From the NCBI RefSeq assembly GCF_000092905.1, contig NC_014098.1:1984001-2048000 (forward strand): a stretch of DNA of 64,000 nucleotides, in the 5' to 3' direction. Shown here piece by piece: positions 1 to 64,000 of the stretch. The DNA comes from Kyrpidia tusciae DSM 2912 (GTDB lineage: Bacteria; Bacillota; Bacilli; Kyrpidiales; Kyrpidiaceae). The position numbers and the translations under genes are program-made. The notes beneath the pieces were generated by a model. That model was not told the origin of the DNA and did not search any database. It was given only the letters and a program-made list of their open reading frames with translations. Each line of letters opens with the position of its first letter. Position 1 is the first letter of the stretch.

Positions 1-41
1 GCCGGTACTCCGACGGCCGTAATCAAAGGAGAGGTGCGGTG

Positions 42-1100
42 ATGGTTGACCAAATCCAGAAGCGATTATCGCCCTTGGATCGGTATCTGACCGTGTGGAT
101 TCTTCTGGCCATGGCTGCAGGCGTGGCCCTGGGCGCGTGGGTGCCGGAATTCACCGGCGCGCTCCAACAGTTTCAAATCGGCACCACCTCCATTCCCATC
201 GCCGCCGGGCTGATCCTCATGATGTATCCCCCTTTGGCCAAGGTACGTTATGAGGAGCTCCCGAAGGTCTTTCGGGACAAGAGAGTCTTGGCACTCTCCC
301 TGTTTCAAAACTGGGTCATCGGGCCTCTGCTCATGTTCGGGTTGGCGATTCTTTTTCTCCGGGACCAGCCGGCCTATATGACGGGATTGATCTTGATCGG
401 TCTGGCCCGGTGCATCGCCATGGTCATCGTCTGGAATGATTTGGCCTGCGGCAATCGCGAATACGCCGCCGGTCTGGTCGCCCTAAACTCCATTTTCCAG
501 GTAGTGTTCTATTCGGTCTATACCTATCTTTTTGCAACCTTCCTCCCCAGCGCACTGGGTTTGCAGGGTGTGGCGGTACACGTTTCAATGGGCGAAGTGG
601 CCCAAAGCGTTCTTTTATATCTCGGCGTCCCTTTCGCCGCAGGGATTGTGACGCGATTCACCCTCCTTCGGTGGAAGGGCCGTGATTGGTATGATCGCGT
701 TTTTGTGCCTCGCATCAGTCCGCTGACCCTGGTTGCCCTCCTGTTCACGATTATTGTGATGTTTTCCCTGAAGGGTGAGACGATTGTTCAGATTCCGATG
801 GATGTGGTGCGCATTGCGATACCCCTCGTGCTGTATTTCGTCCTGATGTTTTTTATCTCATACTGGCTCGGGCAAAAGGCCGGGGCAGATGCTCCGGTGA
901 CCACCACCCTCTCTTTTACAGCCGCCAGCAACAATTTTGAACTGGCCATCGCCGTGGCGGCCGGGGTGTTCGGCATAGGCTCCGGTGAGGCCTTCGCGGC
1001 GGTCATCGGGCCCCTCGTGGAAGTTCCGGTGATGTTGATGCTGGTTCATGTGGCCAACCGCTTGCGAAGACGGGAATCGCCTGTGGGGGGACGGGTTTAG
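42..1100 (+). CDS. acr3: Arsenite efflux permease, Acr3 family
   Basis: This polytopic inner-membrane carrier exports As(III) using the membrane potential. About ten hydrophobic segments run along the 352 residues, a normal length for Acr3 (bile acid/arsenite/riboflavin superfamily). The diagnostic stretch [17 protein letters not shown] lies near residues 122-138 and carries the Cys (about C124) that Acr3 proteins need for arsenite transport. The ATG at 42 is preferred over the adjacent GTG at 39 because the ribosome binding site GGAGAGG (28-34) is then 7 bases away. The arsenate reductase gene follows about 100 bases downstream, so the pair forms an arsenate-to-arsenite-to-export pathway. 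Any ArsR regulator would lie before the window. Family assignment is firm; substrate follows from family and neighbour. Confidence 0.93.
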
Positions 1101-1201
1101 GAAAATGAGACGCAGCGGAGGCCGGGGAGCTATAAAAGTATCACGCGAGGACAACCGGTAGAGCGTCCGGCGGTCTTCGCGACGAATACGGAGGTGCCCT
1201 C

Positions 1202-1684
1202 ATGAATTCTCGGACGGAAACGAGCGAAAGCGGACTTGATCGGGAAACCGGACAACATCGTGCAATTTTATATTTTATCTGCACCGGCAATTCCTGCCGC
1301 AGCCAAATGGCCGAAGGGTGGGCAAAGCATTTGGGTGGGGATCGGTTCCAGGTGTACAGCGGGGGCCTCGAACCCCGGGGTGTCCACCCTCTGACTGTGG
1401 AAGTGATGCGAGAGGTCGGTATCGACATCTCCGGTCAAACCAGCGATCCCATCGATCCGACACTGCTGACCCGAGCGGATTGGGCGATCACCTTGTGCGG
1501 GGATGCCGAGGAGCGGTGCCCGGTGACTCCCCCGACAGTGAAGCGTTTACACTGGGGCTTGCCGGATCCCGCCAAAGTCACCGGCAGCCCCGACGAAATC
1601 ATGGAGGCATTCCGGCGGGTTCGCGACGAAATCGGCAGACGGGTACAGGAGTTTTTGAACGATGGAACGACGGCGACTCGCTGA
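1202..1684 (+). CDS. arsC: Arsenate reductase, thioredoxin-coupled (ArsC, LMW-phosphatase fold)
   Basis: Cytoplasmic enzyme reducing arsenate to arsenite, which the upstream Acr3 pump can export. The P-loop [13 protein letters not shown] gives the nucleophile C27, and the redox relay C99 and C106 sits in LCGDAEERC. The spacing of the three cysteines equals that of Staphylococcus aureus ArsC (10/82/89) with an offset of 17, caused by a hydrophilic N-terminal extension of about 17 residues. That pattern marks the thioredoxin-dependent class rather than the glutaredoxin class. The ribosome binding site GGAGGTG at 1190-1196 fixes the ATG at 1202. At 160 residues it is slightly longer than the family norm because of the extension, whose role is unknown. 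Confidence 0.95.
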
Positions 1685-1795
1685 GCCCCCTGGCGACGGT
1701 GGTCGCTTTGCCCCCATCCGTTCGAATCCGGTATAATTGCATGGGGAGATCCCACTCAAAGATAGAACGGTTCCTACGAAAGGATGGGTGCAACC

Positions 1796-2365
1796 ATGTA
1801 TGACGTGGCGATCATTGGAGCGGGCCCGGCGGGGGCCAGCGCGGCTTTGTTTACAGCAAAGGCGGGGAAAAAAACTCTCGTAATCGACAGCGACCAAAGC
1901 ATCACCAAGCGGGCGTGGATTGAAAACCACTACGGAGTCAAAGAAATCGCCGGGCCGGATCTCATCGAGATCGGCAAGCAACAGGCCGCTCACTTTGGGG
2001 CAGAGTTGGTCCAAGACAAGGTGACGGATATTCGCAAAACCGGGGACGGATTCGACATTCAAACAGAAAAAGGAACGTACAGCGCGAAACACGTCATTCT
2101 CGCCACCGGGTTGTGGACCGATTTGGCAGAAAAAATTGGTCTGAAAACGAAGCCGGCCACCGAGCCGCGGATCAAGACGATCATCGAAACGGACGGACAG
2201 GGCCGCACCAACATTCCGGGCCTGTGGGCTGCAGGCACCGTGGCGGGGGTGAGCGTACATACGATCATCACTGCCGGAGATGGCGCCAAAGTGGCCATTA
2301 ACCTGATCAGTGAACTAAATGGCGAGCGCTATGTCGACCACGATATCTTGACGCCGAAGGAATAA
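1796..2365 (+). CDS. Small FAD-dependent oxidoreductase, thioredoxin-reductase-like
   Basis: Protein of 189 residues beginning with a Rossmann FAD motif (VAIIGAGPAGASAAL, residues about 4-18) and ending with the second FAD signature (IPGLWAAGTVAG, about 143-154). It resembles a thioredoxin reductase from which the inserted NADPH domain and the CxxC dithiol have been removed; the protein contains no cysteine at all, so it cannot do dithiol exchange itself. The first ATG in frame is at 1784, but the ribosome binding site AAAGGATGG (1777-1785) favours the ATG at 1796, where the FAD motif begins at once. It follows arsC by about 110 bases and may share its transcript. Electron donor and acceptor are unknown; a link to arsenic stress is only positional. 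Confidence 0.8.
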   Translation: MYDVAIIGAGPAGASAALFTAKAGKKTLVIDSDQSITKRAWIENHYGVKEIAGPDLIEIGKQQAAHFGAELVQDKVTDIRKTGDGFDIQTEKGTYSAKHVILATGLWTDLAEKIGLKTKPATEPRIKTIIETDGQGRTNIPGLWAAGTVAGVSVHTIITAGDGAKVAINLISELNGERYVDHDILTPKE

Positions 2366-2579
2366 GGTAAAGGCCGGAGACGTGAGGTAGACCCGAGGGT
2401 CGCAGTGGGATCGGGCCGGGGCTGATCGTTGCCCCCGACCCGACCCGAATTGGTCGCACCGCGCTTCAACCACCCGTGCAGGTGTGACATCTATCTATCA
2501 TTGAGGGGATTGTACAATATCGGACTTGATCTTCAGAAATGTGGGGGGTCCACCGGGAGGATACCCCGGCTTGTTTGTT

Positions 2580-2760
2580 TCAATTCTCAAAATCGATCCT
2601 GAACTCCTCGATTTTTCGATAAATTGTCATCCGCGAGACGGACAGCAGCCGTGCGGTTTCGCTGATATTGCCTCGGGTCCGGCGCAGGGCCTCCTCCAGA
2701 GTGAGCCTGTCCAGAGCGGTGGATCGGCGCCGACGAGGGAAGGCTCTCTTCCCGCCGGAT
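2580..2760 (-). pseudogene. C-terminal Fis-type HTH stub of a sigma-54 activator
   Basis: Only about the last 50-60 codons are recognisable. They encode LTLEEALRRTRGNISETARL followed by a recognition helix containing SRMTIYRKI, the Fis-like (HTH_8) DNA-binding end of NtrC-class enhancer-binding proteins. The reading frame stays open further upstream, but that part is antisense to the acyl-CoA synthetase and shows no AAA+ motifs (no GAFTGA, no Walker A). The sensory and ATPase domains are therefore gone. It lies head-on against the truncated acyl-CoA synthetase, which suggests one deletion removed the 5' parts of two divergent genes. Confidence 0.72.
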
Positions 2761-2882
2761 GAAGGAATCGATCCGCGGCCCCGCACTTCGGCCGGTAAAT
2801 CGCCAATCGGTCGAACAATACGATCATCGTCGGAGCCAAAGGAATCATCGCCCAGCTGTTCCTCGGCTACATCTGGCCGGAT

Positions 2883-3794
2883 ATGCCGCGCAACCAAGCG
2901 GTGGTCAAAGGGGCGGCCCACTATGTGGAACGAAAATTTGACCCTCAATTGGTCCTGGATCGGATTGAACAGAACAAAATCACCCTCACGTTCATGGTGC
3001 CGACGATGATCTACCGGGTGATGGACCAGATCGGCGGCCGAACCTACGATCTCCGGTCCCTGCGGACCATTGTGTACGGCGCGGCGCCGATCACCGCCGA
3101 ACGACTCAAACAGGGCTTGGAGATTTTCGGTCCGGTCTTCATGCAACTGTACGGTCAGAGCGAGGCGCCCAATTTCATCACGCGCCTGAAAAAAGAGGAT
3201 CACCGCACCGACCCGGAGGGCGTCCACCGGCTGCGCAGTTGCGGCCAGCCCGTGGCGATGAGCATGGTCAAAATCGTCGACGAACACGGCAACGAGGTGC
3301 CGCGCGGGGTGGAAGGCGAAATCGCGGCCCGCACCCTTTACACGATGGTGGGCTACCACAACCAGCCGGAAAAGACGGCGGAAGCCCTGCGGGACGGGTG
3401 GCTGCACACCGGAGACGTCGGCATGATGGACGAAGAGGGGTACGTGTATCTCCTGGACCGGAAGAAAGACATGATCATCAGCGGGGGCATGAACGTTTAC
3501 ACCACCGAGGTGGAAAACGCCATTCAGAGACACCCGGGAGTGGCCCAGGTGGCGGTGATCGGCGTGCCGCATCCCGACTGGGGGGAGGCGGTCATGGCAA
3601 TCGTTGTGCCCAAAGGGGGGATGGAGGTGACCGAAGAGAGCATCCTCGAGCATTGCCGCAAGGAGTTGTCCGCCTACAAACGGCCTAAGGAAGTCCGGTT
3701 CGTCGAGGCCCTTCCGCTGACGCCCTACGGCAAGATCGACAAAAAAGCGCTGCGCGAGCCCTATTGGTCGGGGCGCGACCGGCAGGTCAACTGA
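2883..3794 (+). pseudogene. Acyl-CoA synthetase (AMP-forming), N-terminal half missing
   Basis: The remaining 300 residues cover the C-terminal part of an ANL-superfamily acyl-CoA ligase. Visible are FDPQLVLDRIEQNKITLTFM, the YGQSEAP adenylate motif, the WLHTGDVGMMDEEGYVYLLD block, the hinge RKKDMIISGGMN and the C-terminal catalytic lysine segment TPYGKIDKKALRE. Full-length enzymes have about 520 residues. The ATP-binding P-loop (SSGTTGxPKG) and everything before it are absent, so ligase activity is not expected. The first in-frame stop upstream is at 2796, and coding similarity starts only near 2890. It is followed 24 bases later by the intact thiolase. A translated stump from ATG 2883 is possible. 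Confidence 0.82.
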
Positions 3795-3818
3795 AGTTGG
3801 CGGAAGGAGGAAGCGGGG

Positions 3819-5015
3819 ATGAACCAAGTGGTAGTGGTCGGCGTCGGCATGACCCGGTTCGGCAAGCAGCCGGAGCGGAGCTTGAAAGAGTTGGCCCGGG
3901 AAGCGTCGCGGGCGGCCCTGGAAGACGCAGGGATTCCTGAGTCGGCGATTGAGGCGGCTTTCGTGTCCAATGCCATGGCCGGCGCGATTTGGAGACAGGA
4001 GAGCGTGCGCGGCCAGGTCTTCCTCTCGGGCACCGAGTTGGCCGGGATTCCCATGTTCAATGTGGAGAACGCCTGCGCCAGCGGGTCGACGGCGTTTCAT
4101 CTGGCCTGTATGTCGGTCCTCTCAGGGATGTACGACACGGTGCTGGTACTCGGCGTGGAAAAGATGATCCATCCGGATAAGGAGCGGACTTTTCGCGCCT
4201 TCGAGGGTGCAACGGACGTGGAGTCTCTCTTGGCGTTTCCCGGCGGTGGCGGCCGAGACCGGCAGAGCATGTTCATGGACTATTACGCCGAGGAAGCCCG
4301 GCGCCACATGGAGTTGTACGGGACGCCCGTCGAGATCTTCGCTTCAATCGCCACAAAGAACAGCCGTCACGGGGCCCTCAATCCCTACGCCCAGTATCGG
4401 GTGCCGCAGACGGTAGAGAGTGTCATGGCCTCCCGGGTCGTCAGCGACCCCTTGCGCCTGCTGATGTGTTCGCCCCTGAGCGACGGTGCGGCGGCGGCGA
4501 TCGTCGCCCGGGAGAAGACGGCGCGGCGCTGGACGAGCCGGCCGGTCTTTGTCGCCGGTTCCGTGGTGCTCTCCGCCCTGACCGGTCCGGCCTCGGCCGG
4601 GTCCGAGAAGAAGAGGAGCAATGTGGAGCGGGCTGCGGAACGCGTCTATGCCCAAGCCGGACTCGGCCCCCGGGACTTGGATGTCCTCGAAGTCCACGAC
4701 GCTGCAGCTCCCGGGGAGCTGTGGGCTTACGAACAGTTAGGGCTGTGCGGGCCCGAGGAAGGGGCCGGACTGGTGGAGTCCGGGGACACCGCCCTGGGAG
4801 GCGCAGTGCCCGTCAACCCCGGCGGCGGGCTGATCGCCAGGGGACACCCGGTGGGGGCCACCGGGCTCGCCCAGCTCGCGGAGATCGTTTGGCAGTTGCG
4901 GGGCGAGGCCGGGGAGCGCCAGGTGGAGGGCGCCCGGACCGGCTTGACGCAAAACGCCGGGGGCTTTTTGGAAGGAGACAGTGCCGCCGTGTCGGTGCAC
5001 GTGTTGACGCGGTGA
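3819..5015 (+). CDS. Thiolase-family protein (SCP2/lipid-transfer type thiolase)
   Basis: Cytoplasmic enzyme of 398 residues expected to make or cleave C-C bonds in acyl-CoA substrates. The nucleophilic Cys is in NACASGS (residues about 88-94). The C-terminal catalytic blocks are HDAAAPGEL, NPGGGLIARGHPVGATG and TQNAGG. HDAA in place of the classical NEAF places it with the SCP2-like thiolases rather than FadA/AtoB. The start is well supported by GGAGGAAG just upstream. It is the only intact member of the acyl-CoA group here, which also has a truncated ligase directly upstream and a dehydrogenase scrap at 12.7 kb. Substrate unknown. Confidence 0.88.
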   Translation: MNQVVVVGVGMTRFGKQPERSLKELAREASRAALEDAGIPESAIEAAFVSNAMAGAIWRQESVRGQVFLSGTELAGIPMFNVENACASGSTAFHLACMSVLSGMYDTVLVLGVEKMIHPDKERTFRAFEGATDVESLLAFPGGGGRDRQSMFMDYYAEEARRHMELYGTPVEIFASIATKNSRHGALNPYAQYRVPQTVESVMASRVVSDPLRLLMCSPLSDGAAAAIVAREKTARRWTSRPVFVAGSVVLSALTGPASAGSEKKRSNVERAAERVYAQAGLGPRDLDVLEVHDAAAPGELWAYEQLGLCGPEEGAGLVESGDTALGGAVPVNPGGGLIARGHPVGATGLAQLAEIVWQLRGEAGERQVEGARTGLTQNAGGFLEGDSAAVSVHVLTR

Positions 5016-5064
5016 GCCGATCGCTGTTGCCCTTCTGATACCGCACGCGGCGTTTTGGACCATG

Positions 5065-5094
5065 CCCCCTTGGACCCAAGGGGGCTCAGTTTTT
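5065..5094 (+). terminator. Rho-independent terminator after the thiolase
   Basis: An 8-base-pair perfect stem CCCCCTTG/CAAGGGGG closes on the loop GACC and is followed by CTCAG and a run of five T. It ends the plus-strand thiolase transcript 50 bases after its stop. The rest of the 300-base gap up to 5322 shows no convincing gene on either strand. Confidence 0.8.
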
Positions 5095-5322
5095 GAAGTC
5101 CTTTGCCAGGGGGACAGGGATAGCCGAACACAGGATTCCAGCAAGGCTTGGTCACCCGGCGAACGCGGACGGTGTAACCCCCGAGTTCAAGTCCTCTCAG
5201 AATCCCCCGCCACCGCTCCTCCGGCGCCGGCATCCAGCCAGGCTCCTAAAAACATATCTCCGCTGGCCCCGCCCGTCGATATACTCCCGCCACCCCCGGG
5301 GCACAGCTTGCCAACATTCCCA

Positions 5323-7131
5323 TCAAGGGCGCAGTCCCGGGCGATGGTCCCCGAGATCGTCGGCAATGGCCCCGAAGATCACGTGGTCATATCCCTTTTG
5401 TTTGGCGAGGGGAATCAAGTGGCTGAACAGCTCTTGTTTACAAAAATAACATCGGTCGGCCGGGTTCTCCGCATACCCCGGAATCTCCAATTCCCGAGCC
5501 TGGATCAGCAAGTGCGGGCTGCCCAGCTCCCGGGCCAATTCCACCGCTTCCCACCGTTCCCGCTCGGGGTAGGTTTCCGAATCCGCCGTCACCGCCAACA
5601 CCCGGTCCGGTCCCAAAGCTTCGAGGGCCGCCTTCAACAAAAAGGTGCTGTCCACTCCTCCGGAGAAGGCGATCACCACCCGGCCCAATTCACGCAGGCG
5701 GCCGATCAGCACCCGGCATTTGTCATGGGCTTCCACGCCCTTCACCCCCGATCCCGTCATCGTGGAATAGACCCTGCCCCCGGCTCCTCCTGCCTCTTCC
5801 ACCCCGCAGGCCCAGGCCAAAAGCTCGACCAAGTGGATCGCCTCTTTGGGTCCGCCCTCCGCCGCCGACCCGGACCGGCGCACCCCGAGGCGCATTTGGA
5901 GGAGACAACCCGGGTTCGATGTCACCACCCAATCGGTGCCCGTCCGTATCGCCTTTTCCATTTTGTCGTCGAGCACCGCCATGGACTCCTCGTAATGGAC
6001 TGCATTATAAATCCCCGCCGACCCGCAGCAGCGGTCCATCTCTTCCATCTCCACGTACTCAACACCCGGAATCCGCCGCAACACCTCCACCGGCTCATTT
6101 TTTACCCTTTCGACATTGCGGAGGTGACACGAAGGCTGGTACGTGACCCGCAGGGGTACCTCCCGCAGGAAAGCGCTGTCCGGCGCCTGAACGGCCAACT
6201 CGCTGATGTCTTTGACCTTGGCGGCGAATGTGGCAGCCCGATCGGCCCACTCGGGATCGTCCGCCAATAGGCGCGGATACTCGGTGAGCATGGCCCCACA
6301 ACCGCCTGCGTTGTGCAGGATCACTTCCGCTCCGGAAGCTTCAAAGGCCGCGATGTTGCGCTTGGCCAGTTCCTTCGCTCCGTCCAGATCCCCGGCGTGG
6401 GCGTGCAGGGCGCCGCAGCAGCGCTGCTCGTCGGGAACCACCACTTTCCAGCCGAACTTCGCCGCCACTTCCCCGGTCAATCGGTTCAGGTGCTGAAACA
6501 GGACATCCATGATACACCCGCGAAAAAGCATGGCCGTGCCCACGAGCTTCGCATCTTTGTCCACCGGCCGGTAGACCTTCGGCGCCCGGCGCCGGGTGCG
6601 GGGCCCATCGACCTTGGGGAGCACCGGGGCAAAAGCCCGCATCCCCTCAGGCCATATCGGCCACGAAGCCCCCCAACGCCCAACGGGGCCCATTCTCTGG
6701 TACATCCAAACGAAGTCTCCGGCAGCCTGTAACCGGTCGGGCTCTGGCCACACATTCTGCAAAAGCCATGCCAACGCCCGGTCCCCCTTGCCCGGGTTTT
6801 CTTTCATCTTGCGTTCTCGCAGGTAATGCCGGGTCTCCTCCAAGATCTGGCCATACGGCACCCCCACCGGGCACGCCTCTTCACAGGCCCGGCAGCCGAG
6901 GCACAGGTCGATGGGCTCCTCCACCACTTTCCAGTCCGTTCGCCCCTCGGCGAGCATGCGAACCAAATTGATCCGTCCCCGGGGGGAATGGGTTTCTTTT
7001 CCCATGGTCCGGTACGTCGGGCAAGCGGGCAGACAATACCCGCATTGCACGCAGCGCAGGGCCTCGTCGTAAGGGAGATCCTCCAACATCGGAACCGCCG
7101 GCGTCTCCACAGATTTCGCCGCTTCACTCAT
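5323..7131 (-). CDS. glcF: GlcF-type Fe-S oxidase subunit fused in frame to half a LarE
   Basis: Residues 1 to about 440 are a standard glycolate/lactate oxidase iron-sulfur subunit. There are two [4Fe-4S] ferredoxin motifs (CVQCGYCLPAC, residues 27-37; CLGCRACEEACP, near 80) and two CCG domains (CCGALHAHAGD; CCGSAGIYN). It passes electrons from the GlcD flavin subunit to the respiratory chain at the membrane. The frame runs on without a stop into residues 458-602, which match the N-terminal half of LarE, the ATP-dependent sulfur insertase for the nickel-pincer cofactor: PP-loop FSGGVDST, then NPADRCYFCKQELFS and ADDLGDHRPGLRP, where it ends. LarE normally has about 270 residues, so its C-terminal half, with the sacrificial-Cys region, is missing. 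An internal ATG at 5760 might start the LarE part separately, but no good ribosome binding site precedes it. The start overlaps the glcD stop (ATGA). Confidence 0.88.
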   Translation of the reverse strand: MSEAAKSVETPAVPMLEDLPYDEALRCVQCGYCLPACPTYRTMGKETHSPRGRINLVRMLAEGRTDWKVVEEPIDLCLGCRACEEACPVGVPYGQILEETRHYLRERKMKENPGKGDRALAWLLQNVWPEPDRLQAAGDFVWMYQRMGPVGRWGASWPIWPEGMRAFAPVLPKVDGPRTRRRAPKVYRPVDKDAKLVGTAMLFRGCIMDVLFQHLNRLTGEVAAKFGWKVVVPDEQRCCGALHAHAGDLDGAKELAKRNIAAFEASGAEVILHNAGGCGAMLTEYPRLLADDPEWADRAATFAAKVKDISELAVQAPDSAFLREVPLRVTYQPSCHLRNVERVKNEPVEVLRRIPGVEYVEMEEMDRCCGSAGIYNAVHYEESMAVLDDKMEKAIRTGTDWVVTSNPGCLLQMRLGVRRSGSAAEGGPKEAIHLVELLAWACGVEEAGGAGGRVYSTMTGSGVKGVEAHDKCRVLIGRLRELGRVVIAFSGGVDSTFLLKAALEALGPDRVLAVTADSETYPERERWEAVELARELGSPHLLIQARELEIPGYAENPADRCYFCKQELFSHLIPLAKQKGYDHVIFGAIADDLGDHRPGLRP

Positions 7132-8573
7132 GATGTGAACACCAGCCCATCTCTGCCGGGTTCGGGGAAAATTTTCCCGGGGTTCATGATGTTGTCCGGA
7201 TCCCAGGCCTGCTTGATCCGCTTCGTCATCTCCACCCCGACCTCTCCCAACTGCCACGTCAAAAATGGCGCCTTCATCGTGCCGATGCCGTGTTCCCCGG
7301 ACAGGGTCCCCCCCATCTCCAGGGCCGCGCGGAAAATCTCCGCCACCGCCTCTTCCACCCGCTTCATCTCTTCCCGATCCCGGAGATCGCACAGGATGTT
7401 CGGGTGGAGATTCCCGTCCCCGGCGTGGCCGAACACCACCAGCTCCACCCCGTACTTCTTGCGAATCTCCCGGAGTTTGGCGAACATCTCCGGAATCCGG
7501 CTGCGGGGCACCGTGGCGTCCTCGGAGATTTTGGTGGGTTTGATCCGGGCGATGGCCGGAGAAATCTGGCGGCGGGCAAACCACAGTCGATCCCGGGCCG
7601 CCTCATCCGCCGCCACCTCCACCGACCGCGCCCCCAATTGCCGACAAATCTGGGCAGCCTGACGGATCTCGTCGTCCACGGCGGCGGGGTGACCGTCCAC
7701 CTCCACCAAGAGCACCGCTTCGGCGTCGACAGGGAGACCGCTGGGCCGAAACGCCTCCACGGCCCGAAGGCAGGCCTGGTCGATGATCTCCAAGGCTCCC
7801 GGGAGGATCCCCGAGGTCAAAATCTTGGAAATGGCCTTCCCCGCCACCACCAGATCGTCAAAAACCGCCAGGGCCGTCCGCCGGGCCTGGGGTTTTGGCA
7901 GCAGGCGCAACACGGCTTCCGTGACGATGCCCAAGGTCCCTTCGGAGCCGACGATCAGCCGCGTCAAATCATACCCCGTCACATTCTTGATCGTGTGGCC
8001 TCCGGTGCGAAACACCCTCCCGTCGGCAGTCACCACCTCAAGACCCAGCACATAATCCCGGGTCACCCCGTATTTCAGCCCCCTGGGGCCGCCGGAGTTC
8101 TCCGCGATATTGCCCCCGATGGTGGAAATCCGGGAACTGCTCGGATCCGGCGGATAAAACAAGCCGTGGCGCTCCGCCGCCTTCTGCAGATCCAAGGTCC
8201 GCACCCCCGGCGACACCACCGCCACCAAATCGTCCGGGTAGATCTCCAGCTTCCCATCCATCTTCGACAGATCCACCACGATGCCCCCGTACACCGGCAG
8301 CGGACCGCCGCTCAGACAACTGCCCGATCCCCGGGGGTACAAAGGAATCCGCTCCCTCGCCGCCGTCCGCACCACCGCCTGCACTTCCTCGGTACTCTTC
8401 GGTTGCACCACACAATCCGGCACATAGACCCCGAAGGACGCGTCATAAGCATAACTCAACCGATCCGCCTCGGAGGTCAGCACCCGGCCGGGGCCGAGAA
8501 TCCCCCGCAACTCTTCAATGGGCACCGCCCGCCGGGAGCCGCCGGCCGCCCGACTCTCTTCTCCCGCACTCAT
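7128..8573 (-). CDS. glcD: FAD-linked glycolate/D-lactate oxidase subunit GlcD
   Basis: Flavoprotein of 481 residues that oxidises an alpha-hydroxy acid (glycolate or D-lactate class). It has an N-terminal FAD_binding_4 (PCMH/VAO) domain with YPRGSGSCLSGG and the diphosphate-binding ISTIGGNIAENSGG, and a C-terminal FAD-oxidase domain with FGHAGDGNLHPN and SGEHGIGTMK. The start at 8573 is chosen because ATGA overlaps the stop of the upstream relic; longer in-frame starts lie inside that relic. The glcF partner overlaps by ATGA downstream. No separate glcE is present, so this is a two-subunit (D+F) form. The substrate is uncertain, but the LarA-like and LarE relics in the same operon suggest a 2-hydroxy acid delivered by an isomerase. 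Confidence 0.92.
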   Translation of the reverse strand: MSAGEESRAAGGSRRAVPIEELRGILGPGRVLTSEADRLSYAYDASFGVYVPDCVVQPKSTEEVQAVVRTAARERIPLYPRGSGSCLSGGPLPVYGGIVVDLSKMDGKLEIYPDDLVAVVSPGVRTLDLQKAAERHGLFYPPDPSSSRISTIGGNIAENSGGPRGLKYGVTRDYVLGLEVVTADGRVFRTGGHTIKNVTGYDLTRLIVGSEGTLGIVTEAVLRLLPKPQARRTALAVFDDLVVAGKAISKILTSGILPGALEIIDQACLRAVEAFRPSGLPVDAEAVLLVEVDGHPAAVDDEIRQAAQICRQLGARSVEVAADEAARDRLWFARRQISPAIARIKPTKISEDATVPRSRIPEMFAKLREIRKKYGVELVVFGHAGDGNLHPNILCDLRDREEMKRVEEAVAEIFRAALEMGGTLSGEHGIGTMKAPFLTWQLGEVGVEMTKRIKQAWDPDNIMNPGKIFPEPGRDGLVFTS

Positions 8574-9201
8574 CCACGGTCCTTCCCTTCTTCTTCCTCT
8601 TCCCAAACCAGGTCGCCATCTGCAGTAAACGTCACATCCCGCAGAGCCCCTACCCCGGCCACGTCCGGCCATGTCTGCGCCTCTTCCCACAGCGCCTCCC
8701 CCACCCGGACCTCGCCGAGCTCCAGGGTATTGGCCACCGCCATCCAGCGCACCTGGTGCGGCGGCCGTTTTAACGCTCGGAACGCCGAGTCGAGCATTTC
8801 TTTTTCACTGGCAAATGTCATGGGGACGGCGGCCCGAGCGGCAAATCCGCTCGTCAAACAGTTCAAATACGTGGCGGCACGGTCGATTTTCGCCGCCAGC
8901 TTTTCTGACCACCAACAGGTCGAGCCGATCGGTCGGTAGGCCAGGCATCAGCCGCCTGGCTTCTTTGAGCAACTCGCGGTCGCCCGCCAGAAGATCCGCC
9001 GCCAAAAGACCGGACGGTTTGAACTACCTTCCGAAGGGTCCGGTCGATTCCGAAGATCCCACGGCTTCCCGCCGTAATCGCCACCCGAAGAGGGCACCCA
9101 AAAGCCTGGCCCAGCACGGCCGACGTCTCCCGCTCCCCCACCCCTTCGAGATCGGCGATCTCCGGGGTCTCCAGGTTCCGGCGCACCTTGGCCCACTTCA
9201 T
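8570..9201 (-). pseudogene. LarA-like nickel-pincer isomerase, shredded by internal deletions
   Basis: Three reading frames must be joined to recover pieces of one protein of the lactate-racemase (LarA/DUF2088) superfamily. From 9201 the first frame gives MKWAKVRRNLETPEI and LRVAITAGSRGIFGIDRTL, a typical N-terminus. A second frame gives LLKEARRLMPGLPTDRLDLL. A third gives KLAAKIDRAATYLNCLTS, VPMTFASEKEMLDSA and VANTLELGEVRVGEALWEE, the family's C-terminal block. About 200 codons remain of roughly 420, with at least two internal deletions and shifts. The start overlaps the stop of the regulator gene (ATGA), and the end overlaps glcD (ATGA), so it was a regular operon member. Recognition is by family pattern from memory; the exact subgroup is uncertain. 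Confidence 0.68.
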
Positions 9202-9914
9202 CGCCCGGCCTCCTTCATTTCCTGCTCAACCTTCTCCCGAACCTTTCCCAGGTGAAAAGCCATGGCCGCCCGGGCTTCCTCCGGGCGACGCTCCCGAATC
9301 GCCTGGTAGATGCGATCGTGCTCGTCAAAAACCTCCCGCATGCGCTTGAAGTTACCCTGGTTCGGGCCCAAGGTGCAGCGCATCCCTTCCCGGATCAAAT
9401 CGGACACCCGGGCCATTAGTTCAACCAGGATGGGGTTGCCGGTGGCTTTGGCGACCGCCTGATGAAACTGCAGATCCCCGGCATCGCCCACCCGCCCGGC
9501 CCGGAGTTCGTTCAGATACCCCTGCATCGCCTTTTCGATCTCCGCGACCTCCGGCTCTCCCGCACGCTGGGCGGCCAACTCCGCCGCCGACGTCTCCAGG
9601 ATGCTCCGCATCTCCAAAAGGTGTAAAATCTGCTTGGGAAATGCGATCATCGATACGGCCACGGGAGGAATGTACCGCGAAAGATCCGCTTCGAGCACAA
9701 AACTCCCCTCGCCCTGGCGGACGTCGATGATGCCCGCCGAGGCGAGAACCGAAAGCGCCTCCCGCACCGAGGCCCGGCTGACGCCAAACTGTTTCGCCAA
9801 CTCTTTCTCGGGGGGCAGTTTGGTTCCCGGCGGATACACGCCGGACTGGATCAATTCTTTTAACTGTTCCACGACCGCCTCAGACAACTTCGAGCGCCGC
9901 ACCGGCTGGATCAT
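9198..9914 (-). CDS. FadR-family (GntR) transcriptional regulator
   Basis: Protein of about 238 residues with an N-terminal winged helix (PEKELAKQFGVSRASVREALSVL, the GntR signature) and an all-helical FCD effector domain with acidic and His metal-ligand positions (FHQAVAKATGN, AMAFHLGKV). Relatives such as LldR and GlcC respond to lactate or glycolate, which suits the glcDF genes in the same operon. The ATG at 9914 has AGGTG at a proper distance; GTG 9923 and ATG 9920 are alternatives. A 17-base inverted repeat lies just upstream (9929-9945), pointing to autoregulation. The stop overlaps the LarA-like relic by ATGA. Confidence 0.88.
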   Translation of the reverse strand: MIQPVRRSKLSEAVVEQLKELIQSGVYPPGTKLPPEKELAKQFGVSRASVREALSVLASAGIIDVRQGEGSFVLEADLSRYIPPVAVSMIAFPKQILHLLEMRSILETSAAELAAQRAGEPEVAEIEKAMQGYLNELRAGRVGDAGDLQFHQAVAKATGNPILVELMARVSDLIREGMRCTLGPNQGNFKRMREVFDEHDRIYQAIRERRPEEARAAMAFHLGKVREKVEQEMKEAGR

Positions 9915-9928
9915 GGGCATCACCTATT

Positions 9929-9945
9929 TGTCTAGTGATCAGACA
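9929..9945. promoter_or_regulatory. Inverted repeat, candidate operator of the FadR-type regulator
   Basis: TGTCTAGTGATCAGACA has 5-base arms TGTCT/AGACA around a near-symmetric centre. Size and place, 15 bases before the regulator start, fit a FadR/GntR operator that would repress the regulator-glcD-glcF operon. No binding data can be seen. Confidence 0.5.
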
Positions 9946-10161
9946 TCTTCACACGATTTTAGCGTATCCAAGAATTCACCCGGTGTCAAGAGGTGTCGAG
10001 GGATTCTTTCTCTTTAATCGCGATTGACAATACGATTCCCCCCCTGTGTTTTCTTAAAGGGGCTATCGGACAACCTAATCCGACTGTGACCGCGATCATA
10101 GGCCCGGGCCGCCACTGGCGATACGATGAAATTAGAAGCCGGTGAAAGAGGCGAGCGGACG

Positions 10162-10659
10162 ATGGTTGCGGAGATTCGCACGGCGCTCGTGGCCGTGCAT
10201 ATTGTTTTGGCCATTGTGTGGGTGGGCGGAGTCCTTTTCATCGGGTGGGGCGTCTATCCGGCAATGAAACACCTGCCTGTTGGCCGTCGGCGGGAGGTCT
10301 TTCGGGCTTTAATGGCATGGGTACACGGGCCCTTTACCGCAGCGGGCACAGGAGTCATCCTCACCGGTGTCCTTCTCGGCACCGCCCTGGGGCCGATCCG
10401 CGGGTGGTCCGACCTGGGAACCGCGTACGGGCGCATTTGGCTGACCGCACTGATCATCGCCGTAGTCACTGTGGTGTGGGGGTCGACCGTCGGGTACCGC
10501 CTGTCGATGGGGATTTTCCGGGACGACAGCTTGTGGAGCCAAGCAGAACAAGGGGACGATAGGCCCCTGAAGCGTGCCATGGGCCGAATTGCGGCGGTGG
10601 AGTCGGCAGAGGTGGCAGGCTTCGCCGCCCTGATCGTCTGCATGGTGCTTCTCGGCTGA
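10162..10659 (+). CDS. Four-helix membrane protein, CopD/DUF2269-like
   Basis: About 165 residues with four hydrophobic helices: VAVHIVLAIVWVGGVLFIGW, a second near the HGPFTAAGTG stretch, LTALIIAVVTVVWGSTV, and a C-terminal FAALIVCMVLL. The His in the first helix (AVHI) and the His in AWVHGPF are placed like those of CopD/DUF2269 integral membrane proteins, some of which bind haem or copper. The function of this protein is not known. ATG 10162 is preferred because AAAGAGG lies upstream; ATG 10126 in frame would add 12 hydrophilic residues. It precedes menA by 100 bases, so a link to the quinone or respiratory membrane is possible but only positional. Confidence 0.7.
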   Translation: MVAEIRTALVAVHIVLAIVWVGGVLFIGWGVYPAMKHLPVGRRREVFRALMAWVHGPFTAAGTGVILTGVLLGTALGPIRGWSDLGTAYGRIWLTALIIAVVTVVWGSTVGYRLSMGIFRDDSLWSQAEQGDDRPLKRAMGRIAAVESAEVAGFAALIVCMVLLG

Positions 10660-10758
10660 TCGGGACCCGGGTAGGGGAGTTACCTGTCGCCCCACGTACG
10701 AGAACTCCTGCCCCCCGCACCCTACTCCTGGCAGAATGCGGATCGAGGTGACATCCGA

Positions 10759-11688
10759 GTGAGTCGATCCCTTGCTAAAATCGATACGAGTCGGCCGTCG
10801 GCCAATTTGACCTACCGATCCTCGTGGCTGCAATTGAGCCGGCCCATGACCTGGACGGGAACGATTGCCCCGGTGTTGGTGGGCAGCAGCCTTGCGGCAG
10901 GCCGCGGGCCCGTATATCCCGCGCCCTTTTTGGCCATGCTCCTCGCCGCCCTGCTCGTTCAGGGAGCCACCAACATGCTCAACGATTATTTTGACGTCCT
11001 GCACGGCCAAGACCGGGAAAAATGGGCCGCCCCCGGCGATCCCGGACACGGCCGGGGTCCCGCTCATCGCACCATTCCCACCGTGGCCGGCGCCATGTTT
11101 GGCCTCGCCGTCCTGCTCGGGGCTTGGCTGGCCGTACAAACCGGCTGGTGGGTCGCCCTGGCCGGCACCCTCGGCATCGTTGTGGGATATTTTTATTCCG
11201 CCGGTCCCCGCCCTTTGTCCTCCCTGGGCTTGGGCGAGCCGGCGGCCGCCGTGTTCATGGGCCCGGTCACCACCGCTTTGGCCTTTGCGGTGCAAGGGCA
11301 CCGTCCCGATGGGGCCGTTTTGGCCATCTCCCTGCCCTCGGCCCTGCTCATCGCATCGATGATTCTGTCCAACAACATTCGAGACATCGCCAAAGATCAG
11401 GGTTTTCGCCGCACCACGGCCATCGCCCTGGGACGGCCGAGGGCCCTGTACCTGCTCACTGCCCTGCTCGCCGGGTCTTACCTGTGGCTTGGGGCAATGG
11501 TGGCCGGCCGGCTGATCCCGTGGACGGCCTCCTGGGCGTTTCTCGCCCTTCCCCTGGCCGTCCGGCTGCGCCACTCTCTGCGGGCCGGAGCCCCGCGGTC
11601 CGAGGAGATGGCGGGGATGAAATGGGCGGCCTTTCACTACTGGGCTTTCGGGCTTCTCTTCGCCGCCGGGCTCTGGCTCGGTCGCTGA
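10759..11688 (+). CDS. menA: 1,4-dihydroxy-2-naphthoate polyprenyltransferase (MenA/UbiA family)
   Basis: Integral membrane enzyme that attaches a polyprenyl chain to DHNA in menaquinone synthesis. The two aspartate-rich Mg-diphosphate motifs of the UbiA superfamily are present: NMLNDYFD (residues about 73-80) and NNIRDIAKD (about 210-218). The YFYSAGPRPLSSLGLGE loop is typical of MenA. Eight to nine hydrophobic segments and 309 residues fit the family. The GTG start is preceded by GAGGTGAC. No other men genes are nearby, as is common for menA in Bacillota. Menaquinone would accept electrons from the hydrogenase and from GlcDF. Confidence 0.9.
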   Translation: MSRSLAKIDTSRPSANLTYRSSWLQLSRPMTWTGTIAPVLVGSSLAAGRGPVYPAPFLAMLLAALLVQGATNMLNDYFDVLHGQDREKWAAPGDPGHGRGPAHRTIPTVAGAMFGLAVLLGAWLAVQTGWWVALAGTLGIVVGYFYSAGPRPLSSLGLGEPAAAVFMGPVTTALAFAVQGHRPDGAVLAISLPSALLIASMILSNNIRDIAKDQGFRRTTAIALGRPRALYLLTALLAGSYLWLGAMVAGRLIPWTASWAFLALPLAVRLRHSLRAGAPRSEEMAGMKWAAFHYWAFGLLFAAGLWLGR

Positions 11689-11738
11689 GGAGCCCGGCCC
11701 CTCGATCAAAGGATCGGCACACCAGCGCCTAAAAAGTC

Positions 11739-11767
11739 AAGCGGGCGACGTTTCCGTTCGCCCGCTT
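11739..11767. terminator. Bidirectional terminator between menA and the exonuclease gene
   Basis: AAGCGGGCGA pairs with TCGCCCGCTT around a short loop. Read on the minus strand the stem is followed by TTGACTTTTT, so it mainly ends the exonuclease transcript, whose stop codon lies in the stem. On the plus strand the T run is weaker. Confidence 0.7.
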
Positions 11768-12405
11768 CATTTGGCCGTTTTGACCTGCCAGTCATTCAGT
11801 TTTTTCCACACGTCCTCCAGATCCACCCGGTCCCCGAGGGTCATGCGCTCCCGGCGATTCAGATACTCCTTGTCTTTTTCGATCATCCGGAAAATCTCCA
11901 CGGTGGTCAGCGCGTCGTCCAGGGCTCGGTGGTGACGGCCGACCCCCGTTCGCCCGTACTCCTCAATCGCCTTCCAGAGGCCCGTCTGCTGGCGATTCCC
12001 GAAAAACCGTTTATATTCTAAGGACAGATCCCGCTCCCGGCGATCGAAAGGAAAGGGAAGCCCGGCATGGCCGCAGTTCTCCCGCAACACCTGAAGATCG
12101 GCGTTTCCCCAAGTGACCGGCGTGGTCGGACACAACTCGACATAAGTCTGCAGAGTCTCCACCAGTTCACGGAAGGAGATCCCCGCGTCCACATCTTCCT
12201 GGCGAATCTGTAAAAAGTTCTTGCACCTCTCGGTCAAGGTGGGAAATCGCATGGGGCGCACGAAAGTGGACAATCGGTCAAAGATCTCGCCGTCGATCAC
12301 CGAGACCAGACCCAGCTCGATGATCTCCGGCCGAAACTGTTCGGGCGTCGATCGATCTTCCGGCATGGTGAACTCAAAATCCAGAAAGAGCAACTGTTCA
12401 CTCAA
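11767..12405 (-). CDS. kapD: DEDDh 3'-5' exonuclease, KapD-like
   Basis: Protein of 212 residues in the DnaQ/ERI-1-type exonuclease fold. The catalytic motifs are LFLDFEFTM (ExoI Asp and Glu, residues about 5-13), WGNADLQVL (ExoII) and GRHHRALDDALTT (ExoIII, His and Asp). In Bacillus, KapD inhibits the KinA route into sporulation; its nucleic-acid substrate is not defined. The start is the TTG at 12405, preceded by GGAACAGG, giving LSEQLLFLDFEF as expected for KapD (about 205 residues). A longer frame upstream looks non-coding. A terminator follows the stop directly. Confidence 0.84.
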   Translation of the reverse strand: MSEQLLFLDFEFTMPEDRSTPEQFRPEIIELGLVSVIDGEIFDRLSTFVRPMRFPTLTERCKNFLQIRQEDVDAGISFRELVETLQTYVELCPTTPVTWGNADLQVLRENCGHAGLPFPFDRRERDLSLEYKRFFGNRQQTGLWKAIEEYGRTGVGRHHRALDDALTTVEIFRMIEKDKEYLNRRERMTLGDRVDLEDVWKKLNDWQVKTAK

Positions 12406-12664
12406 TCCTGTTCCCCCCGCTCCGTCACATCCCCTCGACACCAGTCTACCACAGCCGGAAGAGATCGGGTGGATCCGGGCCGACCAACGCGGCGCAAAGA
12501 GTATGCGCGCTCCCTTGCCGGTCCGTCCATCCCGCCGAACCCCCGAGCCACCCAACTCCTCCTTCCGGCCTTGGTATCGAACGGTCGGTTGGTCACTCCA
12601 ATCCTCTTGCGCTCCCCAGCCCCCCAGAGCGAGGGAACGCGCCTTTTCCCTTTCGCACCTGGGC

Positions 12665-12838
12665 CTACCGCCCCCTAATCTCCTGCTTCGCGATGGACAT
12701 GCGGTGCACCTCGTCGGGACCGTCGGCGATGCGCAGCGTCCGGATGTTCGCCCACATCCGCGCCAAGGGCGTATCGCTGGTCATCCCCGCCCCTCCGAAC
12801 GCCTGAATCGCCCGATCAATCACCCGCGACCATCCCTC
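12665..12838 (-). pseudogene. C-terminal scrap of an acyl-CoA dehydrogenase
   Basis: About 55 codons encode [20 protein letters not shown], then [20 protein letters not shown] and [13 protein letters not shown]. This is the end of an acyl-CoA dehydrogenase, including the glycine-rich QxFGGxG motif and the substrate and FAD-contact segment [10 protein letters not shown]. Nothing upstream continues the protein; the other 85 percent is missing. With the truncated acyl-CoA synthetase at 2.9 kb it indicates loss of fatty-acid or branched-chain acyl-CoA catabolism in this region. The flanking 12.41-12.66 kb holds no recognisable gene. Confidence 0.8.
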
Positions 12839-12940
12839 CCGTCTTGGCGCGGGGTCCCTTACCACACGCCCAGTCCTCACCTCACTCCCAGTCTAAAGTG
12901 AAAATACAGAACCGGCAACCGGTTCTATGGATGCTGACGA

Positions 12941-14716
12941 TCAGGACCTCACCGGCAAATTGCGCCGTTTTCGAACCACCTGCGCCCTTTTGACATCGTA
13001 CAGCCCCAAAGGCGTCAGGCGAAGCCCCGGGAGAAAATCACAGGTCAAAAAGAGAAGGGAATACAAAATATCGTGAAAGGGAAATCCCCGCTTTTGGACC
13101 GCCGCCAGAAGCCGGTCGTGGTCCCGCACCACCCGGGCAAAGGGCCGGTCGGACATGATTCCGTACAGGGGCAAAGGAATATCCAGCTTGACTTCCCCGT
13201 CTTCGGCCAGGGCGATCCCGCCCCCCATCTGCCGCACCCGCTCCGCCGCAACAGCCATGGCCCCGGAATCCCTGCCGATGACGAGAAGCTCGGTGGTGGT
13301 GTTGTAGGTGGAGGCGAGCCCCCCGATCCGGCCGCCGAACCCCCGGATCACCCCTTTGGCCACCCAGGTCCCATCCCGGGCCACCAAAGCTGCATAGGCC
13401 AGATCCGGTCGATCGCCGATCGCCACGTATTCGCCGTCTGTCGACAGCGCGGCATCCGTGCGCCGGGTGATGACATTACTGATAAATTCGATCACCGGCA
13501 CCTTTTCCCCGTCTTTCGCCTCCAATCGATACAAATTAGGATCCGCCAGTAGCTCCGGCGCGACGGACAGTGGTTTCATCGAGGGGTAGAGGTCCCAGGC
13601 AATATCTGGAATCGGAGCGATCAGCCGGCCATCCCGGGCGACCTCCCGCCCTGCCCGCACCACCCGAGCTGGACGGAAATTTTCAAGATCGGGGAGAATT
13701 AGTACATCCGCCCGGCGCCCGGGTGCAATCCCGCCGATGTCATCATCGAGCTTCAGGTACTGGGCCGCGTTGAGGGTCACCATCTGCAGGGCGGTGACGG
13801 GTGGCACGCCCATCCGCACGGCCTGGCGAAGAAGCCCGTCCAGAAACCCGTTCTCTTCAATAAAAGACGGATTCGGCCCGTCTGTAGTCATTAGGAGCCG
13901 CTGGGTGCTGATCTGCCCTTCTACCACCGGTTCGATCAACTCTTGCAGATCCGGGCGCAGTGAACTGTTGCGCAGCACCGTCCACAGCCCCAAGCGCAAT
14001 CGGTCCAGCATCTCCCGGGCGGTGATGGCCTCGTGACAGGCACTCAGCCCGCCGGCCGACAAGACGTTTAATTTTTCAAAGGAACAGCCGGCGGTGTGAC
14101 CATCCGATACCTTCCCCAATTCTTTTGCAAATTCGATCGTGCCCACGATCAAAGGATCGCCCTGGTACAACATGGGCCAGCGGGTCAGCTCCGCCGTTCC
14201 GATCACATCTTCGTGTTCGAGCAATTTCCGAACAAAGGCGGGGTTAAACCACTCCCCTTCTTCCGGATACCCCGCCTGGGCAACCATCCGGGCCAGCCAC
14301 AGTTGATTGATGGGCAGATCCCGCAGCGCCTCGATCAGCTCCACGGTCCCCTTGTAGCCCAGATGAAGGTAGAAAAACAGGGTATCGTGAACCACAGTGG
14401 TCGTCCCCAGAGGCACGATCCGCTCTGCCAGGCTCACGGGGTTGTACAAAATCCAGGGGTGCGAGTGGGTCTCGATATACCCCGGAACCACAAACATCCC
14501 CGCCGCATCCACCACCTGGGTCTCGTCCCCTACGGCGACCTTCCGGGGCCCGACATAAGCGATGCGATCTTTGTAGATCGCGACGTGGTGGGGCAACAAC
14601 TCCCCGGAATAGACGTTGACCACCGTACCACCCCGAATGAAGAGATCGGCCGGCCGATCCCCCCGGGCCACCTCAATCAACTCTCGTCGATCGGCTTCAA
14701 ACTTTTGGATCCGCAC
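12941..14716 (-). CDS. adeC: Adenine deaminase
   Basis: Amidohydrolase-superfamily enzyme of 591 residues hydrolysing adenine to hypoxanthine and ammonia in the cytoplasm; hypoxanthine can enter the xanthine dehydrogenase route encoded 10 kb away. The metal-binding start of the barrel is GYIETHSHPW (residues about 88-97). SDGHTAGC and the LMTTDGPNP aspartate follow, then the typical C-terminal adenine deaminase domain with GGRIGGLASTYNTTTELLVIG and GGGIALA. Length matches AdeC. The GTG at 14716 has GGAGGCGACGGG in front. It stands alone, divergent from dedA, with a perfect inverted repeat in the shared spacer. Confidence 0.92.
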   Translation of the reverse strand: MRIQKFEADRRELIEVARGDRPADLFIRGGTVVNVYSGELLPHHVAIYKDRIAYVGPRKVAVGDETQVVDAAGMFVVPGYIETHSHPWILYNPVSLAERIVPLGTTTVVHDTLFFYLHLGYKGTVELIEALRDLPINQLWLARMVAQAGYPEEGEWFNPAFVRKLLEHEDVIGTAELTRWPMLYQGDPLIVGTIEFAKELGKVSDGHTAGCSFEKLNVLSAGGLSACHEAITAREMLDRLRLGLWTVLRNSSLRPDLQELIEPVVEGQISTQRLLMTTDGPNPSFIEENGFLDGLLRQAVRMGVPPVTALQMVTLNAAQYLKLDDDIGGIAPGRRADVLILPDLENFRPARVVRAGREVARDGRLIAPIPDIAWDLYPSMKPLSVAPELLADPNLYRLEAKDGEKVPVIEFISNVITRRTDAALSTDGEYVAIGDRPDLAYAALVARDGTWVAKGVIRGFGGRIGGLASTYNTTTELLVIGRDSGAMAVAAERVRQMGGGIALAEDGEVKLDIPLPLYGIMSDRPFARVVRDHDRLLAAVQKRGFPFHDILYSLLFLTCDFLPGLRLTPLGLYDVKRAQVVRKRRNLPVRS

Positions 14717-14738
14717 CCCGTCGCCTCCATTTCTTCCG

Positions 14739-14758
14739 TGGTGGTTGGAAAACCACCA
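14739..14758. promoter_or_regulatory. Perfect inverted repeat between adeC and dedA
   Basis: Arms TGGTGGTT and AACCACCA enclose GGAA. The repeat lies 22 bases upstream of the adeC start and about 80 bases before dedA. It could be an operator or an RNA hairpin in the adeC leader; the responsible regulator is not evident. Confidence 0.45.
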
Positions 14759-14821
14759 TCTTTGCCATACTCTTATAGTAGACTGGTTATGTCCCCGGAC
14801 TCAAGAAAGGAGCGAGGGCTC

Positions 14822-15415
14822 TTGCACCTGGGCGTCCAATACTGGATCTCCCACTATGGGTACATCGGTGTTTTTTTTATTTTGCTGATCGAAAATCTAG
14901 GGGTGCCGTTTCCCGCAGAAACCACGCTGGTGCTGTCGGGCATCGAGTGGACCAAGGGGGCCTTTGCATTCCTGCCTCTCTTGGTTGCGGCCTCCCTGGG
15001 CAATATCTTCGGCTCCACCGCCGCCTACGGAATCGGGTATTTTTTAGGGCGTCCCATCGTCATGCGAATCGCGCGATTCGTAGGTATCAAGGAGCAAAAA
15101 TGGGCGAAGGCCGAGGGGACCTTCGCCAAATATCGGGGCTTTGTGGTGCTGTTTGGGAAGTTCATCGCCGGAATTCGCGTTCTGGTGCCTTATCTCGCGG
15201 GAATTGAACGCATGCCCTTTTTGACCTTCAGCCTCTTCAACGCAATCTCGGCCTTGGTGTGGGTGGTCGCCTTCACGACCCTCGGCCGCTTCGCCGGGGT
15301 AGCGTGGTCCCACTACCACCGGGTGATGCACCAGTACCTGGTGCCCGGTCTTATCGCCCTGGCCGTCCTTGTTGCCTTGTATGTTGCCCTCAAACGCAGG
15401 TACCGCCAGGCATAG
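14822..15415 (+). CDS. DedA-family membrane protein
   Basis: Protein of 197 residues of the DedA/SNARE-associated (VTT) family, of which some members act as undecaprenyl-phosphate or phospholipid flippases. Family marks are ENLGVPFPAETTLVLSG near the N-terminus, the glycine-rich GSTAAYGIGYFLGRP, and the FGKFIAGIRVLVPYLAGIERM block with the conserved Arg and Gly. About five hydrophobic segments are present. The start is taken as TTG 14822, with AAAGGAGCGAGG directly upstream; an ATG at 14789 in frame lacks a ribosome binding site. Confidence 0.88.
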   Translation: MHLGVQYWISHYGYIGVFFILLIENLGVPFPAETTLVLSGIEWTKGAFAFLPLLVAASLGNIFGSTAAYGIGYFLGRPIVMRIARFVGIKEQKWAKAEGTFAKYRGFVVLFGKFIAGIRVLVPYLAGIERMPFLTFSLFNAISALVWVVAFTTLGRFAGVAWSHYHRVMHQYLVPGLIALAVLVALYVALKRRYRQA

Positions 15416-15440
15416 AGCGGCCCGCCCCGGCCCCGGCAAT

Positions 15441-16088
15441 TCATGTACCCGCCGGAGCCTGGGCCTTCGCCTTCGCCGTGTCCCAGGTGCGCACAACATG
15501 ATCTGTATCCACCACTGTGCCAAAAAAACGGTCGATATTTTCTAGAGTCATCTCATGAGCTCTCAGGGAATAAGCAGCGCAGGCGTCATATGCAAACAGG
15601 ATTCGATAATCCAACATGTACCCGTCTCTTGCGGTGGACTCCACGCATACATTGCTACTGACCCCGCTCATGACCAATGTATCGACCTTTAGGGTTCGCA
15701 GTACCGATTCCAACCTGGTGTTAATAAAGGCGCTATACCGATGTTTGTTCACGATAATGTCTTCGGGGCCAGGAGAAATCTCGTAGAAATCAGCTCCCCA
15801 GCTTCCCTTTCGACATACTGTATTAGACCGGCCACCCATTCGCTCCGTCCAGATCTGGGAGTCGGTAGCAGGTTCGTGAATAGTCTGGATGTAAATGACA
15901 GGAACGTCGCAACGATGAGCTCCCTCGATCAGCCGTCGCAGATGGAGCATCATCGACTTAACCATGCTGACATCGTTTCCCCCTTTGGCGAGTGCCCCTT
16001 CAGGATGACAAAAATCGTTCTGCACATCCACTACAATCAGCGCCGTGGAATCCGGATTTGTGTAACCTCTTTCTGCCACGTCAACCAC
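15441..16088 (-). CDS. Isochorismatase-family cysteine amidohydrolase
   Basis: Protein of 215 residues with the nicotinamidase/isochorismatase fold. The catalytic triad is visible as Asp in LIVVDVQNDF (about D21), Lys in IIVNKHRYSAF and Cys in SGVSSNVCVESTARD. These enzymes hydrolyse amide bonds of nicotinamide, ureidoacrylate (RutB), biuret or N-carbamoyl compounds. The gene is the last of a four-gene run behind an SsuABC-like importer (ATPase, permease, binding protein), with 10 bases between the genes. A nitrogen-bearing amide imported by that system is the likely substrate, but which one cannot be read from the sequence. Confidence 0.88.
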   Translation of the reverse strand: MVDVAERGYTNPDSTALIVVDVQNDFCHPEGALAKGGNDVSMVKSMMLHLRRLIEGAHRCDVPVIYIQTIHEPATDSQIWTERMGGRSNTVCRKGSWGADFYEISPGPEDIIVNKHRYSAFINTRLESVLRTLKVDTLVMSGVSSNVCVESTARDGYMLDYRILFAYDACAAYSLRAHEMTLENIDRFFGTVVDTDHVVRTWDTAKAKAQAPAGT

Positions 16089-16098
16089 CCCACAGTAT

Positions 16099-17130
16099 TC
16101 ATTTCGCTTTTTTCACAAACTCCATATCTACCAGCCCGTCGTAAGTGTAGCTACCCTTGAAAATCCCCGTTGTGATCATTACGTCCATGTCCCGTTGCAG
16201 TGCTTGCGGTGTAATCATCCCATCCGTACTCCACAAATGATCTGCGTAGGCCCGATCTAGGGATGCCTGAATGGCCTGATCGGACAACGTGGGAAATTGT
16301 TTCTTGGCCACCTTGGCCGCAAAGGTCTTATCAGACTGCATCTTCTTCAGCACTTCCACCACTGCATCCACAAATTGCTGGACAGTCTCCGGATCCTTTT
16401 GAATAGTAGAGTTCTTGACGCTGACCACAGAGTAGCTATAATCACCCATAGACGGAAATTTATAGAATGGCTCGTCCCACACTCTTTTGGTTATTCCGTC
16501 CACAATTTGAGGCTCGGCCCCATTAGCGACATCTGCCAAGCCTTGTTGCACCATAGCCACCACCGCCGTAGCATCGGCGGGCTCGAGGATTTGGACATCT
16601 TTATCCGGATTGAGACCTAATTGAATCAATAGATACCTCATCAAGAGATTCGGTGTTCCCCCATGACGCCCCGCCGCAATTCTTTTCCCCCGAAGAAAGG
16701 CTTTCAGATCTGCGGGAGAGTCACTCTTTGGACCTGTGTCGGCTTTGGCCATGAGATACACGTTGGCGCGGTTTACCACGTTCACGACGGAAATGATGGG
16801 ATCAGGATTCCCCTGATTTGCTAAAGCATTCGACTCAGGACCTCCGATCACTCCCCACGCCTGTCCACTCACCACTGCCGTTACGTGGGCTCCACCGGTG
16901 GCCGTCATAAATTGAACATCCAGACCGTGCTTTTTAAAATACCCCTCTTGCTCAGCTGCATATAGCGGGAGATAACCGATCAGGTGCACCGGTTCAGCGA
17001 TGATGATTTTTTTGAGCCCTTGGGAGTCAGATCCCGGTCCCGAAACGCCCTGCCCACTTCCACAGCCAGACATCGCAAAGGCCAATGTGATACAAAGAAC
17101 TGTGAAAAATAACGGTCGAAATTTTGCCAA
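16099..17130 (-). CDS. ABC transporter substrate-binding lipoprotein, NMT1/THI5/SsuA-like
   Basis: Extracellular lipoprotein: an N-terminal hydrophobic stretch is followed by the lipobox MSGC (Cys about 22). The mature part matches the NMT1/SsuA-like fold (AEPVHLIGYLPLYAAEQEGY, ATGGAHVTAVVSGQAWGVI), which binds pyrimidine precursors, sulfonates, nitrate or cyanate. Length 343. The gene lies between the permease and the isochorismatase gene in one operon. The ligand is not known; the adjacent amidohydrolase argues for a small amide or pyrimidine-like compound. Confidence 0.88.
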   Translation of the reverse strand: MAKFRPLFFTVLCITLAFAMSGCGSGQGVSGPGSDSQGLKKIIIAEPVHLIGYLPLYAAEQEGYFKKHGLDVQFMTATGGAHVTAVVSGQAWGVIGGPESNALANQGNPDPIISVVNVVNRANVYLMAKADTGPKSDSPADLKAFLRGKRIAAGRHGGTPNLLMRYLLIQLGLNPDKDVQILEPADATAVVAMVQQGLADVANGAEPQIVDGITKRVWDEPFYKFPSMGDYSYSVVSVKNSTIQKDPETVQQFVDAVVEVLKKMQSDKTFAAKVAKKQFPTLSDQAIQASLDRAYADHLWSTDGMITPQALQRDMDVMITTGIFKGSYTYDGLVDMEFVKKAK

Positions 17131-17169
17131 GACGCCCCCCCCTCTTTACTCGCTGATTTGTGATACGAA

Positions 17170-18033
17170 TCAAGATTTGGGTAAGCCCTGGGAGAGCCAT
17201 TTTTCGAGGGCAACCACCCCGGTGTACATAACCATTGACAGAATCGAAAGGACAACGACGCCGACCCAAACCAGTGGTATGTCCAGGATCGTACCGGCAT
17301 ACAAAATCATGCGCCCAACGCCCTGTTGGGAAGCAATGAACTCTCCCACAATGGCACCGGCCAGGGCAAGGGCAATATTGATCCGCAAGCTTCCGATAAT
17401 CCAAGGCATTGACCATGGCACCACCACTTTGAAAAATACATGTCGTCGCTGTGCCCCCAGGGAATACAATAAGCGTTCCATATCGGAATCCAGGCTCTTC
17501 ACCCCGCTGTACGCAGACAAAGCAGTGACGATAACGGTCATGAGAAAAGCTAGAGCAACTTTTGAGAAAAAGCCGATTCCAAGAAGAATGACAAGAACGG
17601 GAGCGAGAGCCAGTTTCGGCATCGCGTTCAGCAGAATCAAGAACGGTTCACTGACTTCAGCGTAAGACCTAGACCACCAAAAGGATAGACCGACTGCTGC
17701 CCCCACGAGAGTTCCCGACACAAAGCCAATCACTGTCGATCCTGAAGTATAGAGAACATCTGAAAGTAAAGTTCCTTGGGTGAGTTGAACCCATGCGGTC
17801 TGGACAATCGTGCTTGGCCTGCTCCAATAATAGGCATTTAGCCACCCGATTCGTGACAAGACCTCCCACAAACCGATGATCACGATTCCAACCACAATTC
17901 GTCCGGTCATCACCGAACGCCGATGGCGCCTTTCCAACTCTTCCTCGTCGAAAACAACCAGGCGGGCAGCGGATTCGTTTGGCAACGCGGCACTCCGAAG
18001 CACCGCTGCCACTTGTTCCTCTGCACCGTTCAT
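17170..18033 (-). CDS. ABC transporter permease, SsuC/TauC-like
   Basis: Inner-membrane subunit of 287 residues with six hydrophobic segments and the BPD_transp_1 EAA motif region (YSLGAQRRHVFFKVVVPWSM, residues about 192-211). It has a hydrophilic N-terminal extension of about 35 residues. It pairs with the ATPase encoded 27 bases upstream and the binding protein downstream. Confidence 0.9.
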   Translation of the reverse strand: MNGAEEQVAAVLRSAALPNESAARLVVFDEEELERRHRRSVMTGRIVVGIVIIGLWEVLSRIGWLNAYYWSRPSTIVQTAWVQLTQGTLLSDVLYTSGSTVIGFVSGTLVGAAVGLSFWWSRSYAEVSEPFLILLNAMPKLALAPVLVILLGIGFFSKVALAFLMTVIVTALSAYSGVKSLDSDMERLLYSLGAQRRHVFFKVVVPWSMPWIIGSLRINIALALAGAIVGEFIASQQGVGRMILYAGTILDIPLVWVGVVVLSILSMVMYTGVVALEKWLSQGLPKS

Positions 18034-18060
18034 TCATCATCCCTCCAAAAGGCGAACGCT

Positions 18061-18861
18061 TCACGAATAGCGTGCAGCCGGTTCGCGTTCGTCGTCCGTC
18101 TTGAATTCATCCGCCAGTAGATCGAGAAGGTGGTGCTTTAGTCTCATAAAGCGGTCAGATGTCATGTCTTCCTTCGTTCGTGGCCGCGCCAAAGACACCT
18201 GCACTTTCTCCTTTATCCGCCCAGGTCGCGCACTGAAAACGTAAATTTCGTCAGACAAATAAAGGGCTTCGTCGATATCATGGGTAACGAAGAGCACCGT
18301 TTTGCCAAAATCAGACCAGATCCTGAGGAGCCAATTTTGCATAGCAAGGCGGGTCTGGGCATCCAATGCACCAAAGGGTTCATCGAGAAGCATCACATCA
18401 CGGTCGTAGAGCAACGTCCGGAGCAACGCCGCACGTTGCCGCATGCCACCGGAGAGTTCCCTGGGATAGTGGTGCTCGAACCCGCGAAGTCCGTATTTTT
18501 CGATCAGTGGAACGGCTCGGGCCACAGCTTCCTTATGCGGCATCCCTCGAATTTCCATTCCCAAGATAATGTTATCGACGATGGTCCGCCACGGCAGGAG
18601 CATGTCTTTTTGGAGCATGTAACCGACAAATCCCGTTTTGCCCGTAATGACTTTCCCGTCCATAGAGACCTTACCCGTCGAGGGAATAGTGAGACCCGCG
18701 ATAATGTTGAATAAGGTTGATTTTCCACAGCCACTGGGGCCAATGATACTAACAAACCGTCCCTCAGGTACGGTCAAATGCGTTTCCTGCAACACCTGCA
18801 CATCCTGTTTGTTTTTGCGAAACCATTTGGATACCCCCGCTACTTCAATTTTGACGGTCAC
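18061..18861 (-). CDS. ABC transporter ATP-binding protein, SsuB/TauB-like
   Basis: Cytoplasmic ATPase of 266 residues with Walker A GPSGCGKST (about 41-49), the signature LSGGMRQRAALLRTLL, Walker B VMLLDEPFGALD and the H-loop FVTHDIDEAL. It energises the importer formed with the two following genes. The GTG start follows GGAGGTGG closely. About 200 bases of AT-rich sequence upstream (18.87-19.06 kb) presumably hold the operon promoter; no known riboswitch motif was seen there. Confidence 0.92.
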   Translation of the reverse strand: MTVKIEVAGVSKWFRKNKQDVQVLQETHLTVPEGRFVSIIGPSGCGKSTLFNIIAGLTIPSTGKVSMDGKVITGKTGFVGYMLQKDMLLPWRTIVDNIILGMEIRGMPHKEAVARAVPLIEKYGLRGFEHHYPRELSGGMRQRAALLRTLLYDRDVMLLDEPFGALDAQTRLAMQNWLLRIWSDFGKTVLFVTHDIDEALYLSDEIYVFSARPGRIKEKVQVSLARPRTKEDMTSDRFMRLKHHLLDLLADEFKTDDEREPAARYS

Positions 18862-19109
18862 GGGACCACCTCCAAATTGGGCTTGGCCTTAAAGGGAAAT
18901 TGATGAGGTATTTTTTTGATATAAAAAGCTACATATTACGTACTAAATATAATCATAGCAGGATTACATCTCTATCTTACTCCATTACATAGTTGATATG
19001 CAACACTCTAGGTCATGTATTTAGGATTATATATAACATAAATATCACCGGCTCGATCGTTTCCAGATGCTACGGATTGTCGTAAGATCGGGTGAACTAA
19101 AAACTAGAC

Positions 19110-19795
19110 AAGGGGGTAGTTCATATAGAATGCGTCTGGCCGATTCAAGCCTAGTCTCAACCTTCTGGATCTTACGCTGTTGGGGATGGGGGCCATCGTC
19201 GGCTCAGGGTGGCTGTTCCCCGCCCAGGGGGCGGCAGACTTTGCCGGGACCAACGCTTAGATCGCCTGGCTGATCGGCGGCGTGGCTATCGCCTTGATCG
19301 GTCTCGTCTATGCGGAGCTCGGCAGTGCAATGCCTTGGGCGGGAGGGTTTGTGCGCTATCCGCAGTACACCCAGGGAACCCTGGTCGGTTATCTCACCGG
19401 ATTCACCTCCATGCTGGCATACTCCAGTGTGGCGGGATCGAAGTGGAGGCGGACCCGTTGATTTTGGAGCCGAGGTCAAGAACCTCCCGCAGGGACATTC
19501 CACGGGCGATTCTGTTGTCCTCGGGAGGGGTTGCGGAATCGGTTAAAGCAGGACTGGAAAGCCGGGGCGTGGTCGGTGGTTTGCTTCGAGTCCATGTTGG
19601 TGATCGCCCACTTGGGGGACTACCAGCTTCCGGCCGGGGTTCACCCGGTAATTCCCAGCGGCTGGGATGACCTCATCGTCGCCATCGGAGCCCTGGTAAT
19701 TTACTACTGAGGAGTGAGCCATGCCCTCAACGTTCTGGAGATTGACACCGATGATCAGGAGGTTCTGGCAGTACGAGCTGCGGATGTGTAGGCTG
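19110..19795 (+). pseudogene. APC-family amino acid permease, multiply frameshifted
   Basis: Pieces of an APC permease appear in different frames. The N-terminal transmembrane part contains LTLLGMGAIVGSGWLFPAQG and is interrupted by an in-frame TAG at 19258-19260. It continues as IAWLIGGVAIALIGLVYAEL and GSAMPWAGGFVRYPQYTQGT. The conserved RRDIPRAILLS follows in another frame near 19.48 kb. The C-terminal helix WDDLIVAIGALVIYY then ends at a TGA where WG would be expected. About 230 codons of roughly 500 remain. The gene is dead, with at least one stop, several shifts and internal deletions. It sits between the ABC operon and the purine gene series. Confidence 0.82.
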
Positions 19796-19875
19796 ACGAA
19801 CATAAAGTTCCTTGACTGCCCGGCTCCCTGGTGCCCACCACCGGGGGCGCCGGGCGGCCCTGGAACCTTCCAGTG

Positions 19876-20571
19876 CTAGGCGTCATTCCTGTGTTCGAAA
19901 GAAAGCATTTCCCGTACTTCTGCGGCCATTTGTGCCACCAACTGTTGAATACCCGCCTTTCCCGCGTCTACCGACGGGTTGGCGGCATTGCCCCACACAC
20001 CGCTGGAGCTGATGCGACGCATCCCGAGGCCCTGCAGGGCCGTTTGTACATCCATGGCTTGGAAGGGCGGGGCATCCTCTTGGAGCATCGCAGTGCGATT
20101 TGCCAGCAGATCCGGCCAAAAGGCGGTGATGATAGAGGTCTCCAGGGAGCCGGCATGGACATCTTGTGGCCCCGCCATCTGATACGCCGCCCTGCGGGAT
20201 TTTGAGGACGGCAAAACGACAAGGGGAAGGTTGTGCCTGGCACCCAGCTCGGCGGCAAGGGATTCCAAAGCTTGGTTCCCCCCGTGCCAACTGACCAACA
20301 CCACCAAAGAAGGTCCGTAAGAGCCCCAAGCACGAAGGCTTGTCATCAGGTCGTCCAGAATATGGTGCAACGTGACAACAGACAGGCTGATCACACCCGG
20401 GAAGCCCCGGTGCTCCCAGGAAAGGGTGAAGGGAATGGGCGGCAATCGCAGCACGCGGTGAGTCCCTAAGACCTCTTCCAATTTTTCAGCCAAGAGAGCC
20501 GCAATCCGCAGGTCCGTGTCGATCGGCAAGATCGGACCGTGCTGCTCGACGGCACCCATGGGTAAAACCAC
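19876..20571 (-). CDS. Creatininase-family amidohydrolase
   Basis: Metal-dependent hydrolase fold. Ligand motifs are GAVEQHGPILPIDTD, SWEHRGFPG, VLVSWHGGNQ and HAGSLETS, as in creatinine amidohydrolase and MftE-like proteins. It ends the minus-strand purine series, so a cyclic amide or ureide-related substrate is plausible. The start is unclear. GTG 20571 begins right at VVLPMGAVEQ, and family members usually have 15-30 residues before this point. In-frame codons upstream do read like the missing part (RPYPELFREPKRI), but no ATG, GTG or TTG is present before the in-frame stop near 20655. Either a rare start is used or the 5' end is damaged. Confidence 0.78.
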   Translation of the reverse strand: MVLPMGAVEQHGPILPIDTDLRIAALLAEKLEEVLGTHRVLRLPPIPFTLSWEHRGFPGVISLSVVTLHHILDDLMTSLRAWGSYGPSLVVLVSWHGGNQALESLAAELGARHNLPLVVLPSSKSRRAAYQMAGPQDVHAGSLETSIITAFWPDLLANRTAMLQEDAPPFQAMDVQTALQGLGMRRISSSGVWGNAANPSVDAGKAGIQQLVAQMAAEVREMLSFEHRNDA

Positions 20572-20683
20572 AATCCTTTTGGGTTCCCGAAATAGCTCGG
20601 GATATGGCCGATTGGTTTCCAGTGCAAACCCTTCTTCCTTGGTCTGTGAATCGAGTAGGATTTAGGCAATTTCAGTTACCCGG

Positions 20684-22063
20684 TTACCTCATTCCCAGCA
20701 ACCGGTGAAACTGATGGATCACTTCTTTTTCATGAAATCCATTATACCAGTTCCCGTCCCGATAGATCACCTTGCCCGCCACCACAGTGGCGTCCACAGG
20801 CCGATGAATCCCCTGGGTCGCGGGCATCGCCGCCCAGTCTCGCCCGCTGCCGGCATATTCGGCCCGATCGATGTTGAGCAAGAAACAATCTCCGGCTTTC
20901 CCCACCTCAAGCACCCCGAGTTCCTCTCGGCCGAGAAGCCGCGCCCCTCCTGTCCCGGCCAGAGCCAGCATCTCCCGGGCCGTCAAAGCCTCGGGTCCCT
21001 CCGCCAACTGCTGCAGAAGATACGCGGTCCGGAGTTCCGCCAACAGATTCGAACTGTCGTTACTCGCCGACCCATCCACCCCAAGACCGACGAAAACCCC
21101 GGCCCGGTCCAAGCGATGAACAGGACAAATTCCCGAATGTAGCTTCATGTTGGACGAGGCGCAGTGCGCTACCCCCACTCCTGCCTCAGCTAAACGGCGG
21201 ATGTCTTCGCCGTCCAGGTGCACCGCGTGCGCAAACCATACATCTGGCCCCAGCCAACCCATATCGTCCATATACTCCACGGGCGATCGCCCGAATTTTT
21301 CGCGAGAATAAGTGATCTCGTCCATCGTTTCGGCCAGGTGAGTGTGCATCCTCACGCCGTATCGCCGGGCCAGGTCTGCCGTCTCCCGGAATAACGCCGC
21401 GTCCACTGAAGTCGGGGCACAGGGGGAGAGGACGACTTGGCGCATGGAGAACGGATGCGGATCATGGTAGGTGCGGATCAGTCGCTCGGATTCGGCCAGG
21501 ACGGTGTCCGGGTCTTCCACGAGGTCATCCTGGGGTAACCCACCCCGACTGTGACCGACAGACATGCTCCCCCGGGAACCGTGAAACCGAATGCCAATTC
21601 GTTCCGCCGCCTCAAACTGTCTGTCCAGGCAACCAAGTTGTCCTTTTGGAAACACATAGTGGTGATCCATGGTCGTGGTACAGCCGAATTGAACGAGCTC
21701 GGCCATGGCGAGAAGAGATGTATAATAGGTAAGTTCCTCGGTAACCCCCGTCCACATGGGAAAGAGGCGTTCCAACCAACCAAACAGCCCCAGCCCCTCC
21801 ACGTCCGGATGATTCCTCGTCATCACCTGGTACATGTGATGATGGGTGTTGACCAAGCCGGGATAGATCACGCAGCCGCTCGCGTCCAACACTTCGCATT
21901 GATCAAGTCTGTGGAGAATTCTTTCTTGAAAATGGCGATCCCGGGGTCCCAGATATGTGATGACGCCGCCCTCGATCACCAACTCCACACCCGTTTTCAC
22001 CGGATCTTCCGGGCGGCCCGTGACCAAGGCGGTCGAGTTTGTAATCCATAAATCTCCACCCAT
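20684..22063 (-). CDS. 8-oxoguanine deaminase-type amidohydrolase
   Basis: COG0402 aminohydrolase of about 459 residues that should deaminate 8-oxoguanine to urate, feeding the uricase of the same gene series. Zinc motifs are NTHHHMYQV, MHTHLAET, FAHAVHLDGEDI and LGVDGSASND. The segments FHGSRGSMSVGHSRGGLPQD and VEDPDTVLAESERLI are characteristic of the 8-oxoguanine deaminase/hydroxydechloroatrazine hydrolase branch. ATG 22063 has AGGGGG nine bases upstream and starts MGGDLWITNS; ATG 22093 is an alternative. About 150 bases separate it from the adenosine deaminase gene. Confidence 0.86.
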   Translation of the reverse strand: MGGDLWITNSTALVTGRPEDPVKTGVELVIEGGVITYLGPRDRHFQERILHRLDQCEVLDASGCVIYPGLVNTHHHMYQVMTRNHPDVEGLGLFGWLERLFPMWTGVTEELTYYTSLLAMAELVQFGCTTTMDHHYVFPKGQLGCLDRQFEAAERIGIRFHGSRGSMSVGHSRGGLPQDDLVEDPDTVLAESERLIRTYHDPHPFSMRQVVLSPCAPTSVDAALFRETADLARRYGVRMHTHLAETMDEITYSREKFGRSPVEYMDDMGWLGPDVWFAHAVHLDGEDIRRLAEAGVGVAHCASSNMKLHSGICPVHRLDRAGVFVGLGVDGSASNDSSNLLAELRTAYLLQQLAEGPEALTAREMLALAGTGGARLLGREELGVLEVGKAGDCFLLNIDRAEYAGSGRDWAAMPATQGIHRPVDATVVAGKVIYRDGNWYNGFHEKEVIHQFHRLLGMR

Positions 22064-22220
22064 TCCCAGCAGCCCCCTGTTCAGCGATGTCATTGTTTCT
22101 TTTGTGTAGCGGAAAAATTCACCGGGGAAGGCGTATCGTTTACCATCAATTCCGAGACTTCAGGCCGTGTCCGGGCCACAAGCCGACCGTCATTGCTGTG
22201 TCGTACAAACTGTGCAATTC

Positions 22221-23204
22221 TCACGACAGGCTTTCCCGCAGACTTTTCCGAAGTTCTCGTTTTTTTGACTCTTCGCAGAACGCGGCGCTGATAGCATACT
22301 CGGTGACCCGAGTGAGATCCTCCACCTTCCACCCAAGGGCCTCACTGACCATTTGAAATTCATCGTTTAAAGTGACGCCCAACAGTTCAGGATCATCAGT
22401 GTTAATCGTAACGGGGATCCCAGCCTCATACAGGGCTCCGACCGGATGATTGGACAAATCCGGGTACAACAGCGCAAGGTTGGAACTCACGCAGATGTTT
22501 AAGGGAACGTGATCCTGCGCCAGTCTGCGAACTAATTTCTGATCCTCAACCGCCCGGACGCCGTGATCAATCCGGTGTACCCCCAATACATCCAAGGCAT
22601 CGTACACCCCTTCGGGCCCAGAGGACTCCCCGGCGTGGGCCGTAAGCCCGTAGCCCAATGATTCGGCCATGGTGTAGGCTCCGGCAAACTTGGGGCCGGT
22701 TCTCCCCGCAGCCCCTTCATCTCCGTCCACCGAGATTCCCACCACCCGATTCGGGCGATAAACGCGAAGCCACTCCACCAAATCCCGGGCCTCTTTCTCT
22801 GTCTGGTGTCTAGCCAGAGAGAGCAGAATCCGGCAATCAGCTAACCCATCCTCTTGCGCCCGGTCGAATCCGGCGTGTACGGCCTCCACCAGCTGCTCAA
22901 GGTCCAGAGCCCTCCAATGCGTGGGGTTCACAATCACCTCGGAGTAGACAATCCCTTGTCGGCTCGATCGAAAGGCAAAGTCGTAAGCGATGGTCTCTAA
23001 TGTCGCCTGTTCCCGAACCAAGCCACACATCCAGTCCAAGAACCGCAGAAATCCGCCCAGTTCTTGAAAAGAAAACAGATCCCGCTCCTGTCTTGGTAAG
23101 GCAGCGTTCTGTTCGGCGGCCAGGGACAAAACGGTTTCTTTTGGTATGGCCCCTTCCAAATGGACATGCAACTCCACTTTCGGTAAATCCCGAATTACTT
23201 TCAT
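22221..23204 (-). CDS. add: Adenosine deaminase
   Basis: TIM-barrel zinc enzyme hydrolysing (deoxy)adenosine to inosine and ammonia. All family blocks are present: VELHVHLEG near the N-terminus, TAHAGESSGPEGV, HRIDHGVRAVED and ITINTDDPELLG-type VTINTDDPELLG with the catalytic Asp pair. Length 327 from ATG 23204 (GTG 23219 would add five residues). It follows the xanthine dehydrogenase genes and precedes the 8-oxoguanine deaminase gene in the same series. The BMP-type nucleoside importer upstream could supply its substrate. Confidence 0.92.
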   Translation of the reverse strand: MKVIRDLPKVELHVHLEGAIPKETVLSLAAEQNAALPRQERDLFSFQELGGFLRFLDWMCGLVREQATLETIAYDFAFRSSRQGIVYSEVIVNPTHWRALDLEQLVEAVHAGFDRAQEDGLADCRILLSLARHQTEKEARDLVEWLRVYRPNRVVGISVDGDEGAAGRTGPKFAGAYTMAESLGYGLTAHAGESSGPEGVYDALDVLGVHRIDHGVRAVEDQKLVRRLAQDHVPLNICVSSNLALLYPDLSNHPVGALYEAGIPVTINTDDPELLGVTLNDEFQMVSEALGWKVEDLTRVTEYAISAAFCEESKKRELRKSLRESLS

Positions 23205-23247
23205 ATCCACGAACACCACCCGGCCTCTCGAAGTTACAAACGCCCAA

Positions 23248-23772
23248 CTAGTCGGTTTCCCGACTGGATAACCGTTTCAGGACCCGCAAAATCCCGGCAT
23301 ACCCGGTGCACCGACAGAGGTTCCCCGAGAGTCCCTCTTCCAGATCTTCCATCGAAGGACGAGAATTTTTGCGGAACACCGCTTTCACAGCCATAATCAT
23401 CCCCGGGGTGCAGTACCCGCACTGAAAAGCCCCTTCCTCTAAAAAGGCACGCATAATGGTGTCTGGTGCGGTTGTGGACGAGGTCCCTTCGATGGTCTCG
23501 ACCGATTTCCCAGCGCACTGATACGCCATGATCAAACACGCATTAGCCGGTTTGCCATCCAGCAAAACCGAGCAGGCCCCGCAACGACCGATCTCACAAG
23601 AAACCTTCGCTCCGGTCAGCCCTAGGTCATTGCGTAAAATGTCCACCAGCGGCTTGGTCGGCTCCACCTTAAGGGTGACCGCCCTCCCGTTCACCATAAA
23701 ATTCAAGGCATAGGGACTGGGCATCGGCTTTCCCTGCGGGGCGACGCGATCGCTCAACGTCTCTTGTTTCAC
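23248..23772 (-). CDS. pucE: Xanthine dehydrogenase [2Fe-2S] subunit
   Basis: Small electron-transfer subunit of 174 residues. The N-terminal plant-type ferredoxin cluster is CEIGRCGACSVLLDG with a further Cys in NACLIMAYQC. The C-terminal helical domain binds the second cluster (QCGYCTPGMIM and GNLCRCTGYAGIL). It passes electrons from the molybdenum subunit to the FAD subunit. An N-terminal tail of about 20 residues precedes the ferredoxin fold. It lies 24 bases after the large subunit gene. Confidence 0.95.
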   Translation of the reverse strand: MKQETLSDRVAPQGKPMPSPYALNFMVNGRAVTLKVEPTKPLVDILRNDLGLTGAKVSCEIGRCGACSVLLDGKPANACLIMAYQCAGKSVETIEGTSSTTAPDTIMRAFLEEGAFQCGYCTPGMIMAVKAVFRKNSRPSMEDLEEGLSGNLCRCTGYAGILRVLKRLSSRETD

Positions 23773-23796
23773 GCTCCCTCATCTCCTCCAAGCAAG

Positions 23797-26142
23797 TTAT
23801 CGAGAAATCCTCTGCCCACCTCGCAGGGCGGGCTGGCGAGAGTCGTCGCGGCCACCCAAAAACTCACTCACCGGGCGGATGAGCATTTCCCTGGAAATCG
23901 GCAGCCGGGTCACCCACCGGCCAACCGCCTGCCTGACTGCGGCGGCCACGGCCGGGGCCAGGCCAACAGAGCCCACTTCCCCCACGCCCCGCGGTCCGTA
24001 CGGATCCCCGGGCGGCAGGTCCTCAATGGCGTAGACCTGCACGTGATGAGGGACGTCGCCGATGGTCGGGATCAGATACGTGTCCAAGTTTGTGGTGACA
24101 TAGTGGCCCGCTTCCATGGCCGCCTCTTCCATCAGCGCGAATCCCAGGGCCATGCTGCTCCCGCCCTCGATCTGCCCCAGGTACCCCATGGGGTTGATCA
24201 CCGGCCCCGCCGCCACGGCATGTTCCTCCCGCAACACTCTCACGGCGCCCGTCAGCACATCCACCTCCACCTCAGCGATGACCCCGGCAAAGGTGTACAA
24301 ATAATGGCCACCCATGATCGCATCCGGGGTGGTGGGAAAGTGAAACTGGACTTCAAAGCAGAGCCCGGCCACTCCCGACTCGGCGATCTCCCGATAGCTC
24401 GCCACCCTGTCCTCCCCCACCCATACGCCCCCCGGGCCGAGGCGAAGCCGGGACGCCGGTATCCCGGTCTTGGCAGCCGCCCTCTCGCAGATCGCCCGGC
24501 AGAACTGCGGTTGCAGCCGGCGCAGGGCTTGCCACACCATGGCGGTGGTCCGAGACGCCGTGGAAGACCCCCCGTGAGGAACCCGGGCCGTGTCTCCGAG
24601 AACCACCTCCACGTCCCCGGGCGCACAGGAAAAGAAATCCTGCATCATGAGAGACAAAGCGGACACCAGTCCTTGACCAAACTCCTCGTGGCCAAAAGCC
24701 ACCTCGATTTTTCCTTCTTCATTGAGCCGAAGGCGTCCGGCAGCGGGATCGGAAATCCCGAATCCAAGACCACAGCCGTGCATCACCATGGCCGCCCCCA
24801 CCCCCCGCCGCACCCAGGGAGCAGAGGGCTTTCCGTTCTCTCCCTCTGCCCGGCCGTCCGCCGCCACGGGAGAGTGCCGTTTCCCCCACAAGGGCGATCT
24901 CCTCAGGGCCTCCCATACATGCCGGGCGCCGTCCGTAGGGGCCACGCGCTGCCCCAACGGCCCGAGATCGTCCGCATCCCGCAGGTTGATCCCGCGAAAC
25001 TCCCAGGGATCCATCCCCAACCGCTCCGCCAGGCGATCCATCTGTCCCTCCAGGGCAAAAGCGGCCTGGTTCCCCCCGAAACCCCGGAACTCTCCGGAAA
25101 CGCCGTTGTTCGTATACACCGCCCACCCCTTCACATCCACGTGGGGAATCCGGTAGGACCCGATGACGTGCTCCGTGGCGAATTGCAACACCGGCGCCCC
25201 CAGGGTGGCATACGCGCCGGTGTCCGCCACGATCCTCACCTGGTGGGCCACCAGTCGGCCCGCCGCATCCGCCCCGGTTTTCATCGTGATTTTCATCGGA
25301 TGGCGCTTCAGTCCCGACCGCACCGACTCCCAGCGGGACTGGTGGATTTTCACCGGACGCCGGGTGCGCAGGGCCAAAAGCGCCCCGTAGGGCTGGATGT
25401 TCAGTTCGTCCTTGCCCCCAAAAGAACCGCCGATGGGACTCGAAACCACCCGGATGTCCGACTCCGGCATCGCCAGGATCCGGGCCAGTTGCATGCGATC
25501 CATATACCCGTGTTGGGTCGGCGCATACACGGTCAATCCTCCGTCCGGCTCCGGGACGAACAGCCCACCTTCCGTTTCCATATACACGTGCATCTGCCTG
25601 GGGGTCTCGTAGGTCTCCTCCACCACCGCGACGCATTCTCGAAAAGCCGACTCCACGTTGCCCCGCTCGTAGGACGTGTGATGGAGTATATTCCCACCCG
25701 GGTGCAAACGGGGCGCCCCCGGAGCCAATGCCGCCTCCGGGGAGTCGATCACCGGCAAAATCTCGTACTCCACCTGGATGAGCCCCAGGGCTTCCTCGGC
25801 CGCCTCTTCAGTTTCCGCCGCCACTGCCGCCACGGCGTCCCCGACAAAGCGCACCCGATCTTCACACAGGACCGGCTGATCCGGATACATGATGCCAAAT
25901 CGGTTCATCCCCGGCACATCCCGATGGGTGATCACCGCCACCACTCCGGGCACCGACGCGGCGCGCTCCGTCCGGATGACGATCATCCGGGCGTGGGGAT
26001 GTGGACTTCGCAAAATTTTCCCAACCAACATGCCCGGACAGGATAAATCCGTGAGAAATTTCATGGCACCCGTCACTTTTTCCGGCCCGTCCGGCCGCAC
26101 TCTCCATCGCCCGGAAGCCGATTCACGATTGAGTCGCCGCAC
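23797..26142 (-). CDS. pucD: Xanthine dehydrogenase molybdopterin-binding subunit
   Basis: Large catalytic subunit of 781 residues that hydroxylates hypoxanthine and xanthine to urate. Visible are the N-terminal aldehyde-oxidase hammerhead domain (KVTGAMKFLTDL, LRSPHPHARM), the Mo-binding GGSFGGKDE block (residues about 240-248), EFRGFGGNQAAFALE, and the C-terminal GPRGVGEVGSVG with the catalytic Glu. The GTG at 26142 is chosen because GGGAGGTGG lies just upstream; a GTG at 26151 overlaps that site. The start overlaps the end of the FAD-subunit gene, so the two are translationally coupled. Confidence 0.94.
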   Translation of the reverse strand: MRRLNRESASGRWRVRPDGPEKVTGAMKFLTDLSCPGMLVGKILRSPHPHARMIVIRTERAASVPGVVAVITHRDVPGMNRFGIMYPDQPVLCEDRVRFVGDAVAAVAAETEEAAEEALGLIQVEYEILPVIDSPEAALAPGAPRLHPGGNILHHTSYERGNVESAFRECVAVVEETYETPRQMHVYMETEGGLFVPEPDGGLTVYAPTQHGYMDRMQLARILAMPESDIRVVSSPIGGSFGGKDELNIQPYGALLALRTRRPVKIHQSRWESVRSGLKRHPMKITMKTGADAAGRLVAHQVRIVADTGAYATLGAPVLQFATEHVIGSYRIPHVDVKGWAVYTNNGVSGEFRGFGGNQAAFALEGQMDRLAERLGMDPWEFRGINLRDADDLGPLGQRVAPTDGARHVWEALRRSPLWGKRHSPVAADGRAEGENGKPSAPWVRRGVGAAMVMHGCGLGFGISDPAAGRLRLNEEGKIEVAFGHEEFGQGLVSALSLMMQDFFSCAPGDVEVVLGDTARVPHGGSSTASRTTAMVWQALRRLQPQFCRAICERAAAKTGIPASRLRLGPGGVWVGEDRVASYREIAESGVAGLCFEVQFHFPTTPDAIMGGHYLYTFAGVIAEVEVDVLTGAVRVLREEHAVAAGPVINPMGYLGQIEGGSSMALGFALMEEAAMEAGHYVTTNLDTYLIPTIGDVPHHVQVYAIEDLPPGDPYGPRGVGEVGSVGLAPAVAAAVRQAVGRWVTRLPISREMLIRPVSEFLGGRDDSRQPALRGGQRISR

Positions 26143-27091
26143 TCTGCCCACCTCCCTGAGACGGATCCCGCATCTTGATCAGTTCCCGGATAATCAAATT
26201 GGAAGCCGCCCGCCGACAATAGTCCGCCGACGAAAAGGTATCCCCCTTGGGTGCGAATTCTTCCCACACCGCTTGTGCCGTGGACAACAGCACCCGGTCA
26301 TCCCAGAGCGCACCGCCCTTCAGGCAGCCCTCCGCCCGGCGCAGCCGCCCGGGCCTCGCCCCGGCCCCGCCCACAGCAAGCACCGCCTCCCGGACCACGC
26401 CGTCCTCGTCCCGGACCAGCCACCCCGCCACTGTGACCACCGCCGGCACAAACGTGTCTCGCCGGGTCAATTTCACATAAAAGGTCTCTCCCCCGAGCGC
26501 ACCGGGAGGGATCTCCACCGCCGCCAGTATGGCCGCCGGATCCGCCCCTTGTCCGGATCCCGCCGCACCGCCTCCCTGCAACCAATCCTCCAGGGACTGG
26601 CGAACCCGCATCCCTTCGGTGAACCACACCAACTGGGCCCGCATCGCCACGAGAGCTGGGGTCAAATCGCCGGCCGTCATGAGATTCCCGGCCACCGTCG
26701 CCAACTCCCGGACGGCGGGCGCGGCAATGCGCCGACATGCCGAGGGCAAAGCGGGAAAAAGCCGACCCCATCCCGCGTCGTACCGAAGCGCGGCCAGGGG
26801 GGTCATCCCCCCAATCCGGAACGATTCGGCGCCTGACCCGGAAGGCCGCCCCGTGGGTGCAGCTCCCGGCTCCCGATCCCCCGGGGGATGCAATTTTGAC
26901 CTTTCGTACAACTCCGGAATGGAATCCAGGCGAATCAGGTGACCAGGTCTCGGCAAACTTCCGGCCCGCCACTGAATTTGCAACCACGTTCCCCCGGATA
27001 CATAGCTCGCCCCAGACCCCAAGGAGCGTCCGAGGTCCCAGGCTTCTTCCAGACTCTTCGGCTGCCAGACCTGCGGTGTCACCCGAACCAT
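26123..27091 (-). CDS. pucC: Xanthine dehydrogenase FAD-binding subunit
   Basis: Flavin subunit of 322 residues, CoxM/CutM type. The FAD contacts YVSGGTWLQIQWRAG (about 34-48) and the RELATVAGNLMTAGDLTPAL segment are clear. The C-terminal CODH flavoprotein domain carries REAVLAVGGAGARP. It hands electrons to NAD or another acceptor. In many relatives the FAD motif is AGGT(D/N)L; here it reads SGGTWL, a tolerated change. It is the first of the three xdh genes and starts one base after the upstream permease stop. Confidence 0.92.
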   Translation of the reverse strand: MVRVTPQVWQPKSLEEAWDLGRSLGSGASYVSGGTWLQIQWRAGSLPRPGHLIRLDSIPELYERSKLHPPGDREPGAAPTGRPSGSGAESFRIGGMTPLAALRYDAGWGRLFPALPSACRRIAAPAVRELATVAGNLMTAGDLTPALVAMRAQLVWFTEGMRVRQSLEDWLQGGGAAGSGQGADPAAILAAVEIPPGALGGETFYVKLTRRDTFVPAVVTVAGWLVRDEDGVVREAVLAVGGAGARPGRLRRAEGCLKGGALWDDRVLLSTAQAVWEEFAPKGDTFSSADYCRRAASNLIIRELIKMRDPSQGGGQSAATQS

Positions 27092-27092
27092 C

Positions 27093-28022
27093 CTAAGAAC
27101 GCTCCTCTCTCACATATGCGCTGCCCAGGGACAAGGGCATCCCGGAATACCTCCTTCGGGACCGCAGTCCCAGGATCATGAGGACCACCACCGTCAACAC
27201 ATAAGGGAGCATTTTTAAAAAGTAGGAAGGGGTTTCGGTGCCCATCAGCTGGATGCGAAAGCCCAGAGCATCCAACCCCCCGAACAAATACGCCCCAAAC
27301 ACGGCCCGCACCGGATTCCAGCGGGCAAAAATCACCAAGGCCACCGCGATCCACCCACGGCCGGCGGTCATCCCCTCCACCCAACTGGGGGACGTGGAAA
27401 ACAGGAGATACGCCCCGGACAACCCCACCAGCATCCCCCCGAGAACCACATAGGCGTACCGGTGTCGAAGCACATGAATCCCCATCACATCGGCGGTGGC
27501 CGGGCTATCGCCCACCGCCCGGAGGTTCAGACCCCAGGACGTGCGCTCGATGTACAAAAAGAGGGCAACTGCGAGGATAACGCTGAACCACACCACCACA
27601 TCGAGATGGGCAAACACCGGCCCGATCCAGGGGATTTTGTCCAGAAGCGGCAGATTGAGCACCGGAATGGCCCCGGGTACAGGATTGCCCGCAATCGGCT
27701 TCCCGAGATAGGCGCTCAGTCCCGTCCCAAACAAGGTGATCGCGAGGCCGCTCACGATTTGATTTGCCCGCAGCGTCACCGTGGTCAAGGCATGCAGGAC
27801 CCCGAGCACCCCGCCGGCCGCCGCCCCGCACACCAGGGCAACCCACACATCGCCGCCTTGAGCCGAGACCAACGCCGTCGACACCGCCCCCATCAGCATC
27901 ATGCCTTCGGCACCAAGGTTGATGATCCCCACCCGCTCGGACAACAAACAGCCCAAGGCCGCCAACAACAGAGGCGTCCCCTCGCCGATGGCGGCGCCGA
28001 GCAGTTGCGCCATCACCCCCAT
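27093..28022 (-). CDS. Nucleoside ABC transporter permease (second membrane subunit)
   Basis: Membrane protein of 309 residues of the BPD_transp_2 family (YufQ/NupQ-like). It has eight or more hydrophobic segments, SERVGIINLGAEGMMLMGA and the NLRAVGDSPATADVMGI EAA-like loop. ATG 28022 follows AAAGGAGG by nine bases and overlaps the stop of the other permease gene. With the ATPase and BMP lipoprotein it forms a nucleoside importer whose gene order (BMP, ATPase, permease, permease) matches Bacillus yufNOPQ, the guanosine importer. Confidence 0.9.
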   Translation of the reverse strand: MGVMAQLLGAAIGEGTPLLLAALGCLLSERVGIINLGAEGMMLMGAVSTALVSAQGGDVWVALVCGAAAGGVLGVLHALTTVTLRANQIVSGLAITLFGTGLSAYLGKPIAGNPVPGAIPVLNLPLLDKIPWIGPVFAHLDVVVWFSVILAVALFLYIERTSWGLNLRAVGDSPATADVMGIHVLRHRYAYVVLGGMLVGLSGAYLLFSTSPSWVEGMTAGRGWIAVALVIFARWNPVRAVFGAYLFGGLDALGFRIQLMGTETPSYFLKMLPYVLTVVVLMILGLRSRRRYSGMPLSLGSAYVREERS

Positions 28023-29230
28023 GCCCCATCTCCTCCTTTGTCCAGAGCTGCAACGCCATCCCCGGATGAAATCCTGTGCCCTTCGGGTTCCTCCATCACG
28101 ATCCGCAGCCGACTGATCATCTCCCCGCCGATCAAAAACAGGAGAATCGCCCCCTGGATCATGAGGGACATAGAAGCGGGCAAGCCCATAGTCTGAACGG
28201 CGTAACCACCGACGATAATGCCGCCGAAAAACAGCGAGGCGACCACCAACCCCACGGGGTGGAGCCTGGCGATCCACGCCACGATGATGGCCGTGTACCC
28301 GTATCCGGGAGAGATCCCGTACATCAGCCGATGGGCCACTCCGGATACCTCCGCCATCCCAGCGATCCCCGACAGAGCCCCGCTGAACAGCGCCACCACC
28401 AGAATGGTCCGGCCGATCGAAATCCCTCCATACCGGGCCACCTCGGGACTGGCCCCCAACACCCGGAGTTCATACCCCCACCGGGTGTAACCCAACACCA
28501 ACCCATAGATCAGCGTGGCGGCCAGGGCGAACACCAGGCCCAGGTGAACACGGCTTCCCCCAAAGGTCATCAGTTGCTCATCGGGGGTGAACATGGGGGT
28601 GCCGGGAAAATTGAACCCCATAGGATCCTTCCAGGGGCCGAACACGAAATCATCCAATAAGAGGGCGGCAATGTAGTTCAACATGAGCGAACTGATCAAC
28701 TCATTGACGCGCAAATACACCCTGAGCACCCCGGGCACCACTCCCCACAGCGCCCCCGCCAAAGCACCCGCCGCAAACATGAGGGGAATGTAGGCCGGCC
28801 CGGGAAGATGCGGCAGGTAGATGCTCACCGCCGTGGCTCCGATGGCCCCGGCCAAAAACTGTCCCTCCGCCCCGATGTTCCAAAAAGCGATGCGGTACGC
28901 CAAGGCGACGCCGATTCCGCACAACAAGAGGGGAATCGCCTTGACCCAGGTTTCCCCCAAACCATAGGCCGTTCCAAAGGCTCCCTGAAACATGGCGGCG
29001 TACACCGCAAACGGGTTCAGGCCGCTGGCAGCGATGAGCAGCCCGCAGAATACCAGGGCCGCCACCGCCGAAGCAACAGGAATCCACCAGGGGCTAGAAG
29101 TTTTGGCCGGATCGATGACGACCCGGAAGCGACGCCCTTTCGAATGCCGTCGCCTCCCCTGGCCCGTTGGATCGGTCGCCGCCGAGGTTTGCGGGATCGG
29201 GGCTGCGCTCTGCGACGTGCCCCCTTTCAT
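28013..29230 (-). CDS. Nucleoside ABC transporter permease (first membrane subunit)
   Basis: Membrane subunit of 405 residues, longer than the usual 350-360 because of a hydrophilic N-terminal tail of about 45 residues (Ser/Thr/Pro/Arg-rich). The transmembrane part has the family blocks WNIGAEGQFLAGAIGATAVS and RVNELISSLMLNYIA, plus the cytoplasmic loop YELRVLGASPEVARYGGIS. The start at 29230 overlaps the ATPase stop (ATGA), showing tight coupling. It forms the channel of the nucleoside importer with the second permease. Confidence 0.9.
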   Translation of the reverse strand: MKGGTSQSAAPIPQTSAATDPTGQGRRRHSKGRRFRVVIDPAKTSSPWWIPVASAVAALVFCGLLIAASGLNPFAVYAAMFQGAFGTAYGLGETWVKAIPLLLCGIGVALAYRIAFWNIGAEGQFLAGAIGATAVSIYLPHLPGPAYIPLMFAAGALAGALWGVVPGVLRVYLRVNELISSLMLNYIAALLLDDFVFGPWKDPMGFNFPGTPMFTPDEQLMTFGGSRVHLGLVFALAATLIYGLVLGYTRWGYELRVLGASPEVARYGGISIGRTILVVALFSGALSGIAGMAEVSGVAHRLMYGISPGYGYTAIIVAWIARLHPVGLVVASLFFGGIIVGGYAVQTMGLPASMSLMIQGAILLFLIGGEMISRLRIVMEEPEGHRISSGDGVAALDKGGDGAWG

Positions 29231-30756
29231 CCCGCTTCCTCCTCGGAGGAAACCCCCGCCATCAAGAGACCGATCGCCTCGCGATCCGTCCGGCCCCGGA
29301 AAAATTCCCCGTGGATGGTCCCTCGGCTGATTACCACAACCCGATCGGACAACTGAATCACCTCGTCGAGATCTTCGGAAATCAACACGATCCCGGTGCC
29401 CGCATCCCTGAGATCCAGGAGAATGCGGTGCACCGCTTCGGCGGCTCCCACGTCCAACCCCTGGGTGGGATGGACGGCAACCATCAGCTTCGGCCGCTGC
29501 TCCACCTCCCGGGCGAACAACAACTTCTGTTGGTTTCCCCCGGACAACTGGCGAACGGGCGTCGAAAGGGACGGGGTTTTCACCTCGAACTTTTTGATCA
29601 AGGTCTCCATCGGCTCCCGGCGGCGGCCCGGAAGCAACAGTCCCCATGGGGATACGTCTTTTCTGCGATAGGATTTGAGAAGCAAGTTATCGAAGACAGA
29701 CAGGCGCCCGGCGAGTCCCATTTTCATCCGATCCTCGGGGATATGGGCGATCCCCCTCCGGATGAACCCCCGGGTCCCCGGCGTCAATGCTTCACCCTCG
29801 AATTCCACGGTTCCTTCGGTCCACGAGCGCAATCCCGTCAAGCATTCGGCCAGCTCCCGCTGCCCGTTGCCGGCCACGCCGGCGATCCCCACCACTTCAC
29901 CCCGGCGCACCTCCAAGTCGATACCCCTCAAGGCCGGATGTCCCTGCTCCCCCAGAGCCGTCAAGCCCTTCACCCGAAGAAGAACGCCTCCCGGCCGCGG
30001 ACGTTCCCGACCCGTCCCTGCGGATGAGACCTCCCGGCCCACCATCAACCGGGCCAACTCCCTTTCGTTCGTTTCCCGGGTTTCCATCGTTCGAATCGTC
30101 CGCCCCTTCCGCATGACGGTGATCCGATCCGACCAAGCCATGACTTCCTTTAATTTGTGCGTGGTGACGATCACCGTCTTCCCCGCCTGTTTCATCTCCC
30201 GAAGGGCGAGAAAAAGGTCCTCCGCCTCCCGAGGGGTCAACACCGAGGTCGGTTCGTCCAAGATAACGATGTCGGCTCCCCGGTACAACACTTTTACAAT
30301 TTCAACCCGCTGCTGCTCTCCCAGGGACAACTCCTGCACCGGGCGATGAAGGGGAAACCGCAGGCCAAACCGTTCTATGAGCTCTCGCAACTCCGCCTCC
30401 TTCTGCCTGCGCCAAGCGGGCCCGAGCCAGCGAAACCCCTTATCCCCGAGCACCGTGTTTTCCACCGGAGTCAGGGTGGGAACCAGGCGGAAATTCTGAT
30501 ACACCATCCCGATCCCCATCTGTGCGGCCACAGCGGGAGAACAGCGCTGCACCGGGCGACCGCGGAGCCGGATTTCTCCGGCATCCCGGCGATAAAGGCC
30601 CGAGAGGATACTCATCAACGTACTTTTCCCGGCGCCATTTTCCCCGAGCAAGGCGTGGATCTCCCCGGGCCGGGCGATAAACGTCGCCCCATCGTTGGCC
30701 AACACGTCCCCGAATCGTTTGACGATCCCCCGCATTTCCACCGAAGCTTCCACCAC
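29227..30756 (-). CDS. Nucleoside ABC transporter ATPase with two ABC domains
   Basis: Cytoplasmic ATPase of 509 residues. The first cassette has Walker A LLGENGAGKSTLM, signature LSLGEQQRVEIV and Walker B VILDEPTSVLTP. The second has a degenerate Walker A (GVAGNGQRELAECL), signature LSGGNQQKLLFAREV and a Walker B with HPTQGLDVGA in place of EPT, so the usual catalytic Glu is His. This asymmetry is typical for the sugar/nucleoside (RbsA/YufO) type, where the second site is inactive. It lies between the BMP lipoprotein gene and the permease genes. Confidence 0.92.
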   Translation of the reverse strand: MVEASVEMRGIVKRFGDVLANDGATFIARPGEIHALLGENGAGKSTLMSILSGLYRRDAGEIRLRGRPVQRCSPAVAAQMGIGMVYQNFRLVPTLTPVENTVLGDKGFRWLGPAWRRQKEAELRELIERFGLRFPLHRPVQELSLGEQQRVEIVKVLYRGADIVILDEPTSVLTPREAEDLFLALREMKQAGKTVIVTTHKLKEVMAWSDRITVMRKGRTIRTMETRETNERELARLMVGREVSSAGTGRERPRPGGVLLRVKGLTALGEQGHPALRGIDLEVRRGEVVGIAGVAGNGQRELAECLTGLRSWTEGTVEFEGEALTPGTRGFIRRGIAHIPEDRMKMGLAGRLSVFDNLLLKSYRRKDVSPWGLLLPGRRREPMETLIKKFEVKTPSLSTPVRQLSGGNQQKLLFAREVEQRPKLMVAVHPTQGLDVGAAEAVHRILLDLRDAGTGIVLISEDLDEVIQLSDRVVVISRGTIHGEFFRGRTDREAIGLLMAGVSSEEEAG

Positions 30757-30781
30757 TCACCCCTCCCTCCCAGGGCCGTTG

Positions 30782-31903
30782 TCATTTGGGAATGGTCCCT
30801 TCCACCCCCTGGACAAACCAGTTCATGGACAGGATCTGTTGATCCGTGAGCTTGCTTCCGGCCGGCACCCGAAGCTCTCCGGAGGCATCGTAAATGGGAC
30901 CGTGGAACGGATCCAGTTTTCCGGCGGTGATCTCCTCCTTGTCTTTTTCCACCAGATTCTGAACGTCCTGGGGAACGTTCTTCCCGAAGGGCGCCAAACC
31001 GACCATGCCGTCTTTGAGACCCCCCAGGTACTGACCGCTTTTCCACGTCCCGTCCATCACCTCTTTGACAACCTTCACGTAATAGGGCCCCCAGTTCCAC
31101 ACGGGATTCGTGATGTAGGCGTCCGGGACGTAACGACCCATATCCGAGTCATTGCCGATGGCGTAGGCTCCTCGCTCCTGGGCCGCCTGCAAACTGGCCG
31201 GGGAGTCCTGGTAGGCCGCCACCACATCCACCCCCTGGTCCAGAAGGCTACCGGCCGCTTGGCGTTCTGTGGCCGGATCGAACCAGGTGTTCGACCACAC
31301 CACTTTGACCTTCACCTTCGGGTTCACACTTTGGGCACCACGGGTAAAGGCATTAATGTTATAAATCACCTCGGGAATGGGAAAGGCTCCCACGTAACCG
31401 AGCAGGTTTTTCTTCGTCATCTTGCCCGCGGCCACCCCGGCCAGATAACTTGCCTGATAGTTTCGGCCAAAATACGTCCCCATGTTGGGAGCCGTTTTAT
31501 ATCCCGCACAGTGCATGAAAATCACGTGGGGGAATTTCTGTGCCACATCATAGACGTAGTCCTGATACCCAAAACTCGTGGCAAAAATGATGTCGTGGTT
31601 CTGGGCCAATTGGGTCAGGACCCGCTCGGCGTCGGCGCTCTCGGGGACGTTCTCCACATAGTCCGCCTTGATGCCTAGCTGATTTTCGAGATATTTGCGC
31701 CCTTGATCGTGCTGATAGGTCCACCCTCCGTCCCCCGGAGGCCCCAGGTACACAAAGGCAACCCGGGGTTTTTTGATACCCTGCCCCGAGGCGGCCCCGG
31801 CTTGGGACGAACTTTGGGTTGCCACCCCGGCTTGGGAACATCCAGCGATCAACACGAGCCCCAACAGCAGGGACAACCAGCGAATCAGTCCCCGTTGTTT
31901 CAT
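30782..31903 (-). CDS. BMP-family nucleoside-binding lipoprotein
   Basis: Extracellular solute-binding protein of 373 residues with a lipoprotein signal ending in IAGC (Cys 22). The BMP/PnrA-like fold is shown by RVAFVYLGPPGDGGWTYQHD, FATSFGYQDYVYDVA and YAIGNDSDMGRYVPD. Family members bind purine nucleosides. It precedes the ATPase and permease genes in the order of Bacillus yufNOPQ. In this purine-catabolic series it would capture adenosine, guanosine or inosine for the deaminases. Confidence 0.9.
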   Translation of the reverse strand: MKQRGLIRWLSLLLGLVLIAGCSQAGVATQSSSQAGAASGQGIKKPRVAFVYLGPPGDGGWTYQHDQGRKYLENQLGIKADYVENVPESADAERVLTQLAQNHDIIFATSFGYQDYVYDVAQKFPHVIFMHCAGYKTAPNMGTYFGRNYQASYLAGVAAGKMTKKNLLGYVGAFPIPEVIYNINAFTRGAQSVNPKVKVKVVWSNTWFDPATERQAAGSLLDQGVDVVAAYQDSPASLQAAQERGAYAIGNDSDMGRYVPDAYITNPVWNWGPYYVKVVKEVMDGTWKSGQYLGGLKDGMVGLAPFGKNVPQDVQNLVEKDKEEITAGKLDPFHGPIYDASGELRVPAGSKLTDQQILSMNWFVQGVEGTIPK

Positions 31904-31956
31904 GTCTCCCCCACCCCCTCGTTATGGATCCAACCCGGCGCGCCACCGCTGCGCCG

Positions 31957-33285
31957 TCACTCCTCCCCGGTCCGCCGAAGGAGGCGGCGAAAAGCCCGGT
32001 CCGCCTCCCGAAGAAGATGTTGTTCATCCATCGCCACCAGGTGACCCCGCTCCACCAGCCTGTTTCCGTCGACGAAAACCATGTCCACTTCTGAACGGGT
32101 GGCGGAATACACAACCCTGGAGAAAGGATCGGCCTCCACCGAAGGAAAGGTGTGCAGGCGATTCAGATCGAGAATCACCAGATCCGCCTTTTTCCCCGGT
32201 TCGATGCTGCCGATCTCGTGGGCCAATCCCACGGCCCGGGCTCCTTCCACCGTGGCCATCCGAAGCACCGTTCGCGCGTCCATGGCGGTGGCGCCGTAGC
32301 GGGGTTTGTGGATAAGAGCCGCCAGGCGCATTTCGTGAAACATGTCCAGGGTGTTGTTGCAGGGCGCCCCGTCCGCCCCCAGGCCCACCGACACGCCCCT
32401 TCGAAGCAGATCCGGGACATCGGCAATGCCCGATGCGAGCTTCAGATTTGAACTCGGGCAGTGGGCCACATGAACCCCGCGTTCCGCGAGAATCCCCTTC
32501 TCTTCCTCATCCAGCCAGACGCAGTGGGCAAGAATCACCCCCTCGTTGGCCAGGCCGATGGAGTCGAGGTAGGTGACGTTGCGCAGGCCGTGGCGCTGTT
32601 GGACAAGAAGCACTTCATCCTTGTTTTCCGCCGCGTGGGTGTGCACATAGACCCCGTACTCATCAGCCAGATCCCGCACTTCACTCAGCAGGGACTGCGT
32701 ACAGGAGACCACAAAGCGCGGGGCAAAGGCGTAGCGGAGGCGGCCGCCCCCTTGGCCATGCCATTTTTCCAATAAATCCACACTTTGCTGGAGCGACTGG
32801 TCTGTACTCTCGGCGAGTCCCGGAGGAACGTCATCCCCGAAATCCATCATGACTTTGCCGGAGAGGGCGCGGATTCCGGAATCAAGAAGCGCCCGAAAGG
32901 CGGCATCCGTGTAACGGACCGTCTCCATGTCTACAATGGTGGTGGTTCCGCTCTGAAGCAGCTCCCCGATGCCAAGAAGGGCGGACAGATAGATCGATTC
33001 CTCATCATGAGCGGCTTCGAGAGGCCAGACCCGGGTGCGCAACCAGTCCAGGAGCGTCAGATCATCCGCCCGGCCCCGAAACAGGGTCTGGCAAAGGTGC
33101 ACATGAAGATGAATGAAACCCGGCAGGATCAGTTTCCCCTGGGCGTCGATCTCCCGGTCCACCTGACCGTCTTCAACCCGACCCACCGCGACAATACGGT
33201 CGTCTTCAATGAGCAAGTCCCCGTGAACCATTTCGTCCTTCTCATTCATGGTGAGGATGTCGGCCCCCCGGATCCGCGTTTTCAT
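31957..33285 (-). CDS. COG0402 amidohydrolase, probable purine or nucleoside deaminase
   Basis: Zinc aminohydrolase of 442 residues with FIHLHVHLCQTLFRG, VHTHAAENKDEV, ILAHCVWLDEEEKGIL and LGADGAPCNN. Its closest recognisable group is the S-adenosylhomocysteine/methylthioadenosine/5'-deoxyadenosine deaminase-like set, but the context is guanine or ureide catabolism, so guanine or another purine derivative is also possible. ATG 33285 is preceded by GAGGGGGTG. The HIU hydrolase gene ends 16 bases upstream and the BMP lipoprotein gene begins about 50 bases downstream. It is the second COG0402 enzyme in the series beside the 8-oxoguanine deaminase type. Confidence 0.83.
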   Translation of the reverse strand: MKTRIRGADILTMNEKDEMVHGDLLIEDDRIVAVGRVEDGQVDREIDAQGKLILPGFIHLHVHLCQTLFRGRADDLTLLDWLRTRVWPLEAAHDEESIYLSALLGIGELLQSGTTTIVDMETVRYTDAAFRALLDSGIRALSGKVMMDFGDDVPPGLAESTDQSLQQSVDLLEKWHGQGGGRLRYAFAPRFVVSCTQSLLSEVRDLADEYGVYVHTHAAENKDEVLLVQQRHGLRNVTYLDSIGLANEGVILAHCVWLDEEEKGILAERGVHVAHCPSSNLKLASGIADVPDLLRRGVSVGLGADGAPCNNTLDMFHEMRLAALIHKPRYGATAMDARTVLRMATVEGARAVGLAHEIGSIEPGKKADLVILDLNRLHTFPSVEADPFSRVVYSATRSEVDMVFVDGNRLVERGHLVAMDEQHLLREADRAFRRLLRRTGEE

Positions 33286-33301
33286 CCCGAAGCCCACCCC
33301 C

Positions 33302-33718
33302 TCAAAATCCGATGCCCACAACGCTGGGAGCCACGAAAGGCCCGCGGCCGTTTTCAATGCCCTTTCCCCGGTACACACTGTACCCGCCCGGAGCGATCAA
33401 TAACGGGATGTGGAGATCCTCCTCCGGATCTGCGATGCGCAAAGAGACAGAAACCCGGTCAAAGAACACCGCCTCCGCCAGAGCCCCGCCCTTGCCGCGG
33501 TAGTAATCCCCGGGAAAAAAGACGATTTCGTAGAACCCCGAGCGCATCGCCTCCCCGGCCAAAAGAGGCCGCTCCAGTCGTCCATCGGCACCCGTGACCG
33601 CCCGGGCCGCGGACTGTTTCCGCCCGTCCTCCATGATCCGAAAAAGTTCCACCGCAAGGCCCGCGGCCGGACAGGCGCACGCCACATCCAACACATGGGT
33701 GGTCAATCGGCCTTTCAT
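33302..33718 (-). CDS. pucM: 5-hydroxyisourate hydrolase with altered C-terminus
   Basis: Transthyretin-related enzyme converting 5-hydroxyisourate, the uricase product, to OHCU. The N-terminal block LTTHVLDVACACPAAGLAVE and the C-terminal HIPLLIAPGGYSVYRG identify it. Members normally end in YRGS; here the sequence reads YRGK and continues about 20 residues. It still has the His of THVLD and the Arg-rich ADGRLERPL loop, but HIPLL replaces the usual HYHVPLL, losing one residue position near the active site. ATG 33718 follows GAGGAGTGAGGG by eight bases. It overlaps no neighbour but sits 12 bases after uricase. Confidence 0.87.
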   Translation of the reverse strand: MKGRLTTHVLDVACACPAAGLAVELFRIMEDGRKQSAARAVTGADGRLERPLLAGEAMRSGFYEIVFFPGDYYRGKGGALAEAVFFDRVSVSLRIADPEEDLHIPLLIAPGGYSVYRGKGIENGRGPFVAPSVVGIGF

Positions 33719-33729
33719 CGGGATGGCCC

Positions 33730-34710
33730 TCACTCCTCAAGGTCCTTCCGGGTGACGGTGAACCCCTGAAAACCGTAGGGCGGCCGAGGTTCGGTGTACA
33801 CTTTGGCCTCTGCCCTCTTCCCGGCGAGGTCCTCCACCTCCTCCAACACCGTCTCCCAAGTTCGGTTGTTCGCCTCAAAAGAAACCTCCAGCAATTGGGG
33901 GAATCGGGTCAGCACCCGCCGGCCGATGTGATAAATGAGATTTTGAATGGAAGGAGAGGTGAGTTCGTGGAATACCGTGTGGGCGATATCCCGCACCTGC
34001 TCCGCCGCGACGTATCGTTCCGGGTGCTCGGCCCGAAAATCCTCGGGATGTTCATATTTCCATTTGATGTAAAGATAGATGAACAGCGGTCGGTCCTGCG
34101 CCTCGGGCAGGGTGGTGTATTCATCGTGAATGTAGCCGTAAAAACTGCTCCCTTTGATCTTGATCAGTTTTAACCCCGCCACACCCCCGGCGTGCTCCAC
34201 CACCACGGGTCCCTCCGGCCCCCGGCGAACCGCCACAAAAGCGGTGGGATACTCATTCATGGAGTAACGAAAAACCAGTTCTCCCGGTCGAAATCCTTCC
34301 TGCTCGGGGACGGGCAATTCGTCGAAAGGAATTTGCCGTCCGAACAGTCGAACACCTGACACATGGGCGTATTTCTCCAGGAATTTTCCGGCCACGAATT
34401 CCAGGAAACCTTCCGCCGTCGCCCCCTCGAAGGCCCCGGCCTGACGCAGGATGAAATTCTTCATCGAATCGGTGGCCACCACCATGGAGTTGTCCCCTTC
34501 GGTGAAGGAAGGCAAAAATGCCTCTCCCTCCACGGCCATCTGGACGTTCATGCCAAATATCACGTTGGGCCGGCCCGCAAATGCCGACTCCGGGATCTGC
34601 CCCAGCCCCCTCAAGGGTTTTGCGTAAGAACGATAAACCCAAACATCCCCCTTGCCGTAATACATCGTCCGTTGATCCGTTCCACTTGTCATGGTCCCTG
34701 TCATGATCAT
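33730..34710 (-). CDS. pucL: Urate oxidase (cofactor-free uricase)
   Basis: Enzyme of 326 residues oxidising urate to 5-hydroxyisourate without a cofactor. Tandem T-fold marks are seen: YYGKGDVWVYRSYAKPL with the catalytic Lys, GDNSMVVATDSMKNF with the Thr of the Lys-Thr dyad, LKLIKIKGSSFYGYIHDEYT and SIQNLIYHIG with the substrate-binding Gln. The C-terminus KVYTEPRPPYGFQGFTVTR is typical. In Bacillus subtilis PucL carries a fused N-terminal OHCU decarboxylase; here that domain is a separate upstream gene. The start has AAAGGAGAG at 8 bases. Confidence 0.94.
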   Translation of the reverse strand: MIMTGTMTSGTDQRTMYYGKGDVWVYRSYAKPLRGLGQIPESAFAGRPNVIFGMNVQMAVEGEAFLPSFTEGDNSMVVATDSMKNFILRQAGAFEGATAEGFLEFVAGKFLEKYAHVSGVRLFGRQIPFDELPVPEQEGFRPGELVFRYSMNEYPTAFVAVRRGPEGPVVVEHAGGVAGLKLIKIKGSSFYGYIHDEYTTLPEAQDRPLFIYLYIKWKYEHPEDFRAEHPERYVAAEQVRDIAHTVFHELTSPSIQNLIYHIGRRVLTRFPQLLEVSFEANNRTWETVLEEVEDLAGKRAEAKVYTEPRPPYGFQGFTVTRKDLEE

Positions 34711-34725
34711 TTCGTTTCTCTCCTT

Positions 34726-35229
34726 TCACCGTTCCTCAATCCCCATGTCCCTGAGCCGAAACCATGCGATGAGCAACACCTCCGCCAGGGCCCGTTGCTC
34801 TTCTTCCTCCTGGGTCGCCGCCAGACGTTGCTCAAGGGCCTTTTGGATCTCCCTTGGAGTGCGATCCCGAACGGCGAGGATAAAGGGGAATCCGAATTTG
34901 TCCCTATAGGCTCGATTCAGACGTGTCAACAAATGGTACTCGGCGAAACTCAGTTGCTGAAGACCAGCTCGGTGCTGCTCCGACAGCGAGGCGGAAGACA
35001 TCCGGGCCCGGGCTCCGAGGTCCGGGTGGGCGCGGAACAACGCGAGCTTGTCATCTCGAGTTGAGCCTTTGACCACATCCGCCATCACGGCAAATAAATG
35101 ATCGACGGACCGGAAGGGCCGCCTTGCCCAGGCCCGCTCGGCAACCCAGGGAGAATGCTCGAACACCCAACCCACCATCTCTGTAAATTCTTGTTTCGTC
35201 GCCCCGTTCAGCTGGGTCAAGGTGACCAT
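34726..35229 (-). CDS. uraD: OHCU decarboxylase
   Basis: Small all-helical enzyme of 167 residues that decarboxylates OHCU to S-allantoin. Family blocks are LNGATKQEFTEMVGWVFEHS and VAERAWARRPF, followed by FRAHPDLGARARMSSASLSE, where the substrate-binding His sits in AHPDLG. The C-terminal FGFPFILAVRDRTPREI is also conserved. It is the first gene of the 14-gene minus-strand purine series. ATG 35229 has GGTGGTGGG just upstream. As a separate protein it differs from the B. subtilis PucL fusion. Confidence 0.92.
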   Translation of the reverse strand: MVTLTQLNGATKQEFTEMVGWVFEHSPWVAERAWARRPFRSVDHLFAVMADVVKGSTRDDKLALFRAHPDLGARARMSSASLSEQHRAGLQQLSFAEYHLLTRLNRAYRDKFGFPFILAVRDRTPREIQKALEQRLAATQEEEEQRALAEVLLIAWFRLRDMGIEER

Positions 35230-35293
35230 TTTCACCCACCACCGCATGCACGTCGCTGCTCTTTTCCATCAAACCCTTGCGCATTTGGAATAT

Positions 35294-35299
35294 ATTATA
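35294..35299 (-). promoter_or_regulatory. Candidate -10 box ahead of the purine gene series
   Basis: On the minus strand GGTTATAATATA contains a consensus TATAAT about 65 bases before the uraD start, within a very AT-rich spacer. No good -35 box lies 16-18 bases further upstream, which would fit a promoter needing an activator such as PucR. Confidence 0.4.
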
Positions 35300-35392
35300 A
35301 CCTATCGAGTTTATATACCTGACATATTAAAAACGGCCCCTTCCTTTGTCATTATGCATGTTGACCAAAAGTGGCCGGGCAACCTGTTGATT

Positions 35393-37063
35393 CTAGCCGT
35401 GATTCCCCGGGACCCCCTCGGCCTCTTTTCCGTACATCAGCCCCCGAATGAGCAGCGCCACCCGGAGGCGCAGCGTGACATCCGGTTCTTTCAGGTCCCG
35501 GCCTATGAGTTCCTTACATTTGTCCAGGCGATACACCACCGTATTCCGGTGGACATAGAGTTGCTTGGCCGTCTCAGCTATCTGACAGTTATTGTCAAGA
35601 TAGACCGACAAGGTGTGCAAGAGATCCAATTTTTCTTTGTCCGCAGGGTGGGCCAGGTCGTTTAAGGAGTTTTCGTAAAACTGGATGAGATCTTCTCTGG
35701 GAATCCAGCGAAACAGATCGGCCAACTCTTTGGCGCGGTAGGGTTGGATAAACCGGCGGCGCCCGGAGCGATAGCCCATGTGGAGAGCGCTCTCCCCCTC
35801 CCGATAGGCTCTGGGAAGTTCATAAAAATGGCGGATGCAAGGACTCAGACCAAAGGAGACAGAAACGCCGACCCACCGGGCAATCTCCTCCTGAACCGAT
35901 CGCAGCCACGCCGCCATCTCGTGTTCTTCCCGCACCCCGTACTCTTTTGCCGGTCGCAGCAAAACAAAAGACTCGCCCCGGGTGAACAGCACTCCGCCCG
36001 AGGTGACCTCTTCGAGAGCCGTCTCCAGGCGATCGTACACCGCATCCCTCAGCCGCCGGCGCCGCTCCTCCAGCCCTCCGACCTGCTCTTCCAAGCGATC
36101 GTCGATGCGGCAAACCGCACAGACGTAGGGTTGGTTCTCCCGCAGTCCGTAAAGTTTGCCCAAATTGATAATCTCCCGGCGGGACCCGATGTCCCCGCTC
36201 AAAAAATCTGTGAAGAACTCATTTTTCATCCGTCGGGTGTTCTCTTCCACCGCCTGTCGCTTCAACAAATCGAAAGCCATGACGTTCACCGCTTGCTCCA
36301 CCGCCAGTCGGGGATAGACGCCCGACTCAAAAGGGCAGCCGTAAACCACGAGAAAACCGTTCTGCTGCCGATGGGTGCGGACGGGAAACAGCGTAAAGGT
36401 CATGGGTGGGTTTGTTGACTCCAGAAGGGAAAAGGCGGTCATGTCAGGTATGGATCCATTCAGGCTGCGCAAATGGGTCAAAAGGGCATCCCGGCACCTG
36501 GGGTCAAGTTTGCCGTGGCCGGAAGAGGCGGCAATGACCCGAAACCCGGGGTCCAGAAGTTGAACGGGACAGCCGAGCAGCGCCCCTAGGTTCTCCACCA
36601 CAGCACCCACGCCCCGGCCGCGAAACACCAAGGTTGTAAACGAGCGGTGGATGTCCAGGGCGTACCGCAATTCTTCTGCTCGCTTCTCCAGTATGAAGTT
36701 GATCGTTTGGTTCACAATCTCCCCCAAGGACGGCTGATAGGGCAGTTCAATGATCGGCAACGCCCACTCATCGGCGGCCCGGGCCATTTCCGGGGGGGTC
36801 TCCGGAAGGAATCGCCGGATCTTGATCCCCAAGCCGGCGCAGCCTTTTTGCGCCATTTGGCGGACCAAATCCACCAGGGCACCGGGGCGATCTTTTAGGC
36901 CGTATCCGGTGGTGACCAAAAGTTCGTTTGGTTTGAGAAAATCGATAATATCCGGCGCATCCATCATGTTCACTGATTGAACATTTCGCGCAAGACCTGA
37001 CGCCCCTGCTACAACCTTTGCATCGGAAAGAATCGGAATAGCCAACAAATCCCTCACATTCAT
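35393..37063 (-). CDS. pucR: PucR-family purine catabolism regulator
   Basis: Transcription factor of 556 residues. It has the N-terminal PucR domain (VRDLLAIPILSDAKVVAGAS, NMMDAPDIIDFLKPNELLVTTGY, residues about 3-120), a middle CdaR/GGDEF-like region and a C-terminal PucR-type helix-turn-helix. That last part reads LLHTLSVYLDNNCQIAETAK, then QLYVHRNTVVYRLDKCKEL. In B. subtilis PucR activates the puc genes in response to ureides. It is placed at the head of the purine series and divergent from pucF, ideal for controlling both. The start lies 20-45 bases from a near-palindromic AT-rich element at 37083-37106. An AT-rich spacer separates it from uraD, so the series probably has its own promoter. 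Confidence 0.92.
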   Translation of the reverse strand: MNVRDLLAIPILSDAKVVAGASGLARNVQSVNMMDAPDIIDFLKPNELLVTTGYGLKDRPGALVDLVRQMAQKGCAGLGIKIRRFLPETPPEMARAADEWALPIIELPYQPSLGEIVNQTINFILEKRAEELRYALDIHRSFTTLVFRGRGVGAVVENLGALLGCPVQLLDPGFRVIAASSGHGKLDPRCRDALLTHLRSLNGSIPDMTAFSLLESTNPPMTFTLFPVRTHRQQNGFLVVYGCPFESGVYPRLAVEQAVNVMAFDLLKRQAVEENTRRMKNEFFTDFLSGDIGSRREIINLGKLYGLRENQPYVCAVCRIDDRLEEQVGGLEERRRRLRDAVYDRLETALEEVTSGGVLFTRGESFVLLRPAKEYGVREEHEMAAWLRSVQEEIARWVGVSVSFGLSPCIRHFYELPRAYREGESALHMGYRSGRRRFIQPYRAKELADLFRWIPREDLIQFYENSLNDLAHPADKEKLDLLHTLSVYLDNNCQIAETAKQLYVHRNTVVYRLDKCKELIGRDLKEPDVTLRLRVALLIRGLMYGKEAEGVPGNHG

Positions 37064-37082
37064 CGCCTTATCACCTCCTATG

Positions 37083-37106
37083 CGTAATATTATATATCAT
37101 AATACG
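37083..37106. promoter_or_regulatory. AT-rich near-palindrome between pucR and pucF
   Basis: A 24-base element with outer arms CGTA/TACG and 20 of 24 positions obeying two-fold symmetry (by eye) lies in the divergent spacer, 20 bases before pucR and 115 before pucF. It is a candidate binding site for PucR or another regulator. It does not match the Bacillus PucR box well. Confidence 0.45.
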
Positions 37107-37220
37107 TCAGTAAGTTAGACAGTTGGATACCATATATAATTCGCACCTGCGAAACCGGTGAACCTGACCAATGACAGGGGTCATCCCGAGGGGTAGGATA
37201 CTCCAACAGAGGTGTTGCCA

Positions 37221-38504
37221 ATGTTCGAGATTCCTATCCGGATGGAACGGGTGCTCCACCGGCTCAAAGAACTGGCTCATTGCAGTGCAGGGAAACGAGG
37301 GGTTACGCGGTTGTCGTTCACATCCGAATTTCGCCAAGCCGGCCTCTTGGTTCGCAGGTGGATGAAAGAGGCGGGGATGGTGGTCCGAGTCGATGCCCTG
37401 GGGAATATCATCGGCCACTATCCCCATCATCGGCGCGGTGGCCCCGCCTTCCTCATCGGATCCCACCTGGATTCTGTGATGGAAGGCGGAGCCTTTGATG
37501 GGACGCTGGGGGTGGTGGCGGCCCTGGAGGTCGTCCAGGCGCTGTCCGAATCTGGCGTCCAGACCGCTTTGCCCCTGGAGGTGGTGGTATTTTGCGACGA
37601 GGAAGGGGCTCGCTTCCACACCACGCTGCTGGGAAGCCGGGCCATGGCGGGGACTTTGCTGGGAGAGGATCTGAACGCCCGGGATGCCCGGGGCATCACG
37701 CTGGCTGACGCCCTTCGCGAATTTGGCCTCGACCCTTTGGCGTTCCGCTCGGCCAAGCGGGATCCGGAACAGATCGCCGGCTACATGGAACTGCACATTG
37801 AACAAGGGCCCATCTTGGAAGATGAACATCTTCCGTGTGGAGTCGTCAGCGGCATCGCCGGTGCCGTACGCGGCCGATTCCAGGTTGAAGGTCTGGCCGG
37901 TCACGCCGGCACCGTACCCATGGATGCCCGGCGGGATGCTCTGGTCGGGGCGGCAGAAATCATCCTGGCCGTGGATGAGGCCGCCCGAGAGTCCCCCTCC
38001 ACGGTGGCCACCGTGGGGAATCTCCAGGTCTTTCCGGGATCGAGCAACGTGATTCCCGGCCGTGTCGAGGGAACGCTTGATGTCCGCAGCTTGGACGACG
38101 AAGAACGGCGGCGGGTGTTCAGGCAAATTTGCCAAAGAGCAGAGGGTATCGCTGAAAACGGGAGCCTTTCTTTTTGCTGTGAAGTCGTCCTGGACACCCC
38201 GGCGGTCGAGTGTTCTCCGCGGCTGATGGCGGCGGCGGCAGAGGCCATAACCCATCATGGTTACCCGCCGCTTTTTATCCCGAGCGGAGCCGGACACGAC
38301 GCACTGGCCATGGCCGACCTCACCGAAGTCGGGATGATATTCGTTCGCTGCCGCGGCGGCGTCAGTCACCACCCGGAGGAGTACGTGGAACCCGAGGACA
38401 TCGAGATCGGCGTCTCAGTCTTCCTGGAAGCGGTATTGCGAGCCATGGACAGCCACCCTAAAGCAGGCTCAACGGGACAAACCGAAGAGGCGGAGGTGCC
38501 CTGA
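37221..38504 (+). CDS. pucF: Allantoate amidohydrolase (M20 hydantoinase/carbamoylase family)
   Basis: Dinuclear metal enzyme of 427 residues expected to hydrolyse allantoate to ureidoglycine, ammonia and CO2. Metal and substrate motifs are GSHLDSVMEGGAFDGTLGV, FCDEEGARF, MELHIEQGPILE and FIPSGAGHDA. The SGAGHDA motif is typical of allantoate amidohydrolase and L-carbamoylase. ATG 37221 is placed 7 bases after AGAGGTG. It opens the plus-strand ureide operon (pucF, M20, allB) and diverges from pucR. N-carbamoyl-L-amino-acid hydrolase is the alternative, made unlikely by the context. Confidence 0.88.
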   Translation: MFEIPIRMERVLHRLKELAHCSAGKRGVTRLSFTSEFRQAGLLVRRWMKEAGMVVRVDALGNIIGHYPHHRRGGPAFLIGSHLDSVMEGGAFDGTLGVVAALEVVQALSESGVQTALPLEVVVFCDEEGARFHTTLLGSRAMAGTLLGEDLNARDARGITLADALREFGLDPLAFRSAKRDPEQIAGYMELHIEQGPILEDEHLPCGVVSGIAGAVRGRFQVEGLAGHAGTVPMDARRDALVGAAEIILAVDEAARESPSTVATVGNLQVFPGSSNVIPGRVEGTLDVRSLDDEERRRVFRQICQRAEGIAENGSLSFCCEVVLDTPAVECSPRLMAAAAEAITHHGYPPLFIPSGAGHDALAMADLTEVGMIFVRCRGGVSHHPEEYVEPEDIEIGVSVFLEAVLRAMDSHPKAGSTGQTEEAEVP

Positions 38505-39812
38505 ATGAAGCTGTCGACGCGAGAAGGCCCGAATGACGGTCACGCTCCGGGAAGCGAAGCAGACAAAGAGCGAATGTGCGCTTGGATCGACGCCCATCGC
38601 CACGAGATGGTGGCATTCTTGCAAGAGTTGATCCGCATCCCGGCGGATAACCCGCCCGGTGATTGTCAAAGGATAGCAGATTGGTTGTACAGGCACCTCC
38701 AGGCGTTCCCTCTGGATGACGTTCAGCTTTTGCCCGTACCCCAAGAGCGAGTGGAGAGCGTGGGCATGGTCCGCGTTGCCAACGTGGTGGCCCGCATGGC
38801 CTTCGGGGATGGATCCGGGCCCGTGGTCGGCCTTAACGCCCACGGCGATGCCGTGGCACCCGGGCTCGGCTGGACCCGAAATCCTTACGGCGGAGACGTG
38901 GTGGAAGGGGCCGTCTATGGCCGGGGGGCGGCTGTTTCAAAATCTGACATCGCCGTGTACACCTATGCGGCCGCCGCTCTCCGCATCGTGACGGCTCCAC
39001 TTTCCGGACAAGTGGACCTGGTCTTCACCTTTGACGAGGAGGCGGGGGGCATGATAGGGCCAGCCCGCCTGCTCACAGAGGGCACGATTCGCCCGGACGT
39101 GGCCATCACGGCGGGATTCACCCACTCCATCGTCAATGCGCACGGGGGCTGTCTTCACCTTGAAGTGCGGTTGCAAGGCCGATCGGCCCATGCCGCCGAG
39201 CCCGAGTTGGGTGTGGATGCCCTTGAGGCGATGACGCAGGTGTTGCACGAGCTTTACCAGTATCGCGACCGCTTGGCAGAGCGGCGCTCCAAGATCCCGG
39301 GACTTGGGTCCCCGACTCTGGTCGTCGGCCTGATCCGCGGCGGAATCAATACGAATGTGGTTCCGGATGAGTGCGTCATTCGCCTGGATCGCCGCCTCAT
39401 CCCAGAAGAAGATGGAGATCAAGTGGAAAATGAAATTCGCCGGTTGATCGAAGAGGCCGTGAGCTCCCGGCCCGTCCGAGTGGACATCCAGCGGATTTTA
39501 TACGCCAAACCGCTGCGTCCAACCCCGCCGGAGTCCCGGTTCATCCAAACCCTCAAAAAGAACTGGATGACCGTCATGGGGGGACGGGAACCGGATATCC
39601 ACGGGGTGCCTCTTTATACCGACGCCCGGCATTTTGCCGAAGCGGGGATTCCGGTGGTACTCTTCGGAGCGGGCCCGAGGACCCTGGCCGAGGCGGGCGG
39701 TCACCGGGCGGATGAACACGTGCGCATGGACGATATGGTCCTAGCCGCCAAAATCCTCACCATGACGTTGTACGATCTTCTTCGGAAAGGAGTCGGCGGG
39801 AATGAGAGATGA
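38505..39812 (+). CDS. M20 amidohydrolase (ArgE/DapE type) in the ureide operon
   Basis: Metallohydrolase of 435 residues. The metal ligand blocks are VGLNAHGDAVAPG (about 118-130), VYGRGAAVSKSD with the bridging Asp, FTFDEEAGGMIGP and HFAEAGIPVVLFGAGP. Usual members read GRGAxDMK; here the Met-Lys turn is SKSD, an unusual variation. The gene begins immediately after the pucF stop and its end overlaps allB by 11 bases. Translational coupling to both implies a ureide-pathway function, for example on ureidoglycine or ureidoglycolate, for which no other gene is present. That role is inference; ArgE/DapE-like specificity cannot be excluded. Confidence 0.85.
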   Translation: MKLSTREGPNDGHAPGSEADKERMCAWIDAHRHEMVAFLQELIRIPADNPPGDCQRIADWLYRHLQAFPLDDVQLLPVPQERVESVGMVRVANVVARMAFGDGSGPVVGLNAHGDAVAPGLGWTRNPYGGDVVEGAVYGRGAAVSKSDIAVYTYAAAALRIVTAPLSGQVDLVFTFDEEAGGMIGPARLLTEGTIRPDVAITAGFTHSIVNAHGGCLHLEVRLQGRSAHAAEPELGVDALEAMTQVLHELYQYRDRLAERRSKIPGLGSPTLVVGLIRGGINTNVVPDECVIRLDRRLIPEEDGDQVENEIRRLIEEAVSSRPVRVDIQRILYAKPLRPTPPESRFIQTLKKNWMTVMGGREPDIHGVPLYTDARHFAEAGIPVVLFGAGPRTLAEAGGHRADEHVRMDDMVLAAKILTMTLYDLLRKGVGGNER

Positions 39813-41211
39813 AGGTGATTTGGTGATTCGCGGGGGCACTGTGGTTTTGCCGGAGGGCACTCGGCGAGCAGATCTCCGGATTCGACACGGTACTGTGGTC
39901 GCTATGGAGAGCCAATTCACTCAGGCGTCCACATTGGACCGGGAAATCGACGCCACAGGATTGTACATTTTCCCTGGACTCATCGACGCCCATGTCCACT
40001 TGAACGAACCTGGAAGGGCGGACTGGGAAGGGTTCACGACGGGAACCATGAGCTTGGCAGCCGGTGGGGTGACGACGTTTTTTGACATGCCCCTGAACAG
40101 CACCCCGCCCGTGACAGACAGAGCTCGGTTCGATCAAAAACGAAAGGTCGCCGAGGCGAAATCTTTCATCGATTACGGACTGTGGGGAGGGCTCATTCCC
40201 GGAAACACACAGGAGTTAACCGAACTCAGCCAGTGCGAGGCAATTGGCTTCAAAGCCTTCATGACCGACGCTGGAACCGACGATTTTCCCGCTGTGGACA
40301 ACGACTCCCTGTGGGCGGGGATGGACATTGCAGCCCGCCTGGGCGCCGTGGTCGCCGTCCATGCGGAAAGTTCCTGGATCACCCGCCGCCTGACCGAATC
40401 TTTTTTGTCCCAAGGGCGGGTTTCAGCCCGGGATTACGAAGCCTCCCGCCCCGTGGTCTCCGAACTGGAAGCTGTCGAACGCGCCCTGGCCATCGCCCGT
40501 CTGACCGGGTGCCGCCTGCACGTCGTCCACGCGAGCAGCGCGGATGTGGTCCGCCGGATCCGGGCGGCGCGAGAGGCCGGAGTGGACGTGAGCGTGGAAA
40601 CCTGCCCCCACTACCTATCCCTGACTGTCGCCGACCTGGAAGAACTCGGCGGCGTGGCCAAATGCGCTCCCCCCTTGCGAGGACGGGACGAAGTGGAAGC
40701 TCTCTGGCAGGCCGTCCGGGCGGGGCTGGTGGACACCGTGGGATCGGATCACTCCCCTTGTCCACCTTCCATGAAAGAGGATCCCGAAGGCAACCTTTTT
40801 CGCGTCTGGGGCGGCATTTCCGGCGCCCAAACCGCTCTCAACGTACTTCTCGAGGAAGGCTACCACAGGCGCGGAGTCCCCCTCGAGACCCTGACTGCCC
40901 TCACCGCCACCAACCCAGCAAAGCGGTTCGGCCTTTATCCCCGGAAAGGCACCATCGCGCCCGGCTCGGACGCCGACCTGGTCCTCGTGGACCTCGACGC
41001 GCCGTGGACCCTTCGCCAGGAGGATCTCTATTATCGTCACCCGCACAGCCCTTTTATCGGTCGGACATTTCGAGGAAAGATTCTTGCCACCCTGTTGCGC
41101 GGACAACCCGTCTACGTAGACCCATCACCGGCCAATCCCTTAAAAGGAATCGGTGCAGGACCTTTCCCAGACAAACCCTTCGGCCAGTTTATCCCGGGCA
41201 AGCCTTCCTGA
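39802..41211 (+). CDS. allB: Allantoinase
   Basis: Cyclic amidohydrolase of 469 residues opening allantoin to allantoate. The barrel motifs are GLIDAHVHLNEPGR, IGFKAFMTDAGTDD with the carbamylated Lys (about K152), VAVHAESSW, LHVVHASSADVV and TVGSDHSPCPPSM. The match to AllB/PucH is strong. GGAGTCGGCGGG precedes the ATG at 39802. It overlaps the M20 gene and ends 11 bases from the convergent amtB gene, without a terminator in between. Product passes to PucF encoded at the head of the operon. Confidence 0.93.
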   Translation: MRDEGDLVIRGGTVVLPEGTRRADLRIRHGTVVAMESQFTQASTLDREIDATGLYIFPGLIDAHVHLNEPGRADWEGFTTGTMSLAAGGVTTFFDMPLNSTPPVTDRARFDQKRKVAEAKSFIDYGLWGGLIPGNTQELTELSQCEAIGFKAFMTDAGTDDFPAVDNDSLWAGMDIAARLGAVVAVHAESSWITRRLTESFLSQGRVSARDYEASRPVVSELEAVERALAIARLTGCRLHVVHASSADVVRRIRAAREAGVDVSVETCPHYLSLTVADLEELGGVAKCAPPLRGRDEVEALWQAVRAGLVDTVGSDHSPCPPSMKEDPEGNLFRVWGGISGAQTALNVLLEEGYHRRGVPLETLTALTATNPAKRFGLYPRKGTIAPGSDADLVLVDLDAPWTLRQEDLYYRHPHSPFIGRTFRGKILATLLRGQPVYVDPSPANPLKGIGAGPFPDKPFGQFIPGKPS

Positions 41212-41222
41212 TGCCCATTCCA

Positions 41223-42539
41223 TCACCCGCGGTCGAAGGGAGCCGGTTCCATCCCCATGCCAAGCACCGATTTCACCGGCTCAGGATCTTCGGCCGCGCC
41301 ATGTTCCGACCCCTCCGGCCAATTTGTAAACCGCTCCAGCTCATTGTACGCCGGAATGCCATGGAAGGCCAGGTCCAACCCCTGCTCCTCCAAGTCCGGC
41401 GCCACACGAAGTCCCATAATTTTATCGAGAAGAGCGCCAATTCCGAACATGGCCGCAAACCCCCACACCGCCGCCACCGCAGCGCCTAACCCTTGCACGA
41501 GCAGCAGATGGGCATCGCCGGTGGTCAAGATCCCTTGGCGCACATCGAACAACCCCACCGCCACCGTACCCCAGAGACCGCCGAATCCGTGAACCGCCAC
41601 CGCCCCCACCGGATCATCCACCTTCATCCGATCCACCCATCCCGTCGCCCAAACCACCAAGGCCCCGGCCACCGCGCCAATCACCACCGACGCACCCGTC
41701 CCCACAAAGGCACAACCCGCCGTGATCGCCACCAGTCCCGCCAGGGAACCATTGATCGCCATGCTCGGATCGGAAACCTTAAAACGCGCCATGCTCACGA
41801 GGATCGCCGCCGCCCCGCCGGCCGACGCCGCTAGAAAGGTGTGAAGAGCAATCATGGGAAGCCGCACGTCCAGGGCGTTCAATGTACTGCCCGCGTTAAA
41901 CCCGAACCAGCCAAACCACAGAATAAACGCCCCCGCCGAAGCCAGGGGAATGTTACTTGGAGCAAAGACGTTGACCTCTCCATCTGAACCAAATCGCTGG
42001 CGCCTGGGCCCGAGCACCGCGGCCAGGGCCAGGGCGGAAAATCCCCCCATGGCGTGAATCGCCGCCGATCCGGCAAAATCCTCCATCCCGAGTCGAGACA
42101 ACCACCCCCCCGAAGACCAGATCCAGTGACCGGACAACGGATAGATTAGACCGCAGACCAACATGGTCACCACGATATACGCCGAAAATTTCATCCGCTC
42201 GGCGACGGCCCCGGACACGATCGACGCCACCGCCATGGCGAAAGCGATCTGAAATAATGCATAAGCGGCATTCGGAACTCCCTCGGGCCCCGTCACCCCA
42301 GAGGGCAGCGCCCACCCGAACCAACCAAAGTGGTCCGCACCAAACATAAGTCCGAGTCCCACGGCATAATAGGCCAAAGCCCCAAAGGTCAGATCCACAA
42401 AAATTTTCATCGTCACGTTTACGGCGTTTTTGGTCCGCACCAAACCCGCCTCCAAAAGGCTGAACCCGCCCTCCATGAACACGATCATCGCCGCCGCCAG
42501 CACGACCCACACAGTATTCAACCCTTCCGGTAACGTCAC
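41223..42539 (-). CDS. amtB: Ammonium transporter AmtB
   Basis: Membrane channel of 438 residues with eleven hydrophobic segments. Conserved marks include FMEGGFSLLEAGLVRTKNAVN, the twin-His pore region (SAAIHAMGGFSALAL and VAVHGFGGLWGTVAVG), and FILWFGWFGFNAGS. The GTG at 42539 is chosen because GGAGGGGAGA precedes it by 6 bases; a longer frame would start inside the promoter. It follows a PII gene, the classic glnK-amtB pairing in the order PII first. It would recapture ammonia, a main product of purine and guanidine breakdown. Confidence 0.93.
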   Translation of the reverse strand: MTLPEGLNTVWVVLAAAMIVFMEGGFSLLEAGLVRTKNAVNVTMKIFVDLTFGALAYYAVGLGLMFGADHFGWFGWALPSGVTGPEGVPNAAYALFQIAFAMAVASIVSGAVAERMKFSAYIVVTMLVCGLIYPLSGHWIWSSGGWLSRLGMEDFAGSAAIHAMGGFSALALAAVLGPRRQRFGSDGEVNVFAPSNIPLASAGAFILWFGWFGFNAGSTLNALDVRLPMIALHTFLAASAGGAAAILVSMARFKVSDPSMAINGSLAGLVAITAGCAFVGTGASVVIGAVAGALVVWATGWVDRMKVDDPVGAVAVHGFGGLWGTVAVGLFDVRQGILTTGDAHLLLVQGLGAAVAAVWGFAAMFGIGALLDKIMGLRVAPDLEEQGLDLAFHGIPAYNELERFTNWPEGSEHGAAEDPEPVKSVLGMGMEPAPFDRG

Positions 42540-42575
42540 ATCTCTCCCCTCCAACGTCAGAGAAAATACGATGCC

Positions 42576-42605
42576 AGTATACGCCACCGAAAGGGGGATT
42601 CGCAA
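42576..42605 (-). promoter_or_regulatory. Promoter of amtB
   Basis: On the minus strand TTGCGA is followed after 18 bases by TATACT, about 40 bases before the GTG start. Its position within the longer open frame supports the shorter AmtB. Confidence 0.55.
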
Positions 42606-42638
42606 GCAGTTTTGTCATCTTTTGTTACATGACACCCA

Positions 42639-43001
42639 TTATTTTGTGGACCGCATATCATCGATCGTTTCGTCGGGCGCACCGGTGCGAATGTTGTACG
42701 CTTCATACACCGGCAGGACAAAAATTTTCCCGTCCCCCGCCTCCCCGGTCTGCGCCGCCTGGACAATCGACTCCACCGCCCTCTGCGCATAGGCATCGGA
42801 GACGACCATCTCCACCTTCACCTTCGGGTGCAGGCTGATTTGATACACGTGCCCCCGATACACCCCTGCCGAACTGCGCTGTTGACCCCGGCCCTGAACC
42901 TGGCTGACCGTGAATCCAAAGATTCCAGAGGCATGCAGCTTTGCAATCACCGCCTGCAACTTTTCCGGACGAATAATCGCCTCAATCTTTTTCAATCCCA
43001 T
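42639..43001 (-). CDS. glnK: PII nitrogen regulatory protein
   Basis: Signal protein of 120 residues. PII blocks: KKIEAIIRPEKLQAVIAKL at the N-terminus, the T-loop QQRSSAGVYRGHVYQ with Tyr at the uridylylation position, and the C-loop SIVQAAQTGEAGDGKIFVLPV. ATG 43001 follows GGAAGGAAG. It lies about 100 bases upstream of amtB on the same strand. It would bind ATP/ADP and 2-oxoglutarate and block AmtB when nitrogen is plentiful. The T-loop sequence departs from the usual K-G-x-T-E-V-Y-R-G, so partner specificity may differ. Confidence 0.93.
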   Translation of the reverse strand: MGLKKIEAIIRPEKLQAVIAKLHASGIFGFTVSQVQGRGQQRSSAGVYRGHVYQISLHPKVKVEMVVSDAYAQRAVESIVQAAQTGEAGDGKIFVLPVYEAYNIRTGAPDETIDDMRSTK

Positions 43002-43050
43002 TCTTCCTTCCCGCCTGAAAATCGCCTTGATCGCCCCCATGATAACGAAA

Positions 43051-43077
43051 GGAGCGGGACTCGACAAATCCCGCTCC
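43051..43077 (-). terminator. Rho-independent terminator after the nucleotidyltransferase-like gene
   Basis: A perfect 9-base-pair stem (GGAGCGGGA/TCCCGCTCC) with a 9-base loop is followed on the minus strand by TTTCGTT. It ends the 43103-43843 transcript and isolates it from the PII gene. Confidence 0.7.
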
Positions 43078-43102
43078 CCTTGCTCGCGCTCCATTCACGA
43101 AT

Positions 43103-43843
43103 TCACGGCTCCTCGGGCAACTCGTACCACTTCAACCGCTCTCCCACCGCGGCCCGCCACTTCCACTTCATCGTCTTCGGAGTGCGCTCCATCACCTCTG
43201 TCAACTGGCGGATTCGCTCCTCTATCTCCAGCTGAAGCGACGCCTCCACCACAAAATCCTGCAACCTCTCGAGAAGAACATCCAAATTCCGCGTCACCGT
43301 GCGCCACAATCCCCAGTCCCGGGCCAGAGTGTCGGCAAAAAACCGAGTATTGAACGCTCCCGGCTCGTCTCGATCGACGAACGGCACCCCGGACAACAAA
43401 GCCAAGACATCCCGCATATCTTTTTCGGTGAACTCCACCACCTGCAGCTTGGTCAACATCAGGTCTGCCACGGGCAAGGTCACTTCTTGGACAGGCAATC
43501 TGCCGCGAAGGTCCAAGGCGTGGCACATGCGAAACTCGTCAATGAACACGTCGATTTTTTCTTTCCCCCGCCAATACATCAGCCGACTGCGGCCGTTCAG
43601 TAGATTGAACTCCTTTTCCGGCCTGAGTCCCATCGATTCCAGCCACTGCTGCACATCCCGGCGATGTTCCGACACGGTGAACAGATCCACGTCCCCGGGC
43701 GGCCGAACCAGCGTATCCGGAACTTTCCCCAGGACATGATACCGAACCGCCCGCCCGCCAAGCAGCCGGACGCCCCGTTCTTTGTGAGCCAACTCTAGAA
43801 CGAGATCCTCCGCCCAATCCTTCGTCGGCACCGGCTCATTCAT
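43103..43843 (-). CDS. Nucleotidyltransferase-fold protein of unknown function
   Basis: Protein of 246 residues starting at ATG 43843 after GAGGGGATAAAG. The order LLGGRAVRYH (about 27-36), RPPGDVDLFT (47-56), KIDVFIDEF and LPVADLMLTKLQVVEFTEKDMRDVLALL resembles the minimal nucleotidyltransferase/AbiEii-like fold. In that fold GG, a DxD-type pair and a third Asp form the active site, and the KxxD/RDxxD helix follows. Relatives include toxin NTases and house-keeping transferases. No antitoxin-like partner is adjacent; the neighbours are a truncated permease and the PII gene. Substrate and role unknown. Confidence 0.68.
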   Translation of the reverse strand: MNEPVPTKDWAEDLVLELAHKERGVRLLGGRAVRYHVLGKVPDTLVRPPGDVDLFTVSEHRRDVQQWLESMGLRPEKEFNLLNGRSRLMYWRGKEKIDVFIDEFRMCHALDLRGRLPVQEVTLPVADLMLTKLQVVEFTEKDMRDVLALLSGVPFVDRDEPGAFNTRFFADTLARDWGLWRTVTRNLDVLLERLQDFVVEASLQLEIEERIRQLTEVMERTPKTMKWKWRAAVGERLKWYELPEEP

Positions 43844-43914
43844 CTTTATCCCCTCCCGATCTGTATGCCCCGACAACGGCACCTTTGGGCCAAACCGGCG
43901 ACGCCATCCCGGTT

Positions 43915-45192
43915 TTATTCCGGAGGGATCTCTTGAAACACGAGGCCCAAATCGATTCCCTGCCGGGAGCGAATCCATCGCACAATCCCGTAGTACACAA
44001 ACCCCGACAAAAACACCGCCACATTGATGAGAAGCATCGTGGGATGAGCCACACTGATGCCGGAGTTGGAATCATTCAGAAAAGCCCACTCGATCAACCC
44101 CAGGCCGATGATACTGATGGCACCGAGGATCGACAGCACCGGAACGCCCCCGAGTCGCCAATTGATGGGTGAGGCCTCGAACATCGCTTTTTGCCGAAAC
44201 GGAAAGACGATGGCGGCCACCGAGGTCAGCAAAAACGTGAAGACCTGGCCAAAAAATCCGGCGATAGTCGCAAAGGAAGGCGTATAGGCGTAGACGTAGA
44301 GAAGGATCAGGCCGAGAAGCCCCGAAACCCCGATCGACCAGACCGGCGCGTGGGTGCGGTCGCTCACAGCGGACAGCTTCCCAGGTGCAAGCCCATCCAG
44401 GGCCCAGGCCATGAGGTTTCGCGTGGTGGTGAGGATGTAGATCGGCATCCAGGCGAAGGTCCACAGCAAAAACCCGACCCCCATGAGGAGAATGAGCAAG
44501 AGATTGGAGGTCAACATGGCGCCGATCTCCGCGAAGGTCGGGGTAAAACCGATGCCGAGCGACTGGAGATCGGCCGTGTCCAGGGCCCGCAAAAACGGAA
44601 GGCCCGCCACGTGCACCACCGCCCAGACCAGCACCAAGATCCACACCGTGGAATACACCAGCGACCCGGGCATGCCGATCAGCTGGGCGCGATTCGCCCC
44701 CTTGATCTCTCCGCCAATGTACGCGGACGCAATGCTAAAGCCCAAAACCGTAAAGGGCCACGTCGTCGCACTGAGCGTGGAATGCCAACTGAAGCCGGGC
44801 GCCTCCGGTGCCGGCCCAGCTCCTTGCAGGACTGCAGAGTACGCATCCGGATGGCCGGTCAATTTCGACATATACAGGTTGAACGCATCGGCCATGGATC
44901 CCTGGTACGTGGCGAACACCACCAGGATCGCGACCAAGCCCACCGAAGCCAGGATGAACAAATAGAGTTGCAACCGCATGTAAACATTGATCCCGATGGA
45001 AAATAAAATTACATACAGGATAATGAGCACCGCCCCGCTCACAAAGACCCCAAGGGGACTGGTGAACCAATCCCCGATTTGAACCAAATGGGGCGCTTCA
45101 AAATACGCCCCCAAACTCCGGAACAGGGAGGAAATCCCGTACTTGCCGAGAAATGCAGCGGGAATGCCAATGTACAAAAAGCTCCAGATCGT
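43915..45192 (-). pseudogene. APC-family permease, N-terminus removed at an IS end
   Basis: About 425 codons of an amino acid/polyamine/organocation permease remain, from IWSFLYIGIPAAFLGKYG to the stop. Many hydrophobic segments remain, such as LILLMGVGFLLWTFAWMPIY and LNDSNSGISVAHPTMLLINV. Full-length relatives have about 550 residues; the first three or so helices, including the substrate-binding G-S-G-I region, are lost. The break falls exactly at the right end of the TnpB-bearing element at 45192/45193. It was possibly the transporter of the guanidine operon, because gene order and strand continue from gdmH. Confidence 0.82.
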
Positions 45193-45265
45193 CTGACATC
45201 CTTTCAGCCCTAAAGGGGTGGGGTTCTCCTTCAGGAATGGTCGGTTTACGGATGCCCAAACCGGC

Positions 45266-46555
45266 CTAAGCGGCCTGCTTGAACGTCCCCTGTTCACGGC
45301 CTTTCGGTGTGGTTTTCCGCCACACGAACCGGTTGACCGCCGGGCGTGCCAGTGCGCCCACTACTCCCGACGGATCGGGCAAAACTTGATCCGTCTCACG
45401 GAGATACCTTTGCACAATGTTGTACGCGCCCACCAGATCCGCGTTGAATGATTGCCCGCAGTGGAGGAACAACCCCCGCTGGACCCGGGCCGTTTTTGCC
45501 CTCTTCTCGCAGTGGGGACAAATCGTGCTGGTGTTTTTCTCCGACACCTGGATCACCCGAATACCCGCAAGCGCCGCTTTGTAGGTGAGCAGGTTGGTGA
45601 TCTTGCTGAACGGCCATGCGTGAAACTTCTGGTTCCCCGCGTCTCCCCAGTCCTTGTCTTGGCGAATACCGTTTAATTCGCCGACCAGGATAGTGGAAAC
45701 ACCGTGGTCTTCTGCCAGGTTCACCAGCCATTTTGTCAAGGCGTGCAGATAATGGGTGCGTTGTCTGCCCCATTTGGTATTGAGCCGGGTGCATTTGTTG
45801 CTGGTGGATTTCGTGCATTTCGCCTTTTCCTTCTGAAAGTACCGGTCAATGGCCAAAAGCTCACCCCCAGGAACGAGAAACGAAAACCCATCCGTCACGA
45901 GTCCGGCCACAGCGTTTGCGATCCCCAGGTCCAGAGACATGATCCGGCCGGTTTCACAGTACTCGATCGGCACTCTATGGGCGATATGCACATACCAGTC
46001 CCCACTCGTGGGATCCAAGGACAACTTGACCTGCTGGACTTTGCCCAGGGCTGTATCGGGAGGAAGACGGTATTCCAGCACCATTTCCCGCCTTGCGTAG
46101 GTCTTGGGCAATCTCAGCCTGATCCGGTGGCCCGGCAGCATCTCGAAAGCCTTCTGTTTGAAGGTTACTGTGCTTAATGTTTCCTTCTTCCTGAATCCAG
46201 GCGGATTCGCTTTTTGGTCAGCATTTTTCCGAAGCGAAAACCAGGAACGATACGAGTCATCCAGCTCGCTCAGGATTTCCTGAGAACTCTGGGACGGGAG
46301 CAGCTTGTACCAGCGGTTTGCCTTCAGCTCCCGGCACTGTTGTGCAAAGTCTGGTATTTTGCCGGTCTCGTCCCAAACGGAACGCCGATGATGATTGGCC
46401 ACATTCCAGAGCTTGGTGGCGACAAAACCCAACAGACCCAAAAGCAAGGCATCTTGGTCGGAAAGATCGACCACTTTCGCTTTGGCAGTGAGGGTTTGCA
46501 TCGGCGCATCACTGCTCGATTTTTTCTTTCGTGCCGGACGCGCCAAACCGATCAC
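45266..46555 (-). CDS. tnpB: TnpB-family RNA-guided nuclease (IS605 OrfB), zinc finger changed
   Basis: Protein of 429 residues if started at GTG 46555, whose TGA overlap with the tnpA tail is the classic arrangement. The RuvC catalytic residues are present: D209 in MSLDLGIANA, E293 in ILVGELNGI and D373 in SFNADLVGAYNI. The zinc finger has the first CPHC (346-349), but the second knuckle reads LFLHCGQ with one Cys (C366) instead of CxxC. The frame has no stop upstream and continues into the metallophosphoesterase, so a 655-residue fusion from ATG 47233 is possible. TnpB proteins act with an omega-RNA from the right end; only about 70 bases follow the stop here. Activity is uncertain. Confidence 0.88.
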   Translation of the reverse strand: MIGLARPARKKKSSSDAPMQTLTAKAKVVDLSDQDALLLGLLGFVATKLWNVANHHRRSVWDETGKIPDFAQQCRELKANRWYKLLPSQSSQEILSELDDSYRSWFSLRKNADQKANPPGFRKKETLSTVTFKQKAFEMLPGHRIRLRLPKTYARREMVLEYRLPPDTALGKVQQVKLSLDPTSGDWYVHIAHRVPIEYCETGRIMSLDLGIANAVAGLVTDGFSFLVPGGELLAIDRYFQKEKAKCTKSTSNKCTRLNTKWGRQRTHYLHALTKWLVNLAEDHGVSTILVGELNGIRQDKDWGDAGNQKFHAWPFSKITNLLTYKAALAGIRVIQVSEKNTSTICPHCEKRAKTARVQRGLFLHCGQSFNADLVGAYNIVQRYLRETDQVLPDPSGVVGALARPAVNRFVWRKTTPKGREQGTFKQAA

Positions 46556-46644
46556 CCCCGTTTCTTTTGCATTTCGACGTACTTGCGGATAGTATCGGAA
46601 GAAACATTGCCAGCAGTGGAAACAAAATAGCTGCGTGTCACCAT
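46552..46644 (-). pseudogene. tnpA: C-terminal tail of TnpA (Y1 transposase)
   Basis: The 30 codons MVTRSYFVSTAGNVSSDTIR plus KYVEMQKKRG form the conserved last helix region of IS200/IS605 TnpA. The catalytic Tyr and HUH motif are absent. The TGA overlaps the GTG of tnpB. The adjacent sequence beyond 46645 is the metallophosphoesterase in a different frame. Confidence 0.8.
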
Positions 46645-47233
46645 GGACGGCTTCCTCTTCGGGCATCTCGCGAGGACTGTCAAAGGGCGTCTGATTACTG
46701 TAGCCCACCACCACCATTTCATGTTCCTCGTCGATACGCGCCACCCCTCCGTCCATGTTTTCCACATAGTCGCTCTCTCCCAGTACTTCATCCACAAAGG
46801 ACTCGTCATCGTTTCCCGGATTGACGAAACACCGCACCCCGAGCCCTTTGAGCCGCTCTTCAGCCAGTTCCATCCATCTCCGCAAGGATGCGAGGACCAA
46901 CTCCCGAAAGAGTTCGTTCTGCCGGAGTTCATCGGCGGAGATTGCTTCGTATTCGTCCGGTTCCAAGCGCACCGGGTAAAAACCGTTAAAACGGATGGCC
47001 TTCTCCAGGGCTTCGATCTCTTCCGCCGATTCCACCCGGTGCATGCGGCCGAGAAAATTTGCCTCATACCCGGTTCCCCGGTGGATCAGCGGCACCACCA
47101 CCTTCCCCGTGATGTCGCCGCCCAGAATCAACACCCGGGCTCCGTAAAATTTTGCGGCACCCAGAAATTTGAGAAAGCAACGCTCCGATCCGTGGATATC
47201 ACTGGCGTAGAAAATCCGCGTGCCCCTGGCCAT
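46645..47233 (-). pseudogene. Metallophosphoesterase, C-terminus replaced by IS sequence
   Basis: The first about 196 residues of a calcineurin-like phosphoesterase remain. Metal-binding blocks are IFYASDIHGSERC (residues 8-20), LILGGDITGK (35-44) and FVNPGNDDE (136-144). The further VVGYSNQTPFDSPREM is where relatives proceed to the GGH and GH[TV]H blocks, which are lost. The frame then runs through the tnpA tail in another frame into TnpB without a stop. ATG 47233 lies 6 bases after the gdmH stop, with GGAGGGCGGTGAGGGG upstream, so the gene is the second cistron of the guanidine operon. Such phosphoesterases may be accessory to the hydrolase; their role is unknown. Confidence 0.8.
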
Positions 47234-47239
47234 CTCCCC

Positions 47240-48388
47240 TCACCGCCCTCCGATTTTTCCATGTGCCACCATCGTCGCGATCACATCCACCACGGCCCGC
47301 ACCGCCAAGAGTGCTGTCGTGTCGCTGATGTCATAAGGGGGGGACACTTCCACCACTTCCATGGCGCACACCCCCTCTTTTGCCACCAACTGTAAGAGCT
47401 TCAGCGCCTCCCGGGGTAAGAATCCTCCCGGTTCCGGCCAGCCGGTGCCCGGCACGAACCCCGCGTCCACAGAGTCGATATCAAAACTGAGATATACGGC
47501 TTTCGCCCCTTTCCAAGCAACTTCCAGGGCGATCTCCGCCGCTTTCTCGATCCCCATGTCCTCGACATCATGGATGGTGAGAATCGTCGTTCCCCGGTCC
47601 CGGGCTACCTTAACCCCGGCCCGGGGTACCTGCCAACCGCCGATCCCGATCTGAACCAGGTTCGAGGCTGGAGCGTTCGGAATGTTGGTGGCATGAAACC
47701 AAGGCGTGGTGTGCATTCGTTCATCCATGTCTTTTTCCTGGGTATCCACGTGACGATCCAGATGAATAATTCCGACATTACCGTCCACGTTTTCTGCCAC
47801 ACCTCGCAGGCACGGGTACCCGATGGCGTGATCCCCTCCCAGAATAATCGGCATGGTCCCTTTGCTCATCACATGGGACACAGCTTTGGTGATCTGGTCG
47901 AAACTTTTCTCAATGTTCGCCACCGTGAACACATCACCGAGATCACAGATTTTCACTTGCCCCCTGAGATCCACCCCGAGTTCGTAATTGTACGTGGTAT
48001 ATAGGGCCGAAATCCGGCGGATTGCCTGGGGGCCGAATCGCGTCCCAGCCCGATAGGTCGTTCCGATATCAAAGGGCGCACCCAGAATCGCAATGTCATA
48101 TTGACCCACTTCATGGACGTTCTCGAGATAGGGCATTTTGAGAAAGGTGTTGATCCCCGCCCAGTGGGGAAGCTCTCCCCGGCTGAAACAAGAGATCGTG
48201 CGATCCCCGATGCTCGGAGCCGCCTCCAGCCCCATTTCAATGGCGCGCCGAATCTCTTCCTCGCTTCGCACCGTCGGCAGGGTAACCTCGGCAAGAGCCG
48301 CTGAATATCCATCCAATCCCTCTTTGTCAAAGGACGGCTCCTCCAAAGGATGGCGGTAACGCCCGCCGTGGTTGTGGTAGAAACTCAC
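47240..48388 (-). CDS. gdmH: Guanidine hydrolase-type ureohydrolase
   Basis: Arginase/agmatinase-superfamily enzyme of 382 residues expected to hydrolyse guanidine to urea and ammonia. Binuclear metal ligands: GGDHAIG (H187), HLDRHVD (D211, H213, D215) and LSFDIDSVDAGFVPG (two Asp). It has the long N-terminal part (about 90 residues before YDIAILGAPFD) and the MHTTPWFHATN loop (from about 225) that I associate with GdmH of cyanobacteria rather than agmatinase. The decisive context is a guanidine-I riboswitch with terminator directly upstream. GdmH enzymes use nickel; no hypA/hypB pair is adjacent, but a NiFe hydrogenase is encoded 15 kb away. Its stop is 6 bases from the phosphoesterase gene. 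Agmatinase remains the alternative by fold alone. Confidence 0.86.
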   Translation of the reverse strand: MSFYHNHGGRYRHPLEEPSFDKEGLDGYSAALAEVTLPTVRSEEEIRRAIEMGLEAAPSIGDRTISCFSRGELPHWAGINTFLKMPYLENVHEVGQYDIAILGAPFDIGTTYRAGTRFGPQAIRRISALYTTYNYELGVDLRGQVKICDLGDVFTVANIEKSFDQITKAVSHVMSKGTMPIILGGDHAIGYPCLRGVAENVDGNVGIIHLDRHVDTQEKDMDERMHTTPWFHATNIPNAPASNLVQIGIGGWQVPRAGVKVARDRGTTILTIHDVEDMGIEKAAEIALEVAWKGAKAVYLSFDIDSVDAGFVPGTGWPEPGGFLPREALKLLQLVAKEGVCAMEVVEVSPPYDISDTTALLAVRAVVDVIATMVAHGKIGGR

Positions 48389-48406
48389 CGCTTCCCTCTC
48401 CTTTCG

Positions 48407-48540
48407 AAAAAAAAAACGGAGGGATAAAAACCTCCCGGGCTTTTATCCCTCCGTGTGACGCCGGCTTCGGCGCGAACTCCTCTCGGACCGGTCCGTTTGT
48501 CATCTTTCATGCCAAACGCGGAACCCTAGGAGTTCTCTAT
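48407..48540 (-). promoter_or_regulatory. Guanidine-I (ykkC) riboswitch with intrinsic terminator
   Basis: Read on the minus strand, P1 is GAACTCC (48529-48535) pairing with GGAGTTC (48474-48480). It is followed at once by the hallmark CTAGGGTTCCGC. The second half carries GGTCCGAGAG, a small CGCCGAAGCCGGCG hairpin and ACACGGAGGGATAAAAGCCC, close to the ykkC class-1 consensus. The last strand is reused in a strong terminator: CGGAGGGATAAAA pairs with TTTTATCCCTCCG, followed by ten T. Binding of guanidinium should stabilise the aptamer and prevent termination, switching on the ureohydrolase gene. Candidate promoter: TTGCAG, 16 bases, TTAAAA just upstream of the aptamer. Confidence 0.93.
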
Positions 48541-48782
48541 CGCCATTTTAACCGGACTATCGTCATTCTGCAAGATATTTTTCTCATTGTGCGTCATGTT
48601 GTATATCGCAAATATCCCAGATTCAGAAAGGTTTCTATCCTAAATCCGCCCCCTTGTGCACCACCGATTCCCTTTTGAGCAGCTTCCCGCAGCCCTCGCC
48701 CGCCTGGCCTCCCGACGGACTTGGGGAAAAGTGGTTCTGGACCGATGACGCGCAGGGCCGGACCGGCTTCGGTCCGCCCCCT

Positions 48783-49778
48783 TCATGCAAAGGACTCCAG
48801 TACGATTTTTCCAATGCTGCGGCCTGAGCGAATTTCGGCGAAGGCTCTTTCCAGGTTGGCGGCGCTGATCGGGGACAAATGGCGATTCATCGTCGTCCGG
48901 ATCTCTCCCGAGTCCACCAAGCCCGATACCTCCGCGAGGATGCGATGTTGTTCCTGCATATCCGGAGTTCGAAACCGGGCACGCGTGAACATGCCTTCCA
49001 TGGCCCAGGTAAGACTCTTGTCAAACAGCGGTCGCAGATTGACCGGGGAGGTGGGCGCGAGGATGGTGCACAACTTCCCACCCGGCACCAAAACATCTAA
49101 CATGGCATCCCAATTGGGCTCCACCACGTTAAGACAAAAGACCACGTCGACCCCGGATATCCCCAGCGCCTCGAGCTGTGGCCGAAACGGTTCATAATGG
49201 TCGATCACATGGTGGGCGCCGTGCTCCCTCACCCATTTGGTCGACTCCGGACGGGATGCGGTGCCGATCACCTCAAGTCCCGCCCACCGGGCCAGCTGTA
49301 CAGCCATGGAACCCACTCCACCCGCCGCCCCGACGATCAAAATCCTCTTGTCCGATCCACCGTTCGCTTGCACACCTAATTTTTCAAACAGCCCCTCCCA
49401 CGCGGTCAGGGTGGTCAAGGGCAGAGCCGCCGCCTGGGCAAAATCTAAGGTTCGGGGTTTGGGCCCCACCAGCCGCTCATCGACGACGTGATACTCACTG
49501 AAGCCGCCAGGTCGGGTGATGTCCCCGGCGTAATAGACTTCGTCACCCGGGCGAAAGAGCGTACAGGCCGGACCCACCTCCCGGACGATACCCGCCACAT
49601 CCCAACCCAGGATCCGGGGTTTCCCTTCTTCTGCCCGCTGTTTGGTATCCACGGGATTCACCGACACGGCGCGAACCTCCACCAAAAGATCGCGGTCCCC
49701 GGGCGCCGGTTTTGGCACTTCAGTTTCGATGAGATTTCCTGAAGACGTCAACACAATCGCTTTCATTTCGCCGGCCAC
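48783..49778 (-). CDS. Zinc-independent medium-chain alcohol dehydrogenase/quinone oxidoreductase
   Basis: NAD(P)H-dependent MDR protein of about 331 residues. N-terminal GroES-like domain (VPKPAPGDRDLLVEVRAVSVNPVDTKQR) and Rossmann motif ILIVGAAGGVGSMAVQLARW. No catalytic zinc Cys/His set is present, as in quinone reductase and zeta-crystallin-like members. GTG 49778 follows GGAGGTG by six bases; ATG 49766 is the next choice. It diverges from a paralogue at 50331, and the IS605-type relics lie between the two. Substrate not known. Confidence 0.85.
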   Translation of the reverse strand: MAGEMKAIVLTSSGNLIETEVPKPAPGDRDLLVEVRAVSVNPVDTKQRAEEGKPRILGWDVAGIVREVGPACTLFRPGDEVYYAGDITRPGGFSEYHVVDERLVGPKPRTLDFAQAAALPLTTLTAWEGLFEKLGVQANGGSDKRILIVGAAGGVGSMAVQLARWAGLEVIGTASRPESTKWVREHGAHHVIDHYEPFRPQLEALGISGVDVVFCLNVVEPNWDAMLDVLVPGGKLCTILAPTSPVNLRPLFDKSLTWAMEGMFTRARFRTPDMQEQHRILAEVSGLVDSGEIRTTMNRHLSPISAANLERAFAEIRSGRSIGKIVLESFA

Positions 49779-49856
49779 GGCGATCACCTCCACAAGATCA
49801 CAGCCCAAAACCCCGGGCCGGGATACGGGTTGTCGCTGACATCCCTTTGGAGTTTA

Positions 49857-49960
49857 GTGAAGCCTCTCCCGCCTCCGCTTTCGCTTAATGCCGGACTTTC
49901 GCCCGGCCGTTCATTCACCACCCTTCTTGCGAGGCGGGAGTCCTCTGGGCGGATTTTGAT
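49857..49960. repeat. Internally deleted copy of the 50.1-kb IS605-type relic
   Basis: The first 30 bases (GTGAAGCCTCTCCCGCC and onwards) match the start of the element at 50058, and the next 74 bases (49887-49960) match its end at 50219-50292, with 64 of 74 identical by eye and no gap. The roughly 130-base middle with the omega-RNA-like part is absent. The two are direct repeats about 200-330 bases apart. Confidence 0.72.
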
Positions 49961-50057
49961 GGAGGACGTGCCATGGAAACGGGATTGAAGACGTTCCTGG
50001 CAGGTTTCACCCCGTGTAACCGATTTCCCCCGTCGTCATTTTTTCGTTATACTGGGG

Positions 50058-50292
50058 GTGAAGCCTCTCCCGCCTTCGCTATCGCTTAGAGGCGGGAGCT
50101 TCCTGGTTCATCGACCGCGGCCACATGGGTCTTACGCAATCTCCGCAGGCGTAAGTTCGGGTGCTTCCAGCCCTACCTGGATTCTATGTTACGGCAACTT
50201 TTGGTAAACCGCAACAAAAATGCCGGACTTGCGTCCGGCCGCCCATTCACCACCCGCCTAAAGAGGCGGAAGTCCTCTGGGCGGATTTTGAT
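50058..50292 (-). mobile_element. Non-autonomous IS605/IS1341-type element with omega-RNA-like right end
   Basis: On the minus strand the element reads from ATCAAAATCC (50292) through two hairpins (GCCGGACGCAAGTCCGGC and CCGCCTCTTTAGGCGG) to a right-end block. That block holds TAGGGCTGGAAGCACCCGAA, CGCCTGCGGAGATTGCGTAA and GACCCATGTGGCC, and ends in GGCGGGAGAGGCTTCAC at 50058. The block strongly resembles the sequence that follows tnpB in Geobacillus-type IS605 elements and contributes the omega-RNA scaffold. No tnpA or tnpB is present. Whether the RNA is still made is unknown; a tnpB exists 3.5 kb away but with a different right end. Confidence 0.65.
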
Positions 50293-50330
50293 AGACGAAG
50301 AACAACGTCCGGATAAAGGAGGCGCTCCGA

Positions 50331-51260
50331 ATGAAAGCGGTGCTGATCGAAAACTACGGGGGCCCGGAACAGCTCAAAATCGCCGATGTCCCCAAACCGG
50401 AACTCAGGGAAACGGATGTGCTCATCGAGGTCCACGCCGCTTCGGTAAACCCAGTGGACTGGAAAATCCGCCGGGGGTATTTAAAAAGTCGGCTGAACCA
50501 CCGCCTCCCCCTGATCCTCGGGTGGGACGCCGCCGGAACCGTGGTGGAGACGGGATCGAAGGTCACCCGTTTCCGGGTGGGGGACGAGGTCTTCACCCGG
50601 CCGGACATTGAGCGGGATGGCACGTACGCAGAATACGTGGCGGTGGACCAATCGCTGGTGGCCAAAAAGCCGGCCAATCTGTCTTTCGAAGAAGCCGCAT
50701 CTGTACCCTTGGCGGCCATGACCGCCCGGGAAGCACTGATCGATCACGCCGGGGTGAAACCTGGCGACACCGTGCTCATCCACGCCGGGGCGGGCGGAGT
50801 CGGCAGCTTTGCGATTCAGATTGCAAGGCTGCTCGGTGCCCAGGTCATCACGACGGTCAGCACGCGCAACGTCGATTTTGCAAAACAATTGGGCGCAGAC
50901 CTAGTCATTGACTACACCAGGGACGATTTTACCGCGACCCTTCGGGATCTCGATGTGGTGCTCGACACCCTCGGCGGCGAGGTGCAACTTCTCAGCATGA
51001 ACGTCTTAAAAAAAGGGGGCATGTTGGTTTCTATCGTCATGCCGCCGGACTTGGCCCTGGCCGAACAAAAAGGCATCCGCCGGGCTTACTTTTTCCTGCA
51101 GCCGGACGGCAACAAGCTGGAGGAGATCGGGAAGTGGATCGAACAGGGACACATCAAGCCCGCCGTCGGCGCTGTGTTCCCATTGGAGGAGGTTGCAAAG
51201 GCCCACGAACTGAGCGAATCCGGTCACTCCCGGGGTAAAATCGTCCTGAAGGTTCGCTGA
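50331..51260 (+). CDS. NADP-dependent oxidoreductase, quinone reductase-like
   Basis: MDR-family enzyme of 309 residues without structural or catalytic zinc. The N-terminal substrate domain shows VPKPELRETDVLIEVHAAS and NPVDWKIRRGYL; the cofactor-binding turn is VLIHAGAGGVGSFAIQIARL, and GHSRGKIVLKV ends the protein. This is the common NADPH:quinone oxidoreductase/zeta-crystallin type, possibly reducing quinones or enones. AAAGGAGG lies 8 bases before the ATG. It starts 38 bases from the IS605-type relic, whose end may provide part of its promoter. Confidence 0.87.
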   Translation: MKAVLIENYGGPEQLKIADVPKPELRETDVLIEVHAASVNPVDWKIRRGYLKSRLNHRLPLILGWDAAGTVVETGSKVTRFRVGDEVFTRPDIERDGTYAEYVAVDQSLVAKKPANLSFEEAASVPLAAMTAREALIDHAGVKPGDTVLIHAGAGGVGSFAIQIARLLGAQVITTVSTRNVDFAKQLGADLVIDYTRDDFTATLRDLDVVLDTLGGEVQLLSMNVLKKGGMLVSIVMPPDLALAEQKGIRRAYFFLQPDGNKLEEIGKWIEQGHIKPAVGAVFPLEEVAKAHELSESGHSRGKIVLKVR

Positions 51261-51406
51261 CACCGGGCCTGGCCTGGCCGGCTCCCTGGAGAGAGGAAGG
51301 ATTCGATCAAAAATCTGTCGCCCCGCACCCGGGTCTGCGGAGTGGGGCCGGAGCTTGCCAATGAGGAAGACCAGAAACCGGGACCGCGAAAGGAGGGAGG
51401 CAGGAC

Positions 51407-52318
51407 ATGAGTGCGTACCGATTGGACGCTCACATGCACATCATGGCGGAAAAGCGGATGAAAAGCGGCATCCGCTGGGCGGTCAAAGCCGGTTTTAACA
51501 TGGGTTTGGATCCGGAAACGACCACCGAGGAGGACCTGCTGCGGCACATCCGGGATGCCGGAATTACGTATTTTTTTAACTTCTTCTTTCCCATCTTTTC
51601 GGGGACCGCGGTAGAGATTCTGGACTGGCAGACGGAGTTCGCCCTGCGAACCCCGGAGGCATTGCCCTTTGTGTCTGTCCACGTTCACGATGGCGATCCC
51701 CTACCAATCGTTCGGGAGGCATTGGAGAACCGCCATTTTGTCGGTCTCAAGCTGCACCCGTACGCTCAGAGGCTGGAGTTGTCCCACCCCTTGCTCGAGC
51801 CGGTCTATCAGTACCTGGAGGACACGGGAGCCATCTTTTTCGTCCACACCGGCTACGATGCCTTTTATGGCCGCTCCGGCATCACCCCGGATTTGGAACA
51901 GATCCTCCAGCGGCACCCGAAGTTGATCACTGTCGCCGCCCACATGTTATATCCAGAGATCCCTAAGGCCTTTGATTGGCTGGAGAGGTTCCCGAATCTG
52001 TACCTGGACGGGACCGGGGCCGTGGCCTCCGCCGACCAGGACGGGTTCGGTGAAACCCTGTATCCCTTGATGGAGCGATACGCAGACCGGGTTCTGTACG
52101 GCAGCGACTACGCCATGGCCATCGAATCGGTAGGCGCTTCATGGAAACGGTTTCAAGAGTTGCCGATCTCTGATGAGGCAAAAAGGCGGATTACCTGGGG
52201 GACGCCCCTGGAACTTCTAAAACGGCGCAACTGGCCTTTCCGCGGCGACCTTCCGGCCCGGTATCGGGAGGTGGCCGACGACAAGCTCAACGTTCAAGAT
52301 AGGTTGTCCGAAGTCTGA
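51407..52318 (+). CDS. TIM-barrel amidohydrolase (Amidohydro_2 family)
   Basis: Protein of 303 residues with the Amidohydro_2 pattern: YRLDAHMHIMAE at the N-terminus (HxH), VGLKLHPYAQRLEL in the middle with Lys and His, FFVHTGYDAFYG, and DRVLYGSDYAMA with the catalytic Asp near the C-terminus. Such enzymes are decarboxylases or hydrolases of small aromatic or carboxylate substrates. The start is preceded by AAAGGAGGGAGG. No operon partner is evident, with 146 bases to the gene upstream. Substrate unknown. Confidence 0.82.
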   Translation: MSAYRLDAHMHIMAEKRMKSGIRWAVKAGFNMGLDPETTTEEDLLRHIRDAGITYFFNFFFPIFSGTAVEILDWQTEFALRTPEALPFVSVHVHDGDPLPIVREALENRHFVGLKLHPYAQRLELSHPLLEPVYQYLEDTGAIFFVHTGYDAFYGRSGITPDLEQILQRHPKLITVAAHMLYPEIPKAFDWLERFPNLYLDGTGAVASADQDGFGETLYPLMERYADRVLYGSDYAMAIESVGASWKRFQELPISDEAKRRITWGTPLELLKRRNWPFRGDLPARYREVADDKLNVQDRLSEV

Positions 52319-52777
52319 CGGTGCCTGCACCGGATCCCCTTGCCGGCCCGGGGGACGCGCCCATGGGGCGCCAATCAACCCCTGACCGGTTCACCATGCC
52401 GAGCTCGATCAGGCCCTCCAGGATACACGCCGCCATCGCCCGATAACCCGTCGGCAAGGGATGAACACCGTCGTCACTGAGTAGCTCCTGCAAGTCACCC
52501 TTTCGCTTGAATCGATTGCGCAGATCAATCCAAGATATATTGAAGTCGCTGATCAATCGCCGGTGGAAACGATTGTACATGCCATCCCAGTGCTCAATCC
52601 CGCCGCAGAGGCCGATCCAATGCCCCAGTTTATCGCCGTAGAATTGAACCAAATGTCGGCAATACCGAACCGGGTCGAGGGGCCCCTAAAAAAGGTGATT
52701 CCCCGGGTCACGCTGTCCCCGAAACAGACAATTTTCACCGTTAGCCCCCTCTTTTCCGCAAAATCTTGCCCTCTCAT
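52287..52777 (-). pseudogene. SGNH/GDSL hydrolase, frameshifted with internal loss
   Basis: The N-terminal frame gives VKIVCFGDSVTRGITFFRG with the nucleophile Ser (block I). Another frame, beginning near 52660, gives YGDKLGHWIGLCGG and then SDDGVHPLPTGYRAMA with the catalytic Asp-His (block V). The segment between, with blocks II and III, is mostly missing and a shift joins the halves. About 150 codons remain of some 200-210. Its end overlaps the tail of the convergent amidohydrolase gene. Confidence 0.75.
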
Positions 52778-52911
52778 TGGCGCCCCATTTAAGCATATCA
52801 CAGACTGGTCACAGGATTCGCGCCAATGATCAATAGTAACACATGCCGATCCCATTTCGTCTGTATGATGTGGATAAAAGATATCTTCGAGGGATAAGGG
52901 GATTGGACAGT

Positions 52912-54681
52912 ATGCCTGAACCGATGAGAAGCGGCGGACGCTACATGCCCGGGCTGGATGGATTGCGAGCACTGGCGGTACTCGCGGTCCTTGCCTACCA
53001 CCTGAACCCTGGCTGGGCCCCGGGTGGGATGTTGGGAGTAGGCGTTTTTTTCGTGTTGTCGGGGTACCTCATTACCGATCTGTTAGCGGAAGAATGGCGT
53101 AAAACAGGGCGGATCGATCTTCGGGATTTCTGGATGCGCCGCTGTCGCCGCCTCATCCCGGCACTGTGGCTCCTGCTGATCACCGTGATTCTCGTTTTGC
53201 TTTTCTCCGATCCCGGACGACTGGGGAGCCTCTGGGGAGACTTGGTCGCAGCCTTCTTGTATGTGAGCAACTGGTGGTACATTTTTCATCACGTCTCGTA
53301 CTTTCAACAATTTGGGCCGCCCTCTCCCTTTGGACACCTGTGGTCCCTGGCCGTAGAGGAACAGTTCTACTTCCTGTGGCCCTTGTTGCTGGCCTCGGGA
53401 CTCCGCCACCTGTCCCGACGCCGGTTGCTGGTCGGGATCTCCACAGGGGCGATGCTGTCGGCCGGGGCGATGGCGTGGATGTATCAGCCGGGAGTCGATC
53501 CCAGCCGGGTTTATTACGGGACAGACACCCGGGCCTTCGCCCTGCTGTTCGGCGCGGCCCTGGCACTGGTTTGGCCGAGCCGACATTTGACACCCGCCCT
53601 TTCCAGGGGGCACCGGTGGCTGCTCTCCGCTGCGGGCGTTGGTGGTCTGCTCGTCATCTTGATTTTGGTGTTTACCTCCGATGAGTACGGGCCCTTTCTC
53701 TATCCGGGCGGAATGATTCTGCTCTCCTTGTCCACCCTGGCAGTGGTGGCCGCCGCCGCGCACCCCGGCGTAACTTTTGGGCGCATCCTGGGTTGGGGGC
53801 CCCTCAGGTGGATCGGGGTGCGTAGTTACGGGATCTACCTTTGGCATTATTCCATCATTGCCCTGACGACTCCTCTCAACACCGCCAGCCAGTGGGATGG
53901 AATCCGGGCGGGACTCCAAGTGGCGGCGAGCATCGGGTTGGCCGCCCTGTCCTGGCGTTTTATCGAGCAGCCCATTTTACGCAGAGGAAAATCCGGGTAC
54001 CAGGTTGACGGTGCGGTCCCCGCCCTTCGCTCTCTGGGCCGACTGTGGGCAACCTTGCGAAAGGGCGGCCGAGTTCGCGCTGTGGGGCCCGCACGTTTGA
54101 CCGGCGCGGCGGCGCTGTCAGCGGCGCTTGTGCTGATCGTCGCCGGATCGTGGCTTCACCCTCATGCGGGCGCAAATGTCCTGGCGTGGAGTCCATGGCG
54201 AGGTGGAGGAACTGGTGGCGTTTCTGCCATGGCTCCCGCTCCGGACATGGGCGGCGCTCCGCCGGAGCCTACATCTCTAGCGCCTGCCCCACAGCCTGGA
54301 GGGAAGGCGGACACTCGCCCGGGGACACCCGATCAGGGCTCAGGGGGCACCTGCCCTCAGCCGTCCACCCAGGGACCGTCAACCTCTACCGACGGATCCA
54401 CAAAGGGGGCAGACGGGGCATCTACGTCGGGCGGGGGTGAGCCGGGGACTGGCACCTCGCCTTCCGGTCCCTCGGACAATCCCCGATCCTCCGGAGATCA
54501 AGGTGAGAATCCCGGCCAGGGCGGGAAAATAGGCACGGGAATCACTGTGGTAGGCGATTCGGTACCTAAAACAAGGGTTCCTCATGTTGATGCCCGATGG
54601 CTCACCGAACTATACAGCCGAGAAATCCCGGTTACGGTGTTCCGACTGGAACCGCATCACAGACGCCAACGAAGAGTATGA
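52912..54681 (+). CDS. OafA-type acyltransferase, SGNH domain cut off
   Basis: Membrane O-acyltransferase (Acyl_transf_3) with about ten hydrophobic segments, residues 10-370: MPGLDGLRALAVLAVLAYHL, FFVLSGYLITDLL, RRCRRLIPALWLLLI and GHLWSLAVEEQFYFLWPLLL. A Pro/Gly/Ser/Thr-rich extracellular linker (about 435-530) leads to GITVVGDSV, the first block of a C-terminal SGNH domain as in full-length OafA-like proteins. At that point (about 54560) the homology stops and the last 37 codons read through monooxygenase DNA in the wrong frame. ATG 52912 follows AAGGGGATT. The transmembrane part may still be made, but the SGNH domain, needed in OafA relatives to pass the acyl group on, is missing. Confidence 0.84.
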   Translation: MPEPMRSGGRYMPGLDGLRALAVLAVLAYHLNPGWAPGGMLGVGVFFVLSGYLITDLLAEEWRKTGRIDLRDFWMRRCRRLIPALWLLLITVILVLLFSDPGRLGSLWGDLVAAFLYVSNWWYIFHHVSYFQQFGPPSPFGHLWSLAVEEQFYFLWPLLLASGLRHLSRRRLLVGISTGAMLSAGAMAWMYQPGVDPSRVYYGTDTRAFALLFGAALALVWPSRHLTPALSRGHRWLLSAAGVGGLLVILILVFTSDEYGPFLYPGGMILLSLSTLAVVAAAAHPGVTFGRILGWGPLRWIGVRSYGIYLWHYSIIALTTPLNTASQWDGIRAGLQVAASIGLAALSWRFIEQPILRRGKSGYQVDGAVPALRSLGRLWATLRKGGRVRAVGPARLTGAAALSAALVLIVAGSWLHPHAGANVLAWSPWRGGGTGGVSAMAPAPDMGGAPPEPTSLAPAPQPGGKADTRPGTPDQGSGGTCPQPSTQGPSTSTDGSTKGADGASTSGGGEPGTGTSPSGPSDNPRSSGDQGENPGQGGKIGTGITVVGDSVPKTRVPHVDARWLTELYSREIPVTVFRLEPHHRRQRRV

Positions 54682-55486
54682 GCGCGCCTTCTACCAAAGA
54701 CAACAGGCCATCGAAGAACAGTTCCGCAGAACGCTGGACACGGCCAAAGCACGTCAGAGTTTTGAAACGTTGGACCCGGCGTGGAAAAATGTGCTGGAAA
54801 CCCATCTCTCCGCCTTTAAACACGCGGAGTACGGGCTAGGCATGTTCAGCTTCGCCACGATGCAACGCGAAGCCTTGACCATTATGCTCAACAACATCTT
54901 CACGGTTCAATCAGCGGAAAAGCTCCGGTTTGCCCAGGATGTCATCATCTACATGATGGAGTTGGCAGAACAGGTTCCCGGATTTCGAGAGGATCGGGGC
55001 CGCGAGGCGTGGTTGAGCGCACCAGAATGGCAGGGGGTGAGAAAAAACGTCGAAAACATTAACGCAGCAACCGATTGGGGAGAACAATGGCTGGCCATCA
55101 ATTTGATCTATGAGCCCTTGGTTGGGCAATTGTTCCGTAGTCGCTTTATCATGCTATTCGGGCCTCAAAACGGCGATTTTGTAACGCCAGTATTGGTTTC
55201 CACCGCCGAGGCGGATCATGACCGGAATGTGCGTACCACCATTGAAGCCTTTAAGGTTCTTCTGTCAGATCCAGATTACGGAACAACGAACCGAAACGCT
55301 GTCGAAGAATGGGTGGAGAAATATATTCCCTTGAGCGTCGCTGCAGCGAAGGCACTGGCTCCGCTTTGGGACATCCCTAAAGTCAAAGTCACGGCTTTCT
55401 CGGACAGCTACGAACGGGCAGCCAGCAAATTGTTGCACAACCTCAGTTCGTTGGGCATTACCCTCCCGAAAGGGGTGCAAGTATGA
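54584..55486 (+). CDS. Soluble diiron monooxygenase hydroxylase beta subunit, N-terminally truncated
   Basis: 300 residues of the beta (small hydroxylase) subunit of a propane/alkene-type monooxygenase. Diagnostic stretches are PDGSPNYTAEKSRLRCSDWN, ERAFYQRQQAIEEQF, LSAFKHAEYGLGMFSFATMQ and LIYEPLVGQLFRSRFIM. Codons before the ATG still read RYLKQGFL, as in relatives, up to the junction near 54560. About 50 N-terminal residues are lost. The alpha subunit and reductase genes, expected upstream, are gone, and an acyltransferase fragment takes their place. Without alpha there is no diiron site, so this gene is probably a relic although its frame is open. The effector gene overlaps by four bases. 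Confidence 0.83.
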   Translation: MLMPDGSPNYTAEKSRLRCSDWNRITDANEEYERAFYQRQQAIEEQFRRTLDTAKARQSFETLDPAWKNVLETHLSAFKHAEYGLGMFSFATMQREALTIMLNNIFTVQSAEKLRFAQDVIIYMMELAEQVPGFREDRGREAWLSAPEWQGVRKNVENINAATDWGEQWLAINLIYEPLVGQLFRSRFIMLFGPQNGDFVTPVLVSTAEADHDRNVRTTIEAFKVLLSDPDYGTTNRNAVEEWVEKYIPLSVAAAKALAPLWDIPKVKVTAFSDSYERAASKLLHNLSSLGITLPKGVQV

Positions 55487-55803
55487 ATAAGCCACTGGAA
55501 ACAGGCGTCCTGCGTGGATGTGGAATCACAATGAACGACAGCGAGCAGGCGCGAATCATCGCTGGGGTCATGCGAGACAAACCAGGAGTGCGAGTGTCCG
55601 AAGAACCAGCTCTGGTCAACATTGATGCCGATCGAAATTTGATCTTCGACATGAATGAACTGTCTGAAGCCATGGGAGCACCCTTTGACGCCTATCAATT
55701 CCAAATTGAAGTGACTGCCTATTACGGTCGTATGGTCGTCGAGGGGGACAAAGTGCTGCTTTTTGCCGATCAAGAAGAAGCGATGAAATATTATCGGGGC
55801 TAA
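55483..55803 (+). CDS. Monooxygenase effector (coupling) protein, MmoB/DmpM family
   Basis: Protein of 106 residues that in intact systems binds the hydroxylase and controls oxygen and substrate access. The MmoB/DmpM pattern is visible in IIAGVMRDKPGVRVSEEPAL, VNIDADRNLIFDMNELSEAM and FDAYQFQIEVTAYYGRMVVE. GAAAGGGGTG precedes the ATG at 55483. It overlaps the beta subunit stop and is followed by a terminator, so it ended the old prmABCD-like operon. Without the alpha subunit it has no known partner here. Confidence 0.85.
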   Translation: MNKPLETGVLRGCGITMNDSEQARIIAGVMRDKPGVRVSEEPALVNIDADRNLIFDMNELSEAMGAPFDAYQFQIEVTAYYGRMVVEGDKVLLFADQEEAMKYYRG

Positions 55804-55828
55804 TCGAGAATCCACGTGATCGATGCGG

Positions 55829-55867
55829 AACCCGGGGTTGGGATGAATCATCCGAACCCCGGGTTTT
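55829..55867 (+). terminator. Rho-independent terminator ending the monooxygenase operon
   Basis: AACCCGGGGTT (55829-55839) pairs perfectly with AACCCCGGGTT (55855-55865), followed by TT. It separates the monooxygenase genes from the sigma-54-controlled alcohol dehydrogenase unit. Confidence 0.85.
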
Positions 55868-55908
55868 CATGTTTCATCCCGCCGTAAACGTCCACACTCC
55901 AACAAAAC

Positions 55909-55922
55909 GGATTGTACAATCC
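55909..55922. promoter_or_regulatory. Perfect palindrome, candidate enhancer site
   Basis: GGATTGTACAATCC is a perfect 14-base palindrome about 100 bases upstream of the -24/-12 promoter of the alcohol dehydrogenase gene, the usual distance for an enhancer-binding protein site. The response regulator encoded at 60073 is the natural candidate. The core GGATTGTACAAT recurs near 2508, beside the Fis-type stub. Confidence 0.5.
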
Positions 55923-56018
55923 AAAAAAACGGATAAACCGAGGTCTGATCTTATGTGGCGAGGGGCAAAACGGCCGAAAATACTACTGTTTTTTTGCAAT
56001 ATCGATCAACGATTGAGT

Positions 56019-56034
56019 TGGCACCAATTTTGCT
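56019..56034 (+). promoter_or_regulatory. Sigma-54 (-24/-12) promoter
   Basis: TGGCACCAATTTTGCT matches the sigma-54 consensus TGGCACGNNNNTTGCW in 10 of the 11 defined positions (C instead of G after TGGCAC), with exact spacing. It lies about 53 bases before the alcohol dehydrogenase start. A sigma-54 response regulator is encoded 4 kb downstream. Confidence 0.82.
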
Positions 56035-56086
56035 TAAAGAGGGAATCATACCACTCTTAAATCATTGTAATGGAGGTTGATGGTGG

Positions 56087-57097
56087 ATGAAAGCTGCTGT
56101 CGTTCACAGTTTCAGCGAACCGTTACGCATTGAGGATGTGCCGAAGCCCACACCTGGTGAAGGCGAAATTGTCGTGAAGATTGAAGCCTCCGGACTTTGC
56201 CACACGGATATCCACGCCGCCCATGGCGACTGGCCGATCAAACCCAAGCTGCCCTTTATTCCCGGCCATGAGGGCGTCGGGATCGTGGAAAGTGTCGGCG
56301 AAGGCGTCACCCGGGTCAAAGAAGGAGATCGAGTGGCGATTCCCTGGCTGGGATACGCTTGCGGCCACTGTAAGTATTGCGTAAGTGGCTGGGAAACGCT
56401 CTGCCAGAGCCAAAAGCAGACCGGATACATCCTGGATGGGGCCTATGCCGAGTATGCCAAGGCTTATGCGGATTATGTCGGAATTGTCCCCAAAGGAGTG
56501 GATCCGTTCGACGCGGCTCCACTTACATGTGCCGGGGTCACCACGTACAAGGCCGTCAAGATGTCTGGAGCTCGACCCTCTTCCCTGGTGGCCGTATTCG
56601 GTATCGGCGGTCTTGGACACCTCGCCATGCAGTACGCGAAAGTCGCCGGCGCATCGGTAGTCGCTGTGGATTTAGTGGACGAAAAATTGGATTTGGCCAA
56701 GCAGCTGGGGGCGGATTTCGTTATCAACGGACGAAAACAGGACCCCGTTGCGGAAATTCAGAAGCTCGGTGGAGCCGACGCCGCCATCAGCGTGGCGGTA
56801 TCACCGAAGGCCTTCGAGCAAGCGTATCAAAGCCTCCATCCAGGTGGCACCGTGGTGTTCGTGGCGCTTCCAGCCGACAACTACGTTCAGATTCCGATTT
56901 TCGAAACGGTCCTCAACGCCATCCGGATTCAAGGATCGATTGTGGGAACCCGGGTAGATCTGCAAGAAGTGTTTGACATTCATGCGTCGGGCTTGACAAA
57001 AGTGATGCACGAACGACGGAAGTTGGATGATGTGAACGAATGTTTCCACGAAGTTGAAAGCGCCAAAGCCAAGGCGCGGTTGGTGTTTGAAATCTGA
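56087..57097 (+). CDS. adhP: Zinc-dependent alcohol dehydrogenase (AdhP-type)
   Basis: NAD-dependent enzyme of 336 residues. The catalytic zinc ligands are in SGLCHTDIHAAHGDW and PFIPGHEGVGIV. The structural zinc has its four Cys in CGHCKYCVSGWETLC, and the cofactor turn is VAVFGIGGLGHLAMQYAKV. It closely resembles bacterial AdhP/AdhT ethanol or propanol dehydrogenases. ATGGAGGTTG is immediately upstream of the start. It is transcribed from the sigma-54 promoter at 56019 and probably together with the DUF4242 gene. In alkane/alkene oxidation it would oxidise the alcohol product; alone it can serve for use of short alcohols. Confidence 0.92.
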   Translation: MKAAVVHSFSEPLRIEDVPKPTPGEGEIVVKIEASGLCHTDIHAAHGDWPIKPKLPFIPGHEGVGIVESVGEGVTRVKEGDRVAIPWLGYACGHCKYCVSGWETLCQSQKQTGYILDGAYAEYAKAYADYVGIVPKGVDPFDAAPLTCAGVTTYKAVKMSGARPSSLVAVFGIGGLGHLAMQYAKVAGASVVAVDLVDEKLDLAKQLGADFVINGRKQDPVAEIQKLGGADAAISVAVSPKAFEQAYQSLHPGGTVVFVALPADNYVQIPIFETVLNAIRIQGSIVGTRVDLQEVFDIHASGLTKVMHERRKLDDVNECFHEVESAKAKARLVFEI

Positions 57098-57128
57098 CGC
57101 GGCCCATCATACAAAGGGGGGGACCGGA

Positions 57129-57401
57129 GTGCCCAAGTTTATCGTTGAGCGTACGATTCCTGGCGCGGGCGAACTTTCTCAGGAAGACCTTCACCAGATC
57201 GCCAAAAAATCGAATCAGGTGTTAAAGGATCTGGGGCCAGATATTCAATGGATACAGAGTTATGTAGCGGATGATAAGCTATACTGTGTATATCGAGCGA
57301 AAACGGAGGACCAAATTCGTGAACACGCCCAAAAGGGCGGTTTCCCGGTTGATCGCATCCAGGTCATTCGTGATATGATAGATCCCACGACAGGCGAATA
57401 A
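57129..57401 (+). CDS. DUF4242 protein
   Basis: Protein of 90 residues beginning PKFIVERTIPGAGELSQEDL and with WIQSYVADDKLYCVYRAK, the DUF4242 ferredoxin-like fold. A Streptomyces member (SCO4226) binds nickel; the role of the family is otherwise unknown. GTG 57129 has AAAGGGGGGG upstream. It sits 31 bases after adhP and ends before a terminator, so the two form one sigma-54-driven unit. Confidence 0.78.
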   Translation: MPKFIVERTIPGAGELSQEDLHQIAKKSNQVLKDLGPDIQWIQSYVADDKLYCVYRAKTEDQIREHAQKGGFPVDRIQVIRDMIDPTTGE

Positions 57402-57439
57402 GCTACAGATCTGAGATACGCATACGGCCGATATTTCAT

Positions 57440-57466
57440 GAGCCCCTGGCGGGCTCTTCTTGTTTT
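57440..57466 (+). terminator. Rho-independent terminator after the DUF4242 gene
   Basis: GAGCCC (57440-57445) pairs with GGGCTC (57451-57456) around a 5-base loop, followed by TTCTTGTTTT. Confidence 0.78.
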
Positions 57467-57481
57467 ACACGCAATCATTCG

Positions 57482-57526
57482 ATTAGTTTGTACTAATTTG
57501 AAATATGTGATATAATTGTTTATAAT
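57482..57526 (+). promoter_or_regulatory. Sigma-A promoter with overlapping inverted repeat
   Basis: TTGAAA (57498-57503), 17 bases, TATAAT (57521-57526) is a near-ideal vegetative promoter for the iron alcohol dehydrogenase gene. Directly before the -35 box lies ATTAGT-TTGT-ACTAAT (57482-57497), a perfect 6-base inverted repeat suited to a repressor or activator. Confidence 0.7.
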
Positions 57527-57547
57527 CGGTTATAAGGGGTGACCGTC

Positions 57548-58696
57548 TTGCGACTCGCAAAATTTGTCGTCCCAGAAATTATTTTCGGTTATGGGGCCTT
57601 AAAAGAGGTGGGACGAGCTGTCGTCCGCCTCGGGGGCAGTCGGGCCATGGTGGTCACAGATCCCGGGGTCATCGAAGCAGGGTGGGCGAACAAGGTCACG
57701 CAATGTTTGGACGTCGTTGATGTCCCATGGTCCTTGTGGAGTGGGCTCACCCCGAACCCCAAGGACGCCGAAATCGAAAGCGGGGTGCAGCAGTATCTAG
57801 AGGATCATTGCGACTGCCTGGTCGCCGTCGGCGGTGGTTCGGTCATCGACGCAGCAAAAGCGATAGGCGCCGTGGTCGTACACGGTACTCGGGTGCACGA
57901 TTTTGAGGGGGCAGACCGAGTAGGTCATCCGCTTCCTCCCCTCGTGGCTATCCCCACCACAGCCGGCACTGGCTCTGATGTCTCCCAATTCGCGGTCATT
58001 GTGGATACGAGCAGAAAGACGAAGATGGTCATGATTTCAAAATCATTTGTCCCAGATATTTGTCTCAGCGACCCGACCACGTTGATGACGAAGTCAGCCG
58101 AACTGACGGCATATACGGGTATCGACGCCTTGACCCACGCCATCGAAGCCTATGTGTCCCGGGCTGCCACTGCTTTGACAGATGGTTACGCACTCCGGGC
58201 GATACGGCTGGTCGCCACCTCTCTTCGCCAGTCCGTGGCATCGCGCAGCAACAGCGGGGCCAAGGAATCCATGATGATGGCGAGCCTGCAGGCCGGAATC
58301 GCCTTCTCCAACGCCGTGCTGGGAGCTGTACACGCCATGAGTCACGCCATCGGCGGGATGTTGGATCTGCCTCACGGCCTGATCAACGGAGTCCTGTTAC
58401 CCTATGTGATCGATTTCAACCTCCTCGCCTGTCCAGAGCGATTCCAGGATGTGGCGGAAGCATTCGGCGAACGCATCGATCATACCCATCCTATGCAGGC
58501 CGCTGAGAAAAGCATAGGCGCCATTCAGCAACTGTGTACAGACATCGGTATTCCCAGCCGACTCCGCGATCTGGAGATTCCAAAGGAATTCATCGGCGAG
58601 TACGCATCCCGGGCCGTGCAAGATCCGTGTTTGGCCACCAATCCGAGGGACATGTCCGAGGCCGATCTGTTGGCACTCTTCGAATCCGCTTGGTAG
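57548..58696 (+). CDS. Iron-containing (group III) alcohol dehydrogenase
   Basis: NAD(P)-dependent enzyme of about 382 residues. Typical blocks are VPEIIFGYGALKEVG, LVAVGGGSVIDAAKAIGAV, IPTTAGTGSDVSQFAVI and the metal-binding HAMSHAIGGMLDLPHGLIN with its His residues plus DALTHAIEAY. TTG 57548 is preferred, since AAGGGGTGA lies right before it and the transcript starts near 57533; GTG 57539 is the alternative. It has its own promoter and is followed 40 bases later by the histidine kinase gene, so the alcohol enzyme and its probable sensor may be co-transcribed. Confidence 0.9.
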   Translation: MRLAKFVVPEIIFGYGALKEVGRAVVRLGGSRAMVVTDPGVIEAGWANKVTQCLDVVDVPWSLWSGLTPNPKDAEIESGVQQYLEDHCDCLVAVGGGSVIDAAKAIGAVVVHGTRVHDFEGADRVGHPLPPLVAIPTTAGTGSDVSQFAVIVDTSRKTKMVMISKSFVPDICLSDPTTLMTKSAELTAYTGIDALTHAIEAYVSRAATALTDGYALRAIRLVATSLRQSVASRSNSGAKESMMMASLQAGIAFSNAVLGAVHAMSHAIGGMLDLPHGLINGVLLPYVIDFNLLACPERFQDVAEAFGERIDHTHPMQAAEKSIGAIQQLCTDIGIPSRLRDLEIPKEFIGEYASRAVQDPCLATNPRDMSEADLLALFESAW

Positions 58697-58736
58697 AATG
58701 TTAACCCGACCTGGCACCCGCGGAGGGGGATGGACG

Positions 58737-60095
58737 GTGAGTGCCTTGACAACACCCGAAAAATTGGATCAACTGCTGGAAAGACTGACGGGGGTATATT
58801 CGTCCAAAAAAACATACTACCGCGAACTTCAGCAGACTGTGTACACCTTGGCCACACGCAATGTACAGCTTGAATTGCTCAATCGCATGGTCACCGAGTT
58901 TCACGTTCAGGGGTCTCCCGTAGAATGGGTGGGATTTCTCGGTTCCCTTTTGGAGGGTTGGCCGGGTTTAAGCCGAATTATTCTAACTTTACGAGAAAAC
59001 GAGGAGCAAACGACACTGACGATGTACGATACATCAAGTCGCAACGCCACCATGATACCCGTTCCGGGGCACCGGTGCACAGCATTGGACAAAGACATTC
59101 ACCATGCCAGAGGGCCGGGGAAAGATTTTCGCACCGAAGGGATCATGGAAGCAGATTTCCTTGAAGTGGAGGACGATCGCTTTTGGTTTCGCCTTTTGGG
59201 AAGGGAAAATGCTCGCTTCGGGGCGTTGATCCTTACATTCCACCCCCGATCCACAGCCTGGACGAAAGACGAACAGTTCCTCGATCGTTTCGCCGACCAC
59301 GTACAAGTGTGCCTGGAGAATGCACTCTTGTATCGACGAATTCAACGCTATCAACACGAATTGCGACAAATCAACCGGTTTGCCATCATGGGCGAAATCG
59401 CAGGCGAGGTGGCTCATGAGCTCAACGGCCCCCTCACCATTCTTCTCGGCAATGCTCAGTTGTTGATGCAACAGTTGGACGAAGGAATGCTTCGGGAATT
59501 GGGGCAAGACATTCTGTCTGCAGGAATGCGGTGTAGGGACGCGGTACAACGTTTGCTGGTGGTGGCCCGGGGCGGGGAGATTCACCTCCAACCTGAGATG
59601 ACCTCTTTGGAACGAATCGCCGATGACGCCGTTCAGAGTCTTCATGGCGTCTTCAAAGACCGGGCGATCGACGTTCGTTTGTCTTTCTCCCAAGGTCCGT
59701 TGTACACTTGGGGAGTATCCTCAGAGTTGGTCCAGATGGTGACCCATCTCCTTTCGAATGCTTGCGATGCCATGCAAGATCAGCCCGTGCGGCGGTTGAT
59801 CCTATCAGGCAGCCGAAGGGACGAGAGCCTCTTGTTGCAATGCAGCGATACCGGGCCCGGAGTTGACCCATCCATCCTACCGGATTTGTTCAAACCCTTT
59901 ATCACCTCCAAGTCTCCCGGAAAGGGAACCGGGCTGGGACTGAGCAGCGCTCGGCGCATTGCTCGAAAATACGGTGGGGATGTTCTCTTAGAGAATACAG
60001 GTCCGGATGGCACTGTGTTTACCGTTATCCTTCCCGCCGTTCATTCTCCCCAGGGAGGCGAGGTGACGGAACATGACCCACGTCCTCGTCGTTGA
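58737..60095 (+). CDS. Soluble sensor histidine kinase with GAF-like domain
   Basis: About 452 residues and no transmembrane segment. An N-terminal helical part (1-55) is followed by a GAF-like sensor region (about 60-195). The HisKA phosphoacceptor is H227 in EVAHELNGPLT. The HATPase domain shows the N box LLSNACDAMQ, the G1 box DTGPGVDP and the G2 box GKGTGLGLSSARRIA. GTG 58737 follows GGAGGGGGATGG. Its end overlaps the response regulator gene by 23 bases. A soluble GAF sensor suits detection of a cytoplasmic small molecule such as an alcohol, ketone or alkane; the ligand is unknown. Confidence 0.9.
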   Translation: MSALTTPEKLDQLLERLTGVYSSKKTYYRELQQTVYTLATRNVQLELLNRMVTEFHVQGSPVEWVGFLGSLLEGWPGLSRIILTLRENEEQTTLTMYDTSSRNATMIPVPGHRCTALDKDIHHARGPGKDFRTEGIMEADFLEVEDDRFWFRLLGRENARFGALILTFHPRSTAWTKDEQFLDRFADHVQVCLENALLYRRIQRYQHELRQINRFAIMGEIAGEVAHELNGPLTILLGNAQLLMQQLDEGMLRELGQDILSAGMRCRDAVQRLLVVARGGEIHLQPEMTSLERIADDAVQSLHGVFKDRAIDVRLSFSQGPLYTWGVSSELVQMVTHLLSNACDAMQDQPVRRLILSGSRRDESLLLQCSDTGPGVDPSILPDLFKPFITSKSPGKGTGLGLSSARRIARKYGGDVLLENTGPDGTVFTVILPAVHSPQGGEVTEHDPRPRR

Positions 60096-61521
60096 TGATG
60101 ATCCCGGGATCACCCGTTTTTTCCAACGCTTTTTTTCCCAACGCGGGGTAGCGGTGTCTTCAGCACACACCGTCGAAGAGTTTAACCTCCAACTGGAACA
60201 AGAATTCCATCTCGCTTTAGTGGACATTCGATTTGGAGCCGTGGATGGGGTCCAGTTGATCAACCAGCTCGCCCAAACGCACCCCCATTGTGCCGTCGTC
60301 GCCATCACCGGCTATGCCTCGGTGAAAACCGCCGTCCAGGCCATGAAAGCAGGAGCTCGGGACTTTATCGAAAAACCCTTTACAGATCTCGATCAACTGC
60401 AGCGCCAACTCGACGTTTATTTACGGGGATCCGGATCCAGCCGGGACGAGGATGACCCCTGGCCGGAACTGTGTCCAATCCTCCGAAAGATTGGGATGAT
60501 CTGTGCGGCAAATTCTCCGTTGCTGCCCATTCTGCGAATCGCCATGCGCATCGCCGATTCAGACATCCCGATCCTCATCCTGGGTGAAACTGGGGTGGGA
60601 AAAGAGCAAGTCGCTCGGTTTGTGCATGAGGCCAGTTCACGGCAAAACAACCCCTTTTTGGCCATCAATTGCGCAGCGATCTCCGATACGTTGTTAGAAA
60701 GTGAACTCTTTGGGCACGAAAAGGGATCATTCACCGGGGCGACAGAAACGCGTCAGGGACTGCTGGAATTGGCCGACAGGGGGACACTGCTGCTCGATGA
60801 GGTGGCAGATATGCCCGTCAGACTGCAGACAGTGCTCCTGCGGGTTCTCGAGCAAAAAGAGTTTCTGCGCGTCGGCGGGCGGTCGCCGATTCGCAGTGAC
60901 GCCCGGATATTGTCCGCCACGAATCGCCCGGTGGATCAATTGGCCGTCGAGGGGACGTTTCGAGAAGATCTCCTGTATCGGCTGGATGGCGTGCGTGTGG
61001 AAATTCCCCCGCTTCGCCATCGCAAAGACGACATTTTACTCATGATGAAGGATTTTTTGAAGCGACAGGATGTTCCGGAAGACCACGTGTCACCAGACTT
61101 CGAACGGTATTTGATCGCCTACGCATGGCCGGGTAACGTGCGAGAACTGTATCAGGCCCTTCGCCACGCCATAGCTCTGGCGGGCAAAGGGCCGATCACT
61201 CCGGAGCATCTCCCGGCCAGAATTCGGCATGCCGTGGAGGGCCACCCGCAAGATCCGGATGGTTTCACGTGGGATCAAGACCTTGACCAACTGACAAAGA
61301 GGATCCTCCAGGACTGGCTGCAAAAACAAGATTGCACTCTCGAGGAACTCGAGCAAACCCTCAAGCAACTCAATCGCCAAGTGTTGTTCCGGGTCGTTGA
61401 ACACCTGTGGACAAAATATCAAAAGGATAAAAACAAAGTCTGCGAGATACTTGGCATCAACGAGCGCAAATTCCGTTATATTCTCTATGAACTCCGCCCG
61501 GACCGGAGGGACTCACACTGA
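60073..61521 (+). CDS. NtrC-type sigma-54 response regulator
   Basis: Protein of 482 residues: receiver domain (DDD at 8-10, phosphoacceptor D51, T79, K101), then an AAA+ domain with Walker A GETGVGKE (171-178), the sigma-54 contact loop GSFTGA (218-223, Ser for the usual Ala) and Walker B GTLLLDEVADM. The C-terminal region (VFEILGINERKFRYILYEL-like) is a Fis-type helix-turn-helix. It overlaps and pairs with the upstream kinase. Its likely target is the -24/-12 promoter at 56019 with the palindrome at 55909. Its own genes are not sigma-54 dependent as far as seen. Confidence 0.92.
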   Translation: MTHVLVVDDDPGITRFFQRFFSQRGVAVSSAHTVEEFNLQLEQEFHLALVDIRFGAVDGVQLINQLAQTHPHCAVVAITGYASVKTAVQAMKAGARDFIEKPFTDLDQLQRQLDVYLRGSGSSRDEDDPWPELCPILRKIGMICAANSPLLPILRIAMRIADSDIPILILGETGVGKEQVARFVHEASSRQNNPFLAINCAAISDTLLESELFGHEKGSFTGATETRQGLLELADRGTLLLDEVADMPVRLQTVLLRVLEQKEFLRVGGRSPIRSDARILSATNRPVDQLAVEGTFREDLLYRLDGVRVEIPPLRHRKDDILLMMKDFLKRQDVPEDHVSPDFERYLIAYAWPGNVRELYQALRHAIALAGKGPITPEHLPARIRHAVEGHPQDPDGFTWDQDLDQLTKRILQDWLQKQDCTLEELEQTLKQLNRQVLFRVVEHLWTKYQKDKNKVCEILGINERKFRYILYELRPDRRDSH

Positions 61522-61924
61522 CGCAAAAGATCATAGACACCGGGCCAACCTAGCCCGGCGTCCAACCTCAGACGGTTTAGCCTTCCAAGGACTTCTTCCA
61601 CACCTGCTTGCCTGCAAATTACTGAAATACTGGCGGAAACCCGAAGAGGTATTTGAAACCGTCTCAGCCACCGGGCTGGTGCCGGAGTACACCCTGGATT
61701 TATGCCGGCAAGACCTGGAGGTATTGACCGAGTGGGACTCAGCCGGCGACAGGAGCTGGACGACCTGGGGCAATGGTTTTTGGGCCCAGGTCGGGGAGTA
61801 TGTGAAACGCCATTTGACGTACGCCGGAACCGACATCATGTACGGATGCTTCATCGCTTTCCGATCCCGTCAAGACTTGGCCACCTTACGCCGTCAGTTT
61901 CCGGTCGTTATACTTTGGCAGTAA
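61522..61924 (+). other. Possible decayed or unusual ORF after the response regulator
   Basis: One frame is open through this stretch and reads protein-like (HLLACKLLKYWRKPEEVFET, LTEWDSAGDRSWTTWGNGFW, YAGTDIMYGCFIAFRSRQDL) up to a TAA at 61922. There is no good start: the first ATG in frame lies inside the regulator gene at 61397, the next candidate is GTG 61679. I do not recognise a family. It may be a remnant of a gene that lost its 5' end. The strip to 61986 is otherwise empty. Confidence 0.3.
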
Positions 61925-61986
61925 CAGGATATCTCTCCCGATCCTACGGGAATGACTCTCCCAGTAGCTCTCCACATCACAGACAC

Positions 61987-62991
61987 TCAACCGGTACCGA
62001 TCACTCCAGTCGAGATGGCCGGTTGGAGGCGGTACAGTTGTTCCACTTCCTTCCAATGATCGAGTAAAACGCGAACCATCCCGGGATCGAATTGGTGGCC
62101 GCTTTTGGCTCGCAGATACCCCTGGACTTTGGAAGCAGCCCAAGGAACTTTATAGGGACGATGCGAAAACAGAGCATCGGTCACGTCAGCCAGGGCGACG
62201 ATTCGGGCGCTTTCGGGAATTTCATCGCCCTGTAATCCCTGGGGATACCCGCTGCCATCCACGTGTTCATGATGACACTGAGCAATCTCCCGCGCCATGA
62301 ATAAAGCCTCGTTATACCCGTAGATTCTCGCCATATTCTCGCTGAATCGGGTCAGCAGTTCGGCGCCCCGGGTGGTGTGGGTTTCTACCAGCTGCCGCTC
62401 CGCCGGGGTCAAAGGGCCCGGCTTAAACAAGATTTCCCGAGGAATGTACAACTTTCCAACATCGTGCATCACTGCGGCCATCCCCAACCACCTCGCCCGC
62501 CCCTCCGGCCATCCCAACCACCCCGCGAGAGACCGGGAGAGCCGGCTCACCCGATCCAAATGGTGCGCCACCGACGGGTCATCGGCTTCGGCCATCTGGG
62601 CGATCAGCCAAAAAAGTTGTTCGTGGGATTCGGCAATCGTTTGATAGGACACGTCCTCCACATCCCGACAAACCCCCAGGTAGTACACCTGACCAAAAGT
62701 ACGAACCGGCGTCACCGTTAGGGAGAAATTCCACACGCCCCCGTCTGCCCGTGCACTGCTCACGATCCCTTTCCACCCCTGTCCGCGTTCCAAATGTTCG
62801 CAGACGGATGCGGAAGTGCCGGGGAACAACCCCTTGGGTTTCGCATAAACCGCATCTTGCCCCACCAACTCTTCGCACCTGAAGCCGCTCGCCCGCTCAT
62901 AAGCCGGGTTGACGGCCAACAACCTGTGCCGGGCGTCGGCCACCATCACCGGATCATCGAGAAGCATATACGGGGCATACCAGTTTTCCAT
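61987..62991 (-). CDS. PAS-HD-GYP cyclic-di-GMP phosphodiesterase-like protein
   Basis: Protein of 334 residues. The N-terminal PAS domain (about 10-115) has ADARHRLLAVNPAYERASGF and GVCRDV. The C-terminal HD domain (about 145-315) has AVMHDVGKLYIP with the HD metal pair, CHHEHVDGSGYPQGLQGDEI with the GYP motif, and RIVALADVTDAL. These are all hallmarks of HD-GYP enzymes that hydrolyse c-di-GMP. No transmembrane segment. It stands alone and converges on the preceding genes. Confidence 0.9.
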   Translation of the reverse strand: MENWYAPYMLLDDPVMVADARHRLLAVNPAYERASGFRCEELVGQDAVYAKPKGLFPGTSASVCEHLERGQGWKGIVSSARADGGVWNFSLTVTPVRTFGQVYYLGVCRDVEDVSYQTIAESHEQLFWLIAQMAEADDPSVAHHLDRVSRLSRSLAGWLGWPEGRARWLGMAAVMHDVGKLYIPREILFKPGPLTPAERQLVETHTTRGAELLTRFSENMARIYGYNEALFMAREIAQCHHEHVDGSGYPQGLQGDEIPESARIVALADVTDALFSHRPYKVPWAASKVQGYLRAKSGHQFDPGMVRVLLDHWKEVEQLYRLQPAISTGVIGTG

Positions 62992-63719
62992 CTGTTGCTG
63001 ACCTCCAGTATTCAGGACTTTCCCAACTGTTCAGGCGCGCCGCTCCCCTTGAATCATCTTCACCACATCCTTCACCACCCCTACCCGTTCTTTCGTCCGA
63101 GCAGAGCAACTTCCGTGGCCAAAGCGAATACCCGGTTAACCATCGCCTCGGCTGGTTTGACCCCCTTGGACGCTTTGCCCCCGGTCTCCCACGATCCACA
63201 GCGAGCACGATCGTATTGCCAGCGGATTGAAATTCGCTCGTGCAGGCGCTGGTTACAAAGACCCGGTCCCAAGGCACACAATGCTGGAGGCTGGCACCGA
63301 TAAAAGCTGTGGGAAGGATCGCGCGCCAGAAGGATGACCGCAAGTTTGATGCGAAAACTCGAAAGGGCAGCGATCGCACCTCAGGGTCATGAGACGTATT
63401 AAATTTTTGCGTGTTGAGTGGAAATCTCCGTGAGTAAGTGACGAAACCGGGGAATTTGAGCGGCATGTGGCGGAGAGCGGTTGAAATGGTTTCGAATATC
63501 TTTAATTCCATATATTGTAATTAATGGGCAATTAACCCCCCCCCCCCCCCCCCGTTTTACATATATTACCATATTCAGCGACTTCGGAGAGTGCACAGAG
63601 ACTTCTCGGAAAATGAGGTCAGCAGTGGCCCCCATGAAAATCCCCCCACGCCTAATCCTATTTTGTTCTAGTTTCGACACCGCGGATAATATTTCCTGCA
63701 ATCGTTCTGTTTCTCCATC
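62992..63719. other. Stretch without a recognisable gene
   Basis: No supported gene on either strand. Parts on the minus strand near 63.0-63.3 kb look like eroded coding sequence (for example NRVFALATEVALLGRKNG and VVKDVVKMIQGERRA in different frames), but no family was recognised. The section from 63.38 to 63.70 kb is AT-rich and contains an 18-base C run. Confidence 0.5.
63536..63553. repeat. Homopolymeric C18 tract
   Basis: Eighteen consecutive C in an AT-rich, non-coding context downstream of the hydrogenase genes. Such tracts slip easily during replication. Its length in the assembly may be unreliable. Confidence 0.85.
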
Positions 63720-63869
63720 TCACCTGACCGGCATTACCGGCCCACTCGTAAACATCCGCCTCCGAACGCCGGGCGGCGGCCCGAGCGCCCAGAGTTTTCG
63801 AATGAGCGTCGGGCCGACCCCGTCGTCGCGACGGAGCAAGTTCCCGCAGCCGATCATCAATGTCGACAC
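63720..63869 (-). pseudogene. hyaD: Hydrogenase maturation protease, N-terminal fragment
   Basis: From GTG 63869 the frame reads VSTLMIGCGNLLRRDDGVGP and TLIRKLWALG, the conserved start of NiFe hydrogenase maturation endopeptidases (HyaD/HupD/HoxM), which cleave the large subunit C-terminus. After about 32 codons homology ends and TGA follows at 63720. Family members have about 150-170 residues, and the metal ligands further on are missing. It sits 26 bases after the large subunit stop with GAAGGGGATAGG in between, its normal operon place. Confidence 0.75.
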
Positions 63870-63895
63870 ATCAACACAGCCTATCCCCTTCGAGA

Positions 63896-64000
63896 TTAGA
63901 ACTTGGTCACTTCGTACATCGCGAGCTCTTTCTTCGTCTTCGCGTCATAGGCGTGGACCGTGCAGACGAGGCACGAATCGTAGCTCTGCGCCACGTGCGC
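63896..64000 (-). CDS. NiFe hydrogenase large subunit, C-terminal end (runs off the window)
   Basis: The last 34 codons include YDSCLVCTVHAYDA, the C-terminal L2 nickel-ligand motif (CxxC followed by xxH), and end in TKKELAMYEVTKF. The motif is usually DPCxxC; here Pro is Ser, as in some CTVH-ending groups of uptake hydrogenases. Residues after the His are normally removed by a maturation protease, leaving the rest as a C-terminal extension of 18 residues. The protease gene next to it is truncated. The enzyme oxidises H2 and feeds the quinone pool. Confidence 0.9.
   Translation of the reverse strand, partial: AHVAQSYDSCLVCTVHAYDAKTKKELAMYEVTKF

Follow-up and report, generated by a model that had tools for sequence, protein, structure and literature searches.

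A guanidine-I riboswitch before a predicted guanidinase gene and an interrupted permease cassette in Kyrpidia tusciae DSM 2912

The leader and its riboswitch

The window, i.e. the whole analysed stretch of 64,000 nucleotides from Kyrpidia tusciae DSM 2912 (NC_014098.1, positions 1,984,001 to 2,048,000), carries on its minus strand a riboswitch aptamer, an intrinsic terminator and the gene gdmH for a protein of the guanidinase (guanidine hydrolase) type. They are followed by the first part of a metallophosphoesterase gene, an IS200/IS605-type remnant, an APC-superfamily permease gene without its start, a nucleotidyltransferase-like gene and, adjoining this operon, the genes of a PII-type nitrogen regulator and the ammonium transporter Amt. 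An earlier note on this DNA had placed leader and enzyme gene at 47240-48540, which proved right to the base.

The only gathering-level match of the Rfam cmscan in the whole window is to Guanidine-I (RF00442, ykkC class 1), at 48540-48430 on the minus strand. It spans the model in full length (1-107 of 107) and reaches 83.8 bits against a gathering threshold of 63 (E 1.8e-13), and each of the class-1 core motifs quoted in the earlier note is exact, which confirms the class given there. In a search of the own genome, a single contig of 3,384,766 bases, no further Guanidine-I match came above the cut-off. A sub-threshold match of 42.2 bits (gathering 63) is located at G000:1810627-1810721 (L002 1501-1595 and L090 5631-5722, both minus strand), about 75 bases ahead of an open reading frame of 1532 amino acids assigned by Pfam to glutamate synthase; it is probably a relative of the ykkC subtype 2, which comprises ppGpp and PRPP aptamers. 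Matches below the cut-off also occur in the genomes G043, G046, G049, G060 and G077. The ykkC subtypes are closely related according to the available text of PMC6031431 and the own genome holds such a relative, so one may ask whether the leader before gdmH senses ppGpp or PRPP instead of guanidine. We regard this as next to negligible, since the score, 83.8 compared to 42.2 bits, and the exact class-1 motifs rule it out, and the gene downstream is a guanidinase gene.

The predicted terminator, which would act as the expression platform, extends from 48454 to 48416 (minus strand) and consists of a hairpin with 17 pairs, 8 of them G-C, followed by TTTTTTTTTC. In the computed structure, the conserved 3' part of the aptamer serves as the 5' arm of the terminator, such that one strand is common to both, as the earlier note had described, and aptamer and terminator are mutually exclusive in this model. 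The minimum-energy fold computed for the full leader contains the terminator, and the fold of the aptamer alone lacks it. At -65.6 kcal/mol, the full leader is more stable than all 200 dinucleotide shuffles (-44.8 +/- 3.8, z -5.5), while the aptamer alone stands out less, with 7 of 200 shuffles equally good (z -1.9). When the 3' arm of the terminator is forced to stay unpaired the leader reaches only -40.6 kcal/mol, a cost of 25 kcal/mol in a folding model that includes neither a ligand nor a tertiary term. The number of terminator-like sites in 47100-48800 (two) is not above that of shuffled sequences (mean 1.6); what stands out is a stem as long as 17 pairs that overlaps the aptamer. A sigma-70-like promoter was found nowhere in 47100-48800, the region before the leader included (shuffles 0.8).

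An overlapping hairpin of at least 10 pairs with a T-run at the aptamer end was found in six of the nine gdmH-linked switches of Bacillota that were examined (the window, L087, L005, L006, L016 and L089); it is weak, with 8 pairs, in L088 and was not found in L007 and L012. The same scan detected no such hairpin in eight of nine switches from outside the Bacillota, with a 9-pair hairpin in L018 as the single case. Hence, gdmH switches do not in general have the overlapping platform.

The 382-residue protein

The gdmH gene (47240..48388, minus strand) begins with a GTG codon, 41 bases past the last aptamer base and preceded by a purine-rich AAAGGAGAGG stretch. The encoded protein of 382 amino acids matches the Pfam Arginase family with 263.5 bits. 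Among PDB entries it is closest to 9fek (530 bits) and 7esr/7oi1 (518 bits), and the next entry, 3nio, reaches only 168 bits. The identity amounts to 63% with 9fek and 64% with 7esr, compared to 32-36% with three further PDB ureohydrolases and 33-35% with three arginase-fold proteins from the own genome. The entries 7esr and 7oi1, which carry the database title 'Probable agmatinase 2', are presumably the GdmH of Synechocystis.

All ten published sites are kept in the K. tusciae protein (T111, H187, D211, H213, D215, H226, D303, D305, W317 and E347), among them the six metal ligands H187, D211, H213, D215, D303 and D305, the catalytic H226 and E347, and the complete set of four residues linked to the hydrolysis of guanidine. 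The Thr and Trp that set the specificity correspond to T111 and W317; they are given as T105 and W313 for Nitrospira inopinata and as T97 and W305 for Synechocystis in the available text of PMC11410670. Our residue assignment follows the numbering of that text, shifted by two throughout in both PDB chains, which fits 9fek being the N. inopinata enzyme. The full set of ten sites occurs in 82 of 88 aligned rows; the six others are L010, L011, the second ureohydrolase of L076 and three outgroup references. The genes in L010 (8001-9179) and L011 (8001-9152) fall into the guanidinase clade and encode Thr instead of the specificity Trp, such that their proteins have perhaps changed the substrate. 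Both lie without a guanidine-I match within 8 kb, and a NicO-type nickel transporter gene adjoins the one in L010.

In a tree of 62 rows, 33 of them, i.e. the query, the 9fek and 7esr chains and 30 relatives, are set apart from the others by a branch with 99/98 support, while the tree program flags long branches among other rows and doubtful joins such as that of 1gq6 with the large group holding the query. The nearest neighbours of the K. tusciae protein are those of G002 (same genus), Thermogemmatispora (Chloroflexota) and Sulfoacidibacillus. Compared with the 92% identical G002 copy, dN is 0.051 at a dS of 1.75, which is near saturation; gdmH thus evolves under purifying constraint.

The arginase fold is shared with other ureohydrolases, and the best NCBIfam model for this protein is in fact named 'agmatinase'. 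It could therefore be a misannotated agmatinase, or an enzyme for another guanidino compound with guanidine only as side substrate or signal. However, the 212 bits to that model stay under its cut-off of 302, and the score with the agmatinase model TIGR01230 is likewise below its cut-off (164.4 compared to 174.3 bits). Moreover, K. tusciae encodes separate proteins that exceed the cut-offs for agmatinase (L114, 320 bits) and arginase (L123, 324.5 bits), in addition to the agmatinase-like L104 below the cut-off. Together with the position in the clade of 9fek and 7esr, the residues Thr and Trp that confer guanidine specificity (available text of PMC11410670) and a leader that scores as class 1, these findings make such a reading very improbable, and an agmatinase as such is ruled out by the tree, the residues and the separate model-level proteins. 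Hence, the earlier proposal of a GdmH-like enzyme instead of an agmatinase holds, and judged from its sequence the 382-residue protein is a guanidinase (GdmH) orthologue. Nickel dependence and hydrolysis of guanidine would be expected from this relationship.

A cassette interrupted by an insertion sequence

The intact form of the downstream genes is found in G002 (locus L087), with the order switch, gdmH, metallophosphoesterase (316 amino acids), APC permease (542 amino acids) and nucleotidyltransferase-like gene. The same four-gene order is shared with Sulfoacidibacillus (L005, including a switch) and with two Thermogemmatispora genomes (L003, L004), in which no gathering-level guanidine-I match occurs within 8 kb of gdmH (at 8001). 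Such a cassette of gdmH, metallophosphoesterase, APC permease and nucleotidyltransferase genes in the relatives, broken in K. tusciae by an IS200/IS605 (TnpB) remnant, is the new detail of the present analysis.

In the window, the calcineurin-type metallophosphoesterase is reduced to a 5' fragment of codons 1-193 (46655..47233, minus strand), which is cut by the IS remnant and is 80% identical over 193 amino acids to the intact L087 protein. The latter shows weak Pfam Metallophos matches with one above the cut-off (PF00149, 23.3 compared to 21.5 bits). A structure model built from 3 sequences is poor (pLDDT 51), and sequence searches of the PDB gave no relative of the phosphoesterase (E <= 0.01) or of the permease (E <= 0.001). 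Homologues of the phosphoesterase occur in 57 of 301 Chloroflexota genomes (E <= 1e-20), often in more than one copy and with a weakest best match of 3.3e-50, which rules out a gene specific to this operon. In the class of the window it is restricted to two of 299 genomes, K. tusciae (G000) and G002 (E <= 1e-30). The common occurrence in Chloroflexota and the rarity in the own class make a transfer between phyla probable for at least this gene.

The permease gene (43915..45191, minus strand) lacks about 115 N-terminal residues in comparison with L087; from codon 116 on, the remnant is 83% identical to the intact permease over 424 residues. The intact L087 protein matches AA_permease_2 with 55.1 bits (cut-off 27), and we consider it the probable guanidine importer of the cassette. 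The fourth gene, nucleotidyltransferase-like (43103..43852, minus strand), is kept in the same order in L003, L004, L005 and L087, the L087 copy showing a weak NTP_transf_5 match below the cut-off. In G002 it is followed by a fragment of a NicO-type nickel transporter gene (Pfam below cut-off, E 0.0013) with 58% identity over 50 residues to the one adjacent to gdmH in L010.

Phosphoesterase and permease gene are separated in the window by the IS200/IS605-type remnant (45190..46651, minus strand), which comprises the last tnpA codons, an open tnpB of the RNA-guided nuclease family (guided_TnpB, 179.6 bits, cut-off 100) and the right end. The remnant replaces 717 bases of the G002 arrangement, with which the window is collinear up to codon 193 of the phosphoesterase and again from about codon 116 of the permease. 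The element has a second copy at G000:2057536-2058917, where TnpA (Y1_Tnp) is present and TnpB is shortened; the parts that the two copies share are 89% identical. The right-end boundary is common to both, whereas on the left side the second copy continues into tnpA and the window switches to the phosphoesterase. These junctions suggest that the element inserted into the permease gene and that a later deletion extended from within tnpA to within the phosphoesterase gene. The parts lost are the phosphoesterase stretch with the invariant GHVH motif and the N-terminus of the permease, while both genes are intact in G002, L003, L004 and L005. The K. tusciae permease is, thus, probably inactive.

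Nevertheless, the permease remnant gives no clear signal of decay. It carries 13 changes only in the window and 6 only in G002 over 422 columns, a ratio like those of GdmH (7 and 3) and the nucleotidyltransferase (10 and 4), with 6 and 5 in the phosphoesterase fragment. This lack of an excess implies that the loss is recent or that the remnant still serves something. A replacement of the permease by the NMT1-type ABC genes at 16099-18861 of the window was considered and rejected, as these are not orthologues of the switch-linked importers: compared with L006 and L016, the binding protein is 27-37% identical over 70-79 residues only, the membrane part 20-24% and the ATPase 42-44%, whereas the switch-linked importers share 52-70% among themselves. 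The genes may have some role in import all the same.

It is conceivable, though in our view unlikely, that phosphoesterase and nucleotidyltransferase are partners in guanidine use, such that the cassette of Kyrpidia, Sulfoacidibacillus and Thermogemmatispora would represent a third type of guanidine-use operon with an undescribed step. K. tusciae would then be caught in losing import via the IS200/IS605 remnant, with the switch now also driving tnpB in frame with the phosphoesterase fragment. An open frame of 655 amino acids (45266-47233, minus strand) indeed joins the first 193 phosphoesterase residues in frame with the TnpB-family protein; it lies 3' of gdmH, possibly under the guanidine switch, and is probably a chance fusion at the IS junction.

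Distribution, nitrogen neighbourhood and proposed function

Among K. tusciae and its relatives, four of 41 genomes encode the gdmH protein (E <= 1e-80), as do seven of 299 genomes sampled from the class (E <= 1e-140), the own genome counted in both cases; the Kyrpidia relative G001 is without a match at E <= 1e-80. On plasmids it occurs in 11 of 72,556 records (E <= 1e-100), the best being 70% identical. A search of genome contigs gave 238 relatives, the best 80 of which form our collection. Its 23 Bacillota loci together with the window, L087 and L089 make 26 loci, in which the switch is found at Rfam gathering level upstream of gdmH in eight (the window, L005, L006, L007, L008, L016, L087 and L089), downstream in one and not at all in 17, in stretches that reach 8 kb on either side if the contig is long enough and are shorter in some cases (3.9 kb in all for L009). 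The downstream aptamer is that of L012 (2899-3017, plus strand, 82.9 bits), just 3' of gdmH with its ORF end at 2867, and the contig ends soon after it. The earlier note had implied a rarity of the combination in Gram-positives; the upstream switch is indeed a minority arrangement in Bacillota, but it is not unique. Over all taxa, a pattern scan places a switch upstream of gdmH in an estimated 50 of 79 loci with complete ORF, at loose limits that gave 7 hits in 93 mononucleotide-shuffled sequences; L057, whose ORF runs off the stretch, was left out. The 50 loci are mostly alphaproteobacterial by title, and the scan agrees with Rfam in all 23 Bacillota loci of the collection. At least 28 of 40 gdmH-holding genomes have one or more guanidine-I matches above the cut-off anywhere, as scored with the Rfam model on first-look candidates.

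The pairing of switch and guanidinase has precedents in cyanobacteria, in comammox and, more broadly, across many kinds of microorganisms. The available texts describe a guanidine-I-gdmH operon (sll1077) in Synechocystis sp. PCC 6803 (PMC8390497; Funck 2022 via PMC12186494), a switch-APC permease-guanidinase operon in the comammox N. inopinata (PMC11410670), switch-ABC-guanidinase operons (PMC12186494) and Sll1077 analogues under guanidine riboswitches in "a wide range of microorganisms" (Wang 2021, PMC8390497). K. tusciae shares with Synechocystis the riboswitch class and an orthologous enzyme with the same ten residues. However, the Synechocystis operon also encodes an ABC importer and, as nickel helpers, hypA/hypB-like genes (PMC8390497 and PMC12186494, as far as available), neither of which occurs in the K. 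tusciae operon with its phosphoesterase, APC permease and nucleotidyltransferase genes, the first two broken by the IS remnant. The N. inopinata operon is similar in switch class, APC-superfamily permease and guanidinase, and according to the available text of PMC11410670 likewise has no nickel chaperone genes nearby and a urease elsewhere in the genome; its order is permease before guanidinase, whereas the guanidinase comes first in K. tusciae and the permease is truncated. Among the papers listed in literature searches on guanidine-I riboswitches and guanidine hydrolases, we found no mention of Kyrpidia. Our analysis adds a thermoacidophilic, hydrogen-oxidising member of the Bacillota with a published complete genome to this pairing.

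The operon is adjoined by genes for a PII-type regulator (42639..43094, minus strand; PF00543, 94.9 bits) and Amt (41223..42605, minus strand; TIGR00836, 380.3 bits, cut-off 343.3), in the same order as in L087. At these two ends a purine-to-allantoin nitrogen-scavenging island (12941-41211), in which Pfam identified uricase, HIU hydrolase, OHCU decarboxylase, PucR, a xanthine-dehydrogenase-type protein, adenine deaminase and adenosine deaminase, and which also holds an allantoinase. The purine and ammonium functions that the earlier note had named as nearby are, thus, present. Urease alpha was detected above the cut-off in all ten genomes searched, in K. tusciae with 988.7 bits and elsewhere in the genome, and growth of K. 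tusciae on urea is reported in the available text of PMC7248562. In G001, which is perhaps Kyrpidia sp. EA-1, a urease alpha of 983 bits lies at C1:456281-457984, in contrast to the statement in the available text of PMC7248562 that Kyrpidia EA-1 has no urease gene.

In our view, the locus very likely acts as a transcriptional ON switch that responds to guanidine and controls a guanidinase operon, with sensing and hydrolysis intact and the import arm probably dead. Without guanidine, the leader is predicted to form the long hairpin and U-run from the 3' strand of the aptamer, and transcription would stop before gdmH. The guanidine-bound aptamer would hold the shared strand and RNA polymerase could read on, the ON direction being taken from the known riboswitch class. 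GdmH would then split guanidine into urea and ammonia, as its identity to the known enzymes, active-site residues and clade suggest, and the urease encoded elsewhere would free the remaining nitrogen. The IS remnant has cost the phosphoesterase its end and the permease its start, which probably abolished the import arm.

The earlier note had concluded that guanidine serves as a nitrogen source. With the linked permease truncated by the IS remnant, such a use is plausible rather than established in K. tusciae, and guanidine import is doubtful; the truncation of the importer speaks against an efficient use of guanidine from outside the cell. Alternatively, the operon could serve to detoxify internally made guanidine, with degradation alone kept after the loss of the importer. 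The truncation next to an intact gdmH and switch is consistent with this reading, as is the response of this switch class to intracellular guanidine. The position of the cassette beside Amt/PII and the purine-to-allantoin island, the importer kept in relatives and the presence of urease speak against it, so that we hold detoxification instead of nutrition to be possible rather than probable, and both roles may apply. K. tusciae offers a natural test case, as it retains sensor and enzyme but apparently has a defective linked importer, while its relatives keep the whole cassette. The cassette also points to the APC permease as probable importer and to two uncharacterised partner genes.

For the predicted nickel enzyme, the metal would come from the hydrogenase/urease stock of the cell, since the operon contains no nickel chaperone: hypA/hypB-like helper genes were not found among the operon proteins scanned and a GhaA/GhaB-type chaperone gene was not seen in the operon. 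HypA matches lie at G000:2051271, beside the hydrogenase, and at G000:2551986, and the nearest HypA- and HypB-type genes are about 19 kb off, with the hydrogenase. Of ten genomes searched for HypA (nine with gdmH and G001), seven gave a match, six of them above the cut-off, and none was found in G043, G048 and G054. CbiM is not mentioned in the papers on guanidine metabolism among the matches listed. In L006, L016 and L089, which have the same switch class, enzymes of 79-80% identity and the other importer type (NMT1-type ABC), a CbiM metal-uptake gene directly follows gdmH, unlike in the K. tusciae operon; L006 also has a CbiQ plus ATPase protein. The genome G016 (L089) combines on one contig the switch, the ABC importer with a binding protein 62% identical to an NMT1-family one, gdmH, CbiM, a Peripla_BP_5 binding protein, presumably of the urea-binding UrtA type, and urease about 8 kb on. 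Judged from these three loci, the guanidinase of these Bacillota seems to be linked with metal uptake and not with HypA.
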